Of a DNA stretch of 64,000 nucleotides, positions 1-64,000 are shown in pieces. A model generated the notes under the pieces. That model was not told the origin of the DNA and did no database searches. It worked only from the letters and a program-made list of their open reading frames with translations. The stretch comes from Labrenzia sp. 011 (GTDB lineage: Bacteria; Pseudomonadota; Alphaproteobacteria; Rhizobiales; Stappiaceae). A program made the position numbers and the translations under genes. Position 1 is the first letter of the stretch. Every line of letters begins with the position of its first letter. Where the stretch lies: the NCBI RefSeq assembly GCF_003075075.1, contig NZ_QCYM01000002.1, forward strand, positions 186,001 through 250,000, read 5' to 3'.

Positions 1-1
1 C

Positions 2-1228
2 ATCCGCGCCTTCGCCGCGCTTGTCTCCCTGATGTCCGCAGCGGCGATCCTGCACCCGGTGCTCATCGATCCCTATGCCTGGATGATCATCCGCATGATC
101 GCCGGCTTCAGCCTCGCCGGGTTCTACATGATCGTGGAAAGCTGGCTCAACGAGACCGCAACGAACGAAAACCGCGGCACGGTGATGTCCGTCTATATTC
201 TCATCCTGTTCGGCGCCCTGATGATGGGACAGGTCTCCATCGCCACGATGAACATATCCACCTTCCTGCCCTTCGCCGTTGCCTCGGTGATGGTCAGCCT
301 TGCGGTGATGCCGGTCGCACTGACCACCTCCAACCAGCCCGCACCCATCACGCTTGTGCGCTTCCGTCCGGCACAGCTTTACAGGAACTCTCCCGCCGCA
401 TTTGTCGGCGTTCTGTTCATCGGCTGTTCGCAGGGCGCCCTGCTGACCCTGTCGCCGCTGTACGGATCGCAGATCGGCCTGTCGAGCAATCAGTCCGCCT
501 TCTACGCCGCCGCGATCATCGGCGGCGGCCTGATCGCCCAGTGGCCTGTCGGCCGGCTCTCGGACAAGCTCGACCGGCGTCTTGTCCTGGCCGGACTGGG
601 GAGCGGAACGGCCACCGTCGCCCTGGCGATCGTGCTCCTTGCGCCCAAGGAGTTCCAGTTCGCGATCCTGAGCGCCATGATTGTGGGAATGTTCTGCCAG
701 CCGCTCTATGCGATTGCGGTTGCCCATGCCTTCGACCACGCGGCCCACGAGGATTTTGTCGAGACCTCCTCCGGCATGCTGCTTTCCTTCGGAATCGGCT
801 CCATCGCCGGACCGCTGATCGCCTCGCTGATCATGAGCAGGACCGGGCCGTCCGGTCTCTACATCATGATCGTCGTGGTCAATGTGGTGATGGTCGCCTT
901 CATCCTGACCCGCGTCCTCACTCGCGACGCGCTTTCGGCGGAAGAAAAGACGGACTTCGAATACGCTTCCACAGCCCAGGTCGGTACGGTCATTTCCGCC
1001 GAACCGCTGGATGCGGAGTCGGAAGAATATGTCATCGCGCCCGAGGACTTCCCGGCCTATGAGGACGACATCTACAACTTCGACACCGTTTCCGCGGACG
1101 ACAGCGAAGACGACGAGACCGACGCGGAGGCGGAGGCGGAGGCGGAGGCGGATGGAGATCCGGCGGATGCGGGCAACGGGCAAGATCCCGATGGCGATGC
1201 CGACGGAACACCGCAAAAGAGCGGGTAG
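2..1228 (+). CDS. MFS transporter, YcaD-like (5' end outside window)
   Basis: The reading frame is already open at the first base, so the N-terminus lies outside the window; the ATG at 32 is internal. The visible part is a run of hydrophobic helices with the MFS-type loop RLSDKLDRR between two helix bundles. The block ESWLN followed by RGTVMSVY resembles the YcaD branch of the major facilitator superfamily, inner-membrane exporters of unknown substrate. The last 80 or so residues are not membrane-like: a strongly acidic tail rich in D, E, A and G, ending in an EAEAEAEA repeat encoded by a GAGGCG repeat around 1127-1150. The tail is probably cytosolic and of unknown role. The substrate cannot be told from sequence. 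Confidence 0.85.
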   Translation: MRAFAALVSLMSAAAILHPVLIDPYAWMIIRMIAGFSLAGFYMIVESWLNETATNENRGTVMSVYILILFGALMMGQVSIATMNISTFLPFAVASVMVSLAVMPVALTTSNQPAPITLVRFRPAQLYRNSPAAFVGVLFIGCSQGALLTLSPLYGSQIGLSSNQSAFYAAAIIGGGLIAQWPVGRLSDKLDRRLVLAGLGSGTATVALAIVLLAPKEFQFAILSAMIVGMFCQPLYAIAVAHAFDHAAHEDFVETSSGMLLSFGIGSIAGPLIASLIMSRTGPSGLYIMIVVVNVVMVAFILTRVLTRDALSAEEKTDFEYASTAQVGTVISAEPLDAESEEYVIAPEDFPAYEDDIYNFDTVSADDSEDDETDAEAEAEAEADGDPADAGNGQDPDGDADGTPQKSG

Positions 1229-1291
1229 TGTGCCCGTGACTGCGCCCTTTCGCCGCTCGACATGCGGCGCGTTTGAGCCTATAGCCGCAGC

Positions 1292-1687
1292 ATGACCGCG
1301 CGTATCACGCCCATGCAAGCGTTCCGTATGGAGCGTCACCCGATGGTGGCGCTGACCGCGCTTGTCTTTGCCATGCGTTTCTGCCTGCTCGTGCTGGTGT
1401 CGGCCCTCTCGCCCGACGCGGCAGCGGCCGCGGGTCTGACGAGCCTGTGCCAGCCCTCCGGCCAGCAGCAGACCCTGCCGGGCCTTCACGATCCGCTCGC
1501 CTGCCATTGCGGACCGGTCTGCGCCCATGGCTGCGCCCTTCAGTCCGGCCTTTCCGGTGCCGCTGCGCTGCCTGTGCTGCTTGTGCCCGCCACAACCATC
1601 AAACGGCCAGTGGCAGGCCGGGACGATGTCCATCCGCCCCTGATCCGGTCAGCCGCCATCCGGGGCCCTCCCCTTTCCTTGATCTGA
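1292..1687 (+). CDS. DUF2946-like small secreted/membrane protein
   Basis: A 131-residue protein with one hydrophobic segment (about residues 19-48) acting as signal peptide or anchor. A Cys/His cluster follows (CHCGPVCAHGC near residues 71-81), then a second hydrophobic stretch and a short tail ending RGPPLSLI. This pattern (hydrophobic start, Cys/His cluster, RGPP-type end) recalls DUF2946 proteins, which often sit beside copper or haem-copper oxidase genes. It lies 35 bp upstream of a PCu(A)C copper chaperone and probably belongs to the same unit. A metal role is inferred from the Cys/His cluster and the neighbours. Later ATGs at codons 8 and 12 are possible starts. Confidence 0.5.
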   Translation: MTARITPMQAFRMERHPMVALTALVFAMRFCLLVLVSALSPDAAAAAGLTSLCQPSGQQQTLPGLHDPLACHCGPVCAHGCALQSGLSGAAALPVLLVPATTIKRPVAGRDDVHPPLIRSAAIRGPPLSLI

Positions 1688-1722
1688 AAACACCCCCAAT
1701 TCAGAAATCAAGGACATTGCAA

Positions 1723-2259
1723 ATGAAACTCTGGACATCCATCGCCGCTGCGACGGCTCTCACGGTCTTTTCCCTTTCCGCCCTGGCCGCGGATTACAAG
1801 GTCGGCGACCTGACCATCACCAGCGCCTGGACCCGCGCCACGCCGCCCAAAGCCAAGGCCGGCGGCGGTTTCATCGAGATCACCAACAACGGCACGGAAG
1901 ACGACCGGCTCATTGCTGCGGCATCCGACGTGGCCGGCAAGGTCGAACTTCATGAAATGGCCGTCACCGACGGTGTCATGACCATGCGTGAAAAGGAAAA
2001 TGGCATCGAGATTCCGGCCGGGGAAACCGTGGCCTTGCAGCCGGGCGGCCTGCACATCATGTTCATGGGACTGAATCAGCCCTTCAAGGAAGGCACCACC
2101 GTGCCGGTGGTGCTTACATTCGAGACCGCCGGTGACGTGGCTGTTGAACTTGACGTGGCCAAGATGGGCGCCAAATCCATGAAAGGCGGTCACGGAGACC
2201 ACGGCAAGATGGGCCATGGCAAAATGGACCACAGCAAGATGGACCACGACAACAAATAA
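1723..2259 (+). CDS. PCu(A)C periplasmic copper chaperone
   Basis: A 178-residue exported protein. The chosen ATG follows AAGGACATTGCAA and begins a clear signal peptide (MKLWTSIAAATALTVFS to LSALAA, cleavage near residue 22); the frame is open further upstream but without a signal sequence. The mature part has the PCu(A)C motif: HEM, then a Met ten residues or so later, then HIMFMG, the His/Met ligands that bind Cu(I) and deliver it to the CuA site of cytochrome c oxidase with Sco. The C-terminus is a Met/His-rich tail built from GHGK, MDHSK and MDHDNK units, a likely extra copper site. It lies 23 bp before a Sco gene, the usual partner. Confidence 0.93.
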   Translation: MKLWTSIAAATALTVFSLSALAADYKVGDLTITSAWTRATPPKAKAGGGFIEITNNGTEDDRLIAAASDVAGKVELHEMAVTDGVMTMREKENGIEIPAGETVALQPGGLHIMFMGLNQPFKEGTTVPVVLTFETAGDVAVELDVAKMGAKSMKGGHGDHGKMGHGKMDHSKMDHDNK

Positions 2260-2282
2260 ACATTGCGGGAAGAGGACACCCC

Positions 2283-2909
2283 ATGTCTGGACTGAAACTC
2301 TTCCGGTACGTGGCTTGGGCGGCAGTTGCCGCCCTGGCCGTCGTTTCCGGTGTGCTGGTCTATCAGCAAACGGCGGGCAACCAGAATTCCGGTGCCCTGA
2401 TCGAACCGCTCAGCGCCATCGGCGGGCCGTTCGAACTGATCAATGGCGATGGCGAGACGGTCACGGACCAGACCTTCGCCGGCAAACCGTCGCTGTTCTT
2501 CTTCGGCTTCACCTATTGCCCCGACGTGTGCCCGACCACCCTGGCCGAACTGCAGGGCTGGATGGAGGCTCTCGGCGAGGATGCGGCCAAGCTCAACTAT
2601 GCCTTCGTGACGGTGGATCCGGAACGGGATACGCCTGAGGTGATGCGCGATTATGTCTGGGCCTTCGACAAGCGCATCACACCGCTGACCGGGTCGCGGG
2701 AACAGATCGATGCGATCATCAAGGCCTATCGGGTCTACGCGAAGAAAGTGCCGCTTGACGACGGTGACTATACGATGGACCATTCGGCGGCCGTTTACCT
2801 GATGGACGCGGACAACCGGTTCGTCGGCACCATTGCCTACGGTGAAGATGAGGAAAACGCGCTGAAGAAGCTTCGCCGCCTGATCGGCAAGGCGCCGGCT
2901 TCCAGCTGA
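2283..2909 (+). CDS. Sco1/SenC-type copper chaperone
   Basis: A 208-residue protein anchored by one N-terminal membrane helix (about residues 9-27), with a thioredoxin-like domain facing the periplasm. It carries the Sco copper motif CPDVCP in FGFTYCPDVCPTTLAEL and the distant histidine ligand in DHSAAVYL. Sco proteins maintain or metallate the binuclear CuA centre of cytochrome oxidase subunit II. The start follows GAGGACACCCC. Together with the PCu(A)C gene 23 bp upstream it forms a standard CuA-assembly pair. Confidence 0.95.
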   Translation: MSGLKLFRYVAWAAVAALAVVSGVLVYQQTAGNQNSGALIEPLSAIGGPFELINGDGETVTDQTFAGKPSLFFFGFTYCPDVCPTTLAELQGWMEALGEDAAKLNYAFVTVDPERDTPEVMRDYVWAFDKRITPLTGSREQIDAIIKAYRVYAKKVPLDDGDYTMDHSAAVYLMDADNRFVGTIAYGEDEENALKKLRRLIGKAPASS

Positions 2910-2934
2910 TCCTGCCGCGGAGCAAACCGGATCG

Positions 2935-3069
2935 ATGCGCATGCCGCTCTACATCGGACTGACCGTCGGCGCGACGAGCCTCGTCGCGCTTTCGGTTCTT
3001 CTGTGGCTGTATTCCGGCGAACGGGTGTTCGCGGACCGGCTGATCTCCGCCATCGCCGGCTGCTTCTGA
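2935..3069 (+). CDS. Small single-span membrane protein (44 aa), unknown
   Basis: A 44-codon frame from ATG at 2935 to TGA at 3069, starting MRMPLYIGL and ending AIAGCF. It fills nearly all the space between sco (25 bp upstream) and tlyA (12 bp downstream) and points the same way. Residues 4-26 form one hydrophobic helix, followed by a short amphipathic tail with charged residues (SGERVFADR). The tight fit and the plausible membrane helix make it a likely real gene. No family is recognised. A link to copper delivery is only positional. Confidence 0.5.
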   Translation: MRMPLYIGLTVGATSLVALSVLLWLYSGERVFADRLISAIAGCF

Positions 3070-3081
3070 AGCCCGCTGCGC

Positions 3082-3819
3082 ATGTCCAAACAACGCCTTG
3101 ACCAGCATCTTGTCGATACCGGCCTGTTCGCCAGCCGCGCCCGCGCACGGGACGCGATCCTGCGCGGCACGGTGCAGGTGGACGGCAGTGTCTGCACCAA
3201 GCCCGCGCGCAAGGTCGGCGCGGATGCGGCGCTTCAGGTGGACGATCCGGCGGCGGAATATGTCTCCCGTGCCGCGCTGAAGCTGATCGAGGGGCTTTCC
3301 CGCTTCGGCATCGACCCGGCGGACAGGATCTGCCTCGATATCGGCGCTTCCACCGGCGGGTTCACCCAGGTTCTGCTGGAACGCGGCGCCTTGAAGGTGC
3401 ATGCGATCGATGTCGGCCACGACCAGCTTCACGAAAAACTGCTCGGCCATCCCCGGGTGGTTGCACGGGACGGGCTCAACGCACGCGACCTCACCCGCGC
3501 ACATCTTGACGGCGATACCCCGACCCTGCTCGTTTCCGATGTCAGTTTCATTTCCCTGAAACTTGCCCTTCCGCCCGCGCTCGACCTTGCCGCTCCCGGC
3601 GCGGAAGGCATGTTCCTCGTCAAGCCGCAATTCGAGGCCGGCAAGGGCAACATCGGCAAGGGCGGACTGGTCGAACCGGGAATCGCGGAAGAAACGGCCA
3701 GAGACCTGCAGACCTGGCTCGGGACGATTTCCGGCTGGCAGGCGGGCGACCTCCTGCCGTCGCCCGTCAAAGGCGGAGACGGCAACAACGAGTGGCTGCT
3801 TTACGGAAAGAAGTCCTGA
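3082..3819 (+). CDS. tlyA: TlyA family rRNA (cytidine-2'-O)-methyltransferase
   Basis: A 245-residue protein with an N-terminal S4 RNA-binding domain (SKQRLDQHLVDTGLFASRARA) and a C-terminal FtsJ/RrmJ-like Rossmann methyltransferase. The SAM motif is DIGASTGGFTQVLL, followed by DVGHDQLH and the LLVSDVSFISLK strand. TlyA proteins methylate 16S and/or 23S rRNA on the ribose 2'-OH; some homologues are annotated as haemolysins because of old expression data. Length and domain order are normal for the family. Confidence 0.92.
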   Translation: MSKQRLDQHLVDTGLFASRARARDAILRGTVQVDGSVCTKPARKVGADAALQVDDPAAEYVSRAALKLIEGLSRFGIDPADRICLDIGASTGGFTQVLLERGALKVHAIDVGHDQLHEKLLGHPRVVARDGLNARDLTRAHLDGDTPTLLVSDVSFISLKLALPPALDLAAPGAEGMFLVKPQFEAGKGNIGKGGLVEPGIAEETARDLQTWLGTISGWQAGDLLPSPVKGGDGNNEWLLYGKKS

Positions 3820-3928
3820 GACGTCTCCCCAGGCAACCCCTATTCGCCATACAACAAATATGCTTTGAAAATATCACGAACTCCGCTTTGAACGCGCGGT
3901 CGCCGCCCCCCAACTCATCTCCCGCCCC

Positions 3929-4513
3929 CTATCGCCCAAGGGGCGTAATCTCGATCTTCACCGATCCGTACCAGTCGGCAGCGGCGCGGATATCCGCATC
4001 GCTCATGCCTGCGGCGACCTCGCTCATGATGTCGTGGGTGCGCTTGCCTGTTCGAAAGGCTTTCAGCTGGGTGTCGACATAGATACTGCTTTCTCCGGCC
4101 AGATTGGGCGCATCCTCGATGACCGCAATACCATCAACGCCATGGCAGGAAACACAATCCTGAGGGGCGCCGCTTTCGTCCAGGGTCAGCGTTGCGGTGA
4201 CCTCATGTCCGGCATACCAGGCCGCAAGATCGGCGATTTTCCCGTCATCGAGGTTTTTGGCCACGACACTCATCATTTCATGGACGCGCGTCCCCTCGCG
4301 AAAGGCCTTGAGCTGACGATCTATATAGGCGGCCGGTTCACCGCCGATATGCGGAGCGATTGGAATTTTTGCGAAACCGTCAATCCCGTGACAGGTCCGG
4401 CACGCCCCCGCCAGCTTTCTGCCGGCTTGCGGATCGCCGTTCGGAAAGTCAGCGGCCTGAAGGGCCCCGGCGAGGACGACCACGCCGAGGCTCAGGATCA
4501 CGATACGCATCAT
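3929..4513 (-). CDS. Periplasmic di-haem cytochrome c (c4 type)
   Basis: A 194-residue secreted protein with a signal peptide (MRIVILSLGVVVLAGALQA) and two c-type haem sites, CRTCHG and CVSCHG, one in each half of a duplicated c4-like fold. The axial methionines are likely in the MMSVV and IMSEV segments. The start ATG overlaps the stop of the upstream sugar dehydrogenase (ATGA), so the two are translationally coupled. The cytochrome is therefore the probable electron acceptor of that dehydrogenase, passing electrons to the respiratory chain. Partnership is inferred from the coupling. Confidence 0.9.
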   Translation of the reverse strand: MMRIVILSLGVVVLAGALQAADFPNGDPQAGRKLAGACRTCHGIDGFAKIPIAPHIGGEPAAYIDRQLKAFREGTRVHEMMSVVAKNLDDGKIADLAAWYAGHEVTATLTLDESGAPQDCVSCHGVDGIAVIEDAPNLAGESSIYVDTQLKAFRTGKRTHDIMSEVAAGMSDADIRAAADWYGSVKIEITPLGR

Positions 4514-5763
4514 TCGCCGTAGCTGATGCGGTAGATCGCACCGGCCAGATCGTCGGAGACCAGAAGCGATCCGTCCCGCAGTTGCGCGACGTCCACCGGC
4601 CGGCCGAGATATTCGTCGTTCTCGTCGATCCAGCCTTCGGCGAAGGGTTCACTGGTCGCGTTGCCCTCGTCATCCATGAAGGTAACCATGACGCGCGCAC
4701 CAACCGGCGTCGTCCGGTTCCACGAACCGTGCTGGGCCGAAAAGATCGCGTTCTTGTACTTCTCCGGGAACATCTTGCCAGAGTAGAAGGTCATGCCGAG
4801 ATCGGCGGCGTGGGCCGTCATTTCCACGGCGGGAAACACGACATCTGCCGGCGGCTCGGAATCCTTGTACTCATTGGTGCGGACATTCCCGCCGCCATAC
4901 CAGGGAAAGCCGAAATGCTGTCCGGCTTCCGTCTGATGATTGAGCTCGCCCGGAGGAATGTCGTCCCCCATTCCGTCAACCTGATTGTCGGTGAACCACA
5001 GGTCGCCGGTCACCGGATGGAAGTCATGCCCGACCGAGTTGCGTATTCCCCGGGTGTAGACCTCGCGATCGGATCCATCCGTGTTCATCCGGATGATGCC
5101 GCCCATGCCGTATTCGGCATAAGTGTCCATCTTCTCGGGCGCGAAGACGTTGAAAGGCTGGCCAAGCGAGATATAGAGCTTACCGTCCGGGCCGATCTTG
5201 CAGACCCTGGCGGTGTGGTTGTAGCTCTCCTCATCCGGCGGAACTAACTCGCCACCCGGAACGATCGGCACGGCCACCACGTCGGGGCTCTCATAAAAGA
5301 ACTCGGCTGCGGGATAGAGCAACACGCGGTTCTGTTCGGCGATGATCAGGAAGCCGTCCTTGGTGAAACAGGGCCCGTTCGGGATCGCCTTGGTCAGGGA
5401 CGGAGCGAAGTTCTTCACCTCATCCGCCACCCGGTCCTTGTTGCGATCGGTAACCGCCCAGACTTCGGTCTTACGGGTACCGACGAAGGTCACGATCCCC
5501 TGGGGACCGACCGCCATGTGACGCGCATCCGGTACGACCGCATAGAGTTCGATCTTGAACCCGTCGGGCAACGTGATCCGCTCGAGATTTTTCCTGATAC
5601 CGTCGGCAAATGGGCCGGTCTGTTCGACAACGGTGAAATCCATGACCCCCGTTGTCTTGAAAGCGCCCAGTTTCGCCAGATTGTCCGGCAAGCCCGCGGT
5701 TTGCGCAAGCGCCGTTCCGGCGAACAGCGACATTGCAGCCAGTGTCGTCAAGGTTGTCTTCAT
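4510..5763 (-). CDS. PQQ-type sorbosone/glucose dehydrogenase-like beta-propeller
   Basis: A 417-residue exported protein of the GSDH/sorbosone dehydrogenase group, a six-bladed beta-propeller that normally oxidises sugars or aldehydes in the periplasm using pyrroloquinoline quinone. The start at 5763 is chosen because GGGAGGAA precedes it and a signal peptide (MKTTLTTLAAMSLFAGTALA) begins there; an 18-codon extension upstream has neither. Family blocks visible are DARHMAVGPQGIV, IRNSVGHDFHPVTGDLWF, FGFPWYGGG and the late segment GSWNRTTPVGARV. The substrate is unknown. The downstream overlapping cytochrome c is its likely redox partner. Confidence 0.87.
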   Translation of the reverse strand: MKTTLTTLAAMSLFAGTALAQTAGLPDNLAKLGAFKTTGVMDFTVVEQTGPFADGIRKNLERITLPDGFKIELYAVVPDARHMAVGPQGIVTFVGTRKTEVWAVTDRNKDRVADEVKNFAPSLTKAIPNGPCFTKDGFLIIAEQNRVLLYPAAEFFYESPDVVAVPIVPGGELVPPDEESYNHTARVCKIGPDGKLYISLGQPFNVFAPEKMDTYAEYGMGGIIRMNTDGSDREVYTRGIRNSVGHDFHPVTGDLWFTDNQVDGMGDDIPPGELNHQTEAGQHFGFPWYGGGNVRTNEYKDSEPPADVVFPAVEMTAHAADLGMTFYSGKMFPEKYKNAIFSAQHGSWNRTTPVGARVMVTFMDDEGNATSEPFAEGWIDENDEYLGRPVDVAQLRDGSLLVSDDLAGAIYRISYGE

Positions 5764-6002
5764 GCTTTCCTCCCAGATGTCAGGGCGATAGATCTCTGTT
5801 GTCCTTTCCTGACGCAATCGATGCTAGGTGCTTATCCCGAGCACATCAACGCCCGTTTGCATTTCGCGCAATTCGCAACCTGAAAAACACCTGTTCTCTC
5901 AGGTTAAATATACCAAGGCCCGACTCAGGGCCGCCGCCCCCCCTCTTCCGCCTTGCCCTCAAACGGCTTGCTCATTCATCCGCTTGACGCTATCGCTCTG
6001 CC

Positions 6003-7235
6003 ATGAGTGAGAGAGAGCTGACAATTACGGAACTCGGTCACCGCGGCGACGGCGTCGCGCGGACCGAAAACGGCCCGGTTTATGTCGAGGGCGCGCTGCC
6101 GGGGGAAATCGTGCGGGCAAGGGTCGAAAACGGCCGCGCCCTGGACGCGGTTGTCGAAAGTCCCTCTCCGGAGCGGATCGCGCCTGTGTGCAGGCATTAC
6201 GAAGCCTGCGGCGGCTGCACGATGCAGCATCTGGCGGACAAGCCCTATCTGGAGTGGAAACGCGGTCTTGTGGTGAACGCGCTGCGCGACCGGGGCATCG
6301 AGTTTCCGGTGGCGGACACGGTTGCCGCGACCGAAGGCGGACGCCGACGGGCCGTGCTCACCGCAAGCCGCGCCGGAGGCCAAACGCTGCTCGGCTATCA
6401 CCAGAAGGCCAGCCACCGGCTGGTCGATATCAGCGAATGCCCGGTTCTGGATCCCGCCATCGTCAGGGCCCTTCCCGGACTGAAGTCCCTCGCGGCGGAA
6501 GTCCTGCCGAAAAAGGGCGAACTGCGCCTGACCGTTCTGAACACGACCGCCGGTCTGGACGTTGCCGTCGACAAGGCCGACAAGGGCTATGACCGCAAGA
6601 TTCCCGCCCTTTCGCAAAAATCGGTCGAACTCGATCTCGCCCGCCTGTCCGTGAACGGAGAAGTGATCCTCGAGATCCGCCCGCCGATGCTCGACATGGG
6701 CGGGGTCGGCCTGGTGGCCGCGCCCGGCGGCTTCACCCAGGCGACGCTTGCTGCGGAAGAGGCCCTGTCCCGGCTGGTGCTGGCAGGCGTCGGCAAGGCC
6801 AAGACGGTGGCCGACCTGTATTCGGGCGCCGGCACATTCGCGCTGCGCCTGGCAAGACGCGCCAATGTCCATGCGGTCGAGGGCGATGCGGCGGCCATGG
6901 CAGCCTTCGACAAGGCGCTGCGCAAGCCGCAGGGCCTGAAGAAGGTGACCTTCGAGCGGCGCGACCTGTCGCGCCGCCCGCTCGTGCGCGATGAACTGGA
7001 CTCCTTCGAGGCGGTTGTCTTCGATCCACCGCGGGCCGGTGCGCAGGCCCAGGTGGAACAACTGGCCCTGTCCAAGGTCAGGACCATCGTCGCCGTTTCC
7101 TGCAATCCGGCAACATGCGCCCGCGACCTGAAGGTCCTGATCGACGGCGGCTATGCGCTGCAAAGCGTCACACCGGTGGACCAGTTCAGGTTTTCGCCCC
7201 ATATTGAGGTGGTGGCAGTCTTGAACAGGGAGTGA
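6003..7235 (+). CDS. Class I SAM-dependent RNA (uracil-C5) methyltransferase, RumA/RlmD-like
   Basis: A 410-residue protein with an N-terminal TRAM RNA-binding domain (LTITELGHRGDGVAR). The [4Fe-4S] cysteines are CRHYEACGGC plus a later CPVL, so all four ligands are present. The C-terminal SAM methyltransferase domain has DLYSGAGTFAL and the catalytic-cysteine block SCNPATCARDL. This is the architecture of enzymes making 5-methyluridine in 23S rRNA or tRNA; which base is modified cannot be told. It ends 3 bp before the next methyltransferase gene. Confidence 0.9.
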   Translation: MSERELTITELGHRGDGVARTENGPVYVEGALPGEIVRARVENGRALDAVVESPSPERIAPVCRHYEACGGCTMQHLADKPYLEWKRGLVVNALRDRGIEFPVADTVAATEGGRRRAVLTASRAGGQTLLGYHQKASHRLVDISECPVLDPAIVRALPGLKSLAAEVLPKKGELRLTVLNTTAGLDVAVDKADKGYDRKIPALSQKSVELDLARLSVNGEVILEIRPPMLDMGGVGLVAAPGGFTQATLAAEEALSRLVLAGVGKAKTVADLYSGAGTFALRLARRANVHAVEGDAAAMAAFDKALRKPQGLKKVTFERRDLSRRPLVRDELDSFEAVVFDPPRAGAQAQVEQLALSKVRTIVAVSCNPATCARDLKVLIDGGYALQSVTPVDQFRFSPHIEVVAVLNRE

Positions 7236-7238
7236 GCC

Positions 7239-8363
7239 ATGCGTGCGGCGGACGATGATTCCAGGCCTTCCCGGGGCTCCCGCGGACGTCCGCCTCTCCT
7301 GTCTCTTGCCCGTCTTTCACGCTACACGCTGCAGCAAGGCAGCCGGGTTGCCCTGTACACGCTGCACTCCGAAGTCATGCGCCGCATGAACCGTCGGCTG
7401 CAGAAAGACCTTCCCGATACGCCCGAAGTCGTACCCGACGGGCCCCTGCCCGGGCAGCGGCGCATGCTGGCGGATATCGTCAGACTGTTTGCCGAGGATC
7501 TGCGGGCCGTCGAGGACGGTCTTTATCCGATGCCCACGGACGGCACCATGTCGCCGCGCGAGCTCATCGCCACCAGCCGGGCCTTTTTCAGGGACGTGCC
7601 GGATGTCGCGCGCCGGCGGGCAACGGGCGCGCATCAGGAAGTAAATGGTCGCACAGAGGGCCTTGCGGACGCCCTGCCGCGTTACTATCGCCAGAATTTT
7701 CATTTCCAGACCGATGGCTGGCTCTCCGAAGACAGCGCCAGGCTCTACGATTTCCAGGTCGACGTGCTGTTTTCCGGCGCAACGGCCGCCATGCGCCGCC
7801 GCGCGCTTGTGCCGTTTGCGGAGATCCTGCGCAAGAAGGACCAGCGCAAGGTTGCCTATGCGGATCTTGCCTGCGGCACAGGCGGGCTGCTGCACCCTGC
7901 CCTTGCCGCCTTCCCGCGTCTGAGGGGAACCGGACTGGATCTGTCGGAACCTTATCTGAAGGTCGCGCGGGAACGGACCCCATCCAGGCGCGCCAGCTAC
8001 GTGACCGCCATGGCCGAGGACCTGCCGTTCGCGGACAACTCCCTCGATGTCGTCTCCTGCGTATTCCTGTTTCACGAACTGCCGCCAAGAATCCGCAGGC
8101 AGGTGATCGCCGAGGTGGCGCAGGTATTGAAGCCGGGGGGATCATTCCTCTTTGTCGACAGCCTGCAGACCGGAGACGTGCCGGCCTATGACGGACTTCT
8201 GTCGGTCTTTCCGCAGCTTTTTCACGAACCCTATTTTACATCCTATCTCCGTGAAGACCTGACGGGACTATGTGCGGACAACGACCTGCAAGAGAGCTGG
8301 ATGGTGCCTGCCTTCGTATCGCGTGTGGCGGAATTCCGGAAAAGCGGTCACTCCGTTCAGTGA
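7239..8363 (+). CDS. Class I SAM-dependent methyltransferase, substrate unknown
   Basis: A 374-residue protein in the same unit as the upstream RNA methyltransferase (3-bp gap). The N-terminal 190 residues form a basic, helical, family-specific extension. The C-terminal half is a class I methyltransferase with motif I DLACGTGGLLH, acidic motif II GLDLSEPYL, motif IV FADNSLDVVSCVFLFHELP and post-motif LKPGGSFLFVDS. The family resembles ubiquinone/small-molecule methyltransferases (Methyltransf_11) rather than RNA enzymes. The substrate is not known. Confidence 0.8.
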   Translation: MRAADDDSRPSRGSRGRPPLLSLARLSRYTLQQGSRVALYTLHSEVMRRMNRRLQKDLPDTPEVVPDGPLPGQRRMLADIVRLFAEDLRAVEDGLYPMPTDGTMSPRELIATSRAFFRDVPDVARRRATGAHQEVNGRTEGLADALPRYYRQNFHFQTDGWLSEDSARLYDFQVDVLFSGATAAMRRRALVPFAEILRKKDQRKVAYADLACGTGGLLHPALAAFPRLRGTGLDLSEPYLKVARERTPSRRASYVTAMAEDLPFADNSLDVVSCVFLFHELPPRIRRQVIAEVAQVLKPGGSFLFVDSLQTGDVPAYDGLLSVFPQLFHEPYFTSYLREDLTGLCADNDLQESWMVPAFVSRVAEFRKSGHSVQ

Positions 8364-8424
8364 CACTGAATTTTTAACCTGACTTCTCTTGAGACTGAAG
8401 TCGAACAGGGCTATATCCTGTCGC

Positions 8425-9744
8425 ATGAGACTCGATCAATGGCTCTTGCAGACCGGAGAAAGCCGCAGCGCCTTCGCGCGCCGCGCCAACCTGTCCCCCG
8501 CCTCCGTAACGGCTTTATGCAATGACCCCAATGTGTGGGTCTCGCGGGACATGGCCCGCAAAATAGCCATCGCCACGAACGGCGAGGTCACTCCAAACGA
8601 CTTTCTCGGACTGTCTACAACCAAGGAGCATCCCGTGTCCCAGGCCCGTGTCGCAGAAGCAATCCGTGCATTTGAACGTGGTGAAATGGTGGTCGTGACC
8701 GATGATGACGACCGTGAGAACGAAGGGGACCTGATCGTTGCCGCTTCCAAGATCAGGCCAGAGCAAATGGCCTTCATGGTGCGGCACACATCCGGGATCA
8801 TCTGTGCCCCGATGACGGTGGCCCAGGCGCGTCGCCTGCGGCTCGACCCGATGGTCGCGGAAAACGATGCGCCGCTATCGACCGCCTTTACCATTTCCGT
8901 CGATTACCGGCACGGACTGTCGACGGGCATTTCCGCCGAAGAACGCTGCTCCACGGTCAGGGCGCTCGCCAATTCCAATGTCGGGGCCGACGACTTCGTG
9001 CGGCCGGGGCATATTTTCCCGCTGGTCGCGAAGGAAGGCGGGGTAATGATCCGCTCGGGCCACACGGAAGCCGCCGTCGACCTGTGCCGCCTCGCCGGTC
9101 TGGAACAGGTCGGCGTCATCAGCGAACTTGTCAATGACGACGGCACCGTCAAGCGCGGCCAGCAGGTTGCCGAATTCGCGGCCGAACACGATCTGAAGAT
9201 GGTTTCCGTCTCCGACCTGATCGCCTGGCGCCAGCGCACGGAACGGCTGGTGGAGCGGATCAACGAACAACCGGTCGAAACCGCCGCCGGCACCGCCTAT
9301 GCAATGACCTATTCCACGCCCTACGATCCGATGCACCACCTTGCCATCGTCTACGGCGACATTCTCGACGGCCGCAGTGTGCCGGTACGCCTGCAGCTGG
9401 AATCCGTTCTCGATGACGTCTTCGGCGGCAACAGGCCGCTCGACCAGATCATGAAACATTTCGCGGATCGCGGCAGGGGTGTGATCGTCTATCTGCGCGA
9501 GGGATCGGTCGGTGTCGCCCAGCAGTCCAGGCGCACCCGATCCGATTACGATGGCGACGGAAACGAGGACCACAGCTCCGCGCAAGCTAGACAGGAACAA
9601 TGGCGAGAGGTTGGACTGGGTGCACAGATCCTCAAGGATCTGGGTGTCAGCTCAATTCGCCTCCTGGCCACGCGTGAACGGCATTACGTGGGGCTGGAGG
9701 GGTTCGACATCAAAATTGATGAGACGGAGATCCTCGATACCTGA
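8425..9744 (+). CDS. ribB: HTH-RibB-RibA-like fusion: 3,4-dihydroxy-2-butanone 4-phosphate synthase
   Basis: A 439-residue protein in three parts. Residues 1-65 look like a Cro/XRE-type helix-turn-helix (MRLDQWLLQTGESRSAFARR, then ASVTALCNDP). From about residue 72 it is RibB, which makes the four-carbon unit of riboflavin from ribulose 5-phosphate; its acidic metal-binding motif TDDDDRENEGDLI and the RPGHIFPL and RSGHTEAAVDL blocks are intact. The C-terminal third aligns with GTP cyclohydrolase II, but the zinc cysteines (GDxxxSxxCDC) are absent, so it is probably inactive (RibBX type). An in-frame GTG at 8635, preceded by AAGGAG six bases upstream, could start a RibB without the HTH part. 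No FMN riboswitch is visible upstream. Confidence 0.88.
   Translation: MRLDQWLLQTGESRSAFARRANLSPASVTALCNDPNVWVSRDMARKIAIATNGEVTPNDFLGLSTTKEHPVSQARVAEAIRAFERGEMVVVTDDDDRENEGDLIVAASKIRPEQMAFMVRHTSGIICAPMTVAQARRLRLDPMVAENDAPLSTAFTISVDYRHGLSTGISAEERCSTVRALANSNVGADDFVRPGHIFPLVAKEGGVMIRSGHTEAAVDLCRLAGLEQVGVISELVNDDGTVKRGQQVAEFAAEHDLKMVSVSDLIAWRQRTERLVERINEQPVETAAGTAYAMTYSTPYDPMHHLAIVYGDILDGRSVPVRLQLESVLDDVFGGNRPLDQIMKHFADRGRGVIVYLREGSVGVAQQSRRTRSDYDGDGNEDHSSAQARQEQWREVGLGAQILKDLGVSSIRLLATRERHYVGLEGFDIKIDETEILDT
8623..8637 (+). promoter_or_regulatory. Internal Shine-Dalgarno and GTG start inside ribB
   Basis: AAGGAG (8623-8628) stands six bases before GTG (8635-8637), in frame with the ribB gene and exactly at the junction between the N-terminal HTH part and the RibB domain. 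Translation from here would begin (M)SQARVAEAIRAFE, a typical RibB N-terminus. The HTH start at 8425 has no comparably good Shine-Dalgarno. Either the HTH part is a second, longer product, or the real start is here and the HTH is an overlapping remnant. Confidence 0.5.
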
Positions 9745-9767
9745 GGTCTCTCGAGAGGTAGTCATTC

Positions 9768-10322
9768 ATGGCGACTGGGAAAGAGGCGCAAAAACCGGAA
9801 GACAGTGAACACGAAGCGGCGATGCCATTCACGGTCAGCTTCAACCGAAGTCAGAGCGAAGTCATATTTTACGGATGCCTCGTGCTTGGCGTTGTTTTCG
9901 CCGCAATCAGCGCCTTTACGGGGATTTACCTGCTGGCGATGGCCGCAGCGGCTCCCATCGTGATTGCCTATTGGCATTATCCGATGATCGAAAGGGGCAA
10001 ACCGCAGCTCGGCGCCAACGAGGAGGGTCTTTACGTCGAACGGATCGGTTTCATTGACTGGTCAGCCATCCGGATGACAGACGTCAAACGCAAAACCGTC
10101 AGAAATGTCGAACAGGTCCGGCTGGACGTGCTGCTGACCCGTCCCCTCGACAACGCGGTCACCCGGGCCCAGTCGGCTCCGTTCTGGAAAAAATACATGA
10201 AACGGAACTGGAAGCGGTCGCGGCGCGAACATGGCCGGGAGCTGATTGCCATAGACCTGCATACCCTTGCCGCCGACCCCGACGAAATCCTGGATCGCAT
10301 CCGCGCCTTCAAGTTTGTCTGA
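9768..10322 (+). CDS. Conserved membrane protein, unknown function
   Basis: A 184-residue protein with a polar N-terminus, two adjacent membrane helices (about residues 33-51 and 54-68) and a long cytosolic domain. That domain contains beta-rich segments (GANEEGLYVERIGFIDWSAI) and a very basic stretch (KKYMKRNWKRSRREHGR). The layout is like bacterial PH-like membrane proteins that follow two helices, but no family is certain. It follows ribB by 23 bp in the same direction and may share its transcript. Confidence 0.6.
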   Translation: MATGKEAQKPEDSEHEAAMPFTVSFNRSQSEVIFYGCLVLGVVFAAISAFTGIYLLAMAAAAPIVIAYWHYPMIERGKPQLGANEEGLYVERIGFIDWSAIRMTDVKRKTVRNVEQVRLDVLLTRPLDNAVTRAQSAPFWKKYMKRNWKRSRREHGRELIAIDLHTLAADPDEILDRIRAFKFV

Positions 10323-10406
10323 ATTCGATCAGGCGGCGTTGCGGCTCGCCCGAACGCAGGCCGGAGGCAGGCGGCGGCAGCGCGAACGAGCTGCCGCCAC
10401 TCTCCC

Positions 10407-11312
10407 CTACATCAGGTTGGTCTTGAAGAACTCGATCGTTCTTTCTTCCGCAAGCTTTGCCGTTTCCTCGTCGTAGCGCGGCGTGGTGTCATTGTGGAAA
10501 CCGTGGTTCACGCCCGGGTAGACATAGGCGACATAATCCTTGCCCGCAGCCTTGAGCGCTTCTTCATATGCCGGCCAGCCGGCATTGATACGCTCGTCCA
10601 GTTCCGCATATTGCAGCATCAGCGGGGCCTGGATTTTCGCCACGTCCGCCGGGTCGGGCTGGCGTCCGTAGAACGGCACGGCCGCGGCCATCTCCGGATA
10701 GGCCACCGCGATCGCATTGACCACACCGCCGCCGTAGCAGAATCCGACCGCTCCCACCTTGCCGGTGCTGTCGTCGCGGTGGAGCAGATATTCAAATCCG
10801 GCGAAGAAGTCGTTCATCAGCTTCGTGCCGTCAACCGTGCGCTGCAGCTCGCGGCCCTTGTCATCCGTTCCCGGATATCCACCGACCGACGTCAGTCCGT
10901 CCGGCGCCAGCGCCATGAAGCCGGCCTTGCCGAGGCGGCGGGCGACGTCCTCGATATAGGGGTTCAGACCGCGGTTCTCATGCACCACCAGGACGGCGGG
11001 AAGCTTGCCGGTGGCCCCGGCCGGCTTCACCAGATACCCGTTGACCTCGCCGTGACCGTTGGGAGAAGGATAGGTGATGCGCTCGGTGACGATATCCGCA
11101 TCGTCGGGAGCCACCTGCTGGGCAAGGGCGTAGTCGGGGGACAGCTGGTCAAGCAGCATCGCGGCGGTCACACCGGCAACGGCGAATTTCGCGGCCCCAC
11201 TGAGAAACTCGCGCTTGGTTATCCTGCCGTGCGCATAGAAATCATAAAGGTCCAGAAGTTCCTGCGGAAAATCCTTCGCCGTCATACGGCGGACGGGTGT
11301 CATTTCATTCAT
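10407..11312 (-). CDS. Dienelactone hydrolase family protein with Tat-like leader
   Basis: A 301-residue alpha/beta-hydrolase. The start at 11312 follows TAGGAGTGACGAC; the frame is open further upstream but looks non-coding. The N-terminus has [17 protein letters not shown], a Tat-like leader with KR in place of the twin arginines, so export is likely but not certain. The catalytic triad of the dienelactone hydrolase family is visible: Cys in GFCYGGG, Asp in YAELDERI, His in GVNHGFH. Such exported enzymes hydrolyse small esters or lactones; the natural substrate is unknown. Confidence 0.85.
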
Positions 11313-11429
11313 GTCGTCACTCCTAACTACTCGAGCCTCTGCATGCCTGAGTAACTTAGGAGAATACCGACGGAGGTCCAGCACGCGGCTCTGCAGAATT
11401 GTAACAATATGTAACCGGCACACCTCGGC

Positions 11430-12518
11430 TCAGGAGCCGACCTGCCCCCGGTGGCGCAGAAAGTGATCGGCCAGCACGCAGGCCATCATGGCCTCGCCGA
11501 CCGGAACCGCCCGGATTCCGACGCATGGATCGTGCCGCCCGGTGGTTTTCACGTCGACTTCCTCGCCCTGACGGGTGATGGACTTGCGTTCGGTCAGGAT
11601 CGAGGAGGTCGGCTTGACCGCGAAGCGCACGACCACCGGATCGCCACTCGAGATTCCGCCCAGGACTCCGCCCGCATTGTTGGACAGGAACCGGGGCCGT
11701 CCGGCATTGTCCAGGCGGATCTCGTCGGCATTGTCCTCCCCGGTCAGGCTTGCCGCCTCAAACCCGTTGCCGATCTCGACACCTTTCACGGCATTGATCG
11801 ACATCATCGCCGCGGCGAGATCGGTGTCGAGCTTGCCGTAGACCGGCGCGCCCCAACCTGCTGGAACCCCTTCGGCGACGACCTCAATGACCGCACCGAC
11901 AGACGATCCCGCCTTGCGGACGCCGTCCAGATAGTCGGCCCACAGGGCAGCCGCCTGGGGATCGGGCGAGAAAAACGGGTTCCGGCCGATCTCGTCCCAG
12001 TCCCAGTTGCCGCGATCGATCCTGTGCGGACCGACCTGGACAAGTGCGCCGCGGATACTCACGCCCTGAACCACCTTGCGGGCGACGGCACCGGCAGCGA
12101 CCCGCATGGCGGTCTCGCGCGCGGACGAGCGCCCGCCGCCCCGGTAGTCGCGGATACCGTATTTGGCATCATAGGTGAAATCGGCATGGCCCGGACGGTA
12201 GCGGTCCTTGATCTTCGAATAGTCCTTGGAGCGCTGGTCGGTGTTTTCCACCATCAACGATATCGGCGTGCCCGTCGTCTTCTGGATGCCGTCCTCATCC
12301 ACCATGACGCCAGACAGGATCTTCACTTCATCGGCTTCCCGCCGCTGTGTCGTGAAGCGGGACTGGCCGGGTTTGCGCAGGTCCATGAAGCCCTGGATAT
12401 CGGATTCCGTGAGCGGGATCAGAGGCGGGCAGCCATCGACGACACAACCGATTGCGGGACCATGACTCTCCCCCCAGGTTGTGACCCGGAACAAATGCCC
12501 AAAACTGTTGTGCGACAT
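11430..12518 (-). CDS. aroC: Chorismate synthase
   Basis: A 362-residue AroC, the last step of the shikimate pathway: 5-enolpyruvylshikimate 3-phosphate to chorismate, using reduced FMN. Family signatures are all present: [17 protein letters not shown] at the N-terminus, [28 protein letters not shown] block with RSSARETA in the middle, and [17 protein letters not shown] near the end. Length is normal for the short bacterial form. It is followed on the same strand, after 117 bp, by the dienelactone hydrolase-like gene. Confidence 0.97.
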
Positions 12519-12823
12519 GAACGGCTACCGATCTCACGTGAAAAATGTCAGGCGCCGAGCGATACGCCATACTGCAGGGAAGCTCAAGTCCTTCCACCGC
12601 CCCCGGGAGACGCCCCGGCCCGCGGTTTGCGCCGTGAATATTACCGTCACCCGCAGAACCCGGAAATGTTGACTGAAGAACAGTTTCAACTTCAAGAACG
12701 GGAAAATATTCAGAAAAACCAGCAGGTTCCCTGAATAAAACAGGCATGTCCACCACCATAGATTTGCAAATTCTTAAACCTCCACCATTACTGTACATTG
12801 CAAATGATACTTAGTCGTGGGGC
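12519..12823 (+). other. Intergenic region between aroC and a GGDEF/EAL gene
   Basis: 305 bp without a supported gene between divergent genes, so it must hold both promoters. The only structure seen is an inverted repeat, TATTCAG (12707-12713) and CTGAATA (12731-12737), about 90 bp before the GTG start at 12824. It could be an operator or a leader hairpin; nothing distinguishes these. No clear -35/-10 pair was assigned. Confidence 0.4.
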
Positions 12824-15106
12824 GTGCAGGTGCGGATCAGGGGGTGGTTGACGGGACTGATCGTGTTCATGCTGGCCCCCAGCCTGTTGTTCGCGTCGCT
12901 CTGGTTTTACAGCAAGATCGAAAACGTGCGTGCCATCGATCACAGCCTGGACGGGCTGCATCTGATCGAGGCCCTCGGTCCGCCAATGCAGAAAAAGGCC
13001 CTGACTGGCCAGGTGCCGGATCTTTCCGGCTATTTTCGCACACAGCTCGCGGCGTTCGGCGGAGAAGCCGATTCCAGGATTCTGCTCGAGGACCTGGGAG
13101 GCTTCACCTCCGAACCCGGGACCCCTCTCGCCCTGCGGCGACTCCGCAATCTGACGTCCTCCATCTCGCAACTGGCGAAAATCGATTCATCCACCTCCCC
13201 CGAAATGACACGGCTTCCCCGGCTGGTACAGGACACGCTTCTGTCCGTCGTCATTGAATCCGCCAATATGGTTGAAGATGCCAGCCGCATGGCAAGCCGC
13301 GACAAAATCAATGTATGGGACAAAATGCTTGTCCCGGTGCAAGCCGGCCAGTTCAAGGCAGCCGCGGACAAAGCCGCAGATGATACCGCCGCCTTTTTCA
13401 CCGAAATGGACGGACCCGGCGCGGAGCTGCTTCGGAATCAGGCGCAGCTCTACCGCAAGAGCAGCCTGGCCTTTCAGGCAGCAGGGGCCAAACTGCTGAC
13501 GTCCATCCTCAAGGCCGACACAGGGGCGGACATCAGCGCCGCCCCCCTGATCGCGGAACAGCCCAAACTGGTTCGCGCTTCCTTCCTGCTGTGGCAGGCC
13601 GCCCTGGAGGTGCTCAAACGCGATCTGCAGGAACAGCGGACGGAAACCCTGTTTGCCGTGACGCTTGCCGGGCTGGCAGGCAGTATCGTCATCCTTGCCG
13701 CTTTCGCCATTGCCGTCGCTCTGAGCCATGTTCTTGCCGACCGCACGCAGCAGGAAATCGAAAGTCTCGGATTTCACGATCCGCTCACCGGCCTGCCCAA
13801 TCGCCGCGCGCTCCTGAAGACCATTCAAAATCTACCGGTTGGAGACGAGAACACGAGCACCGGTCTCCTGGTCTTCGACCTGCGTCATTTCAAGAAGATC
13901 AACGACCTGTTCGGAGATCAATGCGGCGATTCCATTCTCAGGCAAGTGGCCGACCAGCTGACCAAGGTTGCCGGGCCGGACGATTTCATCAGCCGGACCG
14001 GCGGCACCGAATTCATGCTTCTGCGCCGACAGCTGAAGAACCTGCAGTCCTTTGAAGACCTCGCGGCCGGGCTTGTTCACGAAACGGCCAGGGAACGGCA
14101 TCTGGGGTCCCACAAGGTGACGGTCGAAAGCAACGCCGGACTGTTCGTCAGTCCGCCCGGCACCGGCGTAAGCGACCAGACCCTCGTGGATGCGGGTCTC
14201 GCCCTGCGTTCGGCCAAGAAACTCGGTCCCGGAAAACTCGGCTTCTTCACCTCCGACATGCGCGACGCCTTCGAAGAGGACGGCGAAACCGCCAAGCAAC
14301 TTCTCAAGGCGCTGCAGGAGGGCAACATCCTCCCCTGGTATCAGCCCCAGGTCGACATCCATACAGGAACGCTGATCGGTGCCGAGGCCCTGGTGCGCTG
14401 GATCGACGGCGACAGCATCCGCACGCCCGGCTCCTTCCTTCCGGCTGCCATCGACGCCGGTTACATGAACCTGATCGAGAAAACCGTCCGCGCGCATGCC
14501 ATCCGGCTTGCGGCCCATGTCAGCGGCAAGACCCTGCACCAGATCCACTTCGGTCTGAACGTGTCCGCCGATCTCCTGAAAAGCTCCGAGGCCGCAGATG
14601 CACTGGACCGTCAGGTCCGCTCCATGGGCCTGCTCCCCGCCCATATAAGCCTGGAAATCCTCGAAGCCGTGATGATCGACGAGCGTACGGTCACGCCGAT
14701 CAAGGAAAACATCGCCCGCCTGTCGGATCTCGGCTTTTTCATCGAACTGGACGATTTCGGCACCGGCCACTCGAGCATTTCCAGCCTGCGGGACCTGAAG
14801 GTAGACAGGGTCAAGATCGACCGCAGTTTCATCTCGCGCGTGGACAGGGACCCGGACCTGCAGAAGTTTACCAGCGCGCTGATCAATCTCGCCAAGAGCC
14901 TCGATATCCGCGTGCTTGCCGAAGGCGTGGAGACACCGGGCGAACTGGAGTGGCTGAAGCAGAACGGTTGTGACGATATTCAGGGATTCCTGATTTCAAA
15001 AGCCGTCCCGGAAGACGAGCTTCTGGCCCTCATCCTGAAGCACAATTTCCTCATGCCCCTGAGCGCACCGGCCCCGCGCAAGGCGGTTCTGGGCCTGGAT
15101 CACTGA
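12824..15106 (+). CDS. Membrane c-di-GMP phosphodiesterase with degenerate GGDEF domain
   Basis: A 760-residue protein starting at GTG. A membrane helix (residues 10-29) and a second (about 278-303) flank a periplasmic sensor region of roughly 250 residues without a recognised fold. A GGDEF domain follows (about 316-475) with the active-site motif changed to GGTEF (393-397), which should abolish cyclase activity; it may still bind GTP as a regulator. The EAL domain (about 490-735) keeps EALVRW (521-526), the metal-ligand glutamate in EILEAV and DDFGTGHS (643-650), so c-di-GMP hydrolysis is expected. Net role: a sensor-controlled phosphodiesterase lowering c-di-GMP. Confidence 0.9.
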   Translation: MQVRIRGWLTGLIVFMLAPSLLFASLWFYSKIENVRAIDHSLDGLHLIEALGPPMQKKALTGQVPDLSGYFRTQLAAFGGEADSRILLEDLGGFTSEPGTPLALRRLRNLTSSISQLAKIDSSTSPEMTRLPRLVQDTLLSVVIESANMVEDASRMASRDKINVWDKMLVPVQAGQFKAAADKAADDTAAFFTEMDGPGAELLRNQAQLYRKSSLAFQAAGAKLLTSILKADTGADISAAPLIAEQPKLVRASFLLWQAALEVLKRDLQEQRTETLFAVTLAGLAGSIVILAAFAIAVALSHVLADRTQQEIESLGFHDPLTGLPNRRALLKTIQNLPVGDENTSTGLLVFDLRHFKKINDLFGDQCGDSILRQVADQLTKVAGPDDFISRTGGTEFMLLRRQLKNLQSFEDLAAGLVHETARERHLGSHKVTVESNAGLFVSPPGTGVSDQTLVDAGLALRSAKKLGPGKLGFFTSDMRDAFEEDGETAKQLLKALQEGNILPWYQPQVDIHTGTLIGAEALVRWIDGDSIRTPGSFLPAAIDAGYMNLIEKTVRAHAIRLAAHVSGKTLHQIHFGLNVSADLLKSSEAADALDRQVRSMGLLPAHISLEILEAVMIDERTVTPIKENIARLSDLGFFIELDDFGTGHSSISSLRDLKVDRVKIDRSFISRVDRDPDLQKFTSALINLAKSLDIRVLAEGVETPGELEWLKQNGCDDIQGFLISKAVPEDELLALILKHNFLMPLSAPAPRKAVLGLDH

Positions 15107-15150
15107 TCCGCGGATGAGGCGGCTCCCGCTTCACGTCATTTCATGCACCG

Positions 15151-16341
15151 TCATGTGTCGCGGGCGGGAACCGGTGCCGCTGCCTGCGCTACCTGTCGGG
15201 TCTTGAACTCTTCGGCCGCAAGCGAAAGCCCCCCGTCGGCCCCATCGACGAAATGGATGTGACGGCTGTTGCCGAGATCTTCCACGAAGCAGGTCATCAG
15301 CGCCGAGTCGGAGACATGCAGTCCATAAACGAGGAAACCGGCCCCGAAGGCCGTCTCCAGGCAGCTTTCAACCGCCGCAAGCTGGTCGGAGGTGAGATCG
15401 AGCACAAGCTGCAGACTGTCGCCGACCTTTCTGTGGTCGGTGTTGAGGCTCAGCTCGCGCATGTATCTTTGGGGCTCCAGGGGGCCGATGCGCCAGCCGG
15501 TGGAAGTACTCAGGACGAAGGCCAGGCATTCGAAAAGCCCTGTCGCCCAGCCGCGCAGCGTGCTGCCGGCCGAAGACATCCGGGCTTCCAGCCGGAGACT
15601 GGCGGGCGGAAAGCTGAACCGCAACCGCCTTTTCTCTGCCAGCCTTGTCCGGCTGTCGTCGGTCAGCGGGTTGAAACCGAGTTTCTCCGCCACGGCGTCC
15701 ATGACTTCAGGCAGGGATCTGGTGCCGGAAGGCTTGATGATCAGGGAAACGATCTGACCGTTCACCGCCGGCAACGGCTCCCAACGGCAGGACAGACCGT
15801 CCAGCGGCGGAAGTGCGGCATCCTGCTGCCTTATCGCGAAAGGCAGACAGGCTTGCGGGTCCTTCAGGATGCGATCGGCGATACCAAGGCCGTCGCCCAG
15901 GATCATTGCCAGATGGTTGCCCGGGCTGAGCCGGTACTTGCGCAGCCTTATGTCACCACCCAGAACTCTCAGATGCGCCACCGGGATGGCCGCCGCTCGC
16001 AGCTCCAGTTCCATGACCTTGCGGGCAAGGCCGACAACTCCGGCCAGCGCTTCGCGGCCCGCCGCCACATCCTGTTCGGGCACCACAAGCATGGCCCCGT
16101 CTCCGCCGAAGACGAAGGGGACCCGGTCGTGCCCCAGGCGGTTCACGACGGCGGCAATCACTGCCGCCCCCACCATGTTGACTTCCTTGTAGCGGCCCGC
16201 GGCAACCGCATCTCCCGAGCGCACGATGTCGGCAGCAAGCACATACCAGTCGTCCGGCACGGGACGGTAGCCGTCCAGTTCGCCAACCGAACTGAAATCC
16301 GAAAAACTCGGCAGGGCACTGTAAAAATCATCCGCGGACAC
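15151..16341 (-). CDS. DUF3095 family protein (nucleotide-cyclase-like)
   Basis: A 396-residue protein starting at GTG after GGGAG. The N-terminal half resembles DUF3095: FYSALPSFSDF, then WYVLAADIVRSGDAV, EVNMVGAAVIAAVVNRLG and FVFGGDGAMLVVP, a pattern like the catalytic core of class III nucleotide cyclases with acidic residues in ADIVRS and GGDGA. The C-terminal half has a second domain ending in HIHFVDGADGGLSLAAEEFK. The biochemical role of DUF3095 is not known to me; a nucleotide-binding or cyclase function is an inference from motif similarity. Confidence 0.75.
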   Translation of the reverse strand: MSADDFYSALPSFSDFSSVGELDGYRPVPDDWYVLAADIVRSGDAVAAGRYKEVNMVGAAVIAAVVNRLGHDRVPFVFGGDGAMLVVPEQDVAAGREALAGVVGLARKVMELELRAAAIPVAHLRVLGGDIRLRKYRLSPGNHLAMILGDGLGIADRILKDPQACLPFAIRQQDAALPPLDGLSCRWEPLPAVNGQIVSLIIKPSGTRSLPEVMDAVAEKLGFNPLTDDSRTRLAEKRRLRFSFPPASLRLEARMSSAGSTLRGWATGLFECLAFVLSTSTGWRIGPLEPQRYMRELSLNTDHRKVGDSLQLVLDLTSDQLAAVESCLETAFGAGFLVYGLHVSDSALMTCFVEDLGNSRHIHFVDGADGGLSLAAEEFKTRQVAQAAAPVPARDT

Positions 16342-16563
16342 GACGTCTTCTCCCGGCCTGACGCCGACCGTCTCAGGGGATCCTGCAGCATGGTCGTCGA
16401 GGGCATACAGATTACGCCGTTACGGCCGTATCCGATCACATCGGGGCATAATTTCCATACGCCGCCATTCCCCGGGGCGCAGAACTTGCCCTGTATACGG
16501 CAAGACCCGCTGGCGAAACCGCCTAAAACCGTTTCGTCTTCCTTCAGGGAGGACGCCTAGGTC

Positions 16564-17202
16564 TCAGATGACCTCGAAGCGGCTGTCGCGCCAGACAAAA
16601 ACCTTGTCCTGGGGCACATCCTGCCGCGGGACCGCGGATTTCTCCAGTCCCTCCAGCAATCCGCGCACAGCCCGGAAAACACCGCCGTGGGAGACGACCA
16701 CCGTGGGCCGGTCGACCGTCTGCAACCAGGGCCCGATGCGACCGACGAGCATTTCATAGCTTTCACCACCCGGGGGCACGAAGCCCCATTTGTCCGCGCG
16801 CCGCTGGAGAACCCGATCCTGCTCCCTGTCCGCCAGTTCTTCCAGGGTAAAACCTTCCCAGTCACCAAAGGTGATTTCCTTGAGGCGGTCGTCCAGCCTG
16901 TAGGCAGAGGGCGCCTCCCCCATCGCGCTGCGCAGCAGCTCCATCGTCTCGCGGGTCCGCCCCAGGGGAGAGGAAACGAAATCGAGGCCTTCCGAAGGAA
17001 TGGTCTGTGCCTCCAGGAAGGCCTTCAACCGCTCGCCGTTGCCGGCGGCCTGGAGCCGCCCGGTGGCGTTGAGAGGAATGTCGCGCTGCCCCTGCATGCG
17101 CCCCTCCGCATTCCAGTCCGTCTGACCGTGACGGACGAAGATCAGGAGCTCCGGATTGTGAAGCTTCGGAAGCAGGTCGGGGGCGGAGCTCAGGATCGTC
17201 AT
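16564..17202 (-). CDS. Histidine phosphatase family protein
   Basis: A 212-residue member of the phosphoglycerate mutase-like/histidine phosphatase family. The catalytic phospho-histidine motif is FVRHGQTDWNAEGRMQGQ, the second histidine is in VVVSHGGVFRAVRG, and the acid/base segment is ITFGDWEGFTLEEL. The start at 17202 gives the usual length; upstream in-frame sequence lacks family similarity. The substrate is unknown. It lies 140 bp downstream of fabI on the same strand. Confidence 0.88.
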   Translation of the reverse strand: MTILSSAPDLLPKLHNPELLIFVRHGQTDWNAEGRMQGQRDIPLNATGRLQAAGNGERLKAFLEAQTIPSEGLDFVSSPLGRTRETMELLRSAMGEAPSAYRLDDRLKEITFGDWEGFTLEELADREQDRVLQRRADKWGFVPPGGESYEMLVGRIGPWLQTVDRPTVVVSHGGVFRAVRGLLEGLEKSAVPRQDVPQDKVFVWRDSRFEVI

Positions 17203-17342
17203 ATTCTCATACCGGCAATTCGGGAGCACCAGCTCCGGACGGAGCTGAAACAGACAAGGGAAACCGACCGACGGGCGCCGACCACAGGCAATGCGAACCT
17301 GTCTGACGAAAGCGGGGCCGAATGCGTACGGCCCCGAAACGA

Positions 17343-18161
17343 TCAGTCCTTGACCACGGAGATGTCGGGAGCATCGGCGGCCTTCATGCCGACAATATTG
17401 TAGCCGCAATCGACGTGCTGGATTTCACCGGTAACGCCACGGGCCAGGTCCGACAAGAGGAACAGCGCACTGTCGCCGACTTCCTCGATGGTCACTGTAC
17501 GGCGGAGCGGCGAATTGTATTCGTTCCATTTCAGGATATAGCGGAAGTCACCGATGCCGGAGGCAGCCAGGGTCTTGACCGGCCCGGCGGAGATCGCGTT
17601 GACGCGAATGTTCTGCGGACCGAGATCCATGGCCAGATATTTGACACTGGTCTCCAGAGCGGCCTTGGCAACACCCATCACATTGTAATGCGGCATCACC
17701 TTCTCGGCACCGTAGTAGGTCAGTGTCAGAATCGAGCCGCCGCCGCTCATCAGCTTTTCGGCGCGCTGGGTGATGGACGTCAGCGAGTAACAGGAGATGT
17801 CCATCGTCCGGGCGAAATTGTCGGAGGAGGTATCGACGAAGCGGCCGGTCAGTTCGGCCTTGTCGGAGAAGGCAACGGCGTGAACAACGAAATCGATCTT
17901 GCCCCATCTTTCTTCCAGGGCACTGAACACCGCGTCGATCGACGCAGCGTCGGTGACATCGCAGTGACCGGCAACAAAGGCGCCAAGCTGCTCGGCAAGC
18001 GGTTCGACACGCTTTTTCAGCGCATCGCCCTGATAGGTCAGCGCCAGTTCGGCGCCCGCGTCGGCCACTGCTTTGGCAATGCCCCAGGCAATCGACTTGT
18101 TGTTTGCCACGCCCATGATCAGGCCACGTTTGCCGTTCATCAGTCCGCGCGTTTCCGCCAT
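17343..18161 (-). CDS. fabI: Enoyl-[acyl-carrier-protein] reductase (NADH)
   Basis: A 272-residue FabI, which reduces enoyl-ACP in the last step of each fatty-acid elongation round. It is a short-chain dehydrogenase with cofactor segment GLIMGVANNKSIAWGIAKA and the FabI catalytic signature Y-x6-K in HYNVMGVAKAALE. ATG at 18161 is preferred: GGAG lies six bases upstream, while the ATG two codons earlier sits directly on that GGAG. Divergent from the D-2-hydroxyacid dehydrogenase gene. Confidence 0.95.
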   Translation of the reverse strand: MAETRGLMNGKRGLIMGVANNKSIAWGIAKAVADAGAELALTYQGDALKKRVEPLAEQLGAFVAGHCDVTDAASIDAVFSALEERWGKIDFVVHAVAFSDKAELTGRFVDTSSDNFARTMDISCYSLTSITQRAEKLMSGGGSILTLTYYGAEKVMPHYNVMGVAKAALETSVKYLAMDLGPQNIRVNAISAGPVKTLAASGIGDFRYILKWNEYNSPLRRTVTIEEVGDSALFLLSDLARGVTGEIQHVDCGYNIVGMKAADAPDISVVKD

Positions 18162-18330
18162 CGTCATCTCCGAAAAAGATCCTGTACCGCCCCCGAGGGC
18201 TGGCATCCTATGGCACAAGGGGTTTCGTCCTTCAAGTGAGCAGCTGCCTGAATGAAGCGTCGACGGCAGCGCCTTCAGCCACTATGTTGGCGCCCGAATT
18301 TTACCGTCAATCGTCACAAGGACCCCGCTC

Positions 18331-19743
18331 ATGGAGCGCTCTTCCCATGCCGACCGCTTCGCCGAAATGATCGGCGCGGCACATGTACTGACCAACCCGG
18401 ACGACCAGGCTCCGTTCCTCACGGAGTGGCGGGATCTATATCAGGGCGTCACGCCCATGGTGCTGCGCCCGGGCAGTGCACAGGAGGTCAGCGCGGTCAT
18501 GACATATGCCCACGAACAGGGGCTGAAGATTGTTCCCCAGGGGGGCAACACGGGACTGGTGGGCGGACAAATCCCGCAGGAAACCGGGGATGAAATCGTC
18601 TTGTCCCTCTCGCGCCTCAACAAGATCCGGTCCGTCGATCCGGCCGGTTTCACCATCACGGTGGAAGCCGGAGTGGTGCTGGAAACACTGCAAAACGAAG
18701 CCGAAAAGGTCGACCGGCTGTTCCCCCTTTCGCTTGGCTCGCAGGGCTCCTGCCAGATCGGCGGGAACATTTCCACCAACGCCGGCGGCACCGCCGTGCT
18801 GTCCTACGGCAACACCCGCGACCTCGTCCTGGGCCTGGAAGTCGTCCTGCCCACCGGGGAGATCTGGAACGGCCTGAGGACCCTTCGCAAGGACAATACC
18901 GGTTATGATTTGAAACAATTATTTATCGGCGGAGAGGGCACCCTGGGGATCATTACTGCCGCTGCGCTGAAACTCTTTCCCAAACCGAAGAAGCTGGAAG
19001 CCGCCTTTATCGGATTGCCGAATCCCCAGGCCGCTCTCAAGCTGTTCTCGCTCGCAAAGGGCCAGGCCGGACCGGTACTGACCGGATTCGAAATCATGCC
19101 GCGCATCGGCATCGAATTCTGCCTGCGCCATCTGGAGGGGAGCCGCGATCCGCTGGAAGGCACGCATCCCTGGTATATCCTCATGGAACTTTCCAGCGCG
19201 TCCGACGCGTTTCCGGTGCGCGACCTGATGGAGAGCATTCTGGGCGAAGCCTTCGAGGCAGGCCTGGTGGAGGATGCGGCCTTCGCGCAGAACCTGTCCC
19301 AGGTTCAGGACTTCTGGCACATTCGCCACGGCATGTCCGAGGTACAGAAACCGGAAGGCGGCTCCATCAAGCATGATGTCTCCGTTCCCGTTGCCGTCAT
19401 CCCGGACTTTCTCGACAAGGCCATGGCCGCGGTCGAGGAGCTGGTTCCCGGCTGCAGGCCGGTGCCTTTCGGGCACATGGGCGACGGCAATATCCATTTC
19501 AACGTCAGCCAGCCGGTCGGCGCCGACAAGGACGACTACATCGCCGGCTGGGATGCCATGAATGCGGTCGTGCACGGTATCGTGCTCGACTTCGGTGGCA
19601 GCATTTCCGCCGAACACGGCATCGGACGCCTGAAGCGCAATCTCCTCGCGGAGGTGAAGCCGGAGATCGAGCTTGACCTGATGCGCCGGATCAAATCCGC
19701 GCTGGATCCGAAGAACCTTCTCAGCCCCGGCCGCGTCGTGTGA
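18331..19743 (+). CDS. FAD-linked D-2-hydroxyacid dehydrogenase (D-2-hydroxyglutarate/lactate type)
   Basis: A 470-residue flavoenzyme with an N-terminal FAD_binding_4 domain (PQGGNTGLVGGQIPQ, SCQIGGNISTNAGG) and a C-terminal FAD-oxidase C domain (PFGHMGDGNIHFNVSQP, AEHGIGRLK with the usual substrate/metal histidines). This is the D-2-hydroxyglutarate/D-lactate dehydrogenase group that sends electrons to the respiratory chain. The start ATG follows AAGGACCCCGCTC. Length is normal. The exact substrate cannot be decided. Confidence 0.88.
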   Translation: MERSSHADRFAEMIGAAHVLTNPDDQAPFLTEWRDLYQGVTPMVLRPGSAQEVSAVMTYAHEQGLKIVPQGGNTGLVGGQIPQETGDEIVLSLSRLNKIRSVDPAGFTITVEAGVVLETLQNEAEKVDRLFPLSLGSQGSCQIGGNISTNAGGTAVLSYGNTRDLVLGLEVVLPTGEIWNGLRTLRKDNTGYDLKQLFIGGEGTLGIITAAALKLFPKPKKLEAAFIGLPNPQAALKLFSLAKGQAGPVLTGFEIMPRIGIEFCLRHLEGSRDPLEGTHPWYILMELSSASDAFPVRDLMESILGEAFEAGLVEDAAFAQNLSQVQDFWHIRHGMSEVQKPEGGSIKHDVSVPVAVIPDFLDKAMAAVEELVPGCRPVPFGHMGDGNIHFNVSQPVGADKDDYIAGWDAMNAVVHGIVLDFGGSISAEHGIGRLKRNLLAEVKPEIELDLMRRIKSALDPKNLLSPGRVV

Positions 19744-19971
19744 GAGCGGCAGTAATTAAGCGGATCGCGTTCGACCGCGATTGAAGACTGTCCGGCGCGA
19801 GGCTTCAGAGGAGTTGCCAGTCACGGTCGAACGGGGTTTTGCTTGCCGGACCGGTCTCCTCACCTGGCGTTTTCTTTGCGCTTCCCGCATCTTCTTCTGC
19901 CGCCGCCCCGGTCGCCGGTGACGGCAGGTCCGACGCGACAGATCAATTGGTAGCCTTACCCTGTTGCCACA

Positions 19972-20014
19972 CTTTCCCCCCTCGTGTGGATAAGGTCCAC
20001 ACGAGGGGGGAAAG
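19972..20014. repeat. Perfect 19-bp inverted repeat (hairpin/cruciform)
   Basis: Left arm CTTTCCCCCCTCGTGTGGA (19972-19990), five-base spacer TAAGG, and an exact reverse complement at 19996-20014. There is no T-tract on either side, so a simple intrinsic terminator is unlikely. The left arm plus spacer contains a perfect DnaA box. It lies about 710 bp before dnaA and 230 bp after the preceding gene. Confidence 0.9.
19985..19993 (-). promoter_or_regulatory. DnaA box (TTATCCACA)
   Basis: The minus strand reads TTATCCACA, the strongest consensus DnaA box. It straddles the left arm and loop of the perfect inverted repeat at 19972-20014, so duplex and cruciform states would present it differently. 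Being upstream of dnaA, it could serve autoregulation or origin function. A single 9-mer can occur by chance; another perfect copy is at 61411-61419. Confidence 0.5.
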
Positions 20015-20720
20015 GGATCAGGACAAGGCCCGCCTTCAGCGCTCAGGACAGACGCCTGTTTCGGAATGTCTTTTTCCGCTGTCCTGCCCGTCCCTTTTTC
20101 CGGCCGTTCAGTCAAATCCCCCTGATTTTGCCCAAAAGTTTTCCCCACCTTCGCAGAGCGCGGCGAGCGGGATGAACCTGTTTGCACCGATTCCCGGTTG
20201 AAAGCCTCATCGGCAAGGCATCGGCGTCCGCGAGGCCTCTGTCAAAAATGACCTGTCATTCAGCATTTCGATGACAACAGACCTGTTGAAACTCACTATT
20301 TTTGTATCTGTCTTTTGAAAACTCTGAGAAAATTCTTCTGAAAGTTAAATTTTTGCTAAATTTTTCTCCTGACCGAAAGTCATCTGAGAATCAATCAGAG
20401 GAAAACACCCTCGTTAAAACTTGGCTTCATTTTGACGTTAATGGAGTTCAAGATTCGTTATGTAAATTCTACATATCAGCCCAAAAACATCTACAAAAAT
20501 TACTATGTGAACGATCTATGACCTTATAAGAATAAGCTATTTGTAAAGATGGTAAATCAAAGGTTAATGTCATTTCATAGGCGGCAAAAAGCCGTACCGG
20601 TCAAAAGATCTTCAGATGGTCCAAAGTCCGAAAACAACAAACGGGCAGCGAAGCGGAAATCGCAGCCCAAACACAGTGCACAGAGGGGCGTTACACGCCC
20701 TCCCCATGAAGGAGGCCATC

Positions 20721-22184
20721 ATGCAGCTTCAGGTTATAGCGGAGTCAGATCCCTGGGATCGCGTAAAGAAAGAACTTAGGAACGAACTGGGAGATGATAT
20801 TTTCTCCAACTGGTTTGGCCGGGTCAACCACGAGGAAACCACGGGCGATGCGGTCCGTCTTTCCGTGCCGACCCGCTTCCTGAAGAACTGGATCCAGAGC
20901 AATTACGAGCAGCAGCTTGTCGGTCTGTGGAAACGGGAAAAGGACGCCATCAACCGTATCGAGCTAACCGTTCGCGGGGCATTGCGCCCCCGGCAGATCG
21001 GAGGTTCCCCGGAGCCGAAGGCCATTACGGCCCGCCGGATCAGCGGTCGCCCTGCCCCTTTCAACGGCACACCGCAATTCAGTGCCGCATCGGGGACGGC
21101 CTCGATCCCGTGTCTTGCGGACACCGGTGAGGAATCCGCAGCCGAATTCCTGAGCGGCGCGGCGCTGAACCCGAAACTGACATTCGACACGTTCTCGGAA
21201 GGCGCCTCCAACAGTCTGGCCTGCGCCGCCGTGCGCCAGATGGCCGGCGGCCATGAGGGCACGCTGAATCTGCTTTATATTCATTCCTCCACCGGCATCG
21301 GAAAGACCCATCTGCTGCAGGCGGCCGCCAGCCAGGCGCGCAAAACCGGCCGGCATGTCGCCTATCTGTCGGCGGAATTCTTCATGTACCATCTGGTTCC
21401 CGCCCTGCGCACCCCCGCCTTCCCGGTGCTGCGCCAGGCCATGAAATCCATCGACCTTCTGCTGATCGACGACCTTCAGTTTCTGCACGGCAAGCAGGCA
21501 CAGGAAGAGTTCAGCAAGACGCTCGAACTGCTGATGGAATTCCCCTCGCAGGTCATCATGGCGGCGGACCGTCCGCCGGAGCATCTCGATACGCTCGGCG
21601 ACGGCCTGTGCCAGGTCATCCAGAAGGGCGAAGTCATCGGTATCCAGGCAACGGATTATGCCCTGCGTCTGGACGTCCTGAACAAGCGCATCGCCTCGGC
21701 CCGCAAGACCCATCCCGGGTTTTCCGTACCGGACGAGGTTTCGGACTATATCGCCCGCTATGTGATCGCTTCGGCCAGGGATCTGGAGGGCGCGCTGAAC
21801 CGGCTCTTTGCCCATAACCAGCTGTCCCGGCAACCGGTCACCCTCGACTTAGCCGAAAAGACCCTGCACGACCTGGTGCGGATCGGCGAACCGAGATTGA
21901 TCAAGGTCGAGGAAATCCAGCAGGTCGTCTGCAAGCATTTCAGCGTTACCAAGGCGGACCTTCTTTCCTCGTGCCGGGCAAGGGTCCTGGTCCGTCCGCG
22001 TCAGATCGCCATGTATATCGCCAAGGTGGTGACCGGGCGCTCGCTGCCGGAAATCGGTCGCCGCTTCGGCAATCGCGATCACACCACGGTTCTGCACGCC
22101 GTGCGCAAGATCGGCGACATGGTGAGCAAGGATCCGGTTCTTTCCCAGGAAATCGAGCTCCTGAAGCGGCTCATTCAGGCCTGA
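20721..22184 (+). CDS. dnaA: DnaA replication initiator, divergent: arginine finger missing
   Basis: A 487-residue DnaA. ATG 20721 is chosen because AAGGAGG lies five bases upstream. Domain I (WDRVKKELRNELGDDIF, SVPTRFLKNWI) leads to a linker (about 85-150). The AAA+ domain has Walker A STGIGKTH (190-197), Walker B IDLLLIDD (244-251), sensor 1 AADRPP (281-286) and sensor 2 SARDLEGALN (351-360). Domain IV keeps the DNA-binding signature SLPEIGRRFG and NRDHTTVLHA (441-460) and most of the basic loop (CRARVLVRPRQ). At box VII, where DnaA normally has R-x-R-S-R, this protein reads DGLCQVI (294-300): both arginines, including the arginine finger, are gone. No frameshift explains it. It could be the sole initiator with an altered ATP switch, or a paralogue. 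Confidence 0.88.
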   Translation: MQLQVIAESDPWDRVKKELRNELGDDIFSNWFGRVNHEETTGDAVRLSVPTRFLKNWIQSNYEQQLVGLWKREKDAINRIELTVRGALRPRQIGGSPEPKAITARRISGRPAPFNGTPQFSAASGTASIPCLADTGEESAAEFLSGAALNPKLTFDTFSEGASNSLACAAVRQMAGGHEGTLNLLYIHSSTGIGKTHLLQAAASQARKTGRHVAYLSAEFFMYHLVPALRTPAFPVLRQAMKSIDLLLIDDLQFLHGKQAQEEFSKTLELLMEFPSQVIMAADRPPEHLDTLGDGLCQVIQKGEVIGIQATDYALRLDVLNKRIASARKTHPGFSVPDEVSDYIARYVIASARDLEGALNRLFAHNQLSRQPVTLDLAEKTLHDLVRIGEPRLIKVEEIQQVVCKHFSVTKADLLSSCRARVLVRPRQIAMYIAKVVTGRSLPEIGRRFGNRDHTTVLHAVRKIGDMVSKDPVLSQEIELLKRLIQA

Positions 22185-22282
22185 TCCCCCACGGGAGCAG
22201 TCTTGCCCCGGAGACCATCTGCGGCAGCGGGGACACCCGCTTCCGCAGACCGGCGTCCGCGATACTCCGCGGAACGTCCGCC

Positions 22283-22306
22283 AAAGCCGCGCCTGCGGCT
22301 TTTTTT
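22283..22306 (+). terminator. Intrinsic terminator after dnaA
   Basis: AAAGCCGC (22283-22290), loop GCCT, GCGGCTTT (22295-22302), then further T residues to 22306. It lies about 100 bp after the dnaA stop codon and should end its transcript. Confidence 0.8.
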
Positions 22307-22311
22307 GCGCG

Positions 22312-22340
22312 TTGACAGCACCAGCCTGTGTGCCTATGCC
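22312..22340 (+). promoter_or_regulatory. Candidate sigma-70 type promoter for the glyoxalase-related gene
   Basis: TTGACA (22312-22317) and TATGCC (22335-22340) are separated by 17 bp, just after the dnaA terminator. Transcription from here would give a leader of about 155 nt before the ATG at 22506. That leader contains a strong hairpin (GCCGGTTC, loop GAGG, GAACCGGC) and a short upstream frame. There is no other promoter candidate of this quality in the gap. Confidence 0.5.
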
Positions 22341-22383
22341 TGACGCCGGTTCGAGGGAACCGGCCGCCCGCAGGCAGACCGCC

Positions 22384-22476
22384 ATGGTGAATCCCTCCGG
22401 CGAAGCTCCGTTTCGCTGTGCTGAGCGACCTTTCACCAGGAAGTGCAGGCTGATGGCAATGCGGGCCCCATTGTGA
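22384..22476 (+). CDS. Possible leader peptide (30 aa)
   Basis: ATG 22384 to TGA 22476 encodes 30 residues ending CRLMAMRAPL, within the 5' leader of the glyoxalase-related gene and 29 bp before its start. The Shine-Dalgarno is weak. A 16-base stretch inside it (TGGCAATGCGGGCCCC, 22454-22469) recurs exactly in the leader of the MATE gene (53690-53705), again in a frame reading AMRAP. Translation is unproven; treat it as a candidate only. Confidence 0.25.
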   Translation: MVNPSGEAPFRCAERPFTRKCRLMAMRAPL

Positions 22477-22505
22477 TTGCCTGACATTCCTGAAAGGTAT
22501 TTCCC

Positions 22506-22940
22506 ATGACGCTTCCCAGCGTTGACGCGCTCAAGACCCAGGCCAGGCGCCTGCGCGCAGCTCTCACCGCCAAGGGGCAGGTGCTCTCGCACAGCCAGGC
22601 ACTGGAGCTGCTTTCCGCCCAATACGGTTACAAGGACTGGAACACGGCCTGCGCCGCGGCATCCGCAACCGGCCCCGACCTGCCCTTCTCGGTTGGCGAC
22701 CGGGTCACCGGTCTCTACATGCAGCAGGCCTTTACCGGAGGCATCAGAGGGCTGTCCCGTATCGGGCAGTCAGGACATCTTCGTGTGACCCTGCAGTTCG
22801 ACGAACCGGTCGACGTGGTGACTTTCGACAGTTTTTCCGCCCATCGCAGCCGGGTGACCTGTGTCGTTCGTCAGGACGGAGTCGCCGTGCAGAAAACGTC
22901 GGATGGCGAACCCCACCTGAAGATGAAACGTATCGTCTGA
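22506..22940 (+). CDS. Glyoxalase-related protein-domain protein
   Basis: A 144-residue protein. Its first 50 residues match the small glyoxalase-related domain pattern (LPSVDALKTQARRLRAALTA, then ISHSQALE-like HSQALELLSAQYGYKDWNTA), found in many alphaproteobacterial proteins of unknown function. The rest is a beta-rich segment (VGDRVTGLYMQQAFTGG and FDEPVDVVTFDSFSAHR). No metal-dependent glyoxalase active site is evident, so enzymatic activity is doubtful. Confidence 0.7.
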   Translation: MTLPSVDALKTQARRLRAALTAKGQVLSHSQALELLSAQYGYKDWNTACAAASATGPDLPFSVGDRVTGLYMQQAFTGGIRGLSRIGQSGHLRVTLQFDEPVDVVTFDSFSAHRSRVTCVVRQDGVAVQKTSDGEPHLKMKRIV

Positions 22941-22945
22941 AGCCG

Positions 22946-23036
22946 GTGGCGTTAAACTGAATTCAGGAGATCGCCCGAACGCCTTTGCACAGCAAAGGCG
23001 TTCGGGCCTCTTCCTGAATTCATGGAACCGCGCACC
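22946..23036. repeat. Palindromic repeat element, copy A
   Basis: Nested inverted repeat in the gap between two convergent genes. The outer arms are TGAATTCAGGA (22958-22968) and TCCTGAATTCA (23012-23022), with weaker similarity extending outward. The inner stem is a perfect 15 bp, CCCGAACGCCTTTGC (22974-22988) against its complement at 22992-23006, with loop ACA. A related, more degenerate copy is at 38260-38359, so this belongs to a dispersed palindromic family. It may also terminate transcripts, but no T-tract follows. Confidence 0.7.
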
Positions 23037-23076
23037 ACGACGACTGTCGCAGCCATCGCCCCCCCATGCACCGCCG

Positions 23077-23937
23077 TCAGCGGCGGCGCGCCATGACGAG
23101 ATGGCCGGGGACGGGATCGTTTTCCTCCAGACGTACGGTGATGGGCTCCATCGCAAGGATGTCGAATCCGGCCGTGTCGAGCGCCGTCCGGATATAGGTC
23201 TCGCCCTGAGCGAAGCGGTTTTTCGCGCCAACCATATAAGCCCGCCCTCCGAGAACTTCCTCGGGAAGCGTTTCGGTGGAGAATGCCAGGCAGCCCCCCG
23301 GGCCAAGCCGGCCGGCGGCGCCCGCAAGAAACGGTTCGACGGCGCCGAGATAGGGAAACACGTCGGTGGCGGTGATCAGGTCCCAAAGCGGAAACGAGCC
23401 GTCTTCGTCCTCGAAATCCTGCAGGAATTCCACCGCCTCGCCCACATAGAGATCGTCATAGACCTGCCGGTCGTAGGCCAGTTCGACGATACGCTCGGAC
23501 AGGTCGACCCCCGTCCGGTGGACAGTGCAATCGGTCAGAGCCATGCCGGTCAGGCCGGTGCCGCATCCCAGATCCAGCAGGCGGGTGAACGGCCCGATCT
23601 CCAGGCGGCGGATCAGATCCTGCACGAGCAGGGGAACGCAGTAGCCCAGCGCGTCCACCAGGATGTCGTCGAACACATCCGCGTGCTGATCGAACAGCGT
23701 CGCGACATAGGCATCGGGCATCTTTCCCGGGGCCTCCTGCGCGCCGATGGCCGCCAGGCGAATGCTGACACCACCGGGATCCGACGGGTCAAGGGTCAAT
23801 GCGTGACGGAACGCCTGTTCCGCCCCCTTCAGATCGCCTGCCTTCTGAAGCTCGAGGCCGCGATTGTAGGCTTCCGCGAGGGCTTCGTTTTCCGTCGCAT
23901 CTTGCTCAAAGGGGGCGAAGTTGTCGTTGTCGCTCAT
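23077..23937 (-). CDS. TPR-containing class I SAM methyltransferase
   Basis: A 286-residue protein with an acidic N-terminus, one tetratricopeptide-like repeat (AYNRGLELQKAGDLKGAEQA, about residues 23-60), and a C-terminal methyltransferase with SAM motif I LLDLGCGTGLTGMAL, then TGVDLSERIVELA and LGPGGCLAFSTE. The segment FDQHADVFDDILVDALGY is typical of methyltransferases that follow TPR units. The start at 23937 follows AAGGATGACGAC. The target (protein or small molecule) is unknown. Confidence 0.82.
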   Translation of the reverse strand: MSDNDNFAPFEQDATENEALAEAYNRGLELQKAGDLKGAEQAFRHALTLDPSDPGGVSIRLAAIGAQEAPGKMPDAYVATLFDQHADVFDDILVDALGYCVPLLVQDLIRRLEIGPFTRLLDLGCGTGLTGMALTDCTVHRTGVDLSERIVELAYDRQVYDDLYVGEAVEFLQDFEDEDGSFPLWDLITATDVFPYLGAVEPFLAGAAGRLGPGGCLAFSTETLPEEVLGGRAYMVGAKNRFAQGETYIRTALDTAGFDILAMEPITVRLEENDPVPGHLVMARRR

Positions 23938-24027
23938 GTCGTCATCCTTACCGGGAGAGCCTTCCCCTACAGCGGTCCCGACCCGATTGCACGGCAAATC
24001 TGCCCTGCAGTCGGCACCGGTAGCGGA

Positions 24028-24786
24028 TCAGAACAGGTCAAGTTGACTGTCGTCCAGGTCCAGCCGGGCCGGCCGCTTCGCTCCGGCGTCCTTCCCGGTG
24101 CCGGCCTGCGATTCGTCGATGTCCATCGGCTTGAGCAGATCCGCATCGTCGTTGGCCACCGTGTTGACGCGGCTGGACACCGGCGTGGCCACCAGAAAAT
24201 CGTCCTCCACCGGCCGAAGCAGCTTTTCGGCCTCGCGCCGGTCCACATGGGCAATGTCCAGCCAAGTATCGAAAGCGTCAGGCTTGAGGATCACCGGCAT
24301 GCGGTCATGGATCGCGGACATCATCCGGTTGGCGCCAATGGTCAGGATGGCGCCGGTATCGATATCGCCACCATCGGGATCCGACCAGGTGTCCCACAGC
24401 CCCGCGAAGGCCATGACATCGCCGTTCGCCGGCCTGATCCAGAAGGGCTGCTTGCCCTGAGGTGTCCGCCGCCACTCGTAGAACCCGGAGGCGGGAACCA
24501 GACAGCGGTGATGGCGCATGGCCGAGCGGAAGGACGGCTTTTGCGATGCGGTCTCCGCCCTTGCATTGATGAGCAGGGTGAAACTTGCCGGATCCTTGAC
24601 CCAGGCGGGGATCAGCCCCCAGCGGACAAGGTGGAACTGCCGCTTGCCGCCGAGGTTCTGACGGACGACCGCCAGGGGCTGGGTCGGCGCGATATTGTAG
24701 CGCGGCGGAAAATTCGGCCGGTCGTCATAGCCGAAAAATGCCCGCACGGCATCGGGCGGTGTGGTAAGCGCGAGGCGGCCGCACAT
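24028..24786 (-). CDS. SOS response-associated peptidase (SRAP/YedK/HMCES family)
   Basis: A 252-residue SRAP protein. The start at 24786 is required by function: it gives MCGR, with Cys2 as the nucleophile that forms a thiazolidine crosslink to abasic sites in single-stranded DNA. Other conserved blocks are RYNIAPTQ, INARAET (the active-site asparagine and glutamate region), PASGFYEW and the histidine in IHDRMPVIL. The family shields abasic sites from breakage. A frame extension upstream would bury the cysteine and is rejected. Confidence 0.93.
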   Translation of the reverse strand: MCGRLALTTPPDAVRAFFGYDDRPNFPPRYNIAPTQPLAVVRQNLGGKRQFHLVRWGLIPAWVKDPASFTLLINARAETASQKPSFRSAMRHHRCLVPASGFYEWRRTPQGKQPFWIRPANGDVMAFAGLWDTWSDPDGGDIDTGAILTIGANRMMSAIHDRMPVILKPDAFDTWLDIAHVDRREAEKLLRPVEDDFLVATPVSSRVNTVANDDADLLKPMDIDESQAGTGKDAGAKRPARLDLDDSQLDLF

Positions 24787-24896
24787 CTTGTGTTTCTCCG
24801 TTGCCAGACATCCCTCCATTGGGCCCTGACAAGTTAGGTAATTGGAAATAAAAAGGAAGTAGCCTACGGCGTAAAGTCGAAAATCGGGGGACGGGT

Positions 24897-25409
24897 ATGG
24901 AATGTTTGCATCCAGTTTTGGGCGCCGGAGATCTGGCAGCCGAGAGGCTGGAACTGGCGAACATCAACCCACAAACCGGTCTTGCCACGGATTATCTCAA
25001 TCACTTCAACGAAGTAATGATGCTTCTGGAAATGCTCCCCGCCATGCCGGACTGCGCCGGGGATGTGCTTGACTGGAAACCGCTGGATTACGTCGGGCAT
25101 TTCGAGAACTCCACCTTCAAGGACAAGAAACTCGCCATCCTGGCCTATCAGGCCGCCCCCGCCAGTTTGCGCAGTCATCTGGAAATACAGGTCGCGGAAA
25201 TCAACGCGCGGGTCTGCCAGATCCAGGACCGGCTCCGCCAGTCACCGGGCGCTTCGGACGTTGCCGCGGAAATCGCCGACATGGCCACCAATGAAATCAA
25301 ACCGCTGATTTCCATTGCCGGCGCGGTCATCCATGGTCATGTTGACCTGGAAGCAACCCAGCACGAAGGCGAAGGCGCCCAGGCGGAAATCGACGCGCTG
25401 TTCGCCTGA
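24897..25409 (+). CDS. Conserved hypothetical protein (170 aa), helical
   Basis: A soluble, mainly helical, acidic 170-residue protein without signal peptide or membrane helix. Recognisable stretches are TGLATDYLNHFNEVMMLLEMLP, which looks like a motif shared by alphaproteobacterial hypothetical proteins, and a long amphipathic helix near residues 95-120. It is divergent from the SRAP gene and ends 19 bp before a Nudix gene on the same strand. Function unknown. Confidence 0.6.
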   Translation: MECLHPVLGAGDLAAERLELANINPQTGLATDYLNHFNEVMMLLEMLPAMPDCAGDVLDWKPLDYVGHFENSTFKDKKLAILAYQAAPASLRSHLEIQVAEINARVCQIQDRLRQSPGASDVAAEIADMATNEIKPLISIAGAVIHGHVDLEATQHEGEGAQAEIDALFA

Positions 25410-25428
25410 GGCGATCTCAAGGCACTCC

Positions 25429-25866
25429 ATGTCCAGGCTTTATCCAGATGCCCCGCGTGTCGGTGTCAGCGTCCTGTGTCACAGGAACGGACAGGTGCTG
25501 CTGATCAAGCGTGGCAAGGCGCCCTACAAGGACCACTGGAGCCTGCCCGGCGGGCTCGTGGAACTGGGCGAAACCCTGCGTGAGGCCGCCGAACGGGAGC
25601 TTCTTGAAGAAACAGGTGTGAAGGCGCACCTGGAAGATCCAGCCGAAACCTTCGATTCCATCCAGCGCGACGCTGACGGCACCGTTTGCGCCCATTTCAT
25701 TCTCGCCGTCTTCTGCGGCGCCTATCTGTCCGGGACTGCCGTGGCCGGTGACGATGCCGCCGCCCTGGAGTGGGTCGCGCCGGACCGTCTGGACGACAGG
25801 CTGACCACACCGGGCACACCGGAGCGTGTCCGCCGCCTGCTGAACGGGTGTGATCAGGGCTCTTGA
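25429..25866 (+). CDS. Nudix hydrolase
   Basis: A 145-residue Nudix protein starting MSRLYPDAPRVG; frame upstream of 25429 overlaps the preceding gene and is not coding-like. The Nudix box is complete: GGLVELGETLREAAEREL followed by LEETGV, giving the metal-binding glutamates. Nudix enzymes hydrolyse nucleoside diphosphates linked to another moiety; the short, ADP-ribose-pyrophosphatase-like form fits, but the substrate is not determined. The next gene on this strand is a TIGR02301 protein, a pairing I recall from rhizobia. Confidence 0.9.
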   Translation: MSRLYPDAPRVGVSVLCHRNGQVLLIKRGKAPYKDHWSLPGGLVELGETLREAAERELLEETGVKAHLEDPAETFDSIQRDADGTVCAHFILAVFCGAYLSGTAVAGDDAAALEWVAPDRLDDRLTTPGTPERVRRLLNGCDQGS

Positions 25867-26045
25867 GTCCCACCTGTATCAACGCGGCGGAACACGACGC
25901 CCGCTGCGAAGGCCCTCCCCCAATATCCTCCCTGCACAATGCCGATGGTTCTCGTTCCGGGGCCGCCTGGCACAGTTCCGGCCAATTCTTGGGATCATCA
26001 TTCATAGAGCTTGCAGCGCGCCCTGCCGTTGAGCATGATCCGCCC

Positions 26046-26450
26046 ATGATGAAACTGTGCATACGTTCCGCCTGCCTTGCCGTCCTTGCGGTCGTTTGCC
26101 TGACGGGCGCAGGTCAGGTTGTATCCGCACAGGAGGCTTCAACCGGCGAGCCTCCCTATGAGCAGCAGCTCATGCGCCTGTCCGAAATCTTCGGCGCCCT
26201 GCATTTTCTCCGTCCGCTCTGCGGCAAGGACGATACGCCAAGCTGGCGCGACCAGATGGAGGATTTCCTGGACGCCGAAACGCTGGACGAGAAGCGGCGG
26301 CGCCGGTTCATCGAACGTTTCAATCAGGGTTATCGCGGTTTTTCAGTCGCTTACCGGGACTGCACGGAGGCCGCGCGTATCGCAATGGCACAATATCTGA
26401 CCGAGGGCGAGACCATTATCAGCGACGTCACCAGCCGCTACGGCCGATAA
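26046..26450 (+). CDS. TIGR02301 family secreted protein
   Basis: A 134-residue protein with a signal peptide (MKLCIRSACLAVLAVVCLTG, cleavage near SAQE). The mature part carries the family pattern GALHFLRPLCGKDD, then WRDQMEDFLDAE, RRRFIERFNQGYRGF and YRDCTEAARIA, with two cysteines that could form a disulphide. The family is restricted to alphaproteobacteria and has no known function. A start three bases later is equally possible. Confidence 0.85.
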   Translation: MMKLCIRSACLAVLAVVCLTGAGQVVSAQEASTGEPPYEQQLMRLSEIFGALHFLRPLCGKDDTPSWRDQMEDFLDAETLDEKRRRRFIERFNQGYRGFSVAYRDCTEAARIAMAQYLTEGETIISDVTSRYGR

Positions 26451-26640
26451 CCCTGCGGAAAATGTTCAATTTGTTACGGGTCGGTTAACCTTTTGAATCA
26501 AATTTGTGGGTGGCCGTTAAGTTTACGTTCACGGTTGCTTATCAGCGCGGTCCACCGTGCTAGGATCAAGTCATCAGATTCGGGCAGCAACACGTTGGAG
26601 TTGACTCCAAAGCGTTGGGGAAGGACCGGTAAGGAAGCGA

Positions 26641-26913
26641 ATGATAAACGACGATTATGCCGAAGCGGCGATGGAAGCCGAGTTTGCGGAAGATGAAGAC
26701 ATCAGGCGTGCGGCGCTCGGCTTCATCTCCGACGCTTGGGCAGAAGCCATTGCAAACGGCGTCGATGCAGACGCGGTTGCTCACGCGGCGATGTTCACGG
26801 CCCTTGCAGACCTTGTGGCTGCCTATGGCGAAGACGCTGTCGCCAAACTGGCCGAAGGTTTGCCCGACCGCATCCTGCAGGGCGATTACACGGTCAACCG
26901 CGTCCTTCAGTAA
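26641..26913 (+). CDS. Small acidic hypothetical protein (90 aa)
   Basis: A 90-residue, strongly acidic, alanine-rich helical protein beginning MINDDYAEAAMEAEFAEDED. The start has a good Shine-Dalgarno (AAGGAAGCGA). No signal peptide or membrane helix. It stands alone between a 190-bp spacer and a hairpin terminator and so looks monocistronic. No family is recognised. Confidence 0.65.
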   Translation: MINDDYAEAAMEAEFAEDEDIRRAALGFISDAWAEAIANGVDADAVAHAAMFTALADLVAAYGEDAVAKLAEGLPDRILQGDYTVNRVLQ

Positions 26914-26935
26914 ACGGTCGCGAAACGCTTTCCCG

Positions 26936-26962
26936 ACAAAGGCCGGCACGTCCGGCCTTTGT
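26936..26962. terminator. Hairpin terminator between convergent genes
   Basis: ACAAAGGCCGG (26936-26946), loop CACGT, and the exact complement CCGGCCTTTGT (26952-26962). It separates the 90-residue gene from the convergent LysE gene. The T-tract is short, so it may work partly in both directions. Confidence 0.6.
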
Positions 26963-27016
26963 GATTCCAGACCTGTGCGGATTGCAACGCGGGTGAGGCT
27001 CCTTCCTGAAACGGCT

Positions 27017-27661
27017 CTATTTCAGAAGCGTCAGGCTCAGGGCAAGTTTCAGATAGATCAGCGCGCCGAAGGCCACCAGAACGAAACCGGCGATGTGATT
27101 TGCCCGGTCAAGCCAGCGGTCGTCGATCCGGGCCCTGTAATGTGACACCGCCGCAGAGACGACGACCCACCAGGAGGTCGCACCGCTGGCCACGCCCGCA
27201 ACCATGAGCAACGCGCCGATATGGTCGCCTGGGGCCGGACGGAATTCGCCCAGACCGCCGAATATCGCAACGAAGGCAATGACTGCGCCCGGATTGGTGA
27301 TCGCCATGAAAAACGCGGCCGTGGCGTCCCCCAGAAATCCCCGGTGCCAGCCGTTGCCGTCCCTGTCCAGGTGAGGATGGGTGTTCCAGATCTTGATACC
27401 GAAGACGATCAGCAGGGCACCGCCGACGATTTCGATGAGATTGATCTGGCCTTCGATGAAATTGGTGATCGCGGAAATGCCGAAGATTGCGGCGGATGCG
27501 AAGATCGTGTCGGCCAGAACAGCCCCCAACCCGACAAAGACCCCCTGCCGGAACCCGCCATGCACCGCATGCTGAATGGCCATGACATTGACCGGGCCGA
27601 CCGGCGCCGTGATGAGAACCCCGACGAAATATCCGATCAGAACATATTCCACGAATGTCAC
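27017..27661 (-). CDS. LysE family transporter
   Basis: A 214-residue inner-membrane protein with about six hydrophobic helices. The N-terminal block FVGVLITAPVGPVNVMAIQHAV matches the LysE/RhtB family signature with its conserved GP(V)N turn; TNPGAVIAFVAIF is the mid-protein repeat of that motif. The GTG start at 27661 follows GAGGACAGTTT and gives normal length. LysE members export amino acids or other small solutes; the substrate is unknown. Confidence 0.88.
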   Translation of the reverse strand: MTFVEYVLIGYFVGVLITAPVGPVNVMAIQHAVHGGFRQGVFVGLGAVLADTIFASAAIFGISAITNFIEGQINLIEIVGGALLIVFGIKIWNTHPHLDRDGNGWHRGFLGDATAAFFMAITNPGAVIAFVAIFGGLGEFRPAPGDHIGALLMVAGVASGATSWWVVVSAAVSHYRARIDDRWLDRANHIAGFVLVAFGALIYLKLALSLTLLK

Positions 27662-27887
27662 AAACTGTCCTCTTCGGTGAACCCCAAATCTGTCGTGAAA
27701 CGCAATTTCGCCCCTCGATACCGGCCCGGCGGTCTCATGACAAGAATGGAAAATTCCAATCACCCCGTTTCCACATATGCACGAATTGTTTAAGGAATGA
27801 CGCCGGATCGGCCGCTTTCGAAAGGAAGCATGGGAAACCGGGTCGATCCGGGCTATGTCTGAGAGACTGAAACCGGGAGAAGGCCAA

Positions 27888-28535
27888 ATGGCGCGATTAT
27901 TCGCGGCTGCGATACTGACTGCCTGTCTTTTTCAGGGTGCGGCCCTGGCAAAGACCGTTCAGACCGAGACGATCCGTCCGGCCGCTGAAATGCCGCAGGA
28001 CGTACCGTTATCGGAAGGCGGTGCCGGTACCCTGCGGGACACCGGAGCCGTCCCTGCGGACGGTTCGGACGAACCGCAAGTGCTCTACAACACCGACATG
28101 CTGCCCAGGCCGGTGGCGCGCATGCATGCGCAACTGCGGCAGGCCGCCCTCGCCGGCAGCCTGGACCGGCTGCGCATGGTCCTTGAGAGCAACGAACTTC
28201 CCCCTACCCTGTCCTTCGGCGAGATCGGCGATCCGATCGAGTTTCTCAAATCCAGCTCCGGCGACGGCGAAGGCTTCGAGATCCTGGCCATCCTTGCGGA
28301 CGTCCTTGATGCCGGTTTCCTGCATGTGGATGCGGGGACGCCCCACGAAATGTATATCTGGCCGTATTTCGCCCGCTATCCGCTCTTCAATCTGACCCCG
28401 GACCAGAAGGTCGAACTCTTCCGTATCGTCACGGCCGGAGATTTCGCCGAAATGCAGGATTTCGGCGCCTGGACCTTTTACCGCGTCGGCATAGGACCGG
28501 AGGGGACGCTGCACTATTTCGTGGCAGGGGACTGA
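27888..28535 (+). CDS. Secreted conserved hypothetical protein (215 aa)
   Basis: A 215-residue protein with a signal peptide (MARLFAAAILTACLFQGAALA). The start is chosen for the Shine-Dalgarno GGGAGAAGG four bases upstream. After a low-complexity linker, a folded C-terminal region contains RMHAQLRQAALAGSLDRLRMVLE and MYIWPYFARYPLFNLTPDQ. It looks like a periplasmic protein seen in rhizobia and relatives, of unknown function. Confidence 0.65.
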   Translation: MARLFAAAILTACLFQGAALAKTVQTETIRPAAEMPQDVPLSEGGAGTLRDTGAVPADGSDEPQVLYNTDMLPRPVARMHAQLRQAALAGSLDRLRMVLESNELPPTLSFGEIGDPIEFLKSSSGDGEGFEILAILADVLDAGFLHVDAGTPHEMYIWPYFARYPLFNLTPDQKVELFRIVTAGDFAEMQDFGAWTFYRVGIGPEGTLHYFVAGD

Positions 28536-28550
28536 CGCCAGACGCAATCG

Positions 28551-28578
28551 CCAAAATCAGCCGCGATGAATCGCGGCT
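28551..28578 (-). terminator. Terminator at the end of btaB
   Basis: On the minus strand, AGCCGCGAT (28578-28570), loop of two bases and ATCGCGGCT (28567-28559), followed by GATTTT. The stem begins right at the btaB stop codon, so the transcript should end there. The gap to the convergent secreted-protein gene is only 42 bp. Confidence 0.6.
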
Positions 28579-29240
28579 CATCCGACCGGCTTTGGTATCA
28601 ACTCCGCGTACTCCGCATAGCCACGGTAAAGATGGCGGAACGTCAGGTCCGCCTCCATTCCTTGCGAAAGACGTACGAGCTCGGCCTCCAGATCCTCGCG
28701 CGGGCTCACGTGGAAGGACTTCAGCCAGGCGAACAGGAGTGCCTTGAACCAGCGCGGCAATCTTCCCTGCTGGCCGAAATCGACCACATGGATACGCCCG
28801 TCGTCCCCAAGGCGTGCGGCACCGGCGGCCAGGGCTTCGCGCCAGACGGGGATCATCGAGAGCGTATAGGAATAGAATACCCTGTCGAAGGCGGCGACAC
28901 CGAGAGGACCGGTCGCCGCCGGGTTGGCGGCATCTCCCTGGATCAGCGTGATGCGGTCGCTCAGGCCGGCACGGGCGATATTCCTCTCCGCCGTGTCCAG
29001 CATCTGCCGGGAGATATCGAGGCCGTAGAAACGGGCATCCGGATAGCGCTTCGCGGCCGCAATCAGATTGCGGCCGGTGCCGCAGCCCAGTTCCAGGACC
29101 GCTCCGCCGGAGGGCGGCGCAAGACGATCGATCAGATGGTCCCGGCCGAGCAGATAGTATTTGCGAGTCAGGTCGTAAAAGTGACGCTGACGGCGATAGA
29201 CGGCATCCATCAGCCTCGCGGTTTCAACGGTTTCGGTCAT
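28578..29240 (-). CDS. btaB: BtaB-like N-methyltransferase of betaine lipid synthesis
   Basis: A 220-residue class I SAM methyltransferase. Motif I is VLELGCGTGRNLIAAA, followed by YGLDISRQML, and the N-terminal block YDLTRKYYLLGRDHLI is typical of BtaB. BtaB adds three methyl groups to diacylglycerylhomoserine, producing the phosphorus-free membrane lipid diacylglyceryl-N,N,N-trimethylhomoserine (DGTS). It starts 20 bp after btaA on the same strand, the arrangement of known bacterial btaAB operons. Confidence 0.85.
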   Translation of the reverse strand: MTETVETARLMDAVYRRQRHFYDLTRKYYLLGRDHLIDRLAPPSGGAVLELGCGTGRNLIAAAKRYPDARFYGLDISRQMLDTAERNIARAGLSDRITLIQGDAANPAATGPLGVAAFDRVFYSYTLSMIPVWREALAAGAARLGDDGRIHVVDFGQQGRLPRWFKALLFAWLKSFHVSPREDLEAELVRLSQGMEADLTFRHLYRGYAEYAELIPKPVG

Positions 29241-29260
29241 TCTTCTATCCGCGACTTCCG

Positions 29261-30523
29261 TCAGCCATTGAACACGTAAAGATGGAAGCCGCCATAGATT
29301 GACGAGCGGTCCTGACGCCCGAGCTCCAGGCTTTCGGCTTCCTCATAGGTCCAGCGGTCCAGGATCGGGTCGGCAACCCGGCCGGGCAGCAGGGTCGGTT
29401 CGGCCGCCGTGCGGAAGATGACCCGGGCACCCGGACGCGCGGTGCGGGTGATCTCGGTCCACAGGGCGTTGAGCTGATGATCGGTCATCCAGTCCTGCGC
29501 GTCGAGCAGTACATAGGCATCGAGCGTATCGTCATCCACGCCTTGAAGATGCTCGGTGAAATTCCGGTTCAGAACCCGGACGCGGTCGGCACGCTGGCGG
29601 ATCGCCTCGAAGTGATCGCGTTTCAGGTAGGGCGGCAGCGGACCGGATGGCCCGCTGGATTCACCGGCCTGCGGCGCATAACCCCGGCCGAAGGCCTGCC
29701 ACGCGAAATAATTGTCCTGCATGGAGAAATCGCAGGCCAGCTTTTCCAGGCGCTCCCGAAGCACGGCGGACATATTGCCGTCCGCGTTGGCCGAGACCAG
29801 GGCGTCATATTGCGCGGGCGGAATGCCGAGCCCATAGAGCGACATTTTCTTCGATGTCGCCCAGCGCACGAGGCGCTTGTCGAAAAGTGGTGCCAGTGCC
29901 GAGTCGAAATAGCTGCGCTGCTCTTCAAGCGATCTGGTCTTGACCATGTATTTCGGATCAATACCGTAAAGGCGGGCGACCAGATGTCCGACGCCGATGC
30001 AATAGCCGAGCAGACCGTGATGGTAGAGATCGCGGGAGAACAGCGTGATGCGCTTGCGCCCCCAGTTGGCCACATCGCGGCCTTCCCAGTAAGCGACCGT
30101 ATCCGCATCCAGATTGTCCTTCAGGAAACGGTTATAGGCGCCCACGTTGGCCTTCTCGTCGGCTTCGCCGAAAAACCGGTAGAAGGTTTCGTAGTTGGGA
30201 AAATATTTCGCCGCGGCCAGTTTCAGCCGTCCGAGCGCCACATGCGCCCTGTTCAGGTCAACCGCCGTGATTTCGGCCGGATTGGCGGTGAGATAGGACA
30301 TGACATTGCAGCCACCGGATGCAATCGCGATCATGCGGCTTTCAGGGGTGAGCCGCAGGGCCTTCATGTCGACATCCGGATCTTCCCAGATCTGCGGATA
30401 GACCAGCCCCTTGAAGGCGAAGGTGAAAAGCCGTTCCAGAATTCCGTCGCGGGACGTGGCGTCAGAGCGGTGCACCGCATTCCTGAGCCGTTTTTTCGAA
30501 GCCGTCAGCGTGCCGTGCGCCAT
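29261..30523 (-). CDS. btaA: BtaA-like SAM:diacylglycerol 3-amino-3-carboxypropyltransferase
   Basis: A 420-residue protein of the DUF3419/BtaA family. Key blocks are GLVYPQIWEDPDVDMKAL, MIAIASGGCNVMSYLT, ITAVDLNRAHVALGRLKLAA (SAM-binding region) and YVLLDAQDWMTD. BtaA moves the aminocarboxypropyl group of SAM to diacylglycerol, the committed step of betaine lipid (DGTS) formation at the membrane. ATG 30523 follows GGGAGAATTTC. In Sinorhizobium and Rhodobacter this pathway is turned on under phosphate limitation; the PHO-box-like repeat upstream fits that. Confidence 0.92.
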   Translation of the reverse strand: MAHGTLTASKKRLRNAVHRSDATSRDGILERLFTFAFKGLVYPQIWEDPDVDMKALRLTPESRMIAIASGGCNVMSYLTANPAEITAVDLNRAHVALGRLKLAAAKYFPNYETFYRFFGEADEKANVGAYNRFLKDNLDADTVAYWEGRDVANWGRKRITLFSRDLYHHGLLGYCIGVGHLVARLYGIDPKYMVKTRSLEEQRSYFDSALAPLFDKRLVRWATSKKMSLYGLGIPPAQYDALVSANADGNMSAVLRERLEKLACDFSMQDNYFAWQAFGRGYAPQAGESSGPSGPLPPYLKRDHFEAIRQRADRVRVLNRNFTEHLQGVDDDTLDAYVLLDAQDWMTDHQLNALWTEITRTARPGARVIFRTAAEPTLLPGRVADPILDRWTYEEAESLELGRQDRSSIYGGFHLYVFNG

Positions 30524-30565
30524 GAAATTCTCCCGTGTCAGCCGCGCGATGAACTGCCTTCCGAT

Positions 30566-30594
30566 ACGTCAGAGAGACGACAGTTTGGTGACGT
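30566..30594 (-). promoter_or_regulatory. Probable PHO box (PhoB site) upstream of btaA
   Basis: Read on the minus strand, three seven-base units with 11-bp periodicity: ACGTCAC, CTGTCGT and CTGACGT, separated by CAAA and CTCT. They match the alphaproteobacterial PHO-box unit CTGTCAT at 4, 6 and 5 of 7 positions. The block lies 43-71 bp upstream of the btaA start and points toward it. It fits phosphate-starvation control of betaine lipid synthesis. Confidence 0.6.
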
Positions 30595-30624
30595 TCCGGG
30601 AGAAACGGCCGTTTATCCGGATAA

Positions 30625-30648
30625 TAAAAACCCCCGCCGAAGCGGGGG
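30625..30648 (-). terminator. Intrinsic terminator of the L,D-transpeptidase gene
   Basis: On the minus strand CCCCCGC, loop TTCG, GCGGGGG, then TTTTTATTAT. It lies about 35 bp after the L,D-transpeptidase stop codon and insulates it from btaA, whose promoter region begins just beyond. Confidence 0.85.
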
Positions 30649-30680
30649 CTGATATTCTTGCGGTTGAACAGATGTCCGCT

Positions 30681-31910
30681 TCAGCGGGTGACCACGACGA
30701 AATCTGTGCCGAGGCCTGTATTGCGGGCAAAGCTGCGGTCGGTGACCGTCAGCGAGGTCCCCGGTGTCAGCATCTTCGCGAGATCCTGGGCAACCTTAGG
30801 GGACATTTCGATCCGGTCGAGCACATCGGCAGGCGCCCCGCCACGTTCGCCCTCGGCGGATACGGCGATCCATTCCACCGAGGAATCCCCCTGCCGGAAA
30901 TCGAGTGCGGTGAAGACATGGGTGCCGATGTCCCGGTCGATATCCTTCACGCTGACCGGAGCCGAGTAGATGTCGCGGAACTTGCGGCGGACCCGCAGCA
31001 CGGCGTTCTGCGGTTCCTCGTAGCCGGCATCCGCGTGGATGCGGGCTTCCAGAGCGGCAGTGATCCGTCCAGTGACCGGCAGATCCGCCCCTTCCTGGTA
31101 CAAGCTGATGGCGGCGCGGGTCTTGCGGCCCATGACACCGTCAACGGGACCGGCGTTGAACCCCATCTGGTTGAGTAGCTCCTGCAGCACCTGGATCCGT
31201 CCCGGCTGCTTCTGCGGCGTAATGATCATGCGCAGGGGCTGGTCGAAATCCGGATTCTCCGGCAGGCCCACCGTCAGGGAGGCGTTCAGCTCCGTATCCC
31301 GGATCGCACCACGCAAGGCGGGGTCGGATGCCAGGTTGGTACTCGACAGGCTCGCCACTTCCGTAGCGGGTGCATAGGGCTGCGGCAGAACCGCGTGAGA
31401 CACGCGCACGGGATCGGCGGGTTCGCGAGTCACGACGACATGCATGCCGCGATCGGTCATCTTGTAAAGCGACTGGGCAAAAGGCTTCGGCAAACGGATA
31501 CAGCCGTGCGAGGCCGGATATCCGGGCAGCCGGCCGACATGCATCGCCACACCGGACCACGTCAGGCGCTGCATGAGCGGCATCGGCGCATTGTCATAGA
31601 GATTTGAAAAATGCTTGCGGCGCTTTTCCAGAATGGAAAAGACACCGGTCGGCGTACTGTGCCCGCGCTTTCCCGACGAAATCGGCGAGGTCTCGATCAG
31701 ATCGAGGCCGCGATAGACCTTGATCTGCTGATCATCCAGCGAAACCAGCATGTGAAGTGGCGGCTGCGAATTCTGGATTTCATCCGTTGCCGACGCGGCA
31801 TCGCGCGCCAAGGCTCCCGACAAGGCCGTGACCGACAGAAGCGCGGCGCCAGCAAGGCCCACAAGGGTGCTCGCCCGCCGTTTCCGAGTATAAAACTTAT
31901 GCAACAACAT
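30681..31910 (-). CDS. L,D-transpeptidase (YkuD) with peptidoglycan-binding domain
   Basis: A 409-residue exported protein. The start at 31910 follows GGGGAG and begins a long basic signal peptide or anchor (MLLHKFYTRKRRASTLVGLA). The YkuD domain (about residues 50-165) has the catalytic motif MHVGRLPGYPASHGCIRLP with the active cysteine. A second region (about 235-300) matches a peptidoglycan-binding domain (LQELLNQMGFNAGPVDGVMG, then RKTRAAISLYQ). It makes 3-3 crosslinks or attaches proteins to peptidoglycan in the periplasm. The C-terminal 110 residues are unassigned. Confidence 0.92.
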   Translation of the reverse strand: MLLHKFYTRKRRASTLVGLAGAALLSVTALSGALARDAASATDEIQNSQPPLHMLVSLDDQQIKVYRGLDLIETSPISSGKRGHSTPTGVFSILEKRRKHFSNLYDNAPMPLMQRLTWSGVAMHVGRLPGYPASHGCIRLPKPFAQSLYKMTDRGMHVVVTREPADPVRVSHAVLPQPYAPATEVASLSSTNLASDPALRGAIRDTELNASLTVGLPENPDFDQPLRMIITPQKQPGRIQVLQELLNQMGFNAGPVDGVMGRKTRAAISLYQEGADLPVTGRITAALEARIHADAGYEEPQNAVLRVRRKFRDIYSAPVSVKDIDRDIGTHVFTALDFRQGDSSVEWIAVSAEGERGGAPADVLDRIEMSPKVAQDLAKMLTPGTSLTVTDRSFARNTGLGTDFVVVTR

Positions 31911-32095
31911 TCCAGAGCTCCCCAACGAAATACTCATAAAGCTCGATTCAAACTCTAATCGTGACGTGTGTAAATCAGGTTAGGAAACAAGGTTACCCAT
32001 TGGTTTCCGTACCGTTATCTACAAAGTTCCATATTATCCGGCTTTGCGCTGTTATTCACGTCACAAAATGTAAGGTTGCCCGATGCGACCCGAAA

Positions 32096-33427
32096 TTATC
32101 CCTTCATGCCGTCCAGAAAGACAACGGCCTCCCCTTTCGCGGGATCCGTCAACTCCCCTTCCCACATGACGCGCCGGCCGCGAACGACCGTGCCGACCGG
32201 CCAACCGGTGACCTGCTTGCCGTCGTAGGGAGTCCAGCCGCATTTGGATGCAATCCATTCGTTGCGAATGGTTTCCTTGCGCTTGAGATCGACAACGGTG
32301 AAATCCGCATCGTAACCGAGGGCGATGCGGCCCTTGCGGGCGGTCTGGAACAGACGGGCCGGGCCGGCGCTGGTCATGTCGACAAAGCGCGCAAGCGTGA
32401 GGCGTCCGGCATTGACGTGGTCCAGCATGATGGGAACAAGCGTCTGCACGCCGGTCATGCCCGAGGGCGACGCCGGATAGGGCTTGCGTTTTTCCTCCAG
32501 CAGGTGCGGGGCGTGATCGGACCCGAATATATCCAGCAGGCCCTGCTGCAGCCCCCACCAGAGGCGTTCCGCGTGACGCGGGGCACGCACCGGCGGGTTC
32601 ATCTGCACCAGCGTCCCGAGACGGTGGTAGGCCTCGTCGGTCAGGGTCAGGTGATGCGGCGTGACCTCGATGGAGGCAACATCCTTGTAGTCGATCAGGA
32701 AATCAACTTCCTCGGCTGTCGACAGATGCAGGATATGGATTTTGGCGCCAGTCTCCCGGGCAATGGTAACCAGCCGCTGCGTGCATTTCAGCGCGGCGAT
32801 CTCGTCACGCCACACGGGGTGGGACGCCGGATCGTTCTCGACCCGCTCGCCCATGCGCTCGCGAAGACGGAACTCGTCCTCCGAGTGAAAGGCGGCCCGG
32901 CGGCGCGTGACGGACAGGATATCCCGCACGCCCTGATCGTCTTCCACCAGCAGGTCGCCCGTGGACGATCCCATGAACACCTTGATGCCGGCCGCGCCCG
33001 GAAGGCGCTCGAGTTCGGGAATGTCGGCAACATTCTCCCGCGTGCCGCCGACCCAGAAGGCAAAGTCGCAATGCATGCGGTGATGCCCGCGCCGGACCTT
33101 GTCGGCCAGCGCCGCCTCGGTGACCGTCAGCGGATTGGTATTCGGCATTTCGAAAACGGCGGTCACACCGCCCATGACCGCGGACCGGGAGCCGGATTCC
33201 AGATCTTCCTTGTGATCGAGACCCGGTTCACGAAAATGAACCTGGGTGTCCATGACGCCGGGCAGGACATGCAGCCCCGTGCAATCGATCACTTCGCCGG
33301 CTGATGCCGCGTCGAAGGATCCGATCCCGGCAATACGCCCGTTCCTGACCGCCACATCGCGACAGCCTTCGCCATCCTGATTGACAACGGTTCCACCCTT
33401 CAGGATCAGGTCATAGGTCGCGCTCAT
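32096..33427 (-). CDS. Dihydroorotase-family amidohydrolase with altered metal motif
   Basis: A 443-residue cyclic amidohydrolase of the dihydroorotase/allantoinase group (the type usually annotated dihydroorotase). The start at 33427 follows GGAGGG. Conserved are GIKVFMGSS (carboxylated lysine), HILHLST and VTPHHL (metal histidines) and FGSDHAPH (catalytic aspartate). The first metal motif, normally HxH, reads QVH (Gln62, His64), so one of the usual ligands is replaced. The same QVHFREPG variant is, as I recall, common in related bacteria. It may still act in pyrimidine synthesis, or be a non-catalytic or differently specific relative. Confidence 0.8.
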   Translation of the reverse strand: MSATYDLILKGGTVVNQDGEGCRDVAVRNGRIAGIGSFDAASAGEVIDCTGLHVLPGVMDTQVHFREPGLDHKEDLESGSRSAVMGGVTAVFEMPNTNPLTVTEAALADKVRRGHHRMHCDFAFWVGGTRENVADIPELERLPGAAGIKVFMGSSTGDLLVEDDQGVRDILSVTRRRAAFHSEDEFRLRERMGERVENDPASHPVWRDEIAALKCTQRLVTIARETGAKIHILHLSTAEEVDFLIDYKDVASIEVTPHHLTLTDEAYHRLGTLVQMNPPVRAPRHAERLWWGLQQGLLDIFGSDHAPHLLEEKRKPYPASPSGMTGVQTLVPIMLDHVNAGRLTLARFVDMTSAGPARLFQTARKGRIALGYDADFTVVDLKRKETIRNEWIASKCGWTPYDGKQVTGWPVGTVVRGRRVMWEGELTDPAKGEAVVFLDGMKG

Positions 33428-33596
33428 GGGGCCCTCCGGCATGTATCTCGGCTCAGTCGTCTCGGGTTCACCGGGCTTATACGCGGCCCCCGTGAAAAGA
33501 ACCAGAGAGCGCATGACAATTCCAATTCTTGTCCTATGAGGGCAAAGTGCCTATCTGCACTTTCAGAATCCCGCACTCATGTTCCAAGGAATGCCT

Positions 33597-34478
33597 GTGT
33601 CATCTCCTGCCTTCACGCTTCTGACCGACCGCGCCCTGATCCGGCTTTCCGGCTCCGACACGCATCATTTCCTGCAAAACCTGGTGACGGCGGACATGGA
33701 AGCCGTCGACCGCACGGGGGCTGGTTCGGCGGCGCTTCTCACGCCCCAGGGGAAGATCCAGTTCGATTTCCTGATCTACAAGGCCGCAGACGCCTATCTG
33801 CTCGACGTGCCCGCCGCGGCTGCGGCCGACCTCCTGAAGCGCCTCACCTTCTACCGGCTGCGTGCGAAGGTTGAGCTGGAGCCGCTGTCGGCGGAAACGG
33901 GAGTCTTCGCCCTGGGTGAAGGCGGTAGCGAAATGCCCGACGCGCTGCTGACCGTCACCGACCCGCGCCTGCCCGCTCTCGGACGGCGGTCGGTTGCCGC
34001 CGCTTCTGCGGACCTGCCGGCGGCGCAGGAAGGCCTGGCTGCCTACGACGCTCACCGCATAAGCCTCGGAGTGCCGGAAGGGCTGAAAGACTACGCCTAT
34101 TCGGACATCTTTCCCCACGATGCGGATCTCGACCAGCTGAACGGTGTCTCCTTCAGGAAGGGATGTTTTGTCGGACAGGAAGTTGTTTCGCGCGTACAGC
34201 ACCGCGGCACCGCCCGAAAGCGGTTCCTGCCGGTGGAGAGCGACGGCGCCCTGCCCCCCATGGGCGCAAGTGTCACCGCCGGCGGCAAGAGTGTTGGCAC
34301 CCTCGGCTCCAGTGCGAAGGTCGAGGGAAAGACCATTGCCCTGGCCTTGCTGCGTCTTGACAAGGTTGCCCAAGCCAAGGAGAACGACATCCCTCTTCAA
34401 TGCGGTGATGCGGTCCTTCAGGCAAGTCTCCCCGACTGGGCGACATTCGACTGGCCGGAGCCCACCACCGCGGACTGA
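33597..34478 (+). CDS. ygfZ: YgfZ/GcvT-domain folate-binding protein
   Basis: A protein of about 293 residues in the YgfZ/IBA57 family, a folate-dependent helper in iron-sulphur cluster assembly and repair, related to the glycine-cleavage T protein. The defining motif KGCFVGQEVVSR with its cysteine is present, as are RLSGSDTHHFLQNLVTAD and LLTPQGKIQFDFL. GTG 33597 is chosen because AAGGA lies six bases upstream; ATG at 33591 or 33579 would extend it by two or six residues. It is followed 22 bp later by an HD hydrolase. Confidence 0.88.
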   Translation: MSSPAFTLLTDRALIRLSGSDTHHFLQNLVTADMEAVDRTGAGSAALLTPQGKIQFDFLIYKAADAYLLDVPAAAAADLLKRLTFYRLRAKVELEPLSAETGVFALGEGGSEMPDALLTVTDPRLPALGRRSVAAASADLPAAQEGLAAYDAHRISLGVPEGLKDYAYSDIFPHDADLDQLNGVSFRKGCFVGQEVVSRVQHRGTARKRFLPVESDGALPPMGASVTAGGKSVGTLGSSAKVEGKTIALALLRLDKVAQAKENDIPLQCGDAVLQASLPDWATFDWPEPTTAD

Positions 34479-34500
34479 ACCGCGTGACATACGAGGACCG

Positions 34501-35163
34501 ATGCCCTCCGCCCCGACCGATCAGCCGCCCCGCGCATGGCAGCGCATGTTGTCCGGCAGGCGCCTCAACCTGCTGGACCCCTCGCCGCTGGATGTGGAAA
34601 TTTCCGACATCGCCCACGGCCTGGCGCGGGTGGCACGCTGGAACGGCCAGACCTACGGTGACCATGCCTTTTCCGTCGCCGAACATTCGCTGATCGTGGA
34701 AGACATCGCGGTGATGCTGAAGCCGGACCTGCCGCCGCACTGGCGCCAGGCCGTGCTGCTGCACGATGCGCCGGAATATGTGATCGGTGACATGATCTCA
34801 CCGTTCAAGGCCGTCATCGGCGAAGCCTACAAGGGCGTCGAGGCGCGCCTGCAGGCAGCCATCCACCTGCGGTTCGGCCTGCCTGCGGAAATTCCCCAGG
34901 CCGTGAAGAAACTGGCGAAACGGGCCGACATCATCTGCGCCTATTTCGAGGCGGTGGAGCTTGCCGGTTTCGATGAAAGGGAAGCGGCCAAGATCTTCGG
35001 CAAACCGCGCGGGTTCCCGCTGAACAGCGACGGTCGGCTGCACTACGGGCTGCAGCCTCTACCGGTTGCCAGGGCGCAGGAGATGTTCATGAAGCGTTTC
35101 GACGAGATAGAGGCCCTGCGCGAAGCTGGGAACAAACGGGAAAGCCGGTCTGCCAGCAGGTGA
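34501..35163 (+). CDS. HD-domain hydrolase (YfbR-like 5'-nucleotidase type)
   Basis: A 220-residue HD phosphohydrolase. Metal-binding residues are visible: FSVAEHSLIVEDIA (first His), AVLLHDAPEYVIGDM (the HD pair) and a later aspartate in KRADIICAYFEAVEL. The pattern matches YfbR-like enzymes that dephosphorylate deoxynucleoside monophosphates, though specificity is uncertain. It is 22 bp after ygfZ. Confidence 0.85.
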   Translation: MPSAPTDQPPRAWQRMLSGRRLNLLDPSPLDVEISDIAHGLARVARWNGQTYGDHAFSVAEHSLIVEDIAVMLKPDLPPHWRQAVLLHDAPEYVIGDMISPFKAVIGEAYKGVEARLQAAIHLRFGLPAEIPQAVKKLAKRADIICAYFEAVELAGFDEREAAKIFGKPRGFPLNSDGRLHYGLQPLPVARAQEMFMKRFDEIEALREAGNKRESRSASR

Positions 35164-35218
35164 CCTTGGCAGCGAATGGCCCTAGTTTATCCGTGACAAC
35201 GATCAATCCGGTTCTGCC

Positions 35219-35737
35219 ATGCTGCATGTGTGCTCTCTTTCGAAACTTCCCGAAACCATCGCGGCGACCGGTGCAAGGTCTCTTGTCACCCTGATCAATG
35301 CCGAAATGGATGTGCCCACGCCGGCAGGTATTGCGCCGGAGCGGCACCTCTTCCTGACCTTCAACGATATTGTCACCCCGGTGGACGGACTGGTTCCGGC
35401 CAGCGAACAGCATATCAGCGAATTCGTTGCCTTCATCCGGGCGTGGGACAGGCGCGCTCCTCTCGTCATTCACTGCTGGGCCGGCATCAGCCGGTCGACG
35501 GCGGGCGCCTATGTCGCGGCCTGCGCGCTCAGACCGGAGGCCAGCGAACACCGTCTGGCCGCCCTGCTGCGCGAGCGCTCCCCTTCCGCGACTCCCAATG
35601 CGCGCATCGTCGCGATGGGTGACAGGCTGCTGGGGCGGGAAGGCCGCATGATCGATGCAATCCGCGGCATCGGCCGCGGCGCCAACGCCTTCGAAGGCAC
35701 ACCATTCATGATGCCGCTAGATGATCAGTCCGTTTGA
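35219..35737 (+). CDS. Tyrosine phosphatase family protein
   Basis: A 172-residue protein with the cysteine phosphatase P-loop HCWAGISRST (HC-x5-R) near residue 84, and the general-acid aspartate probably in FNDIVTP. It resembles small dual-specificity or protein-tyrosine phosphatases common in alphaproteobacteria, possibly acting on phosphorylated small molecules. The Shine-Dalgarno is weak. It lies 55 bp after the HD hydrolase and 48 bp before nadQ, so all may be one unit. Confidence 0.85.
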   Translation: MLHVCSLSKLPETIAATGARSLVTLINAEMDVPTPAGIAPERHLFLTFNDIVTPVDGLVPASEQHISEFVAFIRAWDRRAPLVIHCWAGISRSTAGAYVAACALRPEASEHRLAALLRERSPSATPNARIVAMGDRLLGREGRMIDAIRGIGRGANAFEGTPFMMPLDDQSV

Positions 35738-35785
35738 TCGGACAGCCTGTATTATTATTGATTGACCAGGACACCGGGAGAAACC

Positions 35786-36769
35786 ATGCCGCACAGGCAA
35801 GCCAGCATCGAGATCGGACTGAACGCTGTCATCGTTTCCGTCGCCGACGGCATGCCGCAGATCGTTCACGTCAACGATGCGCAGGACAATTCTCTCGACA
35901 GCCTGCCTTTCGGCCCCTTCGATCCCATCCACCACAGAACCTTCGAGATCGGCCTGCGTTCCTGGGTGGAAAACCAGACCGCGCTGCGCCTGGGCTATGT
36001 GGAACAGCTTTACACCTTCGGCGATCGCGGCCGCCACAGACTGTCCGGTGACGAGGGGCCGCATGTGGTGTCGGTCGGCTATCTGGCGCTGACACGGCAA
36101 ACCCAGGGCTCGGAAAGCATGCTTGCCCGGCACAATTCCGCCTGGCGTTCCTGGTATGACTATTTTCCCTGGGAAGACTGGCGCGCCGGCCGTCCCGCTC
36201 TCCTGGACGGCGAAATCCTGCCTGCGCTCGACACCTGGGCACGCAATCCGCCCAGCGCCGGGGAAGCGCCCAAGCCCCTCAGCCGCAGCGAGCGCATCCG
36301 CCTTGCCTTCGGGACCGGCAGCACGAGCTGGGACGAGGAGCGCGCGCTGGAACGCTACGAGCTTCTTTATGAGGCCGGGCTTCTGCTGGAGGCCCGGCAG
36401 GACGGACGGCCCGCAGCACTTGCGCGCGAAACGCTGCCGTTTCTGGGGGCCGCAATGCGCTTCGATCACCGCCGGGTGCTGGCCACCGCCATTTCCCGGC
36501 TGCGCGGCAAGCTGAAATACAGGCCGGTTATCTTCGAACTTATGCCGGAAACCTTTACCCTGACGGAGCTGCAGAATTCCGTCGAAGCCATTTCCGGGCG
36601 GCATCTGCACAAGCAGAATTTCCGCCGTCTGGTGGAGAATGCGGATCTGGTGGAGCCGACCGGCGCAACCTCCACGGCGACCGGAGGGCGGCCGGCGGCC
36701 CTGTTCCGTTTCCGCCACCAGCTGATGAGCGAGCGCCCCGCCCCCGGCTTGCGAGTCGGCGGCCGCTAG
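35786..36769 (+). CDS. nadQ: NadQ/NrtR-type Nudix-related NAD biosynthesis regulator
   Basis: A 327-residue protein of the alphaproteobacterial NAD-regulator family. The start at 35786 follows GGGAG. The N-terminal domain is Nudix-like but its catalytic box is degenerate (FGPFDPIHHRTFEIGLRSW, VENQTAL), as expected for a ligand sensor; YVEQLYTFGDRGRH and VVSVGYLALTRQ are the family marks. A mid-protein insert (about residues 110-190) precedes a C-terminal winged helix (YRPVIFELMPETFTLTELQ, HLHKQNFRRLVE). Family members repress NAD synthesis genes. nadABC lies 3 kb downstream with an operator-like palindrome over its promoter. Confidence 0.85.
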   Translation: MPHRQASIEIGLNAVIVSVADGMPQIVHVNDAQDNSLDSLPFGPFDPIHHRTFEIGLRSWVENQTALRLGYVEQLYTFGDRGRHRLSGDEGPHVVSVGYLALTRQTQGSESMLARHNSAWRSWYDYFPWEDWRAGRPALLDGEILPALDTWARNPPSAGEAPKPLSRSERIRLAFGTGSTSWDEERALERYELLYEAGLLLEARQDGRPAALARETLPFLGAAMRFDHRRVLATAISRLRGKLKYRPVIFELMPETFTLTELQNSVEAISGRHLHKQNFRRLVENADLVEPTGATSTATGGRPAALFRFRHQLMSERPAPGLRVGGR

Positions 36770-37002
36770 GAGTCCCATTTCGGACCGATTTTTCCTTGTC
36801 ATGGTCATAACTACTTAAGGCTATTAACCATATTTCCTTCAGCGAAGCGAAAACTTCCACCAATTTCCGCGAATTCTTCGCTCATTAACGCTCTTTCAAG
36901 GTTAAGCGGACATCTTCAATTTCAGTGCTGCCGTTAACCCGGTGCCAGCACCGGTCATCCGGCGTTTCGGGATGATGTGTATCGAGTTGGAGTTGGCTGC
37001 GT

Positions 37003-38253
37003 ATGTCTGGCCCTAGGTCCCGCAACAAAGAGCGGTTTTCTCATAAAGTGACACAAGAATACGGCCCGGTCCGAGCGCGTATGCGCCGGCTCAAACGCGT
37101 GCTTGTTGCCTGTCCCCTGGTCTATGTGGCCCTGGGCGGCAGTGTCGGCCAGCAGGACATTTTTGCTCTTGTCAATGCGCGCGAGACTGAGACGCCGCGC
37201 TGGATGATGGCGCTTGAACCGGCGAATTTCACTTCAAAGATCACTCCGCAACTGGCGCTGGGGACCACGCCACCGCCAAGCCTGGCCAGCACACCGATGC
37301 TGACCCTGACGTCCGCCGACAAGGGATTCGAGACCAGGCCGCTCTATGGCCTTGAGGATGTGGCCGAAAGCGTGCGGCCGACAGAATTGCCGGACAAGAT
37401 CACCACCAACAAGACCAGCAAGGGCGACCGTCTGATCACGGTGGCACCGGACTGGGAGACCGTCGACATGGCTTCCGGCAATATCTACGCCATGGCGAGC
37501 ATGATCTCGACCGAGAAGAAGCACGAGGATCTTCCCCGCGTTTCCTTCGTCAAGGCCCAGCCGCTGAATTCCAGGGAGACGGATTCCCTCCTTGCCAAGG
37601 CCAAGAAGGACGGCCTGCTTGAGGACGGTCCGCTCGACCTGCAAAAGGTGATGATGGCGCGCAACGCCGCCGCCGCCAGTTTCTCGCTCGTCTCCGCCTA
37701 TGCGCCTGAAAGCGTTCGGGAAACGAAAGAGCCGTTCAATGCGCTGTTCGGCTCGGCGAAATACGAACAGGAGTTGCCGCCGCCGGAGGACCCTGAAAAC
37801 CCGCACTGGTGGGCGCAAAAGCCCCTGCCCCTCTCGGTCAGCGAGAAGAAGGAGCAGCGCTGCCTCGCGGAAGCCATCTACTTCGAAGCCCGCGGCGAAA
37901 GCGAAGAAGGTCAGGTTGCCGTTGCCCAGGTGGTGCTGAACCGGGTGAAGAACCCGGCCTATCCCGGGTCCATCTGCGGCGTCGTCTACCAGAACCGCCA
38001 CAAGCGCAACCGCTGCCAGTTCTCCTTCGCCTGCGACGGCATCAAGGACCGGATTTCCAGCCCTGTGGCGTGGAAAACCGCGCAGCGGCTGGCAAGGGAA
38101 GTTCTGGACGGCAAGCAGTATCTGAAGATGGTCGACGCCTCGACCCACTATCATGCCACCTATGTGAAGCCGCGCTGGGCGAAGTCCATGGCCAAGCGAG
38201 GCCAGGTCGGCCAGCACATCTTCTACAAGACCCTTGCGGGCGGCTGGAACTAG
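37003..38253 (+). CDS. SleB-type cell wall hydrolase
   Basis: A 416-residue protein with a basic cytosolic start, one membrane helix (about residues 32-48) and a long linker. A C-terminal Hydrolase_2 (SleB) domain occupies about residues 280-416. The domain shows CLAEAIYFEARGESEEGQVAVA with the catalytic glutamate, VVLNRVKNPAYPGSICGVVYQ and QFSFACDG, ending with HYHATYVKPRWAK. SleB-type enzymes are lytic transglycosylases cutting glycan strands of peptidoglycan. The linker of about 230 residues has no recognised domain. Confidence 0.88.
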   Translation: MSGPRSRNKERFSHKVTQEYGPVRARMRRLKRVLVACPLVYVALGGSVGQQDIFALVNARETETPRWMMALEPANFTSKITPQLALGTTPPPSLASTPMLTLTSADKGFETRPLYGLEDVAESVRPTELPDKITTNKTSKGDRLITVAPDWETVDMASGNIYAMASMISTEKKHEDLPRVSFVKAQPLNSRETDSLLAKAKKDGLLEDGPLDLQKVMMARNAAAASFSLVSAYAPESVRETKEPFNALFGSAKYEQELPPPEDPENPHWWAQKPLPLSVSEKKEQRCLAEAIYFEARGESEEGQVAVAQVVLNRVKNPAYPGSICGVVYQNRHKRNRCQFSFACDGIKDRISSPVAWKTAQRLAREVLDGKQYLKMVDASTHYHATYVKPRWAKSMAKRGQVGQHIFYKTLAGGWN

Positions 38254-38259
38254 TGCATC

Positions 38260-38359
38260 TCGCGTTGATTTGAATTCAGGAAACCCCCGGACGCATTTGC
38301 GATGCAAACGCTGCCCTCGGCGTCTTTCAGCAGCCATGAATCCGTTTAAACGCGACACG
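38260..38359. repeat. Palindromic repeat element, copy B
   Basis: About 100 bp between sleB-like and hupE genes, related to the element at 22946-23036. Shared core: TGAATTCAGGA, then CCCG-ACGC-TTTGC, a three-base loop and GCAAA. The outer arms form an imperfect inverted repeat: TCGCGTT followed by GAATTCA on the left, and its near-complement TGAATCC with AACGCGA on the right. It is more degenerate than copy A inside, which suggests an older or drifted copy. Confidence 0.6.
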
Positions 38360-38520
38360 TTTCGGATCCCGACGCGTCTTCCCCGATCCCTCCGGACTTG
38401 ACCATCGACATAATTCACATGCTGTCCGGAATCGGGCATGGTGCGGACGTGTTTCAGAGAAACGCATGAACGGCGTGACCCATACCGGGGCGCCGGAGTG
38501 ACCAACCGAAGGATCGTTTC

Positions 38521-39114
38521 ATGATATTCCGCATAATTCTGGCGGCCGCCATCGGCCTTTTCGCCGCGTCTCCTGCCCTCGCACACCTGGACCCGTCCGA
38601 ACACGGGTCCTTTGCCGCCGGTTTCACCCACCCGGTTTTCGGCACGGACCATGTTCTGGCAATGATCGCCGTCGGTCTGTGGGCGGCCCTGCTGGGTGGC
38701 CGCGCGATCTGGACGCTGCCAAGCGCTTTTGTCGGCGCCATGATCGCCGGATTCGCGCTGTCGCTCGCCGGTCTGCCGCTGCCCTCCGTGGAGCCGGTCA
38801 TTCTGACGTCCGTGATCGTGCTCGGCGTGGCGGTCGCTCTGGCCGTGCAGCTGCCGCTCGGAGCATCGGCTGCCCTGGTCGCGACGTTCGGCCTCTGCCA
38901 TGGCTACGCCCATGGCGGTGAGATGGGTGCGGCAGGTGTGCTCGGCTATGCCGCCGGCTTCGTTCTCGCCACGGTCCTGCTCCATGCCGCCGGCCTGCTG
39001 ATCGGCTACGGGGCCAATATCGCCACCCGCAACGATCCGGCCGCGGCCACACGCATCATCCGCGGCATCGGCGCGCTGACGGCCCTGGGCGGGCTGTATC
39101 TGACCGCAGCCTGA
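38521..39114 (+). CDS. HupE/UreJ family membrane protein
   Basis: A 197-residue protein with a signal-like N-terminus and about six membrane helices. The family histidine motif is HPVFGTDHVLAMIAVGLWAA, with a second cluster in GLCHGYAHGGEMG. HupE/UreJ proteins are nickel/cobalt permeases or hydrogenase/urease accessory membrane proteins; no hydrogenase or urease genes are nearby, so a general Ni/Co uptake role is inferred. ATG follows AAGGATCGTTTC. Its stop codon directly abuts the stop codon of the convergent nadC. Confidence 0.88.
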   Translation: MIFRIILAAAIGLFAASPALAHLDPSEHGSFAAGFTHPVFGTDHVLAMIAVGLWAALLGGRAIWTLPSAFVGAMIAGFALSLAGLPLPSVEPVILTSVIVLGVAVALAVQLPLGASAALVATFGLCHGYAHGGEMGAAGVLGYAAGFVLATVLLHAAGLLIGYGANIATRNDPAAATRIIRGIGALTALGGLYLTAA

Positions 39115-39978
39115 TCAGGAAATTTCGATATCCAGCCCGAGATCGAGAACCGGAGCCGAATGAGTGATCCAGCCTGAGGAAATCAGGTCTACTCCGGCTT
39201 CGGCGACAGCCTTGACCGTGTCGAGCTCGATCCCACCGGATGCTTCCAGAAGCACCTTGCCGCCCGTGATGTCCACGGCTTTCCTGAGGATCTCGGGCGG
39301 CATGTTGTCGAGCATGACCACATCCGGCCCGGCCGCCAGCGCTTCGTGAAGCTGCTCCAGCGTGTCGACCTCCACCTCGATCTTCACAAGATGCCCGGCG
39401 AATGCCTTCGCCGCCTCGACGGCCCTGGCGACTCCCCCGGCCACGGCGATGTGGTTGTCCTTGATCAGGATCGCGTCATCCAGACCGAAGCGGTGGTTCG
39501 CGCCGCCCCCGCATCTGACCGCATATTTCTCGAACGCCCGCAGTCCGGGGGTCGTCTTGCGGGTGCACACGATATCGGCTTTCGTATGTGCGATCAGATC
39601 GGCAAAGCGGGATGTCGCCGTCGCGATGCCGGACAGATGGCCGAGGTAGTTCAGTGCCACGCGTTCGGCCGACAGCAGCGCCCGTGCAGGGCCTTCGATG
39701 CGGGCGACCACATCCTTCGCCGCAAGCCGGTCGCCATCCTCCCTGACCGGCTCGAAACGCAGCGCGGCATCCGTCTGCCGGAAAGCGCTTTGCGCGAATC
39801 CGAGCCCGGCCAGAACGCCGGGCTTGCGGGCGGCAATCACCGCCGTCGCCCGGGCGCCGGGCGGCAGCGTCGCCTGGCTGGTCACGTCTCCGGCCCGGCC
39901 CCAGTCCTCGAACAGGGCAGCCTTGACCGCATCGTCGATCATCAGTTGCGGCAATTGCGGCAGGTTTTTCCAGGTCAT
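39115..39978 (-). CDS. nadC: Nicotinate-nucleotide pyrophosphorylase (quinolinate phosphoribosyltransferase)
   Basis: A 287-residue NadC, converting quinolinate and PRPP to nicotinate mononucleotide. The family blocks [37 protein letters not shown] (active-site Arg/Lys), [17 protein letters not shown] and [12 protein letters not shown] are present. It is the last gene of nadA-nadB-nadC and starts 13 bp after nadB. Confidence 0.97.
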
Positions 39979-39991
39979 GACGCCTCTTTGC

Positions 39992-41593
39992 TCAAGCCGT
40001 TTCCAGAGCCTCGGCGGTGATCGCCTCGACCTCCTGCAAAGTGGTGTAGGACCGTCTGGCCAGAGAGGGATCTTCCGCAGGGTAGTCGTTGCGATAATGT
40101 CCGCCCCGGCTTTCCCGGCGCTTGAGGGCCGCGGCCGCGATGATCTTGCCCGTCACCATCATGTTCCTGATGGACTGGCGCACGCAGATCTTTTCCATGT
40201 TCGAAATCTCTTCCAGGGCAGATTTCAGGCCGTCCTCGTCCCGCAGGACCCCGACATTTCTGGACAATGTGGTGCGCAGGACCGTGATGGCCTCGCGTTC
40301 TTCCATGTTGCGCTGGCTGGGAAGACCCGGCTCGTCATCCATCTCGTTCCAGTAGGCGCTGCGCGGTGTCGGCATGAGCCCCTGGATATCCTCGGCGATG
40401 CGCGCCGCGAAGACAACCGCTTCCAGAAGGGAGTTGGAGGCCAGACGGTTCGCCCCATGCGCACCGGTGGAGGCCACTTCCCCGGCCGCCCACAGACCGT
40501 CGAGGGAGGTGCGGCCGTTCGCATCCGTCAGAACGCCGCCCATGTGATAGTGCTCGGCGGGCGCGACCGGAAGCAGATCCCTGGCCGGATCGATGCCGGC
40601 GGCCATCGCCGCGGCAAAAACGGTCGGGAAATCGTCCTTGAACTTCGCCCCGATGGCCTGGCGGCAATCCAGGAACGCACCGCGGCCTTCGGCGATTTCC
40701 TTGTGGATGGCGCGGGCGACGATGTCGCGCGGGGCCAGCTCCAGATCCGGATGCACGCCTTGCATGAAGCGGTCGCCGGCCTTGTTGACCAGCGTCGCAC
40801 CTTCTCCGCGCAAGGCCTCCGTGGCAAGCGGGGCCGGATCCTTGCCGACATCCAGAGCTGTCGGGTGGAACTGGACGAATTCGGCATCGGCGATCACCGC
40901 TCCGGCGCGCGCCGCCATGGCGAGGCCGTGGCCATTGGCTTCATGCGGATTGGTCGTCAGCCCGAAGAGATGACCGATGCCGCCGGAGGCGAGAACGACG
41001 GCCTTGGCCGGAAAGACAAGGCGTTCGATGCCGCCGCGCTTGCGTGCCAGCACGCCGGTGACGAAGCGGCCTTCGCCGAGAAAGCTCTCGCCGATATAGC
41101 CTTCCAGAATACGGATGGACGGGGTCTTGCGAACGGCAGTGATGAGCGCATCCATGATCGCCCTGCCGGCCATGTCGCCACGCACGCGCACCACGCGGCT
41201 GCGGGAATGGGCCGCCTCGCGGGAGAATTTCAGCCGCCCCTCGAGGTCCTGATCGAAAGGCACCCCGTAGGAAAGCAGGTCGTGGACGCGGGCGCTGCCT
41301 TCGCGGGTCATCTGCTCGACGATCTTATCCTCGCAGATGCCGCAACCGGCCGCCAGCGTATCGTCGCGATGCTTTTCGACCGAATCCTGTTCGGAAATGG
41401 CGGCGGCGATCCCGCCCTGTGCCCAGGCTGAAGACGCGCCCTCGCCGATCGATGCGTTGGTGATGACGGTCACCGGGCGCGGACTGAGCTTCAGCGCGCA
41501 GAACAGGCCCGCGAGGCCGCCTCCAAGAATGACGACATCATCCACATCCTTGCCCAGGTGGGCAGGTGCAAAATCCTCTAGCGACATGGCCAT
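39992..41593 (-). CDS. nadB: L-aspartate oxidase
   Basis: A 533-residue flavoprotein that oxidises L-aspartate to iminoaspartate, the first step of de novo NAD synthesis. It has the FAD dinucleotide fold [17 protein letters not shown], the block [13 protein letters not shown], the catalytic region [10 protein letters not shown] and the cofactor/substrate region [30 protein letters not shown] (quoted in part: residues about 355-385). The start at 41593 follows AGGAAGTACCC. A second ATG two codons later is possible. Confidence 0.96.
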
Positions 41594-41695
41594 GGGTACT
41601 TCCTGGAAACAGAATGGGCTTTGCCCGAAAGACTTCCGGGCCAGGCTGTCGCCCGGCCCGGAAGAGATCACTCTTGCTGTTTAGGCCAACCGGGA

Positions 41696-42778
41696 TCAGA
41701 TTTTCAAGTTGATCATCCGCTCGACGGCGGTGCGGGCCCTTACCGCAATGGCCGGATCGACGAAAACTTCCTCTTTCATCTCTACCAGCGCATCGAGAAT
41801 CTTGTCCAGGGTGATCCGCTTCATGTGCGGGCACAGATTGCAGGGACGGATGTAGTCGACACCCGGCGTCTCGCTGGCGACGTTGTCGGCCATGGAGCAT
41901 TCGGTGACCATCATCACCTTTTCCGGCCTCCGGGTCTTCACCCAGTCGATCATATGTGCGGTGGAACCGGCAAAGTCGGCTTCCGCGACCACCTCGGGCG
42001 GGCACTCGGGATGTGCGATGATCTTCACGTCCGGTTCAATCTTGCGGTAATCGCGCAGTTCCTGCGCCGTGAAGCGCTCATGCACCTCGCAGGCGCCGTC
42101 CCAGACCAGCACTTCCACATCGGTCTTGTTGCCCACATTGGCGGCCAGATATTTGTCCGGAACCAGGAAGACCCTGTCGACCCCGAAGCTTTCCACGACC
42201 TGCAAGGCATTGGACGAGGTGCAGCAGATGTCGCATTCCGCCTTTACCTCGGCGGAGGTGTTGACATAGGTGATGATCGGGACGCCGGGATTGCGCTCAC
42301 GCAGGGCGCGCACGTCGGCCCCGGTGATGGATTCCGCCAGCGAGCAGCCCGCCCGCATGTCCGGAATGAGCACCGTTTTTTCCGGACTGAGGATCTTGGA
42401 GGTTTCCGCCATGAAGTGCACGCCGCACTGGACGATCACATCGGCGTCCGTCCGCGTCGCCTCGATGGCAAGCTGCAGGCTGTCGCCGACGATGTCGGCC
42501 ACACCGTGATAGATGTCCGGCGTCATGTAGTTATGCGCCAGAATGACCGCATTGCGTTCCTTCTTGAGCGTATTGATCGCGTGAATGGTCGGCGCCAGGG
42601 CCGGCCATTCGATCGCCGGGATGATATGTTTGACTTTTTCGTAGATCGGCGCGGTTGCTTCCGCAACTTCGGGCGTATAGCGCAGGTCCGGACGGTTCAG
42701 TCTGCCGAACCGGTCCAGGGCGGTCAGCCCATTTGCGATCGGTGCGCCATCGGGTACGGATGTCTGGGCAATGGTCAT
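41696..42778 (-). CDS. nadA: Quinolinate synthase A
   Basis: A 360-residue NadA, the [4Fe-4S] enzyme that condenses iminoaspartate with dihydroxyacetone phosphate to quinolinate. Cluster and active-site blocks are [54 protein letters not shown] and CNLCPHMK. The start at 42778 is chosen for the strong GGGAGG five bases upstream; the frame extends 34 codons further but through the promoter and operator. First gene of the nadABC operon. Confidence 0.95.
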
Positions 42779-42835
42779 GACGACCTCCCTCATGTTTGCA
42801 GGCAGGAACCGGGGTTCGCTCGCCCGCGCCGCTAT

Positions 42836-42854
42836 TATACTCAGTTTGAGCATA
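42836..42854 (-). promoter_or_regulatory. Operator-like palindrome over the nadABC promoter (candidate NadQ site)
   Basis: TATACTCA, spacer GTT, TGAGCATA: an inverted repeat with 7 of 8 matching arm positions, 58-76 bp upstream of nadA. On the minus strand its right edge runs into TATAAT, a perfect -10 hexamer; TTGCAT lies 19 bp further upstream as a possible -35. A repressor bound here would block RNA polymerase. NadQ, encoded 6 kb away, is the obvious candidate; the form TATGCTCA-N3-TGAGTATA agrees with NadQ sites as I remember them. Confidence 0.6.
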
Positions 42855-43077
42855 TTAGATGCAAAAGAAAACGGGCTCACAGGCCCACACCCTTTTGCTC
42901 TTTCAGAGCTTATATAATGGGCGCACGGCTAAAAATCCATCACTTTCCTGACAAATCGAGTCGATACTTATTTCTCCCTTTATTTACAGTAACTTAATTT
43001 AGGGGTCATCGCATGTTTCCTAGGCGGCTAATCGACTGCGACCGTGATGGAAACAGCAAAAACAATCATTCCATTCA

Positions 43078-43093
43078 TTGATCCATCGATCAA
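43078..43093. promoter_or_regulatory. Perfect 16-bp palindrome upstream of MFS gene
   Basis: TTGATC, spacer CATC, GATCAA, located 68 bp before the MFS start at 43161. The symmetry and position suit a dimeric repressor operator, for example of GntR or LacI type. No regulator gene is adjacent, so the binder is unknown. Confidence 0.35.
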
Positions 43094-43160
43094 AATTAGG
43101 CGTTTGGCGAAGCGTCGCTGTCCGCGTATCCTATCGTAAATTGACGATGGGACTCTCTTG

Positions 43161-44396
43161 ATGACTGCTGCAGAAACACCCGCACGCGCGGGTCCGAACA
43201 TCCCGCTCATCATCGCCTGCGGCTGTCTGATCGCGCTGATATCCTTTGGTCCACGTTCCGCGATGGGCCTGTTTTTCCAGCCCATGACCGAGGCCCGGGA
43301 CTGGAGCCGCGAGCTGTTCGCCTTCGCGCTTGCCGTCCAGAACCTGCTTTGGGGCATCGGCCAGCCGATCGCCGGCATGATGTCCGACCGCTTCGGCACC
43401 TGGAAAACGATGACCGTCGGCGCCGCTCTCTATGCTGCCGGCCTCATACTGATGATCGACGCCGAAAGCGCCGTGGCGCTGAATGTGTCGGCGGGCGTGC
43501 TCATCGGACTCGGCATCGCCTTTTCGTCGTTTTCTCTGGTCCTGGCGGCTTTCGGGCGGGCCGTAACGCCGGCGCAGAGGTCGCTTGCCTTCGGTATCGG
43601 AACCGCGTCGGGCTCTCTCGGCCAGTTCCTGTTCGCCCCGCTGGGTGGCGCACTGATTGCCAATATCGGCTGGCAGGACACGCTGATCGTGTTCACCGGA
43701 CTCGTGGCCGTGATCCCGTTTCTCGCCGTCGCGCTCAAAGGCAAGTCGGAACCGCCCTCGGACAGCAATCCGGCGAACAATCAGAAACTGATGTCAGCCA
43801 TGGCAGAGGCCTTCGGCACCCGCGGCTTCATTCTGCTGACCTTCGGTTTCTTCGTCTGCGGCTTTCACGTCGCCTTCATCACCGTCCACCTGCCGCCCTA
43901 TATCGCCGACCTGGGCCTCGATCCGGCATGGGGCGCGACGGCCATTGCGCTTATTGGTCTGTGCAATGTCGCCGGCTCGCTGATTGCGGGCTATATCGGC
44001 GGCCGCTATTCCAAACCGCTGCTCCTGTCGGCGATCTATCTCAGCCGGTCCGTCGCGATTTTCGCCTTCATCATGCTGCCTGTTTCCCCCTTCTCCGTGC
44101 TGGTCTTTGCAGGCGTCATGGGGGTGTTGTGGCTGTCCACCGTGCCGCCGACATCCGGCCTGGTCGCCGTCATGTTCGGGCCGCGCTACATGGCAACGCT
44201 CTTCGGGTTCGTCTTCCTCTCCCACCAGATCGGCGCCTTCCTGGGGGTCTGGCTGGGCGGCAAGCTCTATGACGAAACCGGGTCCTATGACGGCATCTGG
44301 TGGCTGGGCATCGCCCTCGGTATCTTCGCGGCGATCGTTCACTGGCCGATCGAGGAAAAACCGGTGGCAAGACTGATGCAGCAGGCGGCCGAATAA
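43161..44396 (+). CDS. MFS transporter (OFA/monocarboxylate-like)
   Basis: A 411-residue inner-membrane transporter with about 12 hydrophobic helices. The MFS loop GMMSDRFGTWKTM lies between helices 2 and 3, and GYIGGRYSKPLLL in the second half. The early segment SFGPRSAMGLFFQPMTEARDWSRELF is characteristic of the oxalate-formate antiporter/monocarboxylate group. The ATG at 43161 is taken; the preceding TTG codon is less likely. The C-terminus is short and cytosolic. Substrate unknown. Confidence 0.87.
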   Translation: MTAAETPARAGPNIPLIIACGCLIALISFGPRSAMGLFFQPMTEARDWSRELFAFALAVQNLLWGIGQPIAGMMSDRFGTWKTMTVGAALYAAGLILMIDAESAVALNVSAGVLIGLGIAFSSFSLVLAAFGRAVTPAQRSLAFGIGTASGSLGQFLFAPLGGALIANIGWQDTLIVFTGLVAVIPFLAVALKGKSEPPSDSNPANNQKLMSAMAEAFGTRGFILLTFGFFVCGFHVAFITVHLPPYIADLGLDPAWGATAIALIGLCNVAGSLIAGYIGGRYSKPLLLSAIYLSRSVAIFAFIMLPVSPFSVLVFAGVMGVLWLSTVPPTSGLVAVMFGPRYMATLFGFVFLSHQIGAFLGVWLGGKLYDETGSYDGIWWLGIALGIFAAIVHWPIEEKPVARLMQQAAE

Positions 44397-44409
44397 CAGC
44401 GGCCGCCAA

Positions 44410-44434
44410 CCGGAGCCTCGCCAGAGGCTTCCGG
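44410..44434. terminator. Hairpin between convergent MFS and glyS genes
   Basis: CCGGAGCCTC (44410-44419) pairs with GAGGCTTCCGG (44424-44434) with one bulged base and a GCCA-type loop. No T-tract follows on either strand, so terminator activity is uncertain. Confidence 0.35.
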
Positions 44435-44473
44435 ACGTATCCGATGTGCGAAATACGCTTCGGTGTCAGCCGA

Positions 44474-46561
44474 TCACCCGGCCACCTTGGAGAAATCTGC
44501 CACCACGTGGGTGGCATCACGGATCTCCGCAAGGAGCCGGAGCCGGTTCATGCGCAGGACCGGATCATCCGCATTCACCAGAATGTCGTCGAAGAACCGG
44601 TCGACCGGTGCCCGCAGCATGGATAGGGCTTCCATCGCCCCTTCGAAGTCCTCTGCCTTGACCGCATCGGCCGCTTTTGCCCGGGCGGTGTCGATGGCTG
44701 CCGCCAGGTCGATCTCGGCCTGTTCCTGGAAATGGTCGGCGTGCGGCCTGCCCGTGACCGGGGCGCCATCCTTCTTTTCCTCGGCCCTGAGAATATTGAC
44801 CGCGCGCTTGTAGCCGGCCAGCAGGTTCACACCGTCGTCGGAGGACACGAATTTTCCGAGCGCCTCGACGCGGCGGACAACCATCAGCAGATCGTCCTGC
44901 CCCTCGAGGGCGAAGACCGCGTCGATCAGGTCGTGACGGGCGCCCTCGTCCTTCAGATGGACCTTCAGGCGGTCGGCGAAGAAGGCAAGCAGGTCGGCAA
45001 CGAGCGCCGACGGATCGTCGAGCTTGACCTGATGCAGCCCGGAGGCCGAGAGGACGGCTTCGCCCAGGTTGATCCTCAGGCCGTTCTCCAGCACGATCCG
45101 GATGATCCCCAGCGCCGCGCGGCGCAACGCGTAGGGATCCTTGGAACCGGTGGGCTTTTCGTCTATTGCCCAGAACCCGGCCAGCAGATCCAGCTTCTCG
45201 GCAAGAGCGACCGCGATGGCCACAGGATCCGTGGGAACGCTGTCGCTCGGACCCTGCGGCTTGTAATGCTCCTCGATCGCGGTGGCGACGGACGCATCCT
45301 CACCCTGGGCAGCAGCGTAGTAGCGACCCATCAGTCCCTGCAGCTCGGGAAACTCATAAACCATATGCGAAACGAGGTCGGCCTTGGCGAGTTCGGCAGC
45401 GCGTCTGGCCTTGGTCTCGTCGGCGCCGACAAGGGGCGCCAGGCCGGCGGAAAGGGCGATCAGGCGCGTTACCCGTTCACCGACACTGCCGAGCTTTTCG
45501 TGGAACTTCACGTCATCGAGCTTGGGCAGGTTGTCGGAGAGCCTGGATTTGAGATCCGTATCCCAGAAGAACCGCGCATCGGACAGCCGCGCGCGGATGA
45601 CCTTCTGATTGCCGGCGACAATCATTTTGCCACCATCCTCGGCGACAAGGTTGGAGACGAGCGCGAACCTGTTGGCCAGGCGCCCGGTATCCGGGTTCCT
45701 GAGGACAAAGCACTTCTGGTTGACCCGGATGGTGAGCTGAACGCATTCGTCCGGGATCGTCAGGAAGTCCTCGTCGAAACTGCCGGTGAGCACGACGGGC
45801 CATTCCACAAGGCCGGCGACTTCTTCCAGAAGCCCCGGATCCTCGACAAGGTCGAGCCCCAGCGCCAGGGCGCGATCCTTTGCGTCGTTCTGGATGATCT
45901 CCTTGCGGCGATCCGCATCGAGCACCACCTTGTGCTTTTCAAGCTTGGTCGCATAGTCGTCGAAGCGGCGCACGGAGAATGCCTCGTTGGCCAGGAAGCG
46001 GTGGCCTCGGGTGATCCTGCCCGACTGGATGCCGTCGAATTCGAACGGGACGACATCGGGGTCTTCCGTTTCCGGACCGAAGGTGGCGACGATGGAATGC
46101 AGCGGACGGACCCAGCGGGTCGACGTCGATCCCCAGCGCATGGACTTCGGCCAGGGAAAATTGCGCAGAATCTCCGGCATGAAACCGGCGATGATATCGA
46201 TGGCCGGCCGGCCCGGCTTCTCGATCACTGCCACATAGAAATCGCCCTTTTTCGGGTCGTTCTGAATTGTCGCCTCGTCGACGGAGGACAGACCCGCGCC
46301 GCGCAGAAATCCCTCGACGGCCTTTTCGGGAGAGCCGACGCGCGGCCCCTTGCGCTCTTCGCGGGTGGCGGCGGAGCCGACAGGAACGCCTGCCACATGC
46401 AACGCGAGACGCCGCGGGGTGGCAAAGGCCTTGGCGCCCTCATAGGGCAGGCCGGCCTCCACGAGGGCATTGGTCACAAGGGATTTCAGATCTTCGGCCG
46501 CCTTGCGTTGCATGCGGGCCGGAATTTCTTCGCTGAACAGCTCAAGCAGAAGATCGGGCAT
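44474..46561 (-). CDS. glyS: Glycyl-tRNA synthetase beta subunit
   Basis: A 695-residue GlyS, partner of GlyQ in the alpha2-beta2 glycyl-tRNA synthetase; the beta subunit binds tRNA(Gly). The start [18 protein letters not shown] is the family N-terminus, and [30 protein letters not shown] and the C-terminal anticodon-binding region [18 protein letters not shown] are all visible. Length is normal. glyQ lies 6 kb upstream on the same strand, separated by gltS, DUF2207 and lemA and by one opposing gene, so the two subunits are probably not in one transcript. Confidence 0.96.
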
Positions 46562-46727
46562 GAAGATTAGAGCCTTCGGTCTTGGCGGGGCGCCACGGAA
46601 ACTGGGTTGCGCGTCCGTTACCAAGTCATTGACCTCTTGTCACCCCCTTTCCCTCCCGGCCGGACACCGGCATGACAAGCTTCCTCGCAATTCAACTTGA
46701 AAATTCGGCTTCATCCTTCATCAACAA

Positions 46728-48362
46728 ATGCATGCGAAGTTAAAATACAGTCTATCCATATATTTCCTCAGGATCACCTACGTGATGAAACGAGATATTT
46801 CGCCCGGTATTTACATAATTCGATCTATAGTTGTTTTATCACTCATAACAATTGCCATTTATATCAGTGTATTTATCTTCTTTCACTTTCTAACCTCGAC
46901 CCATACCGATCACGACCACCCCTCACTTGAACTCATCATCGCGGCGCTGATCAGCGCGTCCGTTATCGGCCTCCTCTACGGCTCCAGGTCCATGTGGCGT
47001 CTGCGCAAGGAACTGAAAGCCCGCTCTTTCGCCCATTCGGAGGCGCTGGCGCTGGCGCAGCATGACGCGCTGACCGGTCTTCCCAACCGGCGCCGTCTGG
47101 TGGAAGCCTTCGACGACCTGGGCAGAAATCTGGAGCCAGACAGTTTCCGGTCGGTCATGATGCTCGATCTCGACGGCTTCAAACCCATCAACGATGTCTA
47201 CGGCCATGCCTTCGGGGACAACCTGCTGAGCAGCTTCGCCGACCGGCTCGCCCAGACCGTCGGCGCAGAGGGGATCGTCGCGCGCCTCGGGGGTGACGAA
47301 TTCGCCATCGTGTCGCCGGTTTTCCGCGAAAAATCGGAAGCGGCCGGATTTGCGCGGCGCATTCTCAAGCGCATCGGTGACCGGTTCGACTTCGAAGACC
47401 GGCAGATATCGATCGGCGCCTGCATCGGCATCGCCCTCTACCCCCAGGACGGGCACGCGATCACCGAACTCCTGCGCCGGGCCGACATAGCCCTTTACCG
47501 GGCCAAGTCCTCCGGGCGCTCCGCCTACCGGTTCTTCGAAGTGGATATGGATGCCTCCATCCTGCACAGAACCCTTCTGGAACAACGGCTGCGCCTGGCG
47601 ATCTCGGAAAACCTGGTCAACGTCCATTTCCAGCCGATCATCGATATGGCTTCGGGGAAGATCGCCGGATTCGAGGCGCTTGCGCGCTGGACCGACAGCG
47701 ATTTCGGTGAGGTTCCGCCGCTGGAATTCATCCCCATCGCGGAGGATTGCGGCATCATCTTCGAGCTGACCCGGCACCTGCTGGCGCAGGCCTGCAGCGC
47801 CGCGAAGGACTGGCCGGACGAGATCTACCTGTCCTTCAACCTTTCACCGGTGCAGCTTCAGGATCCGGCCCTGTCCAATCAGATCATCTCCATTCTGGAG
47901 ACATGCGACTTTCCCTCCAGACGCCTGGTGCTGGAGATTACCGAGACCTCCCTGGTCAAGAACCCCGATACCGCAAGGCGCATATTGACGGAACTGACCG
48001 AGGCGGGCGTCTCCGTTGCCCTGGACGATTTCGGAGCCGGTCACTCCAGCCTGAGTTACCTGCGCGATCTGCCGATCTGCAAGGTCAAGATCGACCGGTC
48101 CTTTACCGAGCGCATGCTGACGGACAAGCAGTGCGCAGCCATCATTGAGGCCATTCTTGTCCTTTCCAGAGGGCTGGAGATCGATGCGATCGCCGAAGGG
48201 GTGGAAGAAAGCGCCACTCATGAAGCTCTCTCGGCGGGCGGCTGCCACTACAGTCAGGGTTTTCTCTATGCGGCTGCGGTGAGTGCGGAAGATGTTGCCG
48301 GACTTCTCGGCATGCAGGCACAGGGACACCCCCTGTTTTCCGAAAGCCCCGGCACGGACTGA
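46728..48362 (+). CDS. GGDEF-EAL bifunctional c-di-GMP protein
   Basis: A protein of up to 544 residues with two membrane helices (about 31-56 and 69-84) and little periplasmic sequence. The GGDEF domain (about 100-270) has an intact active site LGGDEFAI (GGDEF 188-192). The EAL domain (about 285-530) has FEALARW (315-321), ITETSL and DDFGAGHS (433-440). Both activities look possible. The first 19 residues are encoded by AT-rich sequence without a Shine-Dalgarno; ATG at 46785 or GTG at 46782 (AGGA eight bases upstream) may be the true start. Divergent from glyS. Confidence 0.9.
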   Translation: MHAKLKYSLSIYFLRITYVMKRDISPGIYIIRSIVVLSLITIAIYISVFIFFHFLTSTHTDHDHPSLELIIAALISASVIGLLYGSRSMWRLRKELKARSFAHSEALALAQHDALTGLPNRRRLVEAFDDLGRNLEPDSFRSVMMLDLDGFKPINDVYGHAFGDNLLSSFADRLAQTVGAEGIVARLGGDEFAIVSPVFREKSEAAGFARRILKRIGDRFDFEDRQISIGACIGIALYPQDGHAITELLRRADIALYRAKSSGRSAYRFFEVDMDASILHRTLLEQRLRLAISENLVNVHFQPIIDMASGKIAGFEALARWTDSDFGEVPPLEFIPIAEDCGIIFELTRHLLAQACSAAKDWPDEIYLSFNLSPVQLQDPALSNQIISILETCDFPSRRLVLEITETSLVKNPDTARRILTELTEAGVSVALDDFGAGHSSLSYLRDLPICKVKIDRSFTERMLTDKQCAAIIEAILVLSRGLEIDAIAEGVEESATHEALSAGGCHYSQGFLYAAAVSAEDVAGLLGMQAQGHPLFSESPGTD

Positions 48363-48434
48363 CAGGCCGGGCGACACGCGTCGCGCATCCGGGATGATCT
48401 CCTCACCGGCTCGACCAATCGACGCCGGCGGCCA

Positions 48435-49655
48435 TCAGCCCCCCAGAAACAGCAGAATGATCATCGCGTTTGCCAGATCGACAAAAAACGCGGAGACCAG
48501 CGGCAGGATGAGGAACGCCTGTGTGGCCGGGCCGTAGCGCTTGGTGACAGCCGTCATGTTCGCGATGGCGGTCGGGGTTGCTCCCAGAGCGAAGCCGGCG
48601 AATCCCGCCCCCAGAACCGCCGCGTTATAATCCCGGCCCATGAGGGGAAAGACCGCCAGGATGATGAACAGCGCCGCGATGACGATCTGCATGAACAGGA
48701 TCAGCAGCATCGGGCCGGCCAGTCCGGCAAGGGTCCACAGTTGCAGGCTCATCAGAGACATTGTCAGAAAGATCCCCAGCGCCAGGTCCGAGATCACCGC
48801 GAGTGACGGCGACCCGGCCGGCCAGGTCATCCGGCGAAAGATAAGCGGCACGGAATTGGACAACACGATGCCGCAGAACAGGCAGGTGACAAAGACGGGC
48901 AGATCCAGGCCCACTCCCGCGTCCAGCGCCTCCTGAAGACCGACACCGAGAGCGATCGCGATGTTGAGCACCAGCAGGGAGCGCATCAGGCCCGTATGGG
49001 TAACCCGGAGGTCCGCCTCGCGGTCGGTCTCGATGCCGATGATGGGCGCCTCCTCGGGACGTCCGGGGTCCGGCTTCGCCCCGCGTCTTTCGATCAGGTA
49101 ATTGCCTATGGGGCCGCCCAGCAGACTTGCGGCGACAAGACCGAGGGTTGCGGTGGCCGCACCGATTTCCACCGCACCGGCAACACCGTAGTCGGCCGCC
49201 AGTTTCGGCCCCCAGGCGATTGCCGTCCCGTGTCCGCCGACAAGGGACACGGTTCCGCCCAGAAGACCGAAGCCGACGGGCAGTCCGAGTATGGCGGCAA
49301 TTGATGTGCCGACTACGTTTTGCACCAGCATGTAGCCGACGGTCAGGCACAGCAGGATCAGCAGAGGCTTGCCGCCCCTGACCAGATCCCCGAAGCGGGC
49401 GTTGAGCCCGATCGCGGTAAAGAAGCAATAGAGCAGATAGTCCCGCGACTGCAGCGAAAAGCTGACTTCCGTATCCAGAGCCAGGAAGACGACGAAGGCC
49501 CCCACCGCCACCAGCAATCCGCCGGAAACCGGTTCTGGAATGTTGTAGTGGCGCAGAAGAGGAATCTGCCTGTTCAGCCGGACGCCGAGGAAATAGACCA
49601 GTATTGCCAGGTTGAAGCTTACGAATTCACTGAGCGGCAGTGCATCTTCCGTCAT
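48435..49655 (-). CDS. gltS: GltS-type sodium/glutamate symporter
   Basis: A 406-residue inner-membrane protein with about ten helices. The N-terminal half has YNIPEPVSGGLLVA, and the GltS signatures SLVGGHGTAIAWGPKLA and, in the C-terminal half, GAGFAGFALGATPTAIANM are inverted re-entrant loop motifs of the family. It imports glutamate with sodium. The start at 49655 is taken because the family N-terminus begins there. DUF2207 follows upstream after 85 bp on the same strand. Confidence 0.93.
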   Translation of the reverse strand: MTEDALPLSEFVSFNLAILVYFLGVRLNRQIPLLRHYNIPEPVSGGLLVAVGAFVVFLALDTEVSFSLQSRDYLLYCFFTAIGLNARFGDLVRGGKPLLILLCLTVGYMLVQNVVGTSIAAILGLPVGFGLLGGTVSLVGGHGTAIAWGPKLAADYGVAGAVEIGAATATLGLVAASLLGGPIGNYLIERRGAKPDPGRPEEAPIIGIETDREADLRVTHTGLMRSLLVLNIAIALGVGLQEALDAGVGLDLPVFVTCLFCGIVLSNSVPLIFRRMTWPAGSPSLAVISDLALGIFLTMSLMSLQLWTLAGLAGPMLLILFMQIVIAALFIILAVFPLMGRDYNAAVLGAGFAGFALGATPTAIANMTAVTKRYGPATQAFLILPLVSAFFVDLANAMIILLFLGG

Positions 49656-49740
49656 CTTCCCACCTGTATCCGGCGCGGTTTGCGGCAACCGGCCCGCGCC
49701 GGATCAATTCAACCGTCTGCCGGTTGAATAGGCAAGCGGA

Positions 49741-51684
49741 TTACCAGCCGCCCCCGCCGCCGCCGCCGCCACCGCCGCCGGAAAATCCGCCCGAGGACCC
49801 GGAACTGGAGGATTTGGGCGCAGGCAGGGACGAACGGAAGGATCCGGCCATGGAGCTTGCGGTAGACCCGATGCTGTCCGAGACATGCCGCGCATCGAAG
49901 GTTCTTCCCGAATACCAGTTGGGATGGTAGCTGGCCGCAGCTGCGGCACCAGCGGCCGTCGCCAGCCAGCTTTCGAAGGCCTTCGCCCAGGGTTTTTCAA
50001 CGCCCAGCGCGACCGCATACGGCAGGAGTTCCTCGAAATGGCCGGTGCTCATGTCCGGCGCCTCGGCCATGTTGAGCCGTTCCTTCTCGGCGACGGTCAG
50101 ATAGAGCTTGAGGCCCTCGATCTTGTCGAGCGCCTGACGGCCGAGCACAGTTGGCGCCCCCATCAGAAAAAAGAACAGGATATTCAGGGCTGCCAGAGCC
50201 ACCGCAATGAACGGAAACACCGGAATGCTTTGGAATCCACCGGTAAAATGAAATGCTCCCGTGCCTGCAGCGGCCATGGCCACGCCGAAAATGCCGAAGA
50301 TCATCGCCATGCGCAGCTTGATGCCGGATAGACGGAAAACGGCCTTGCCGACCGTCACCGAGGTGAGCGAAGCAAAAATGGAGAACATCAGGAAAAAGAT
50401 GACGAACTCGGACTGGTCGCGCTGCAGCTTTCCATAGGCGAGCAGGAGGACGATCGTCCCGATACTCAGAAGCACCCCCGGGATCAGGTAGAGCTTGTTG
50501 GACTTGAAAAAGACATTGCGATTTTCCCGCTCGATGGCTGTGCGGAATTTCGCACCGAGCGCCTGGATCGACTTGCCGTTTCCCTTGTCGAGCGTCAGGG
50601 GAGTGCCGCGCGCGCTCAGATAGCTCTCAAGGGCGGCCTCCCCCTTCGACAGCCCCGAACCGGCGCGACGGTCTTGGGGCTCATCGGTCTCCAGCACCAG
50701 GGTCATGTCCCCGTCCGTCTCCTCCAGCCGCAGGCGCTTCTTGACTGCAAGATTGAGGCAGGCAGCCGACAGGGCCACCCAGCCGCCCCCCGAAAAGCCG
50801 CGGTCGGCGATATAGGCGCCAAGGGCCGGCGAAATTCCGGCAGGTGGCTTGAACCTCGGGAACACAACCCCTTTTTGCGGATCCCGGCCGACGAACATCC
50901 AGGCAATGAGATAATAGACAAGGCACAGGGCGATGCCGGCACCGCCGATCAGCTCTGAGCGGTAATCGCTCAGGAAATAGCGCAACTGTTCGATTTCAGA
51001 TGGCGGCGTGATTGAGCCTTTGGGCAAGTTGACGACAACGGTCAGGCCCGAATAGTCCCACAGGGGTTTTGTTGTGGCGAAAATCACCTCTCGTCCGTCT
51101 TCGGCGGCATGGGCCGTGAAGTCACTGCCGGATTCGCCGTATTTTCCGGTAAAGCCGGTCCAGCCGGTGGCCTTGACACCCTTCGGCAGAACAACCCGGG
51201 CGGTCGCCTGTTCTATGGGAAAGGCCCACTCGTTACCGGTGGCGTTCCAGTAGATCTCGTCATGATCCTCGAAAAAACGGATCTGCCGGTCGGTTTCATA
51301 TTCGATCGTGTAGGTGTAGTCGCCCGGCTGCAGCAGCACGTGTTCCTCACCGATGTAGATCCGGATCCCCTGGCTGTTGCGTTTGGTGAAATGCGGCGCC
51401 GGCTCACCGTCCTGCAATACGGACAGCAGCTTGAAGCCGACCTCGTAGAGCCGGCCGTTCGCCCCTTCCGCCGTAAGCGGAAAATCGCGGAAGATTCCCC
51501 GCTCGATCTGGTCGCCTTCCGCGCGGACCGTGATCGTCTCGGTGACAGTCAGGGTCCCGTTCGCGGCAACCTCCACATTCGAGACGAAGCGTTTTATCAA
51601 TTCTTCTGCGTGCGAGGCCGACGTACCGGCGACCGTGAAAAACAGCACAGCGAGCATACATGCAACAGGACGGCATAAAATCAT
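49741..51684 (-). CDS. DUF2207 membrane protein with polyglycine tail
   Basis: A 647-residue protein with a signal peptide (start 51684 after GGGAG) and a periplasmic beta-rich DUF2207 domain ([31 protein letters not shown]). A membrane helix near residue 245, further helices in the middle, and a C-terminal cytosolic or re-exported domain follow. It ends [10 protein letters not shown] and more glycines before a final tryptophan. DUF2207 proteins are nearly always encoded next to LemA, as here (28 bp), and are thought to act in membrane or envelope processes; the mechanism is unknown. Confidence 0.88.
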
Positions 51685-51712
51685 GGGAAGGTCTCCCGGA
51701 ACCTGAAAAATC

Positions 51713-52270
51713 TTAAAATGAAATTCTGGGAACGGCCCTTTCGGCCTCGTCCTCAATCTCGAAATAGTCGGCTTTTTCGAATTTGAACCTGCTGGCAATC
51801 AGGTTGGAGGGGAAACTCTCCACCGCCACATTCAGTCCACGAACGGCACCGTTGTAATAGCGACGGGCCATCTGGATGGCGTTTTCGATCTCGTCCAGAG
51901 ACTGGTGCAGCTCGGAAAAATTGTTGCTGGCCTTCAGATCGGGATAAGCCTCGGCCACGGCAAAGAGCCTGCCCAGGGCGAGGGAAAGCTGGCCTTCCGC
52001 CTCGGCGCGGCCCGCCACGTCGTTGCGCGGCAGGGAATTCACCCGCGACCGCAGCTCCGTGACCTTGTCCAGGGTCTCCGTTTCGTGGCTGGCATATCCC
52101 TTGACGGTTTCCACCAGATTGGGAACCAGATTGGCCCGGCGCTTGAGCTGGACATCAATGCCGCTCCAGCCTTCCTGCACCATCTGCCGTTTGCGCACGA
52201 GACTGTTGTAGAGAACGATTGCGACGACCGAAAGCGCGATCATAAACGCAAGAATGAACCAGGCAATCAT
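51713..52270 (-). CDS. LemA family protein
   Basis: A 185-residue LemA protein: one N-terminal membrane helix ([20 protein letters not shown]), then a helical-bundle domain with the family core [40 protein letters not shown] and [10 protein letters not shown]. The start at 52270 follows GGAGGG. LemA is paired with the DUF2207 gene 28 bp downstream. Its cellular role is not established. Confidence 0.94.
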
Positions 52271-52422
52271 GTAACCCTCCGAAAAATTTACGCGAAGGCT
52301 ACTCACTGTTTCCGGGCTTGTCATCCTCTTCCGGCGCCCTGCCCCGGCTCAAACGACAAACTGTAATCTGCAACACAGGTTGGCGGTTCAGGAGGCCACC
52401 TGCAGCCGGCCGGACCGGGACG

Positions 52423-53391
52423 TTATCCTGCGGCCCGGTTCTCGTAGCCGACACCGCCGGCCTCCGTTTCCAGGAAGGCGGCCCCACAGGCCTTGGCCAG
52501 TTCGCGCACACGCAGGATGTAGCTCTGGCGCTCGGTGACGGAGATCACGCCGCGCGCATCGAGCAGGTTGAACGCGTGGCTGGCCTTGATGCATTGATCA
52601 TAGGCGGGCAGCACCACCTGGTGCACGTTCGCCCCTGCCGCCTCGCGCGCCTTGGCGCCCGCGTCCAGAAGCGCCTTGCACTCCGATTCCGCGTCCTTGA
52701 AATGCCGGAACAGCATTTCGGTATCGGCATGTTCGAAATTGTGCCGGGAATATTCCTGTTCGGCCTGCAGGAAGACATCGCCATAGGTGACCTTTTCGTC
52801 GCCCTGCCTGCCGTTGTAGTTGAGCTCATAGACGTTATCGACGCCCTGGATATACATGGCCAGACGTTCCAGGCCGTAGGTCAGCTCGCCCGAGACCGGC
52901 GCGCATTCAAAGCCTGCCACCTGCTGGAAATAGGTGAACTGGGACACTTCCATGCCGTCGCACCAGCATTCCCATCCAAGTCCCCAGGCACCCAGGGTCG
53001 GGCTTTCCCAGTCGTCCTCGACGAAGCGGATGTCGTGCACCTTCGGGTCCAGGCCGATGGCATAGAGCGAGTTCAGATAGAGGTCCTGCAGGTCCGGCGG
53101 AGACGGCTTGAGGATCACCTGGAACTGGTAATAATGCTGCAGCCGGTTGGGGTTCTCCCCATAGCGGCCGTCGGTCGGGCGGCGGGACGGCTGCACATAG
53201 GCGGCTTTCCACGGGCGCGGACCGAGAGAGCGCAAGGTGGTGGCCGGGTGAAACGTGCCGGCGCCGACTTCCATGTCATAGGGCTGCAGAACGACGCAGC
53301 CCTGGTCTGCCCAGTAGCGCTGCAGGGTCAGGATCAGACCCTGGAAGGAATTTTCCGGCCGCATGTGCGCCGGGAGGGTTTCGCTCGACAT
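52423..53391 (-). CDS. glyQ: Glycyl-tRNA synthetase alpha subunit
   Basis: A 322-residue GlyQ, the catalytic subunit of bacterial glycyl-tRNA synthetase. The class II signature blocks are visible: [55 protein letters not shown] and [19 protein letters not shown]. The start at 53391 follows GGAAGTCATT. Length is normal. It is followed by lemA on the same strand after about 150 bp. Confidence 0.97.
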
Positions 53392-53741
53392 GAATGACTT
53401 CCGCAAATGTGCTGTGCCGGTGAGATGAGATCCGCCGTTTCGGCGCGAGAGGTGCCACGATGCGCGGAGAAGGTCAAGACGGGCGGCGCCAGACCGGCTC
53501 ATTGCCGCCGCTCCCGCATCCGGCCGGTCCTGTGCGACCAGCCCTGCTTTCCACGAAACAGGATTGACGGCGCCCCGACCGGCTCGTATCAAGCGGGTCC
53601 GGTTTCAGACACCTGCCGCCCGCGGACGTTGCCGTCCTGGTGAAGATCTGACCTGTCGACTTTTTTCTGCTCCATGCATTTCGTGCTGGTGGCAATGCGG
53701 GCCCCTCCTTCCTTGCGAAATGTCACGAACTGGAGACAGGA

Positions 53742-55154
53742 ATGTCGTCGGACACTTCCCGCATGAACACCTATACGCAGGGGCCGCTGGCGGGCACCCT
53801 TGCAAGGACCGCGCTGCCGATCATCCTCGTGATGGGCATGAACGGCCTGATGACCGTAGCTGACGCCGTTTTTCTCGGCATCTTCGTCGGCCCCCAGGCG
53901 CTGAGCGCCGTCACCCTGATGTTTCCCGCCTACATGCTTCTCGCCGCGCTCTCGACACTTGTGTCCAGCGGCATGTCGAGCGAACTCGCGCGGCATCTGG
54001 GCGGCGGGCGAACACAGACGGCGCAGGCCGTCTTTGCCGGCGCCCACTGGCTGGCGCTATGCGTCAGCGGGCTGGTGATTGCGCTTTATCTGTCCCTGGG
54101 ACACCAGATGACCCTTGCCGCGGCTGAAGGATCCGTCCCGATTGCCGGAATGGCCGACACATATCTGTCGATCACGGTCTGGTTCTCGCCGCTGCTTTTC
54201 ATACTCTCCATCAACGCCGACGCCTTGCGCAGCGAAGGCCGGGTCATACTGATGGCGGGTTTGAGCCTGCTGGTGAGCCTTGCAAATATCGGCCTCAACT
54301 TCGTGCTGGTCGGCCTCCTGGACTTCGGTGTTGCCGGCACCGCCTACGGAACGGGCATGGCGCAATTGCTTGCCTTCGTCCTGCTGCTGGGGTTCCGGCT
54401 GCGTGGCAGAACGGTTCTGCGGCCCGGCGCTCTGGTCAGGTTTCCGCCCGCCTCGCACTGGGCTGCCATTCTGGCTCTGGGCGCGCCGCAAAGCCTGAGT
54501 TTCATCGGCATCGCGCTCGGTTCTGCCGCGACCTTCGCGATGCTGCAGCACATCGGAGCCCCGGGTTATGAGACCACCGTGGCCGCCTTCGGCATCATAA
54601 CGCGCATCATGACCTTCGCGTATCTGCCGTTCATGGGTCTAACCCAGGCGCTTCAGGCGATGATCGGCAACAACTACGGCGCCGGGCTCTGGCAGCGCTC
54701 GGACGATACGCTACGTCTCGGTCTTGCCGCCGCATTCCTCTACTGCGCGAGCGTGCAGACGGTCCTGTCGCTCCTTGCCGGCCCGATCGGATTTCTGTTC
54801 GTTGATGACCGGGGTGTCGCCGGAGAGGTTGCGCGCATCCTGCCGACGATGACCGCGCTCTATTTCGCGGCCGGTCCGCTGTTTGTGGTCGCGATGTATT
54901 TTCAGGCCGTGGGGGACGCCCTGCGCGCGGCACTCCTGAGCCTTGCCAAGCCCTATCTGTTCTTTCTGCCGCTTGTCCTCATGCTGCCGCTCCTTGTGGG
55001 CGAGCCCGGAATCTGGCTTGCCAGTCCCCTGGGCGAGGCCCTTCTCGCCCTGCTGACCCTGTCGGTGCTGTCCGTCAGGGCGCGCAGAGGTCCGGCACGC
55101 TGGGGACTGTTCCGCGCCGCCAGGGCGGAACAGACCATGGCCTCTGACGGCTGA
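53742..55154 (+). CDS. MATE family efflux transporter
   Basis: A 470-residue inner-membrane exporter with about 12 helices in two MatE halves; the N-terminal half has LPIILVMGMNGLMTVADAVFLG and the second half LGAPQSLSFIGIALGSAATFAM. MATE pumps extrude drugs or metabolites in exchange for Na+ or H+. The start follows GGAG by six bases. It is divergent from glyQ. The 5' leader contains a 16-base stretch shared with the glyoxalase-related gene's leader. Confidence 0.92.
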   Translation: MSSDTSRMNTYTQGPLAGTLARTALPIILVMGMNGLMTVADAVFLGIFVGPQALSAVTLMFPAYMLLAALSTLVSSGMSSELARHLGGGRTQTAQAVFAGAHWLALCVSGLVIALYLSLGHQMTLAAAEGSVPIAGMADTYLSITVWFSPLLFILSINADALRSEGRVILMAGLSLLVSLANIGLNFVLVGLLDFGVAGTAYGTGMAQLLAFVLLLGFRLRGRTVLRPGALVRFPPASHWAAILALGAPQSLSFIGIALGSAATFAMLQHIGAPGYETTVAAFGIITRIMTFAYLPFMGLTQALQAMIGNNYGAGLWQRSDDTLRLGLAAAFLYCASVQTVLSLLAGPIGFLFVDDRGVAGEVARILPTMTALYFAAGPLFVVAMYFQAVGDALRAALLSLAKPYLFFLPLVLMLPLLVGEPGIWLASPLGEALLALLTLSVLSVRARRGPARWGLFRAARAEQTMASDG

Positions 55155-55203
55155 GGCACAGGCGGGCCGAGAGTTTCGGTCCGCCAACGCTTTACGACCT
55201 GGC

Positions 55204-55389
55204 CTATGCCTTGGGCTTGTATCTGCCGCTGACCGGGTCCCGAACCAGCTCGGTTCCACGCCCATTGGGATCGGCCTTGGCGGCGGCCCTGGATATCTGG
55301 CTTTCCACCGCGGCCATCTTGCGCTTGATCCGCTGCATGATCCAGTAGCCGCCGACGGCCAGCGCCGCCACACCTATCAATTCGGTCAC
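55204..55389 (-). CDS. Small membrane-anchored protein (61 aa)
   Basis: A 61-residue protein from a GTG start after AAGGGG. One membrane helix (ELIGVAALAVGGYWIM) is followed by a basic, then a charged cytosolic tail ending SGRYKPKA. It lies 25 bp downstream of the S49 peptidase gene on the same strand and is probably co-transcribed with it. No domain is recognised. Confidence 0.6.
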   Translation of the reverse strand: MTELIGVAALAVGGYWIMQRIKRKMAAVESQISRAAAKADPNGRGTELVRDPVSGRYKPKA

Positions 55390-55414
55390 AATCGTTCCCC
55401 TTTACGACCTCACG

Positions 55415-56278
55415 CTAAAGACCATAGCGCATCCACAGCGCCCTGTTTTCCACTGCCGAGATAAGATCCTCGCCAAGGCCCTCGGTCAGACTTCGGCCGG
55501 AATGCACCGGACCGAGACCAAGGCCGGCCCGGCGGCCGAACAGGCCGCGCGGTGCCGAAAACAGCTTCGGTTCGGCCTTTTCGCCGTAGCGTTCCTTCAA
55601 AACGCTTCTGACATCTCCGACAGCATCGGCCAGACCAAGCTGAATGGCCGAGCGTCCTGTCCAGAACTTGCCGCTGAACAGATCCGGATCGTCAGCGAGA
55701 ACATCGCCGCGACGCGACTTGACCAGGTCGACGAAGGTCTCGTGAATTTCCTGCTGCAGGCCCTTCAGATATTCGACATCCTCGGGAACCTCCGGCTGAA
55801 ACGGATCGAGAATGACCTTCTTCTCGCCCGCGGTGTAGACGCGGCGCTCGACGCCGATCTTGCCGATCAGCTCCGTGAAACCGAACCCGGCCGAAACCAC
55901 ACCGATCGAGCCGACAATCGATGACGGGTCGACGAAAATCTCGTCCCCGGCCAGGGAAATCATATAGCCGCCGCTGGCCGCAACATCCTCCACGAAGACA
56001 AGGACATCCTTTTCCTTCTCCTTCGCCAGATCGCGAATGCGCTTGAAGATCAGCCGCGACTGCACGGGGGAGCCGCCCGGAGAATTGACGATCAGCGCAA
56101 CGGCCGGCGCCTTTTTCTCCGAAAACGCTTTCTCCAGGGGCTGGGCCACCGCCGAGAGGCAAAGGCCGGGGCGCAGGGGGCCGGCAGTGGTGATGGTGCC
56201 CTGCAGGCGGACGACGGGAATGACCGTACTGTCGTCACGCAAGGGCTTGGGAAGGAAACGGCGTATGTTTGAAAACAC
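55415..56278 (-). CDS. S49 family serine peptidase (SohB/SppA type)
   Basis: A protein of about 287 residues in the S49 signal-peptide-peptidase family. Blocks visible are VALIVNSPGGSPVQS, FVEDVAASGGYMISLAGD (catalytic serine) and SSIVGSIGVVSAGFGFTELIGKIG, with the dyad lysine downstream near YTAGEKK. The GTG start at 56278 (VFSNIRRFLPKPLRDD) is inferred from homologues; the frame is open upstream but not protein-like. There is no clear N-terminal helix. SohB-type enzymes degrade membrane or signal peptides. Confidence 0.87.
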   Translation of the reverse strand: MFSNIRRFLPKPLRDDSTVIPVVRLQGTITTAGPLRPGLCLSAVAQPLEKAFSEKKAPAVALIVNSPGGSPVQSRLIFKRIRDLAKEKEKDVLVFVEDVAASGGYMISLAGDEIFVDPSSIVGSIGVVSAGFGFTELIGKIGVERRVYTAGEKKVILDPFQPEVPEDVEYLKGLQQEIHETFVDLVKSRRGDVLADDPDLFSGKFWTGRSAIQLGLADAVGDVRSVLKERYGEKAEPKLFSAPRGLFGRRAGLGLGPVHSGRSLTEGLGEDLISAVENRALWMRYGL

Positions 56279-56637
56279 CCGGAAACAACCTCGCTGGATC
56301 TGCCTGCCGGCGGAGCACCGCAACGGCGAACGGCAGATCGATTTCGAATTTCTGGTGCATCCGGTTTGCATCGGTCTGGGCAGCCCCGGGAATGCACGTT
56401 CCTTCCGATATATGTATCGGGCGGCGACTTGCAAAGGCTTCACGGCCGGGAAAGTTCATTCCCTCCGACCTGCCCCGGATCGTGGAACAACAATGCCACG
56501 CAGCGTTCGGCATCCGGAACAACGAAATTACTTTCGAACCGCGCCGCAATTCAAGACGCGTCGCAGGAAGTCACCATCGACTGGCAGAGCTTATTCCTCA
56601 CCAGCAAAAGTAGAAATGGCCGCGCCGGGAGAATGAC
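56279..56637 (-). other. Intergenic region before the S49 peptidase gene
   Basis: 359 bp without a supported gene, between the PilZ gene's end and the start of the peptidase gene, both on the minus strand. The peptidase promoter must lie here. The only symmetric element noticed is CCGATA-TATG-TATCGG near 56408. Open frames crossing it lack family similarity. Confidence 0.35.
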
Positions 56638-57270
56638 CTAATTCGACGGATTCTTGCGCCGGACCCCGAAACCGGATGTGTCCCGCACCGGCCTTGAGGC
56701 CGGCTTGTCCGCGGCCTCCGGCGAGCGAAGACCCTTCCGGTTGAATTCCTGCCCGTTCGAGAACTGCCAGACAAGCTTTACGCCTGCAAGTTCAGGAGAA
56801 CGCCAGACGATCTCCCCCGCGACCGGCAGATCCAGGCCCGGAATCTGGAGCTGTATGTCCCTGGGGAGGTTTTCCAGTCTCCGGCTGGCCAGACGGCAGC
56901 CGGAGAGGCTTGCATCGACAATTTCACACCTGATGCCGTCCTGCGAGGCACGGCCGCTGACCAGGGCGGGTATGGAAACCTTGCGCCTGCGCTCCCGGCG
57001 TTTTTCGACAATGGTGCTGTTTGTGAATTCGAAGGACACCAGAATTTCGGACTCAAGGATCTCCCGGACCCTGCCCTTGATCATCTGATCGAACCCGGCA
57101 AGGCGCAATCCGATGGTTTTTCCGACTTCCTTGTGAGCGCTGGTGCGAACACGACATCCCCGGCTGCTGAAGCCGGAGGCCGATGTCTCCTCACACGCCA
57201 GGGTGTCGAAGTCCAGGACCAGGATATGCAGAACTGCGCGTTCTGGAATGTTGATGTCCGGTCCTGTCAA
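56638..57270 (-). CDS. PilZ domain protein (c-di-GMP receptor candidate)
   Basis: A 210-residue protein from a TTG start after GAGGG. The C-terminal half is a PilZ domain with both c-di-GMP binding motifs: RRERRRK (the RxxxR part) and DASLSGCRL (the DxSxxG part). The N-terminal half (RTSAHKEVGKTIGLRLAGFD) resembles the YcgR-like beta-barrel. With two GGDEF/EAL proteins in the window it could be an effector of c-di-GMP, but no output target is evident. Confidence 0.8.
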   Translation of the reverse strand: MTGPDINIPERAVLHILVLDFDTLACEETSASGFSSRGCRVRTSAHKEVGKTIGLRLAGFDQMIKGRVREILESEILVSFEFTNSTIVEKRRERRRKVSIPALVSGRASQDGIRCEIVDASLSGCRLASRRLENLPRDIQLQIPGLDLPVAGEIVWRSPELAGVKLVWQFSNGQEFNRKGLRSPEAADKPASRPVRDTSGFGVRRKNPSN

Positions 57271-57509
57271 ATTACCCTCTTCAAATCACTTGGTCAGGCT
57301 GATCCGCTCCACAGACAGGAACTGGGAAGCATATGCCACTAAAAATACATGTTACTTTTAACAATAACTAAATCTGCGTATATAAATCACGGACATCAGG
57401 GCCCAGCCGAGCGAAATACAGTCCGTTTGCGCATTGTAATGAACGGTTTAAGCACTCTTGTTCTAATTCATAGAATAAAACGAAAACTTGAATATCCGGG
57501 TTGTATTTA

Positions 57510-58475
57510 TCAGGATTTCTCTTTCTGATTGTCTTGCAGAGCCTGCCGGATAGAAAGGAAGTCCCGCCAGGACAGCCGCTTTTCCAGCGGGCTGCGGAGC
57601 AGATAAGCGGGATGATAGGTCGCGATCGCGGCAATTTCCCGCGTCAAACCGGGATAGGTCATCCAGTGGCCACGCATCTTGCGGATACCGTCCTGCACTC
57701 CCAAAAGGGTTTTTGCCGAAGCCGCGCCCAGAAACACCAGGACATCCGGATCGACCAGCTCGATCTGCCTTTTGATGAAGGGTTTGCAGATCTCGGTTTC
57801 CTGCGGTGTCGGGGTCCTGTTTCCGGGCGGACGCCAGGGAACCACATTGGCGATATAGACGGCCGTCCGATCGAGTCCGATCGCCGCCAGCATCCGGTCA
57901 AGAAGCTGTCCCGAGCGGCCGACAAACGGTTTGCCCTGCTGATCCTCGTCCCGGCCGGGCGCTTCGCCGACAAACATCAGCCTGGCCTGTGGATTGCCGT
58001 CGGCAAATACGAGCTTTTTCGCGGTCAGTTTCAGATTGCAGCCGTCAAACGACTCAAGACACTGCCGCAGGTCGTCCAGTGAGGCCGCCGAGGCGGCCAG
58101 CTCGCGCGCGGCTGCAATGATCGCCTTGTCCGGAAGCACGGCAGACTGGCCTGTTACAGGCACCTGTCCGACCGGCGCACCGGTCGCGGACGCTCCCGAT
58201 GGGGCAGCAGCTGCCGGCGAGGACAGAGAGGCGGGCCCGCCCCCCTGTTGCCGAGGAGCGGCGGGGACATGCCGGATGTCGCCGCCAAGGGCGGGTTGTC
58301 CGGTCTGCGGCGCCTGTGCCACCGCCCCCATGTTCTGCAGACGCTGCGCAGCCTGTTCGCTGGTCAGGCCAAACCAGTCGACCGGCTCGTCCCCCAGAAA
58401 GCAATCCACGCCGGAAGCGGTGTAAAAATCCAGCAGAGCTTCGATCTGGCGCAGGTCCTGCGGGGTTTGCTGCAT
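57510..58475 (-). CDS. Uracil-DNA glycosylase family 4-like
   Basis: A 321-residue protein with a 140-residue proline/alanine-rich N-terminal extension and a C-terminal family-4-like UDG domain. Blocks: GEAPGRDEDQQGKPFVGRSG (uracil pocket), NVVPWRPPGNRTPT and TYHPAYLLR (catalytic histidine). Of the four Fe-S cysteines in the thermophile enzymes, Cys139, Cys146 and Cys230 have plausible counterparts, but the one in the NVVxxRPP block is Trp214, so a normal [4Fe-4S] cluster is doubtful. It excises uracil from DNA by inference. ATG 58475 follows GGAG. Confidence 0.85.
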   Translation of the reverse strand: MQQTPQDLRQIEALLDFYTASGVDCFLGDEPVDWFGLTSEQAAQRLQNMGAVAQAPQTGQPALGGDIRHVPAAPRQQGGGPASLSSPAAAAPSGASATGAPVGQVPVTGQSAVLPDKAIIAAARELAASAASLDDLRQCLESFDGCNLKLTAKKLVFADGNPQARLMFVGEAPGRDEDQQGKPFVGRSGQLLDRMLAAIGLDRTAVYIANVVPWRPPGNRTPTPQETEICKPFIKRQIELVDPDVLVFLGAASAKTLLGVQDGIRKMRGHWMTYPGLTREIAAIATYHPAYLLRSPLEKRLSWRDFLSIRQALQDNQKEKS

Positions 58476-58936
58476 GAGCGCTTTCTCCGGTGGCGGAGTT
58501 CGGGGTTGATCCAATCATGATTTCGGTGCGATCCGACATCCATCAATACGACTTTGAAAAGCTCCGTCAAAGCCTTTGCCCTGCCCCCGGCATGGCGCGG
58601 CGGATCTTCGCGTGCCGGATTGGCCGTGACAACACGCCTTCACACCCTAGCCGGGTGCCAGCCGGGTACAAGCACCCTCAGAAGCATCAATGCCCGGCAG
58701 GCCGGTTTTCCCGCTTCTGTTCACATGTCATTGCGCGAACCTTGCGGCTTACTCTTACGTAAGCGTTACCCTTGCTCTTGACGGGGGTGGCCCGCTTTGG
58801 TCTATCTGAGATTCATTCATGATGGGAAATGTTGCCCGAATTCGCATTCAGCGGTGAAAAATGTCGTGTTTCGCACCGCAAAATAAGGCAAACAGGACCA
58901 TAGAAGCTTGGCCCCTTCGGGCAGAGGGAGACAAAA
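58476..58936 (+). other. Divergent promoter region between UDG and ETF-QO genes
   Basis: 461 bp without a supported gene. The part nearest ETF-QO contains a promoter candidate, TTGACG (58778-58783) and TCTATC (58801-58806) with a 17-bp spacer, and a short symmetric element just upstream (see separate entry). The leader to the start at 58937 is about 125 nt. Nothing else was recognised. Confidence 0.45.
58755..58768. promoter_or_regulatory. LiuR-like operator upstream of etfQO
   Basis: TTACGTAAGCGTTA differs at two positions from TTACGTAAACGTAA, the core of the site bound by the MerR-type regulator LiuR as I recall it. LiuR controls branched-chain amino-acid and acyl-CoA breakdown, which feeds electrons to ETF-QO. 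The element ends ten bases before the -35 hexamer at 58778. No liuR gene is in the window, so this is tentative. Confidence 0.35.
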
Positions 58937-60613
58937 ATGAGCGAACAGGAAGCGCTTGGCGAACGCGAAAGCATGGACGTGGACGTCGTGATCGTGGGCG
59001 CTGGCCCGGCGGGCCTTGCCGCCGCCATCAGGCTGAAGCAGATAGCAGACGAAAAAGACGAAGAGCTCAGTATCGTGGTTCTGGAAAAGGGCTCCGAAGT
59101 CGGTGCGCATATCCTGTCCGGTGCCGTCATCGATCCGATTGCCCTCGACCAGCTGCTTCCGGAATGGCGCGAGGAAGAGACGCCGATCAAGACGCCGGTT
59201 ACGGAGGATCATTTCCTGATCCTGGGCCCGGCCGGGTCGCTGCGCCTTCCCAACATGTTCATGCCGAAACTGATGAACAATCACGGCAATTACATCGTCT
59301 CGCTCGGCAATGTCTGTCGCTGGCTTGCCGAGAAAGCCGAAGCCCTTGGCGTTGAAATCTATCCCGGTTTCGCCGCCGCCGAACTGCTTTATGACGACGA
59401 GGGCCGTGTGACCGGCGTTGCCACAGGCGACATGGGGATCGGCCGGGACGGCAAGCCGACCGCCAGCTTCACAAGAGGCATGGAACTGCGCGGGAAATAC
59501 ACCCTGATCGGCGAAGGCGCCCGCGGCTCTCTGGCAAAGGAGCTCATCGAGAAATTCGAGCTCGACAAGGACAGCGACGTGCCGAAATTCGGCATCGGGA
59601 TCAAGGAACTCTGGCAGGTCGATCCGGAAAAACACAAGCCCGGCCTCGTGCAGCATTCCTTCGGCTGGCCGCTTGACGGCAAGACAGGCGGCGGCTCCTT
59701 TCTCTATCACCTGGAAGACAATCAGGTGGCTGTCGGATTCGTCGTCCATCTCAATTACGAAAATCCCTGGCTCTCCCCTTTCGACGAGTTCCAGCGCTTC
59801 AAGACCCATCCGGCGATCCGCGACACTCTGGAGGGCGGCAAGCGCATTTCCTATGGCGCGCGCGCGATCACCGAAGGCGGCTATCAGTCCGTGCCGAAGC
59901 TGTCGTTTCCCGGCGGTCTTCTCATGGGGTGCTCGGCCGGCTTCGTGAATGTGCCGCGCATCAAGGGGTCCCACAACGCAATGCTGTCCGGCATGCTCGC
60001 GGCCGAAGAGGTGATGGCGGCCATCGGACGCGGGGAAGCTCATACGGAGCTGAGCAATTTCGACAAGGCGTGGCGCGAAAGCCCGATCGGCGCGGATCTG
60101 AAGACGGTTCGCAATACCAAACCGCTCTGGTCCAGATTCGGAACCGTGCTCGGCATTGGGCTCGGCGGTCTCGACATGTGGACCAACGAACTGTTCGGCT
60201 TTTCCTTCTTCGGAACGCTGAAGCACGGGAAAAGGGATTGCGACACCCTGAAGCCCGCCAGGGACTGCAAGAAGATCGACTATCCGAAACCGGACGGCGT
60301 GGTGTCCTTCGACAAGCTGTCTTCCGTCTTCCTGTCCAATACCAATCACGAGGAAAACCAGCCGATCCATCTGAAGGTCAAGGATCCTGAGCTGCAGAAG
60401 ACATCCGAGCACGATGTCTATGCCGGGCCCTCCAACCGCTATTGCCCCGCCGGCGTCTACGAATGGGTGGAAGAAGGCTCTGACGCCCCCAGGTTCCAGA
60501 TCAACGCCCAGAACTGCGTCCACTGCAAGACGTGCGATATCAAGGATCCGAACGGCAACATCACATGGACCGTCCCCGAAGGCTCCGGCGGACCAAACTA
60601 CCCGAACATGTAG
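58937..60613 (+). CDS. Electron transfer flavoprotein-ubiquinone oxidoreductase
   Basis: A 558-residue ETF-QO, the inner-membrane flavo-iron-sulphur enzyme passing electrons from ETF to ubiquinone in fatty-acid and amino-acid oxidation. It has the FAD fold VVIVGAGPAGLAAAIRLKQ, the family block YSVPKLSFPGGLLMGCSAGF-like QSVPKLSFPGG, and the C-terminal [4Fe-4S] ligands RYCPAGVYEW and QNCVHCKTCDIKDP. The start follows GGGAGACAAAA. Length is normal. Confidence 0.95.
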   Translation: MSEQEALGERESMDVDVVIVGAGPAGLAAAIRLKQIADEKDEELSIVVLEKGSEVGAHILSGAVIDPIALDQLLPEWREEETPIKTPVTEDHFLILGPAGSLRLPNMFMPKLMNNHGNYIVSLGNVCRWLAEKAEALGVEIYPGFAAAELLYDDEGRVTGVATGDMGIGRDGKPTASFTRGMELRGKYTLIGEGARGSLAKELIEKFELDKDSDVPKFGIGIKELWQVDPEKHKPGLVQHSFGWPLDGKTGGGSFLYHLEDNQVAVGFVVHLNYENPWLSPFDEFQRFKTHPAIRDTLEGGKRISYGARAITEGGYQSVPKLSFPGGLLMGCSAGFVNVPRIKGSHNAMLSGMLAAEEVMAAIGRGEAHTELSNFDKAWRESPIGADLKTVRNTKPLWSRFGTVLGIGLGGLDMWTNELFGFSFFGTLKHGKRDCDTLKPARDCKKIDYPKPDGVVSFDKLSSVFLSNTNHEENQPIHLKVKDPELQKTSEHDVYAGPSNRYCPAGVYEWVEEGSDAPRFQINAQNCVHCKTCDIKDPNGNITWTVPEGSGGPNYPNM

Positions 60614-60679
60614 GCGTTTTCCAACGGGAACCCCGCGGAATTTCGCGCCGGTTCAATTATTGCAGGCTGAAAAACAAGC

Positions 60680-60708
60680 GGCACCGGGAAGGAAACCTTC
60701 CCGGTGCC
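60680..60708 (+). terminator. 13-bp perfect hairpin after ETF-QO
   Basis: GGCACCGGGAAGG (60680-60692), loop AAA, exact complement (60696-60708), 67 bp after the ETF-QO stop. There is no T-tract, so it may stabilise the 3' end rather than terminate. The same stem sequence recurs at 61705-61730, there followed by eight T residues. Confidence 0.5.
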
Positions 60709-60917
60709 GAAGTCTTGTGGCCGATGGGTCGTTTCAGGCTGGCTTTAATGGGGGACCAGCCTGTTGCGGTTATCATCCGCGCATGACCAGGAAAGTGGAT
60801 GCGCCGCGCATCCGCCTTCCAGTGCGCGAAGTCCGCGCCACAAGGAGTTTGCCTGAATTGAACGCCAGGCAATTATATGGGGTCAGGATCTATTCAGAGC
60901 CGACGTGCACTTTTGTC

Positions 60918-60941
60918 CCAGAATTGATTCTGGATTTTTTT
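60918..60941 (+). terminator. Candidate intrinsic terminator (orphan)
   Basis: CCAGAA, loop TTGA, TTCTGG, then A and seven T residues. No annotated gene precedes it closely; it may end a small transcript from the 60710-60917 stretch or read-through from ETF-QO. The stem is short. Confidence 0.4.
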
Positions 60942-61706
60942 GGGGTTCGTATTTTTTAAATCACATTAACCAAACCCTCGATGGAGGTGGAATAGCGTGA
61001 CGTTACGGTAAGGTCAACCCTAATAATAAACGTGATAAAATTAAACTATGGCTCCAGAACCGCCCTCTATGCCGACGATCAAATTTCCGATGTACCCGGA
61101 TAGCTGGCAAAGAGCAGTGCCTGAGAAAATGATACAAGCTCAGTAAAACGAAGGCTCGGCCCCATGCCTGCCATATGGCGCGGCCGCATTTTTCTGATGT
61201 TTTTCTGCGTTTTAGGGCTTTCAGCCGCCATTATGCCTGTTATAGATTTTTTCTATGCCGCAATAAATTAAGAAAATAAACCTTCCAATTCTTTGAAACC
61301 AAAGCATTTCTCGGAGGACCGCACGCGCAACCAATTCGACGATTATCGCCCCTACACAGGTCCGTTTGCCGGCTACTTCAATAAGCCGCTGTTCCATATA
61401 GACTAATCCATTATCCACACGCGCCAGCTAGGCCAAAAGGCTATGATTGCCTATTCATGTTTGTTAATTTAGATTTACCTTCAACGGGGCGACACGCTGG
61501 AATACCAAGAAATTCCTGGATGTTTCGAACGGAAGTCCTGAGACAATATAAGACCTGACTGTAAACATGCGGTCAGATGCCTTGTGGGCGGAAAGTATAC
61601 AGGTCCATGTTCGAACCGCGGCGGGTTCGGGGATGGCTTTGAAAAGCTTTCGAAAACATACAGATTGGTTACAGCCGGTCTGGGCCCCATCGACCACAAG
61701 GCTCGG

Positions 61707-61738
61707 CACCGGGAAGGCCACTTCCCGGTGTTTTTTTT
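61707..61738 (+). terminator. Strong orphan intrinsic terminator, plus strand
   Basis: CACCGGGAAG (61707-61716), loop GCCA, CTTCCCGGTG (61721-61730), followed by eight T. It is an ideal terminator for a plus-strand transcript, yet there is no plus-strand gene for more than 1 kb upstream. A small RNA ending here is the simplest explanation. Confidence 0.75.
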
Positions 61739-61786
61739 GACTTCCGCTGGCTCCTGCCAGGGAGCAAGCCGGACAGTGCCATAAAA

Positions 61787-61820
61787 AACCTCCCGCTCTC
61801 TTCCGAGTGCGGGAGGTTTT
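61787..61820 (-). terminator. Terminator of the DEAD-box helicase gene (possibly bidirectional)
   Basis: AACCTCCCGC (61787-61796) pairs with GCGGGAGGTT (61809-61818) around a 12-base loop. On the minus strand it is followed by six T, about 110 bp after the helicase stop codon. On the plus strand four T follow, so it may back up the terminator at 61707-61738. Confidence 0.7.
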
Positions 61821-61928
61821 GCATTTCGGGCCCGATCAGAAGTCCGGCTTCACATGAGTCCATATGAAAACCGGCAGATCACCTCTCGGGCGGAAGAGCG
61901 GTCCGCGTTCAACGGACCGCGAGTTGCA

Positions 61929-63230
61929 TCAGGCAGCGCTCTTGCGGCCATTCGTGCGCCGGCGATTCGGACGGCGAGCCTGCGAGCGATTGTCGTTGTC
62001 GCTGGGAGAGCTGCGCTTGGCGAAGGGCTTTTTCCCGCCCGGCTTGCCGCCGCCACGGTTTCCACCGCCACCGCGCTTCAGCTTGACAGCCGCCGACAAC
62101 GGGGGAACTTCGCCGCTGGCGACCTCGATGTCGATGCCGATCAGCCTTTCGATCTGACGGAACAGGCCGATTTCTTCCGGTGCACACAGGGCGACCGCCT
62201 CGCCTTCGGCTCCCGCACGCGCGGTACGGCCGATCCTGTGGACATAGGCTTCGGCGACTTCCGGCAGTTCGAAATTGTAAACGTGGCTGACGCCGGGAAT
62301 ATCGATGCCGCGTGCGGCAACGTCCGTTGCCACCAGCACGTTGATCTTGCCCTCACGCAATTCACGGATCGCCCGCTCGCGCTGATTCTGGCTCTTGTTG
62401 CCATGAATCGAGCCGGCAGCAATACCGCTTTGCGTCAGTTTGCGCATCAGCCGTTCCGCACCGTGCTTGGTGCGGCAGAAGACCAGCGACATACCGTCGG
62501 GTTTCGACTGCAGCTGCTGAACCAGGAAATCACCCTTGGAATTCTGGTCCATGAAGTGAACGGACTGGGTAACCTTGTCCGCGGTCTTGCCGACCGGAGA
62601 AACTTCCACCCGCTCGGGATTGCGCAGGTAGGACTGGGCCAGTTCATTGATCTGTTTCGGCATGGTCGCGGAGAAGAGCATCGTCTGCCGGTCTTTCGCG
62701 ACCAGCCCGGCGATGCGGCGCAGCGCATGGACAAAGCCGAGGTCCAGCATCTGGTCGGCCTCGTCGAGGACGAGATAGGAGGCGGACGCAAGATCCACCG
62801 CCTGACGGTCGACCAGGTCCAGAAGGCGCCCCGGTGTCGCGACCAGGATGTCCGTGCCCTTTGACAGGCGCTTGATCTGGCCGTTGATCGACACGCCGCC
62901 AACGACGGCGGTGACGCGCAACGGGGTGTTCCTCAGGAAGGAAATCAGGTTCTTGGCGATCTGGTTCACCAGTTCGCGGGTCGGCGCCAGAATAAGCGCG
63001 CGGGTGCCTTTCGGCCGGGCTCTGAGATTGTCCGCCAGAAGGCAGTCGATCAGGGGCAGTCCGAAGGCAGCCGTCTTACCTGTGCCTGTCTGGGCCAGAC
63101 CCATGAGGTCTCGGCCGTCCAGGATCAGAGGGATCGCTTTTTGCTGGATCGGTGTCGGTTCGTCGTAGCCGTTATCAGCAACAGCGCTCAGCAGGCCGTC
63201 GGACAGTCCCAGGCTTTGAAAGTCGGTCAA
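61929..63230 (-). CDS. DEAD-box ATP-dependent RNA helicase
   Basis: A 433-residue helicase with the Q motif (TPIQQKAIPLILDGRD), Walker A AQTGTGKTAA, PTRELVNQ, TPGRLLD, the DEAD box VLDEADQMLDLGF, SAT motif LFSATMPK, and C-terminal motifs LVFCRTK, ATDVAARGIDIPGV and HRIGRTARAG. The C-terminal 60 residues form a basic Gly/Arg/Lys-rich tail for RNA binding (RhlE-like). The start is the TTG at 63230, preceded by AAGGA seven bases upstream; there is no ATG nearby in frame. It likely acts in ribosome assembly or RNA decay. Confidence 0.93.
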   Translation of the reverse strand: MTDFQSLGLSDGLLSAVADNGYDEPTPIQQKAIPLILDGRDLMGLAQTGTGKTAAFGLPLIDCLLADNLRARPKGTRALILAPTRELVNQIAKNLISFLRNTPLRVTAVVGGVSINGQIKRLSKGTDILVATPGRLLDLVDRQAVDLASASYLVLDEADQMLDLGFVHALRRIAGLVAKDRQTMLFSATMPKQINELAQSYLRNPERVEVSPVGKTADKVTQSVHFMDQNSKGDFLVQQLQSKPDGMSLVFCRTKHGAERLMRKLTQSGIAAGSIHGNKSQNQRERAIRELREGKINVLVATDVAARGIDIPGVSHVYNFELPEVAEAYVHRIGRTARAGAEGEAVALCAPEEIGLFRQIERLIGIDIEVASGEVPPLSAAVKLKRGGGGNRGGGKPGGKKPFAKRSSPSDNDNRSQARRPNRRRTNGRKSAA

Positions 63231-63566
63231 TATAAATTCCTTGGTTCGGGCGTGACAAACACACCCGGATAACCGCAGGAACGCATCCTTGCGGTTCGTT
63301 TTTGGAGTGCGGCAGCCGAATCGTTTCGGAAAACGGGCTCTTCGCCGCCAGACCCTCGCGTGACATGGGAACTGGTTGGACCCCTCATTGGGCCCTTGTC
63401 TGCAACCGATAAGCGGCTGCCCTGGAAACACTATGGTTTTAATACAACAGGGCGCGCTGTCTGCTCACGCGGCAGCGGCTACATGGTGCTATATCGGCTT
63501 AGATGCCTGAAATGTCAAGCGGAGATGATCAATTGCCCGAAACGCCAGGGCGTCCCCTTGCCCCGC
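63231..63566 (-). other. Leader region of the DEAD-box helicase gene
   Basis: 336 bp without a supported gene between the sugar-dehydrogenase remnant and the helicase start. It should hold the helicase promoter and possibly a long 5' leader, as is common for cold-inducible helicases, but no specific cold-box or hairpin was identified with confidence. Confidence 0.35.
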
Positions 63567-63788
63567 TCACGGCCCCAGACGGATCCGTTGGCCGTTGTCG
63601 CTGCCGGTCAGAACGTTGATGAAACCGTCGCGTCCCCGACGCACGTCACGAATGCGCTCGCCGGGATCCATCAGACGTTTTTCCCGCGCCACGACCGCGT
63701 TCCCGTCAAGCGGGAGCCTCGCCGGATGTCCACCATGCAAGGCTCCGACAAGACCCGCCGTCAGGGCAAGAAGGGCAATTTTCGTCAC
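63567..63788 (-). pseudogene. 3'-terminal remnant of a PQQ-type aldose sugar dehydrogenase gene
   Basis: A 73-codon frame starting GTG whose product looks like the C-terminal end of YliI-type sugar dehydrogenases: VGALHGGHPARLPLDG, then VVAREKRLMDPGERIRDVRR and FINVLTGSDNGQRIRLGP. The expected 300 or so preceding residues are absent; only 43 bp separate it from the stop codon of maeB upstream. It is best read as a deletion scar of a former gene. It differs from the intact sorbosone dehydrogenase-like gene at 4510-5763. Confidence 0.6.
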
Positions 63789-63831
63789 CCGCTTTTCGGG
63801 CTTCAGCTCGGCAGCACGTCTTTCCTGCCGC

Positions 63832-64000
63832 TTAGCGTTCGGACCGGGTCTGCGCCTCGACGCTTGCCAGTGCCGACATGTTGACCACCCCGCGCGACGT
63901 CACAGACGGCGTCAGGATATGGGCCGGCTTTGCCGTGCCCAGCATGATCGGACCGACATGCAGGGCCTGGGTCGAGACCTTGAGCAGGTTATGGGCGATG
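63832..64000 (-). CDS. maeB: NADP-dependent malic enzyme, C-terminal end (gene continues beyond window)
   Basis: The minus strand is open from the window edge to TAA at 63834-63832 and encodes 55 residues, beginning IAHNLLKVSTQALHVGP and containing MLGTAKPAHILTPSVTSRG and VVNMSALASVEAQ. This matches the C-terminal phosphotransacetylase-like domain of MaeB malic enzymes, which decarboxylate malate to pyruvate with NADP. A phosphate acetyltransferase is the alternative, but the ending VVNMSALAxVEAQ is more typical of MaeB. Confidence 0.75.
   Translation of the reverse strand, partial: IAHNLLKVSTQALHVGPIMLGTAKPAHILTPSVTSRGVVNMSALASVEAQTRSER

Follow-up and report, generated by a model that had tools for sequence, protein, structure and literature searches.

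Does a DnaA without the box VII arginine finger initiate the replication of its genome, or is it a paralogue with another task? The question is raised by a gene in the window, the stretch of 64,000 nucleotides of Labrenzia sp. 011 that was analysed here, and it matters since the arginine finger is a cornerstone of the ATP-DnaA model. The gene, which we call dnaA2 (20721..22184, + strand), encodes a DnaA of 487 aa with domains I-IV, and its start codon is backed by a conserved GGAGGCC ribosome-binding site immediately 5'. The protein reaches 399.1 bits against TIGR00362, the full-length DnaA equivalog model (cut-off 343.9), and carries DnaA_N, Bac_DnaA and Bac_DnaA_C in the order that membership of the DnaA family demands. 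Its score against the Hda model TIGR03420 is 88.1 bits, below the cut-off of 194.8, and that against the DnaA model NF009087 (PRK12422) is 152.5 bits, below the cut-off of 657. The most conspicuous aspect of the sequence is the segment DGLCQVI (residues 294-300; 21600..21620, +), which a codon alignment places where D-R-x-[RK]-S-R-[LF] is expected. This part of the alignment is free of gaps against 31 canonical DnaA of the genus, 8 outgroup DnaA and the DnaA of E. coli, the reference sequence of which, used for residue numbering, agrees with NC_000913. Both box VII arginines looked for in a DnaA are replaced: G295 (21603..21605, +) stands at the position of E. coli R281, and V299 (codon GTC; 21615..21617, +) at that of the arginine finger, R285. 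In addition, C297 occupies the position of K283 and E304 (21630..21632, +) that of L290 (AID-2), which is Leu in 39/39 canonical and outgroup DnaA. The description given in the original prediction, namely a DnaA with domain I, Walker A and B, both sensors and the DnaA-box motif, in which DGLCQVI replaces R-x-R-S-R between flanks that align without gaps, proved accurate, and its coordinates were right to the base.

The same genome provides the first part of the answer. Its assembly (65 contigs, 99.9% complete) encodes, on another contig, a second DnaA with an intact box VII, LDDRVRSRL, followed by genes that we take, from a reading of their translations, to be dnaN, recF and gyrB. This usual, although not strictly defining, gene order is absent at dnaA2. 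The two DnaA proteins share ~57% identity, and the DnaA of the window is a paralogue, not the sole DnaA of its genome. It had been suggested that the lineage initiates replication through an altered ATP switch, an idea that finds no support now that a canonical DnaA with an intact box VII, in the dnaA-dnaN-recF-gyrB order, is present. The other suggestion, a DNA-binding paralogue with a titrating or regulatory role, is borne out as regards paralogy and the retention of the DNA-binding residues, while the role itself can only be proposed. A canonical-type DnaA is found in every genome of the genus (n=45), with an intact box VII in all 31 that were read; for the remaining 14 of the 45 it is known from a match at 56-57% identity only. 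From its named relatives, the genus appears to be Roseibium.

The distribution of the paralogue follows the limits of this genus. In a set of 87 genomes of the family (match E <= 1e-60), a second DnaA occurs in 41/45 genus genomes, and one DnaA each in 42/42 genomes of six other genera. Across the class (289 genomes sampled, 280 matched at E <= 1e-50, up to five candidates scored in each), the source genome is the only one with two dnaA genes. No dnaA2 was found in four of the 45 genus genomes (G015, G016, G018 and G070); DnaA2 is an accessory DnaA, which some members of the genus do without. A tree built from 81 DnaA proteins groups all 41 paralogues in a single clade (support 100/100), apart from 31 canonical genus copies, even if long branches meet within the paralogue clade and placement there is less sure. 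The simplest account has dnaA duplicated once, at the base of Roseibium or close to it, with losses thereafter; a later gain within the genus is possible, the root of the genus being unsure. Two further sequences were encountered among the DnaA matches. In one related genome the sole DnaA match (G057:C12:81737-83187) is split in two frames. The genome G017 has a third DnaA (L059:8986-10404), ~46% identical, which keeps both box VII arginines and overlaps an adenylosuccinate-synthetase-like gene, possibly on a mobile island.

The genomic place of dnaA2 is also conserved. In the window the gene is preceded by a FAD-linked oxidase gene (18331..19743, +) and followed by a gene of the glyoxalase superfamily (Glyoxalase_8; 22506..22940, +) and a methyltransferase gene (23077..23997, -). 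The paralogue lies between the FAD-oxidase and methyltransferase genes in 10/10 loci checked, divergent ones included. The four genus genomes in which dnaA2 is missing retain the FAD-oxidase, methyltransferase and glyoxalase genes. The search for an empty place outside the genus covered six genomes of other genera, two of which, each from a different genus, have the flanks close together: ~80 bp apart in G052, where there is no dnaA2, and ~1.6 kb apart in G042, with no DnaA between them. The two neighbours are 8.6 kb apart in G047 and on different contigs in G044 and G060, and G098 has no methyltransferase match. A gene for a DUF3095 protein is another companion of the locus (window 15151-16341, -), present in 10/10 paralogue loci examined.

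Comparison of the paralogues places the DGLCQVI segment in a wider pattern. R281 and R285 are Arg in 31/31 canonical genus copies, 8/8 outgroups and 20/20 further DnaA sampled across the class (the 20th read by eye); the alignment with related genera that had been called for leaves the box VII arginines invariant in 39/39 canonical and outgroup DnaA. In the paralogues, R281 is kept in 2/41 and lost in the other 39, while R285 is kept in 35/41. Within clade A, which comprises the 31 paralogues that are >75% identical to the DnaA2 of the window, R281 is lost in 29/31 copies and the L290 position is taken by Glu, Gln or His in 31/31. The source genome belongs to a clade of four species without R285, with V in the source genome and Y (codon TAC) in the three related species, one of which is R. 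marinum; the other 27 clade-A paralogues have R285 in 27/27, yet eight different residues at position 281. Separate losses of R285 are seen in G075 (K) and G084 (L), both long-branch copies. The loss of the finger face has taken place in two steps, R281 nearly clade-wide and R285 only in the four-species clade and two single genomes. Since most paralogues keep R285, the finger probably still served DnaA2 in its ancestral role, and the R285-less subclade of the window is a derived state. Canonical DnaA has 296 near-invariant sites. When these are ranked by their variability in the paralogues, D280 and R281 take the first two places, and box VII, with 11 of the 296 sites, accounts for 7 of the top 30 (hypergeometric P = 1.4e-5, a descriptive value since related sequences are not independent).

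These counts also bear on the trivial explanation, an error of sequencing or assembly in the source genome. The exact protein was found on the source contig only, as such an error would predict; however, the codon alignment is ungapped, the loss of R281 is nearly clade-wide, and R285 is also missing in three other assemblies of the closest relatives, including Roseibium marinum DSM 17023, which have Tyr. Because both arginines are present in all canonical and outgroup DnaA read and three further assemblies are without R285, DGLCQVI cannot be put down to chance or to a lone sequencing error, and we regard an artefact as extremely improbable. The codons GTC of the window and TAC of its relatives are each two bases away from the CGC of G006, G071 and G081. 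Resequencing had been named as one result that might overturn the prediction, and for the missing arginine those three assemblies speak against it. The other was a substitute arginine elsewhere, for which the sites common to the four R285-less paralogues were screened: 13 sites, residue 299 included, differ in all four from >=85% of the 27 other clade-A copies, and only one of them gains an arginine, at residue 370 (K to R), which follows sensor 2 in the sequence.

The ATP and DNA-contact residues checked have not drifted in this manner. Walker A K178, Walker B D235/D236, sensor 1 D269 and sensor 2 R334 are kept in 41/41 paralogues, as are the DNA-contact residues R399, R407, Q408, D433, H434, T435 and T436. 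DnaA2 probably still binds ATP and DnaA boxes, as judged from these residues. A decaying duplicate, in which the changes of box VII reflect relaxed constraint, would agree with the absence of dnaA2 from 4/45 genus genomes, with the long-branch copies G075 and G084 that are also without R285, and with the rates of substitution. In the six pairs of the four-species clade, dN/dS is 0.044-0.097 for the paralogue and 0.017-0.041 for canonical DnaA, a ratio of 1.7-3.1; the loosest pair, the divergent G009/G022, has 0.20 against 0.05. Yet the subclade values are themselves low, and over the 18 pairs computed the paralogue is looser than canonical DnaA in 14 and tighter in 4. In addition, none of the 41 copies contains an internal stop codon. 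The gene is constrained, though more loosely than canonical dnaA, and we consider decay an unlikely explanation, on account of this purifying selection and of two elements conserved upstream, a noncoding block and a covarying leader hairpin.

The first of these elements is a 96-bp noncoding block 5' of dnaA2 (20488..20583, +), with strong matches at dnaA2 only, one per genome. It is 76-96% identical in 12 of the 18 other genus genomes covered (G013: 69 of the 96 bases), always just upstream of dnaA2 and nowhere else in these genomes at a comparable score. The block of G017 lies at the far end of the contig that begins with dnaA2, this contig being taken as circular. There is no strong match in 6/19 genus genomes: G009, G014, G016 and G018 have none at all, and G001 and G015 have a match of only 19-23 bases (E 0.2-0.7), which in G001, the bearer of a clade-A dnaA2, lies directly upstream of the gene. 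As synonymous sites are near saturation in the more distant pairs, the conservation of the block is real. A TATGA-CC-TCATA palindrome occurs in the block of several relatives and, imperfectly, in the window (20517-20528); it could be an operator. A second, shorter conserved noncoding stretch (CTTTTGAAAAC ... GTTAAATTTTTGCTAAA) lies at 20312..20360 (+).

The second element is a predicted hairpin of the mRNA leader, before the ribosome-binding site (20685..20701, +), the arms of which vary in a compensating way in clade A. Over 30 sequences (25 distinct), its nine pairs are 86% paired against 52-64% for slid controls, a comparison that favours the structure to some extent, as it was derived from one of the aligned sequences, and that is lowered by the four R285-less leaders, which align in a shifted register. 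The alignment holds 30/31 clade-A copies; G017, with its copy at a contig start, was left out. Changes on both sides were seen at six pairs, and the covariation score exceeds that of all 500 shuffles. Two other measures are not outstanding, the count of pairs changed on both sides being reached by 33/500 shuffles and the value for further pair types by 495/500. It can be hypothesised that this hairpin, beside the ribosome-binding site, controls the translation of dnaA2.

The upstream region also bears on whether DnaA2 could be a second initiator, acting at an origin of its own near dnaA2. The full DnaA layout is retained, and the 500 bp that precede dnaA2 in the source genome have a higher AT content (59%) than those before canonical dnaA (41%), both of which would suit such a role. 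Against it, the 700 bp that lie 5' of dnaA2 in the source genome contain no DnaA box with >=8/9 bases, and the single near-consensus boxes upstream in other species are scattered and at most common to close relatives. Moreover, where one contig bears both dnaA2 and canonical dnaA, ~0.7-1.3 Mb separate them (with three contigs treated as circular), and R281, required for helicase loading in E. coli, is lost in 39/41. We consider a second initiator very unlikely. The same lack of a box with >=8/9 bases in the 700 bp means that autoregulation of dnaA2 through DnaA boxes is not seen.

We propose instead that DnaA2 is an accessory regulatory DnaA which has kept its binding to ATP and DnaA boxes but has no arginine finger to donate, and which acts as a negative modulator, a reading that we hold to be reasonably probable and that is drawn by analogy with E. 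coli. In E. coli DnaA, the ATP of a neighbouring protomer is engaged by R285; R281 gives the oligomer stability and is required for DnaB loading, though not for unwinding; and L290 is believed to sit in the interface between protomers (PMC5742627). The finger face of DnaA2 is reshaped, with R281 and L290 lost widely in clade A and R285 in the subclade of the window. By this analogy, a canonical DnaA neighbour could place its arginine finger on the ATP bound by DnaA2, but in the R285-less subclade DnaA2 would be unable to engage the ATP of the next protomer. Because the finger would be accepted and not given, DnaA2 may be a regulator that occupies boxes or ends a DnaA filament without loading the helicase, a negative modulator of initiation, of DnaA-box promoters, or of both. 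We infer from the analogy both this one-sided co-assembly with canonical DnaA and the regulatory role. The loss of R285 does not define DnaA2 genus-wide: 35/41 keep the finger, and most species may still donate it. A more specific version, which we put forward as tentative and rather doubtful, is a dedicated and selected filament-capping paralogue that joins ATP-DnaA by its intact ATP face and, having no finger to give, ends the filament, a brake or timer on initiation the dose of which would be set by the upstream block and the leader hairpin.

The main rival to an accessory regulatory DnaA is a pure transcription-factor role, in which domain IV acts at DnaA-box promoters and no ATP filament is formed, leaving box VII free to drift. 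The identity of the checked DNA-contact residues to those of canonical DnaA in 41/41 paralogues is consistent with it, and the part of the literature consulted on GafA describes a DnaA-like DNA-binding region in this regulator of the class (PMC9638019). Nevertheless, the Walker A/B and sensor 1/2 residues are likewise kept in 41/41, and R285 persists in 35/41 amid drifting neighbours. Because the ATP residues and R285 are kept, the ATP and oligomer machinery seems to be still selected in most species, and a mainly transcriptional DnaA2 appears to us a serious though less probable option. With dnaA2, the control of initiation by mixed DnaA filaments becomes testable in a free-living marine bacterium. 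A finger face that drifts, ATP- and DNA-contact residues that are fixed and one subclade without the finger amount to a natural separation-of-function series.

There is also a practical consequence for annotation. Both dnaA copies of a genome can share one database name, as do both of R. marinum, and the main contig of the G017 assembly starts at dnaA2 (G017:C1:1-1461), with canonical dnaA ~1.1 Mb away; an origin set by the first dnaA found could therefore be ~1 Mb off.

A duplicate dnaA as such is already known in other groups and is not new in kind. To our knowledge, none of the genera named with two dnaA genes in the section of the genome survey that we consulted is alphaproteobacterial. 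That section reports DnaA as single-copy in most bacteria (1,016/1,067 genomes) and two dnaA genes in 40/1,067, Chlamydia, Desulfovibrio, Pirellula and Fibrobacter among others (PMC3080875), and a second dnaA is also described for Waddlia in the portion consulted of its genome report (PMC2878342); these duplicates can be likened to dnaA2 by gene number. In the literature searched, including the consulted parts of PMC3281065, PMC6699656 and PMC9638019, we found no report of a second dnaA in Roseibium or Labrenzia, and a thin search of partly consulted sources returned none of a natural R285-less DnaA. Additional DnaA-type genes in Alphaproteobacteria are found in the RAGE mobile elements of Orientia, for which the consulted part of the source describes 10-23 copies of DnaA-like genes with the DnaA N-terminal domain (PMC10732058); unlike these mobile-element-borne copies, dnaA2 is single, full-length, syntenic and chromosomal. 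GafA offers an example, from the same class, of DnaA-like DNA binding used by a regulator, but its resemblance to DnaA is local and confined to the DNA-binding region, whereas DnaA2 keeps the whole DnaA layout (PMC9638019).

Hda/HdaA resembles DnaA2 in an AAA+ domain related to domain III of DnaA, and Hda regulates DnaA. Hda has no DnaA-box-binding domain and possesses an arginine finger of its own, and DnaA2, at 88.1 bits, is under the Hda cut-off of 194.8. Canonical DnaA (TIGR00362; for instance that of the source genome and b3702 of E. coli) is like DnaA2 in domain layout, in the Walker A/B, sensor and DNA-contact residues and in a score above the cut-off; DnaA2 differs from it in the replacement of R281, K/R283, R285 and L290, in an identity of only ~57% and in its absence from 4/45 genus genomes. 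A laboratory parallel is given by the E. coli R281A and R285A mutants, which have lost the same positions and on which we base the prediction that ATP-dependent oligomers would be unstable or fail to form (PMC5742627, PMC6727663, PMC6127211). Those mutants are single laboratory substitutions in the only DnaA of the cell, whereas DnaA2 is a natural, selected paralogue with several changes at the interface.
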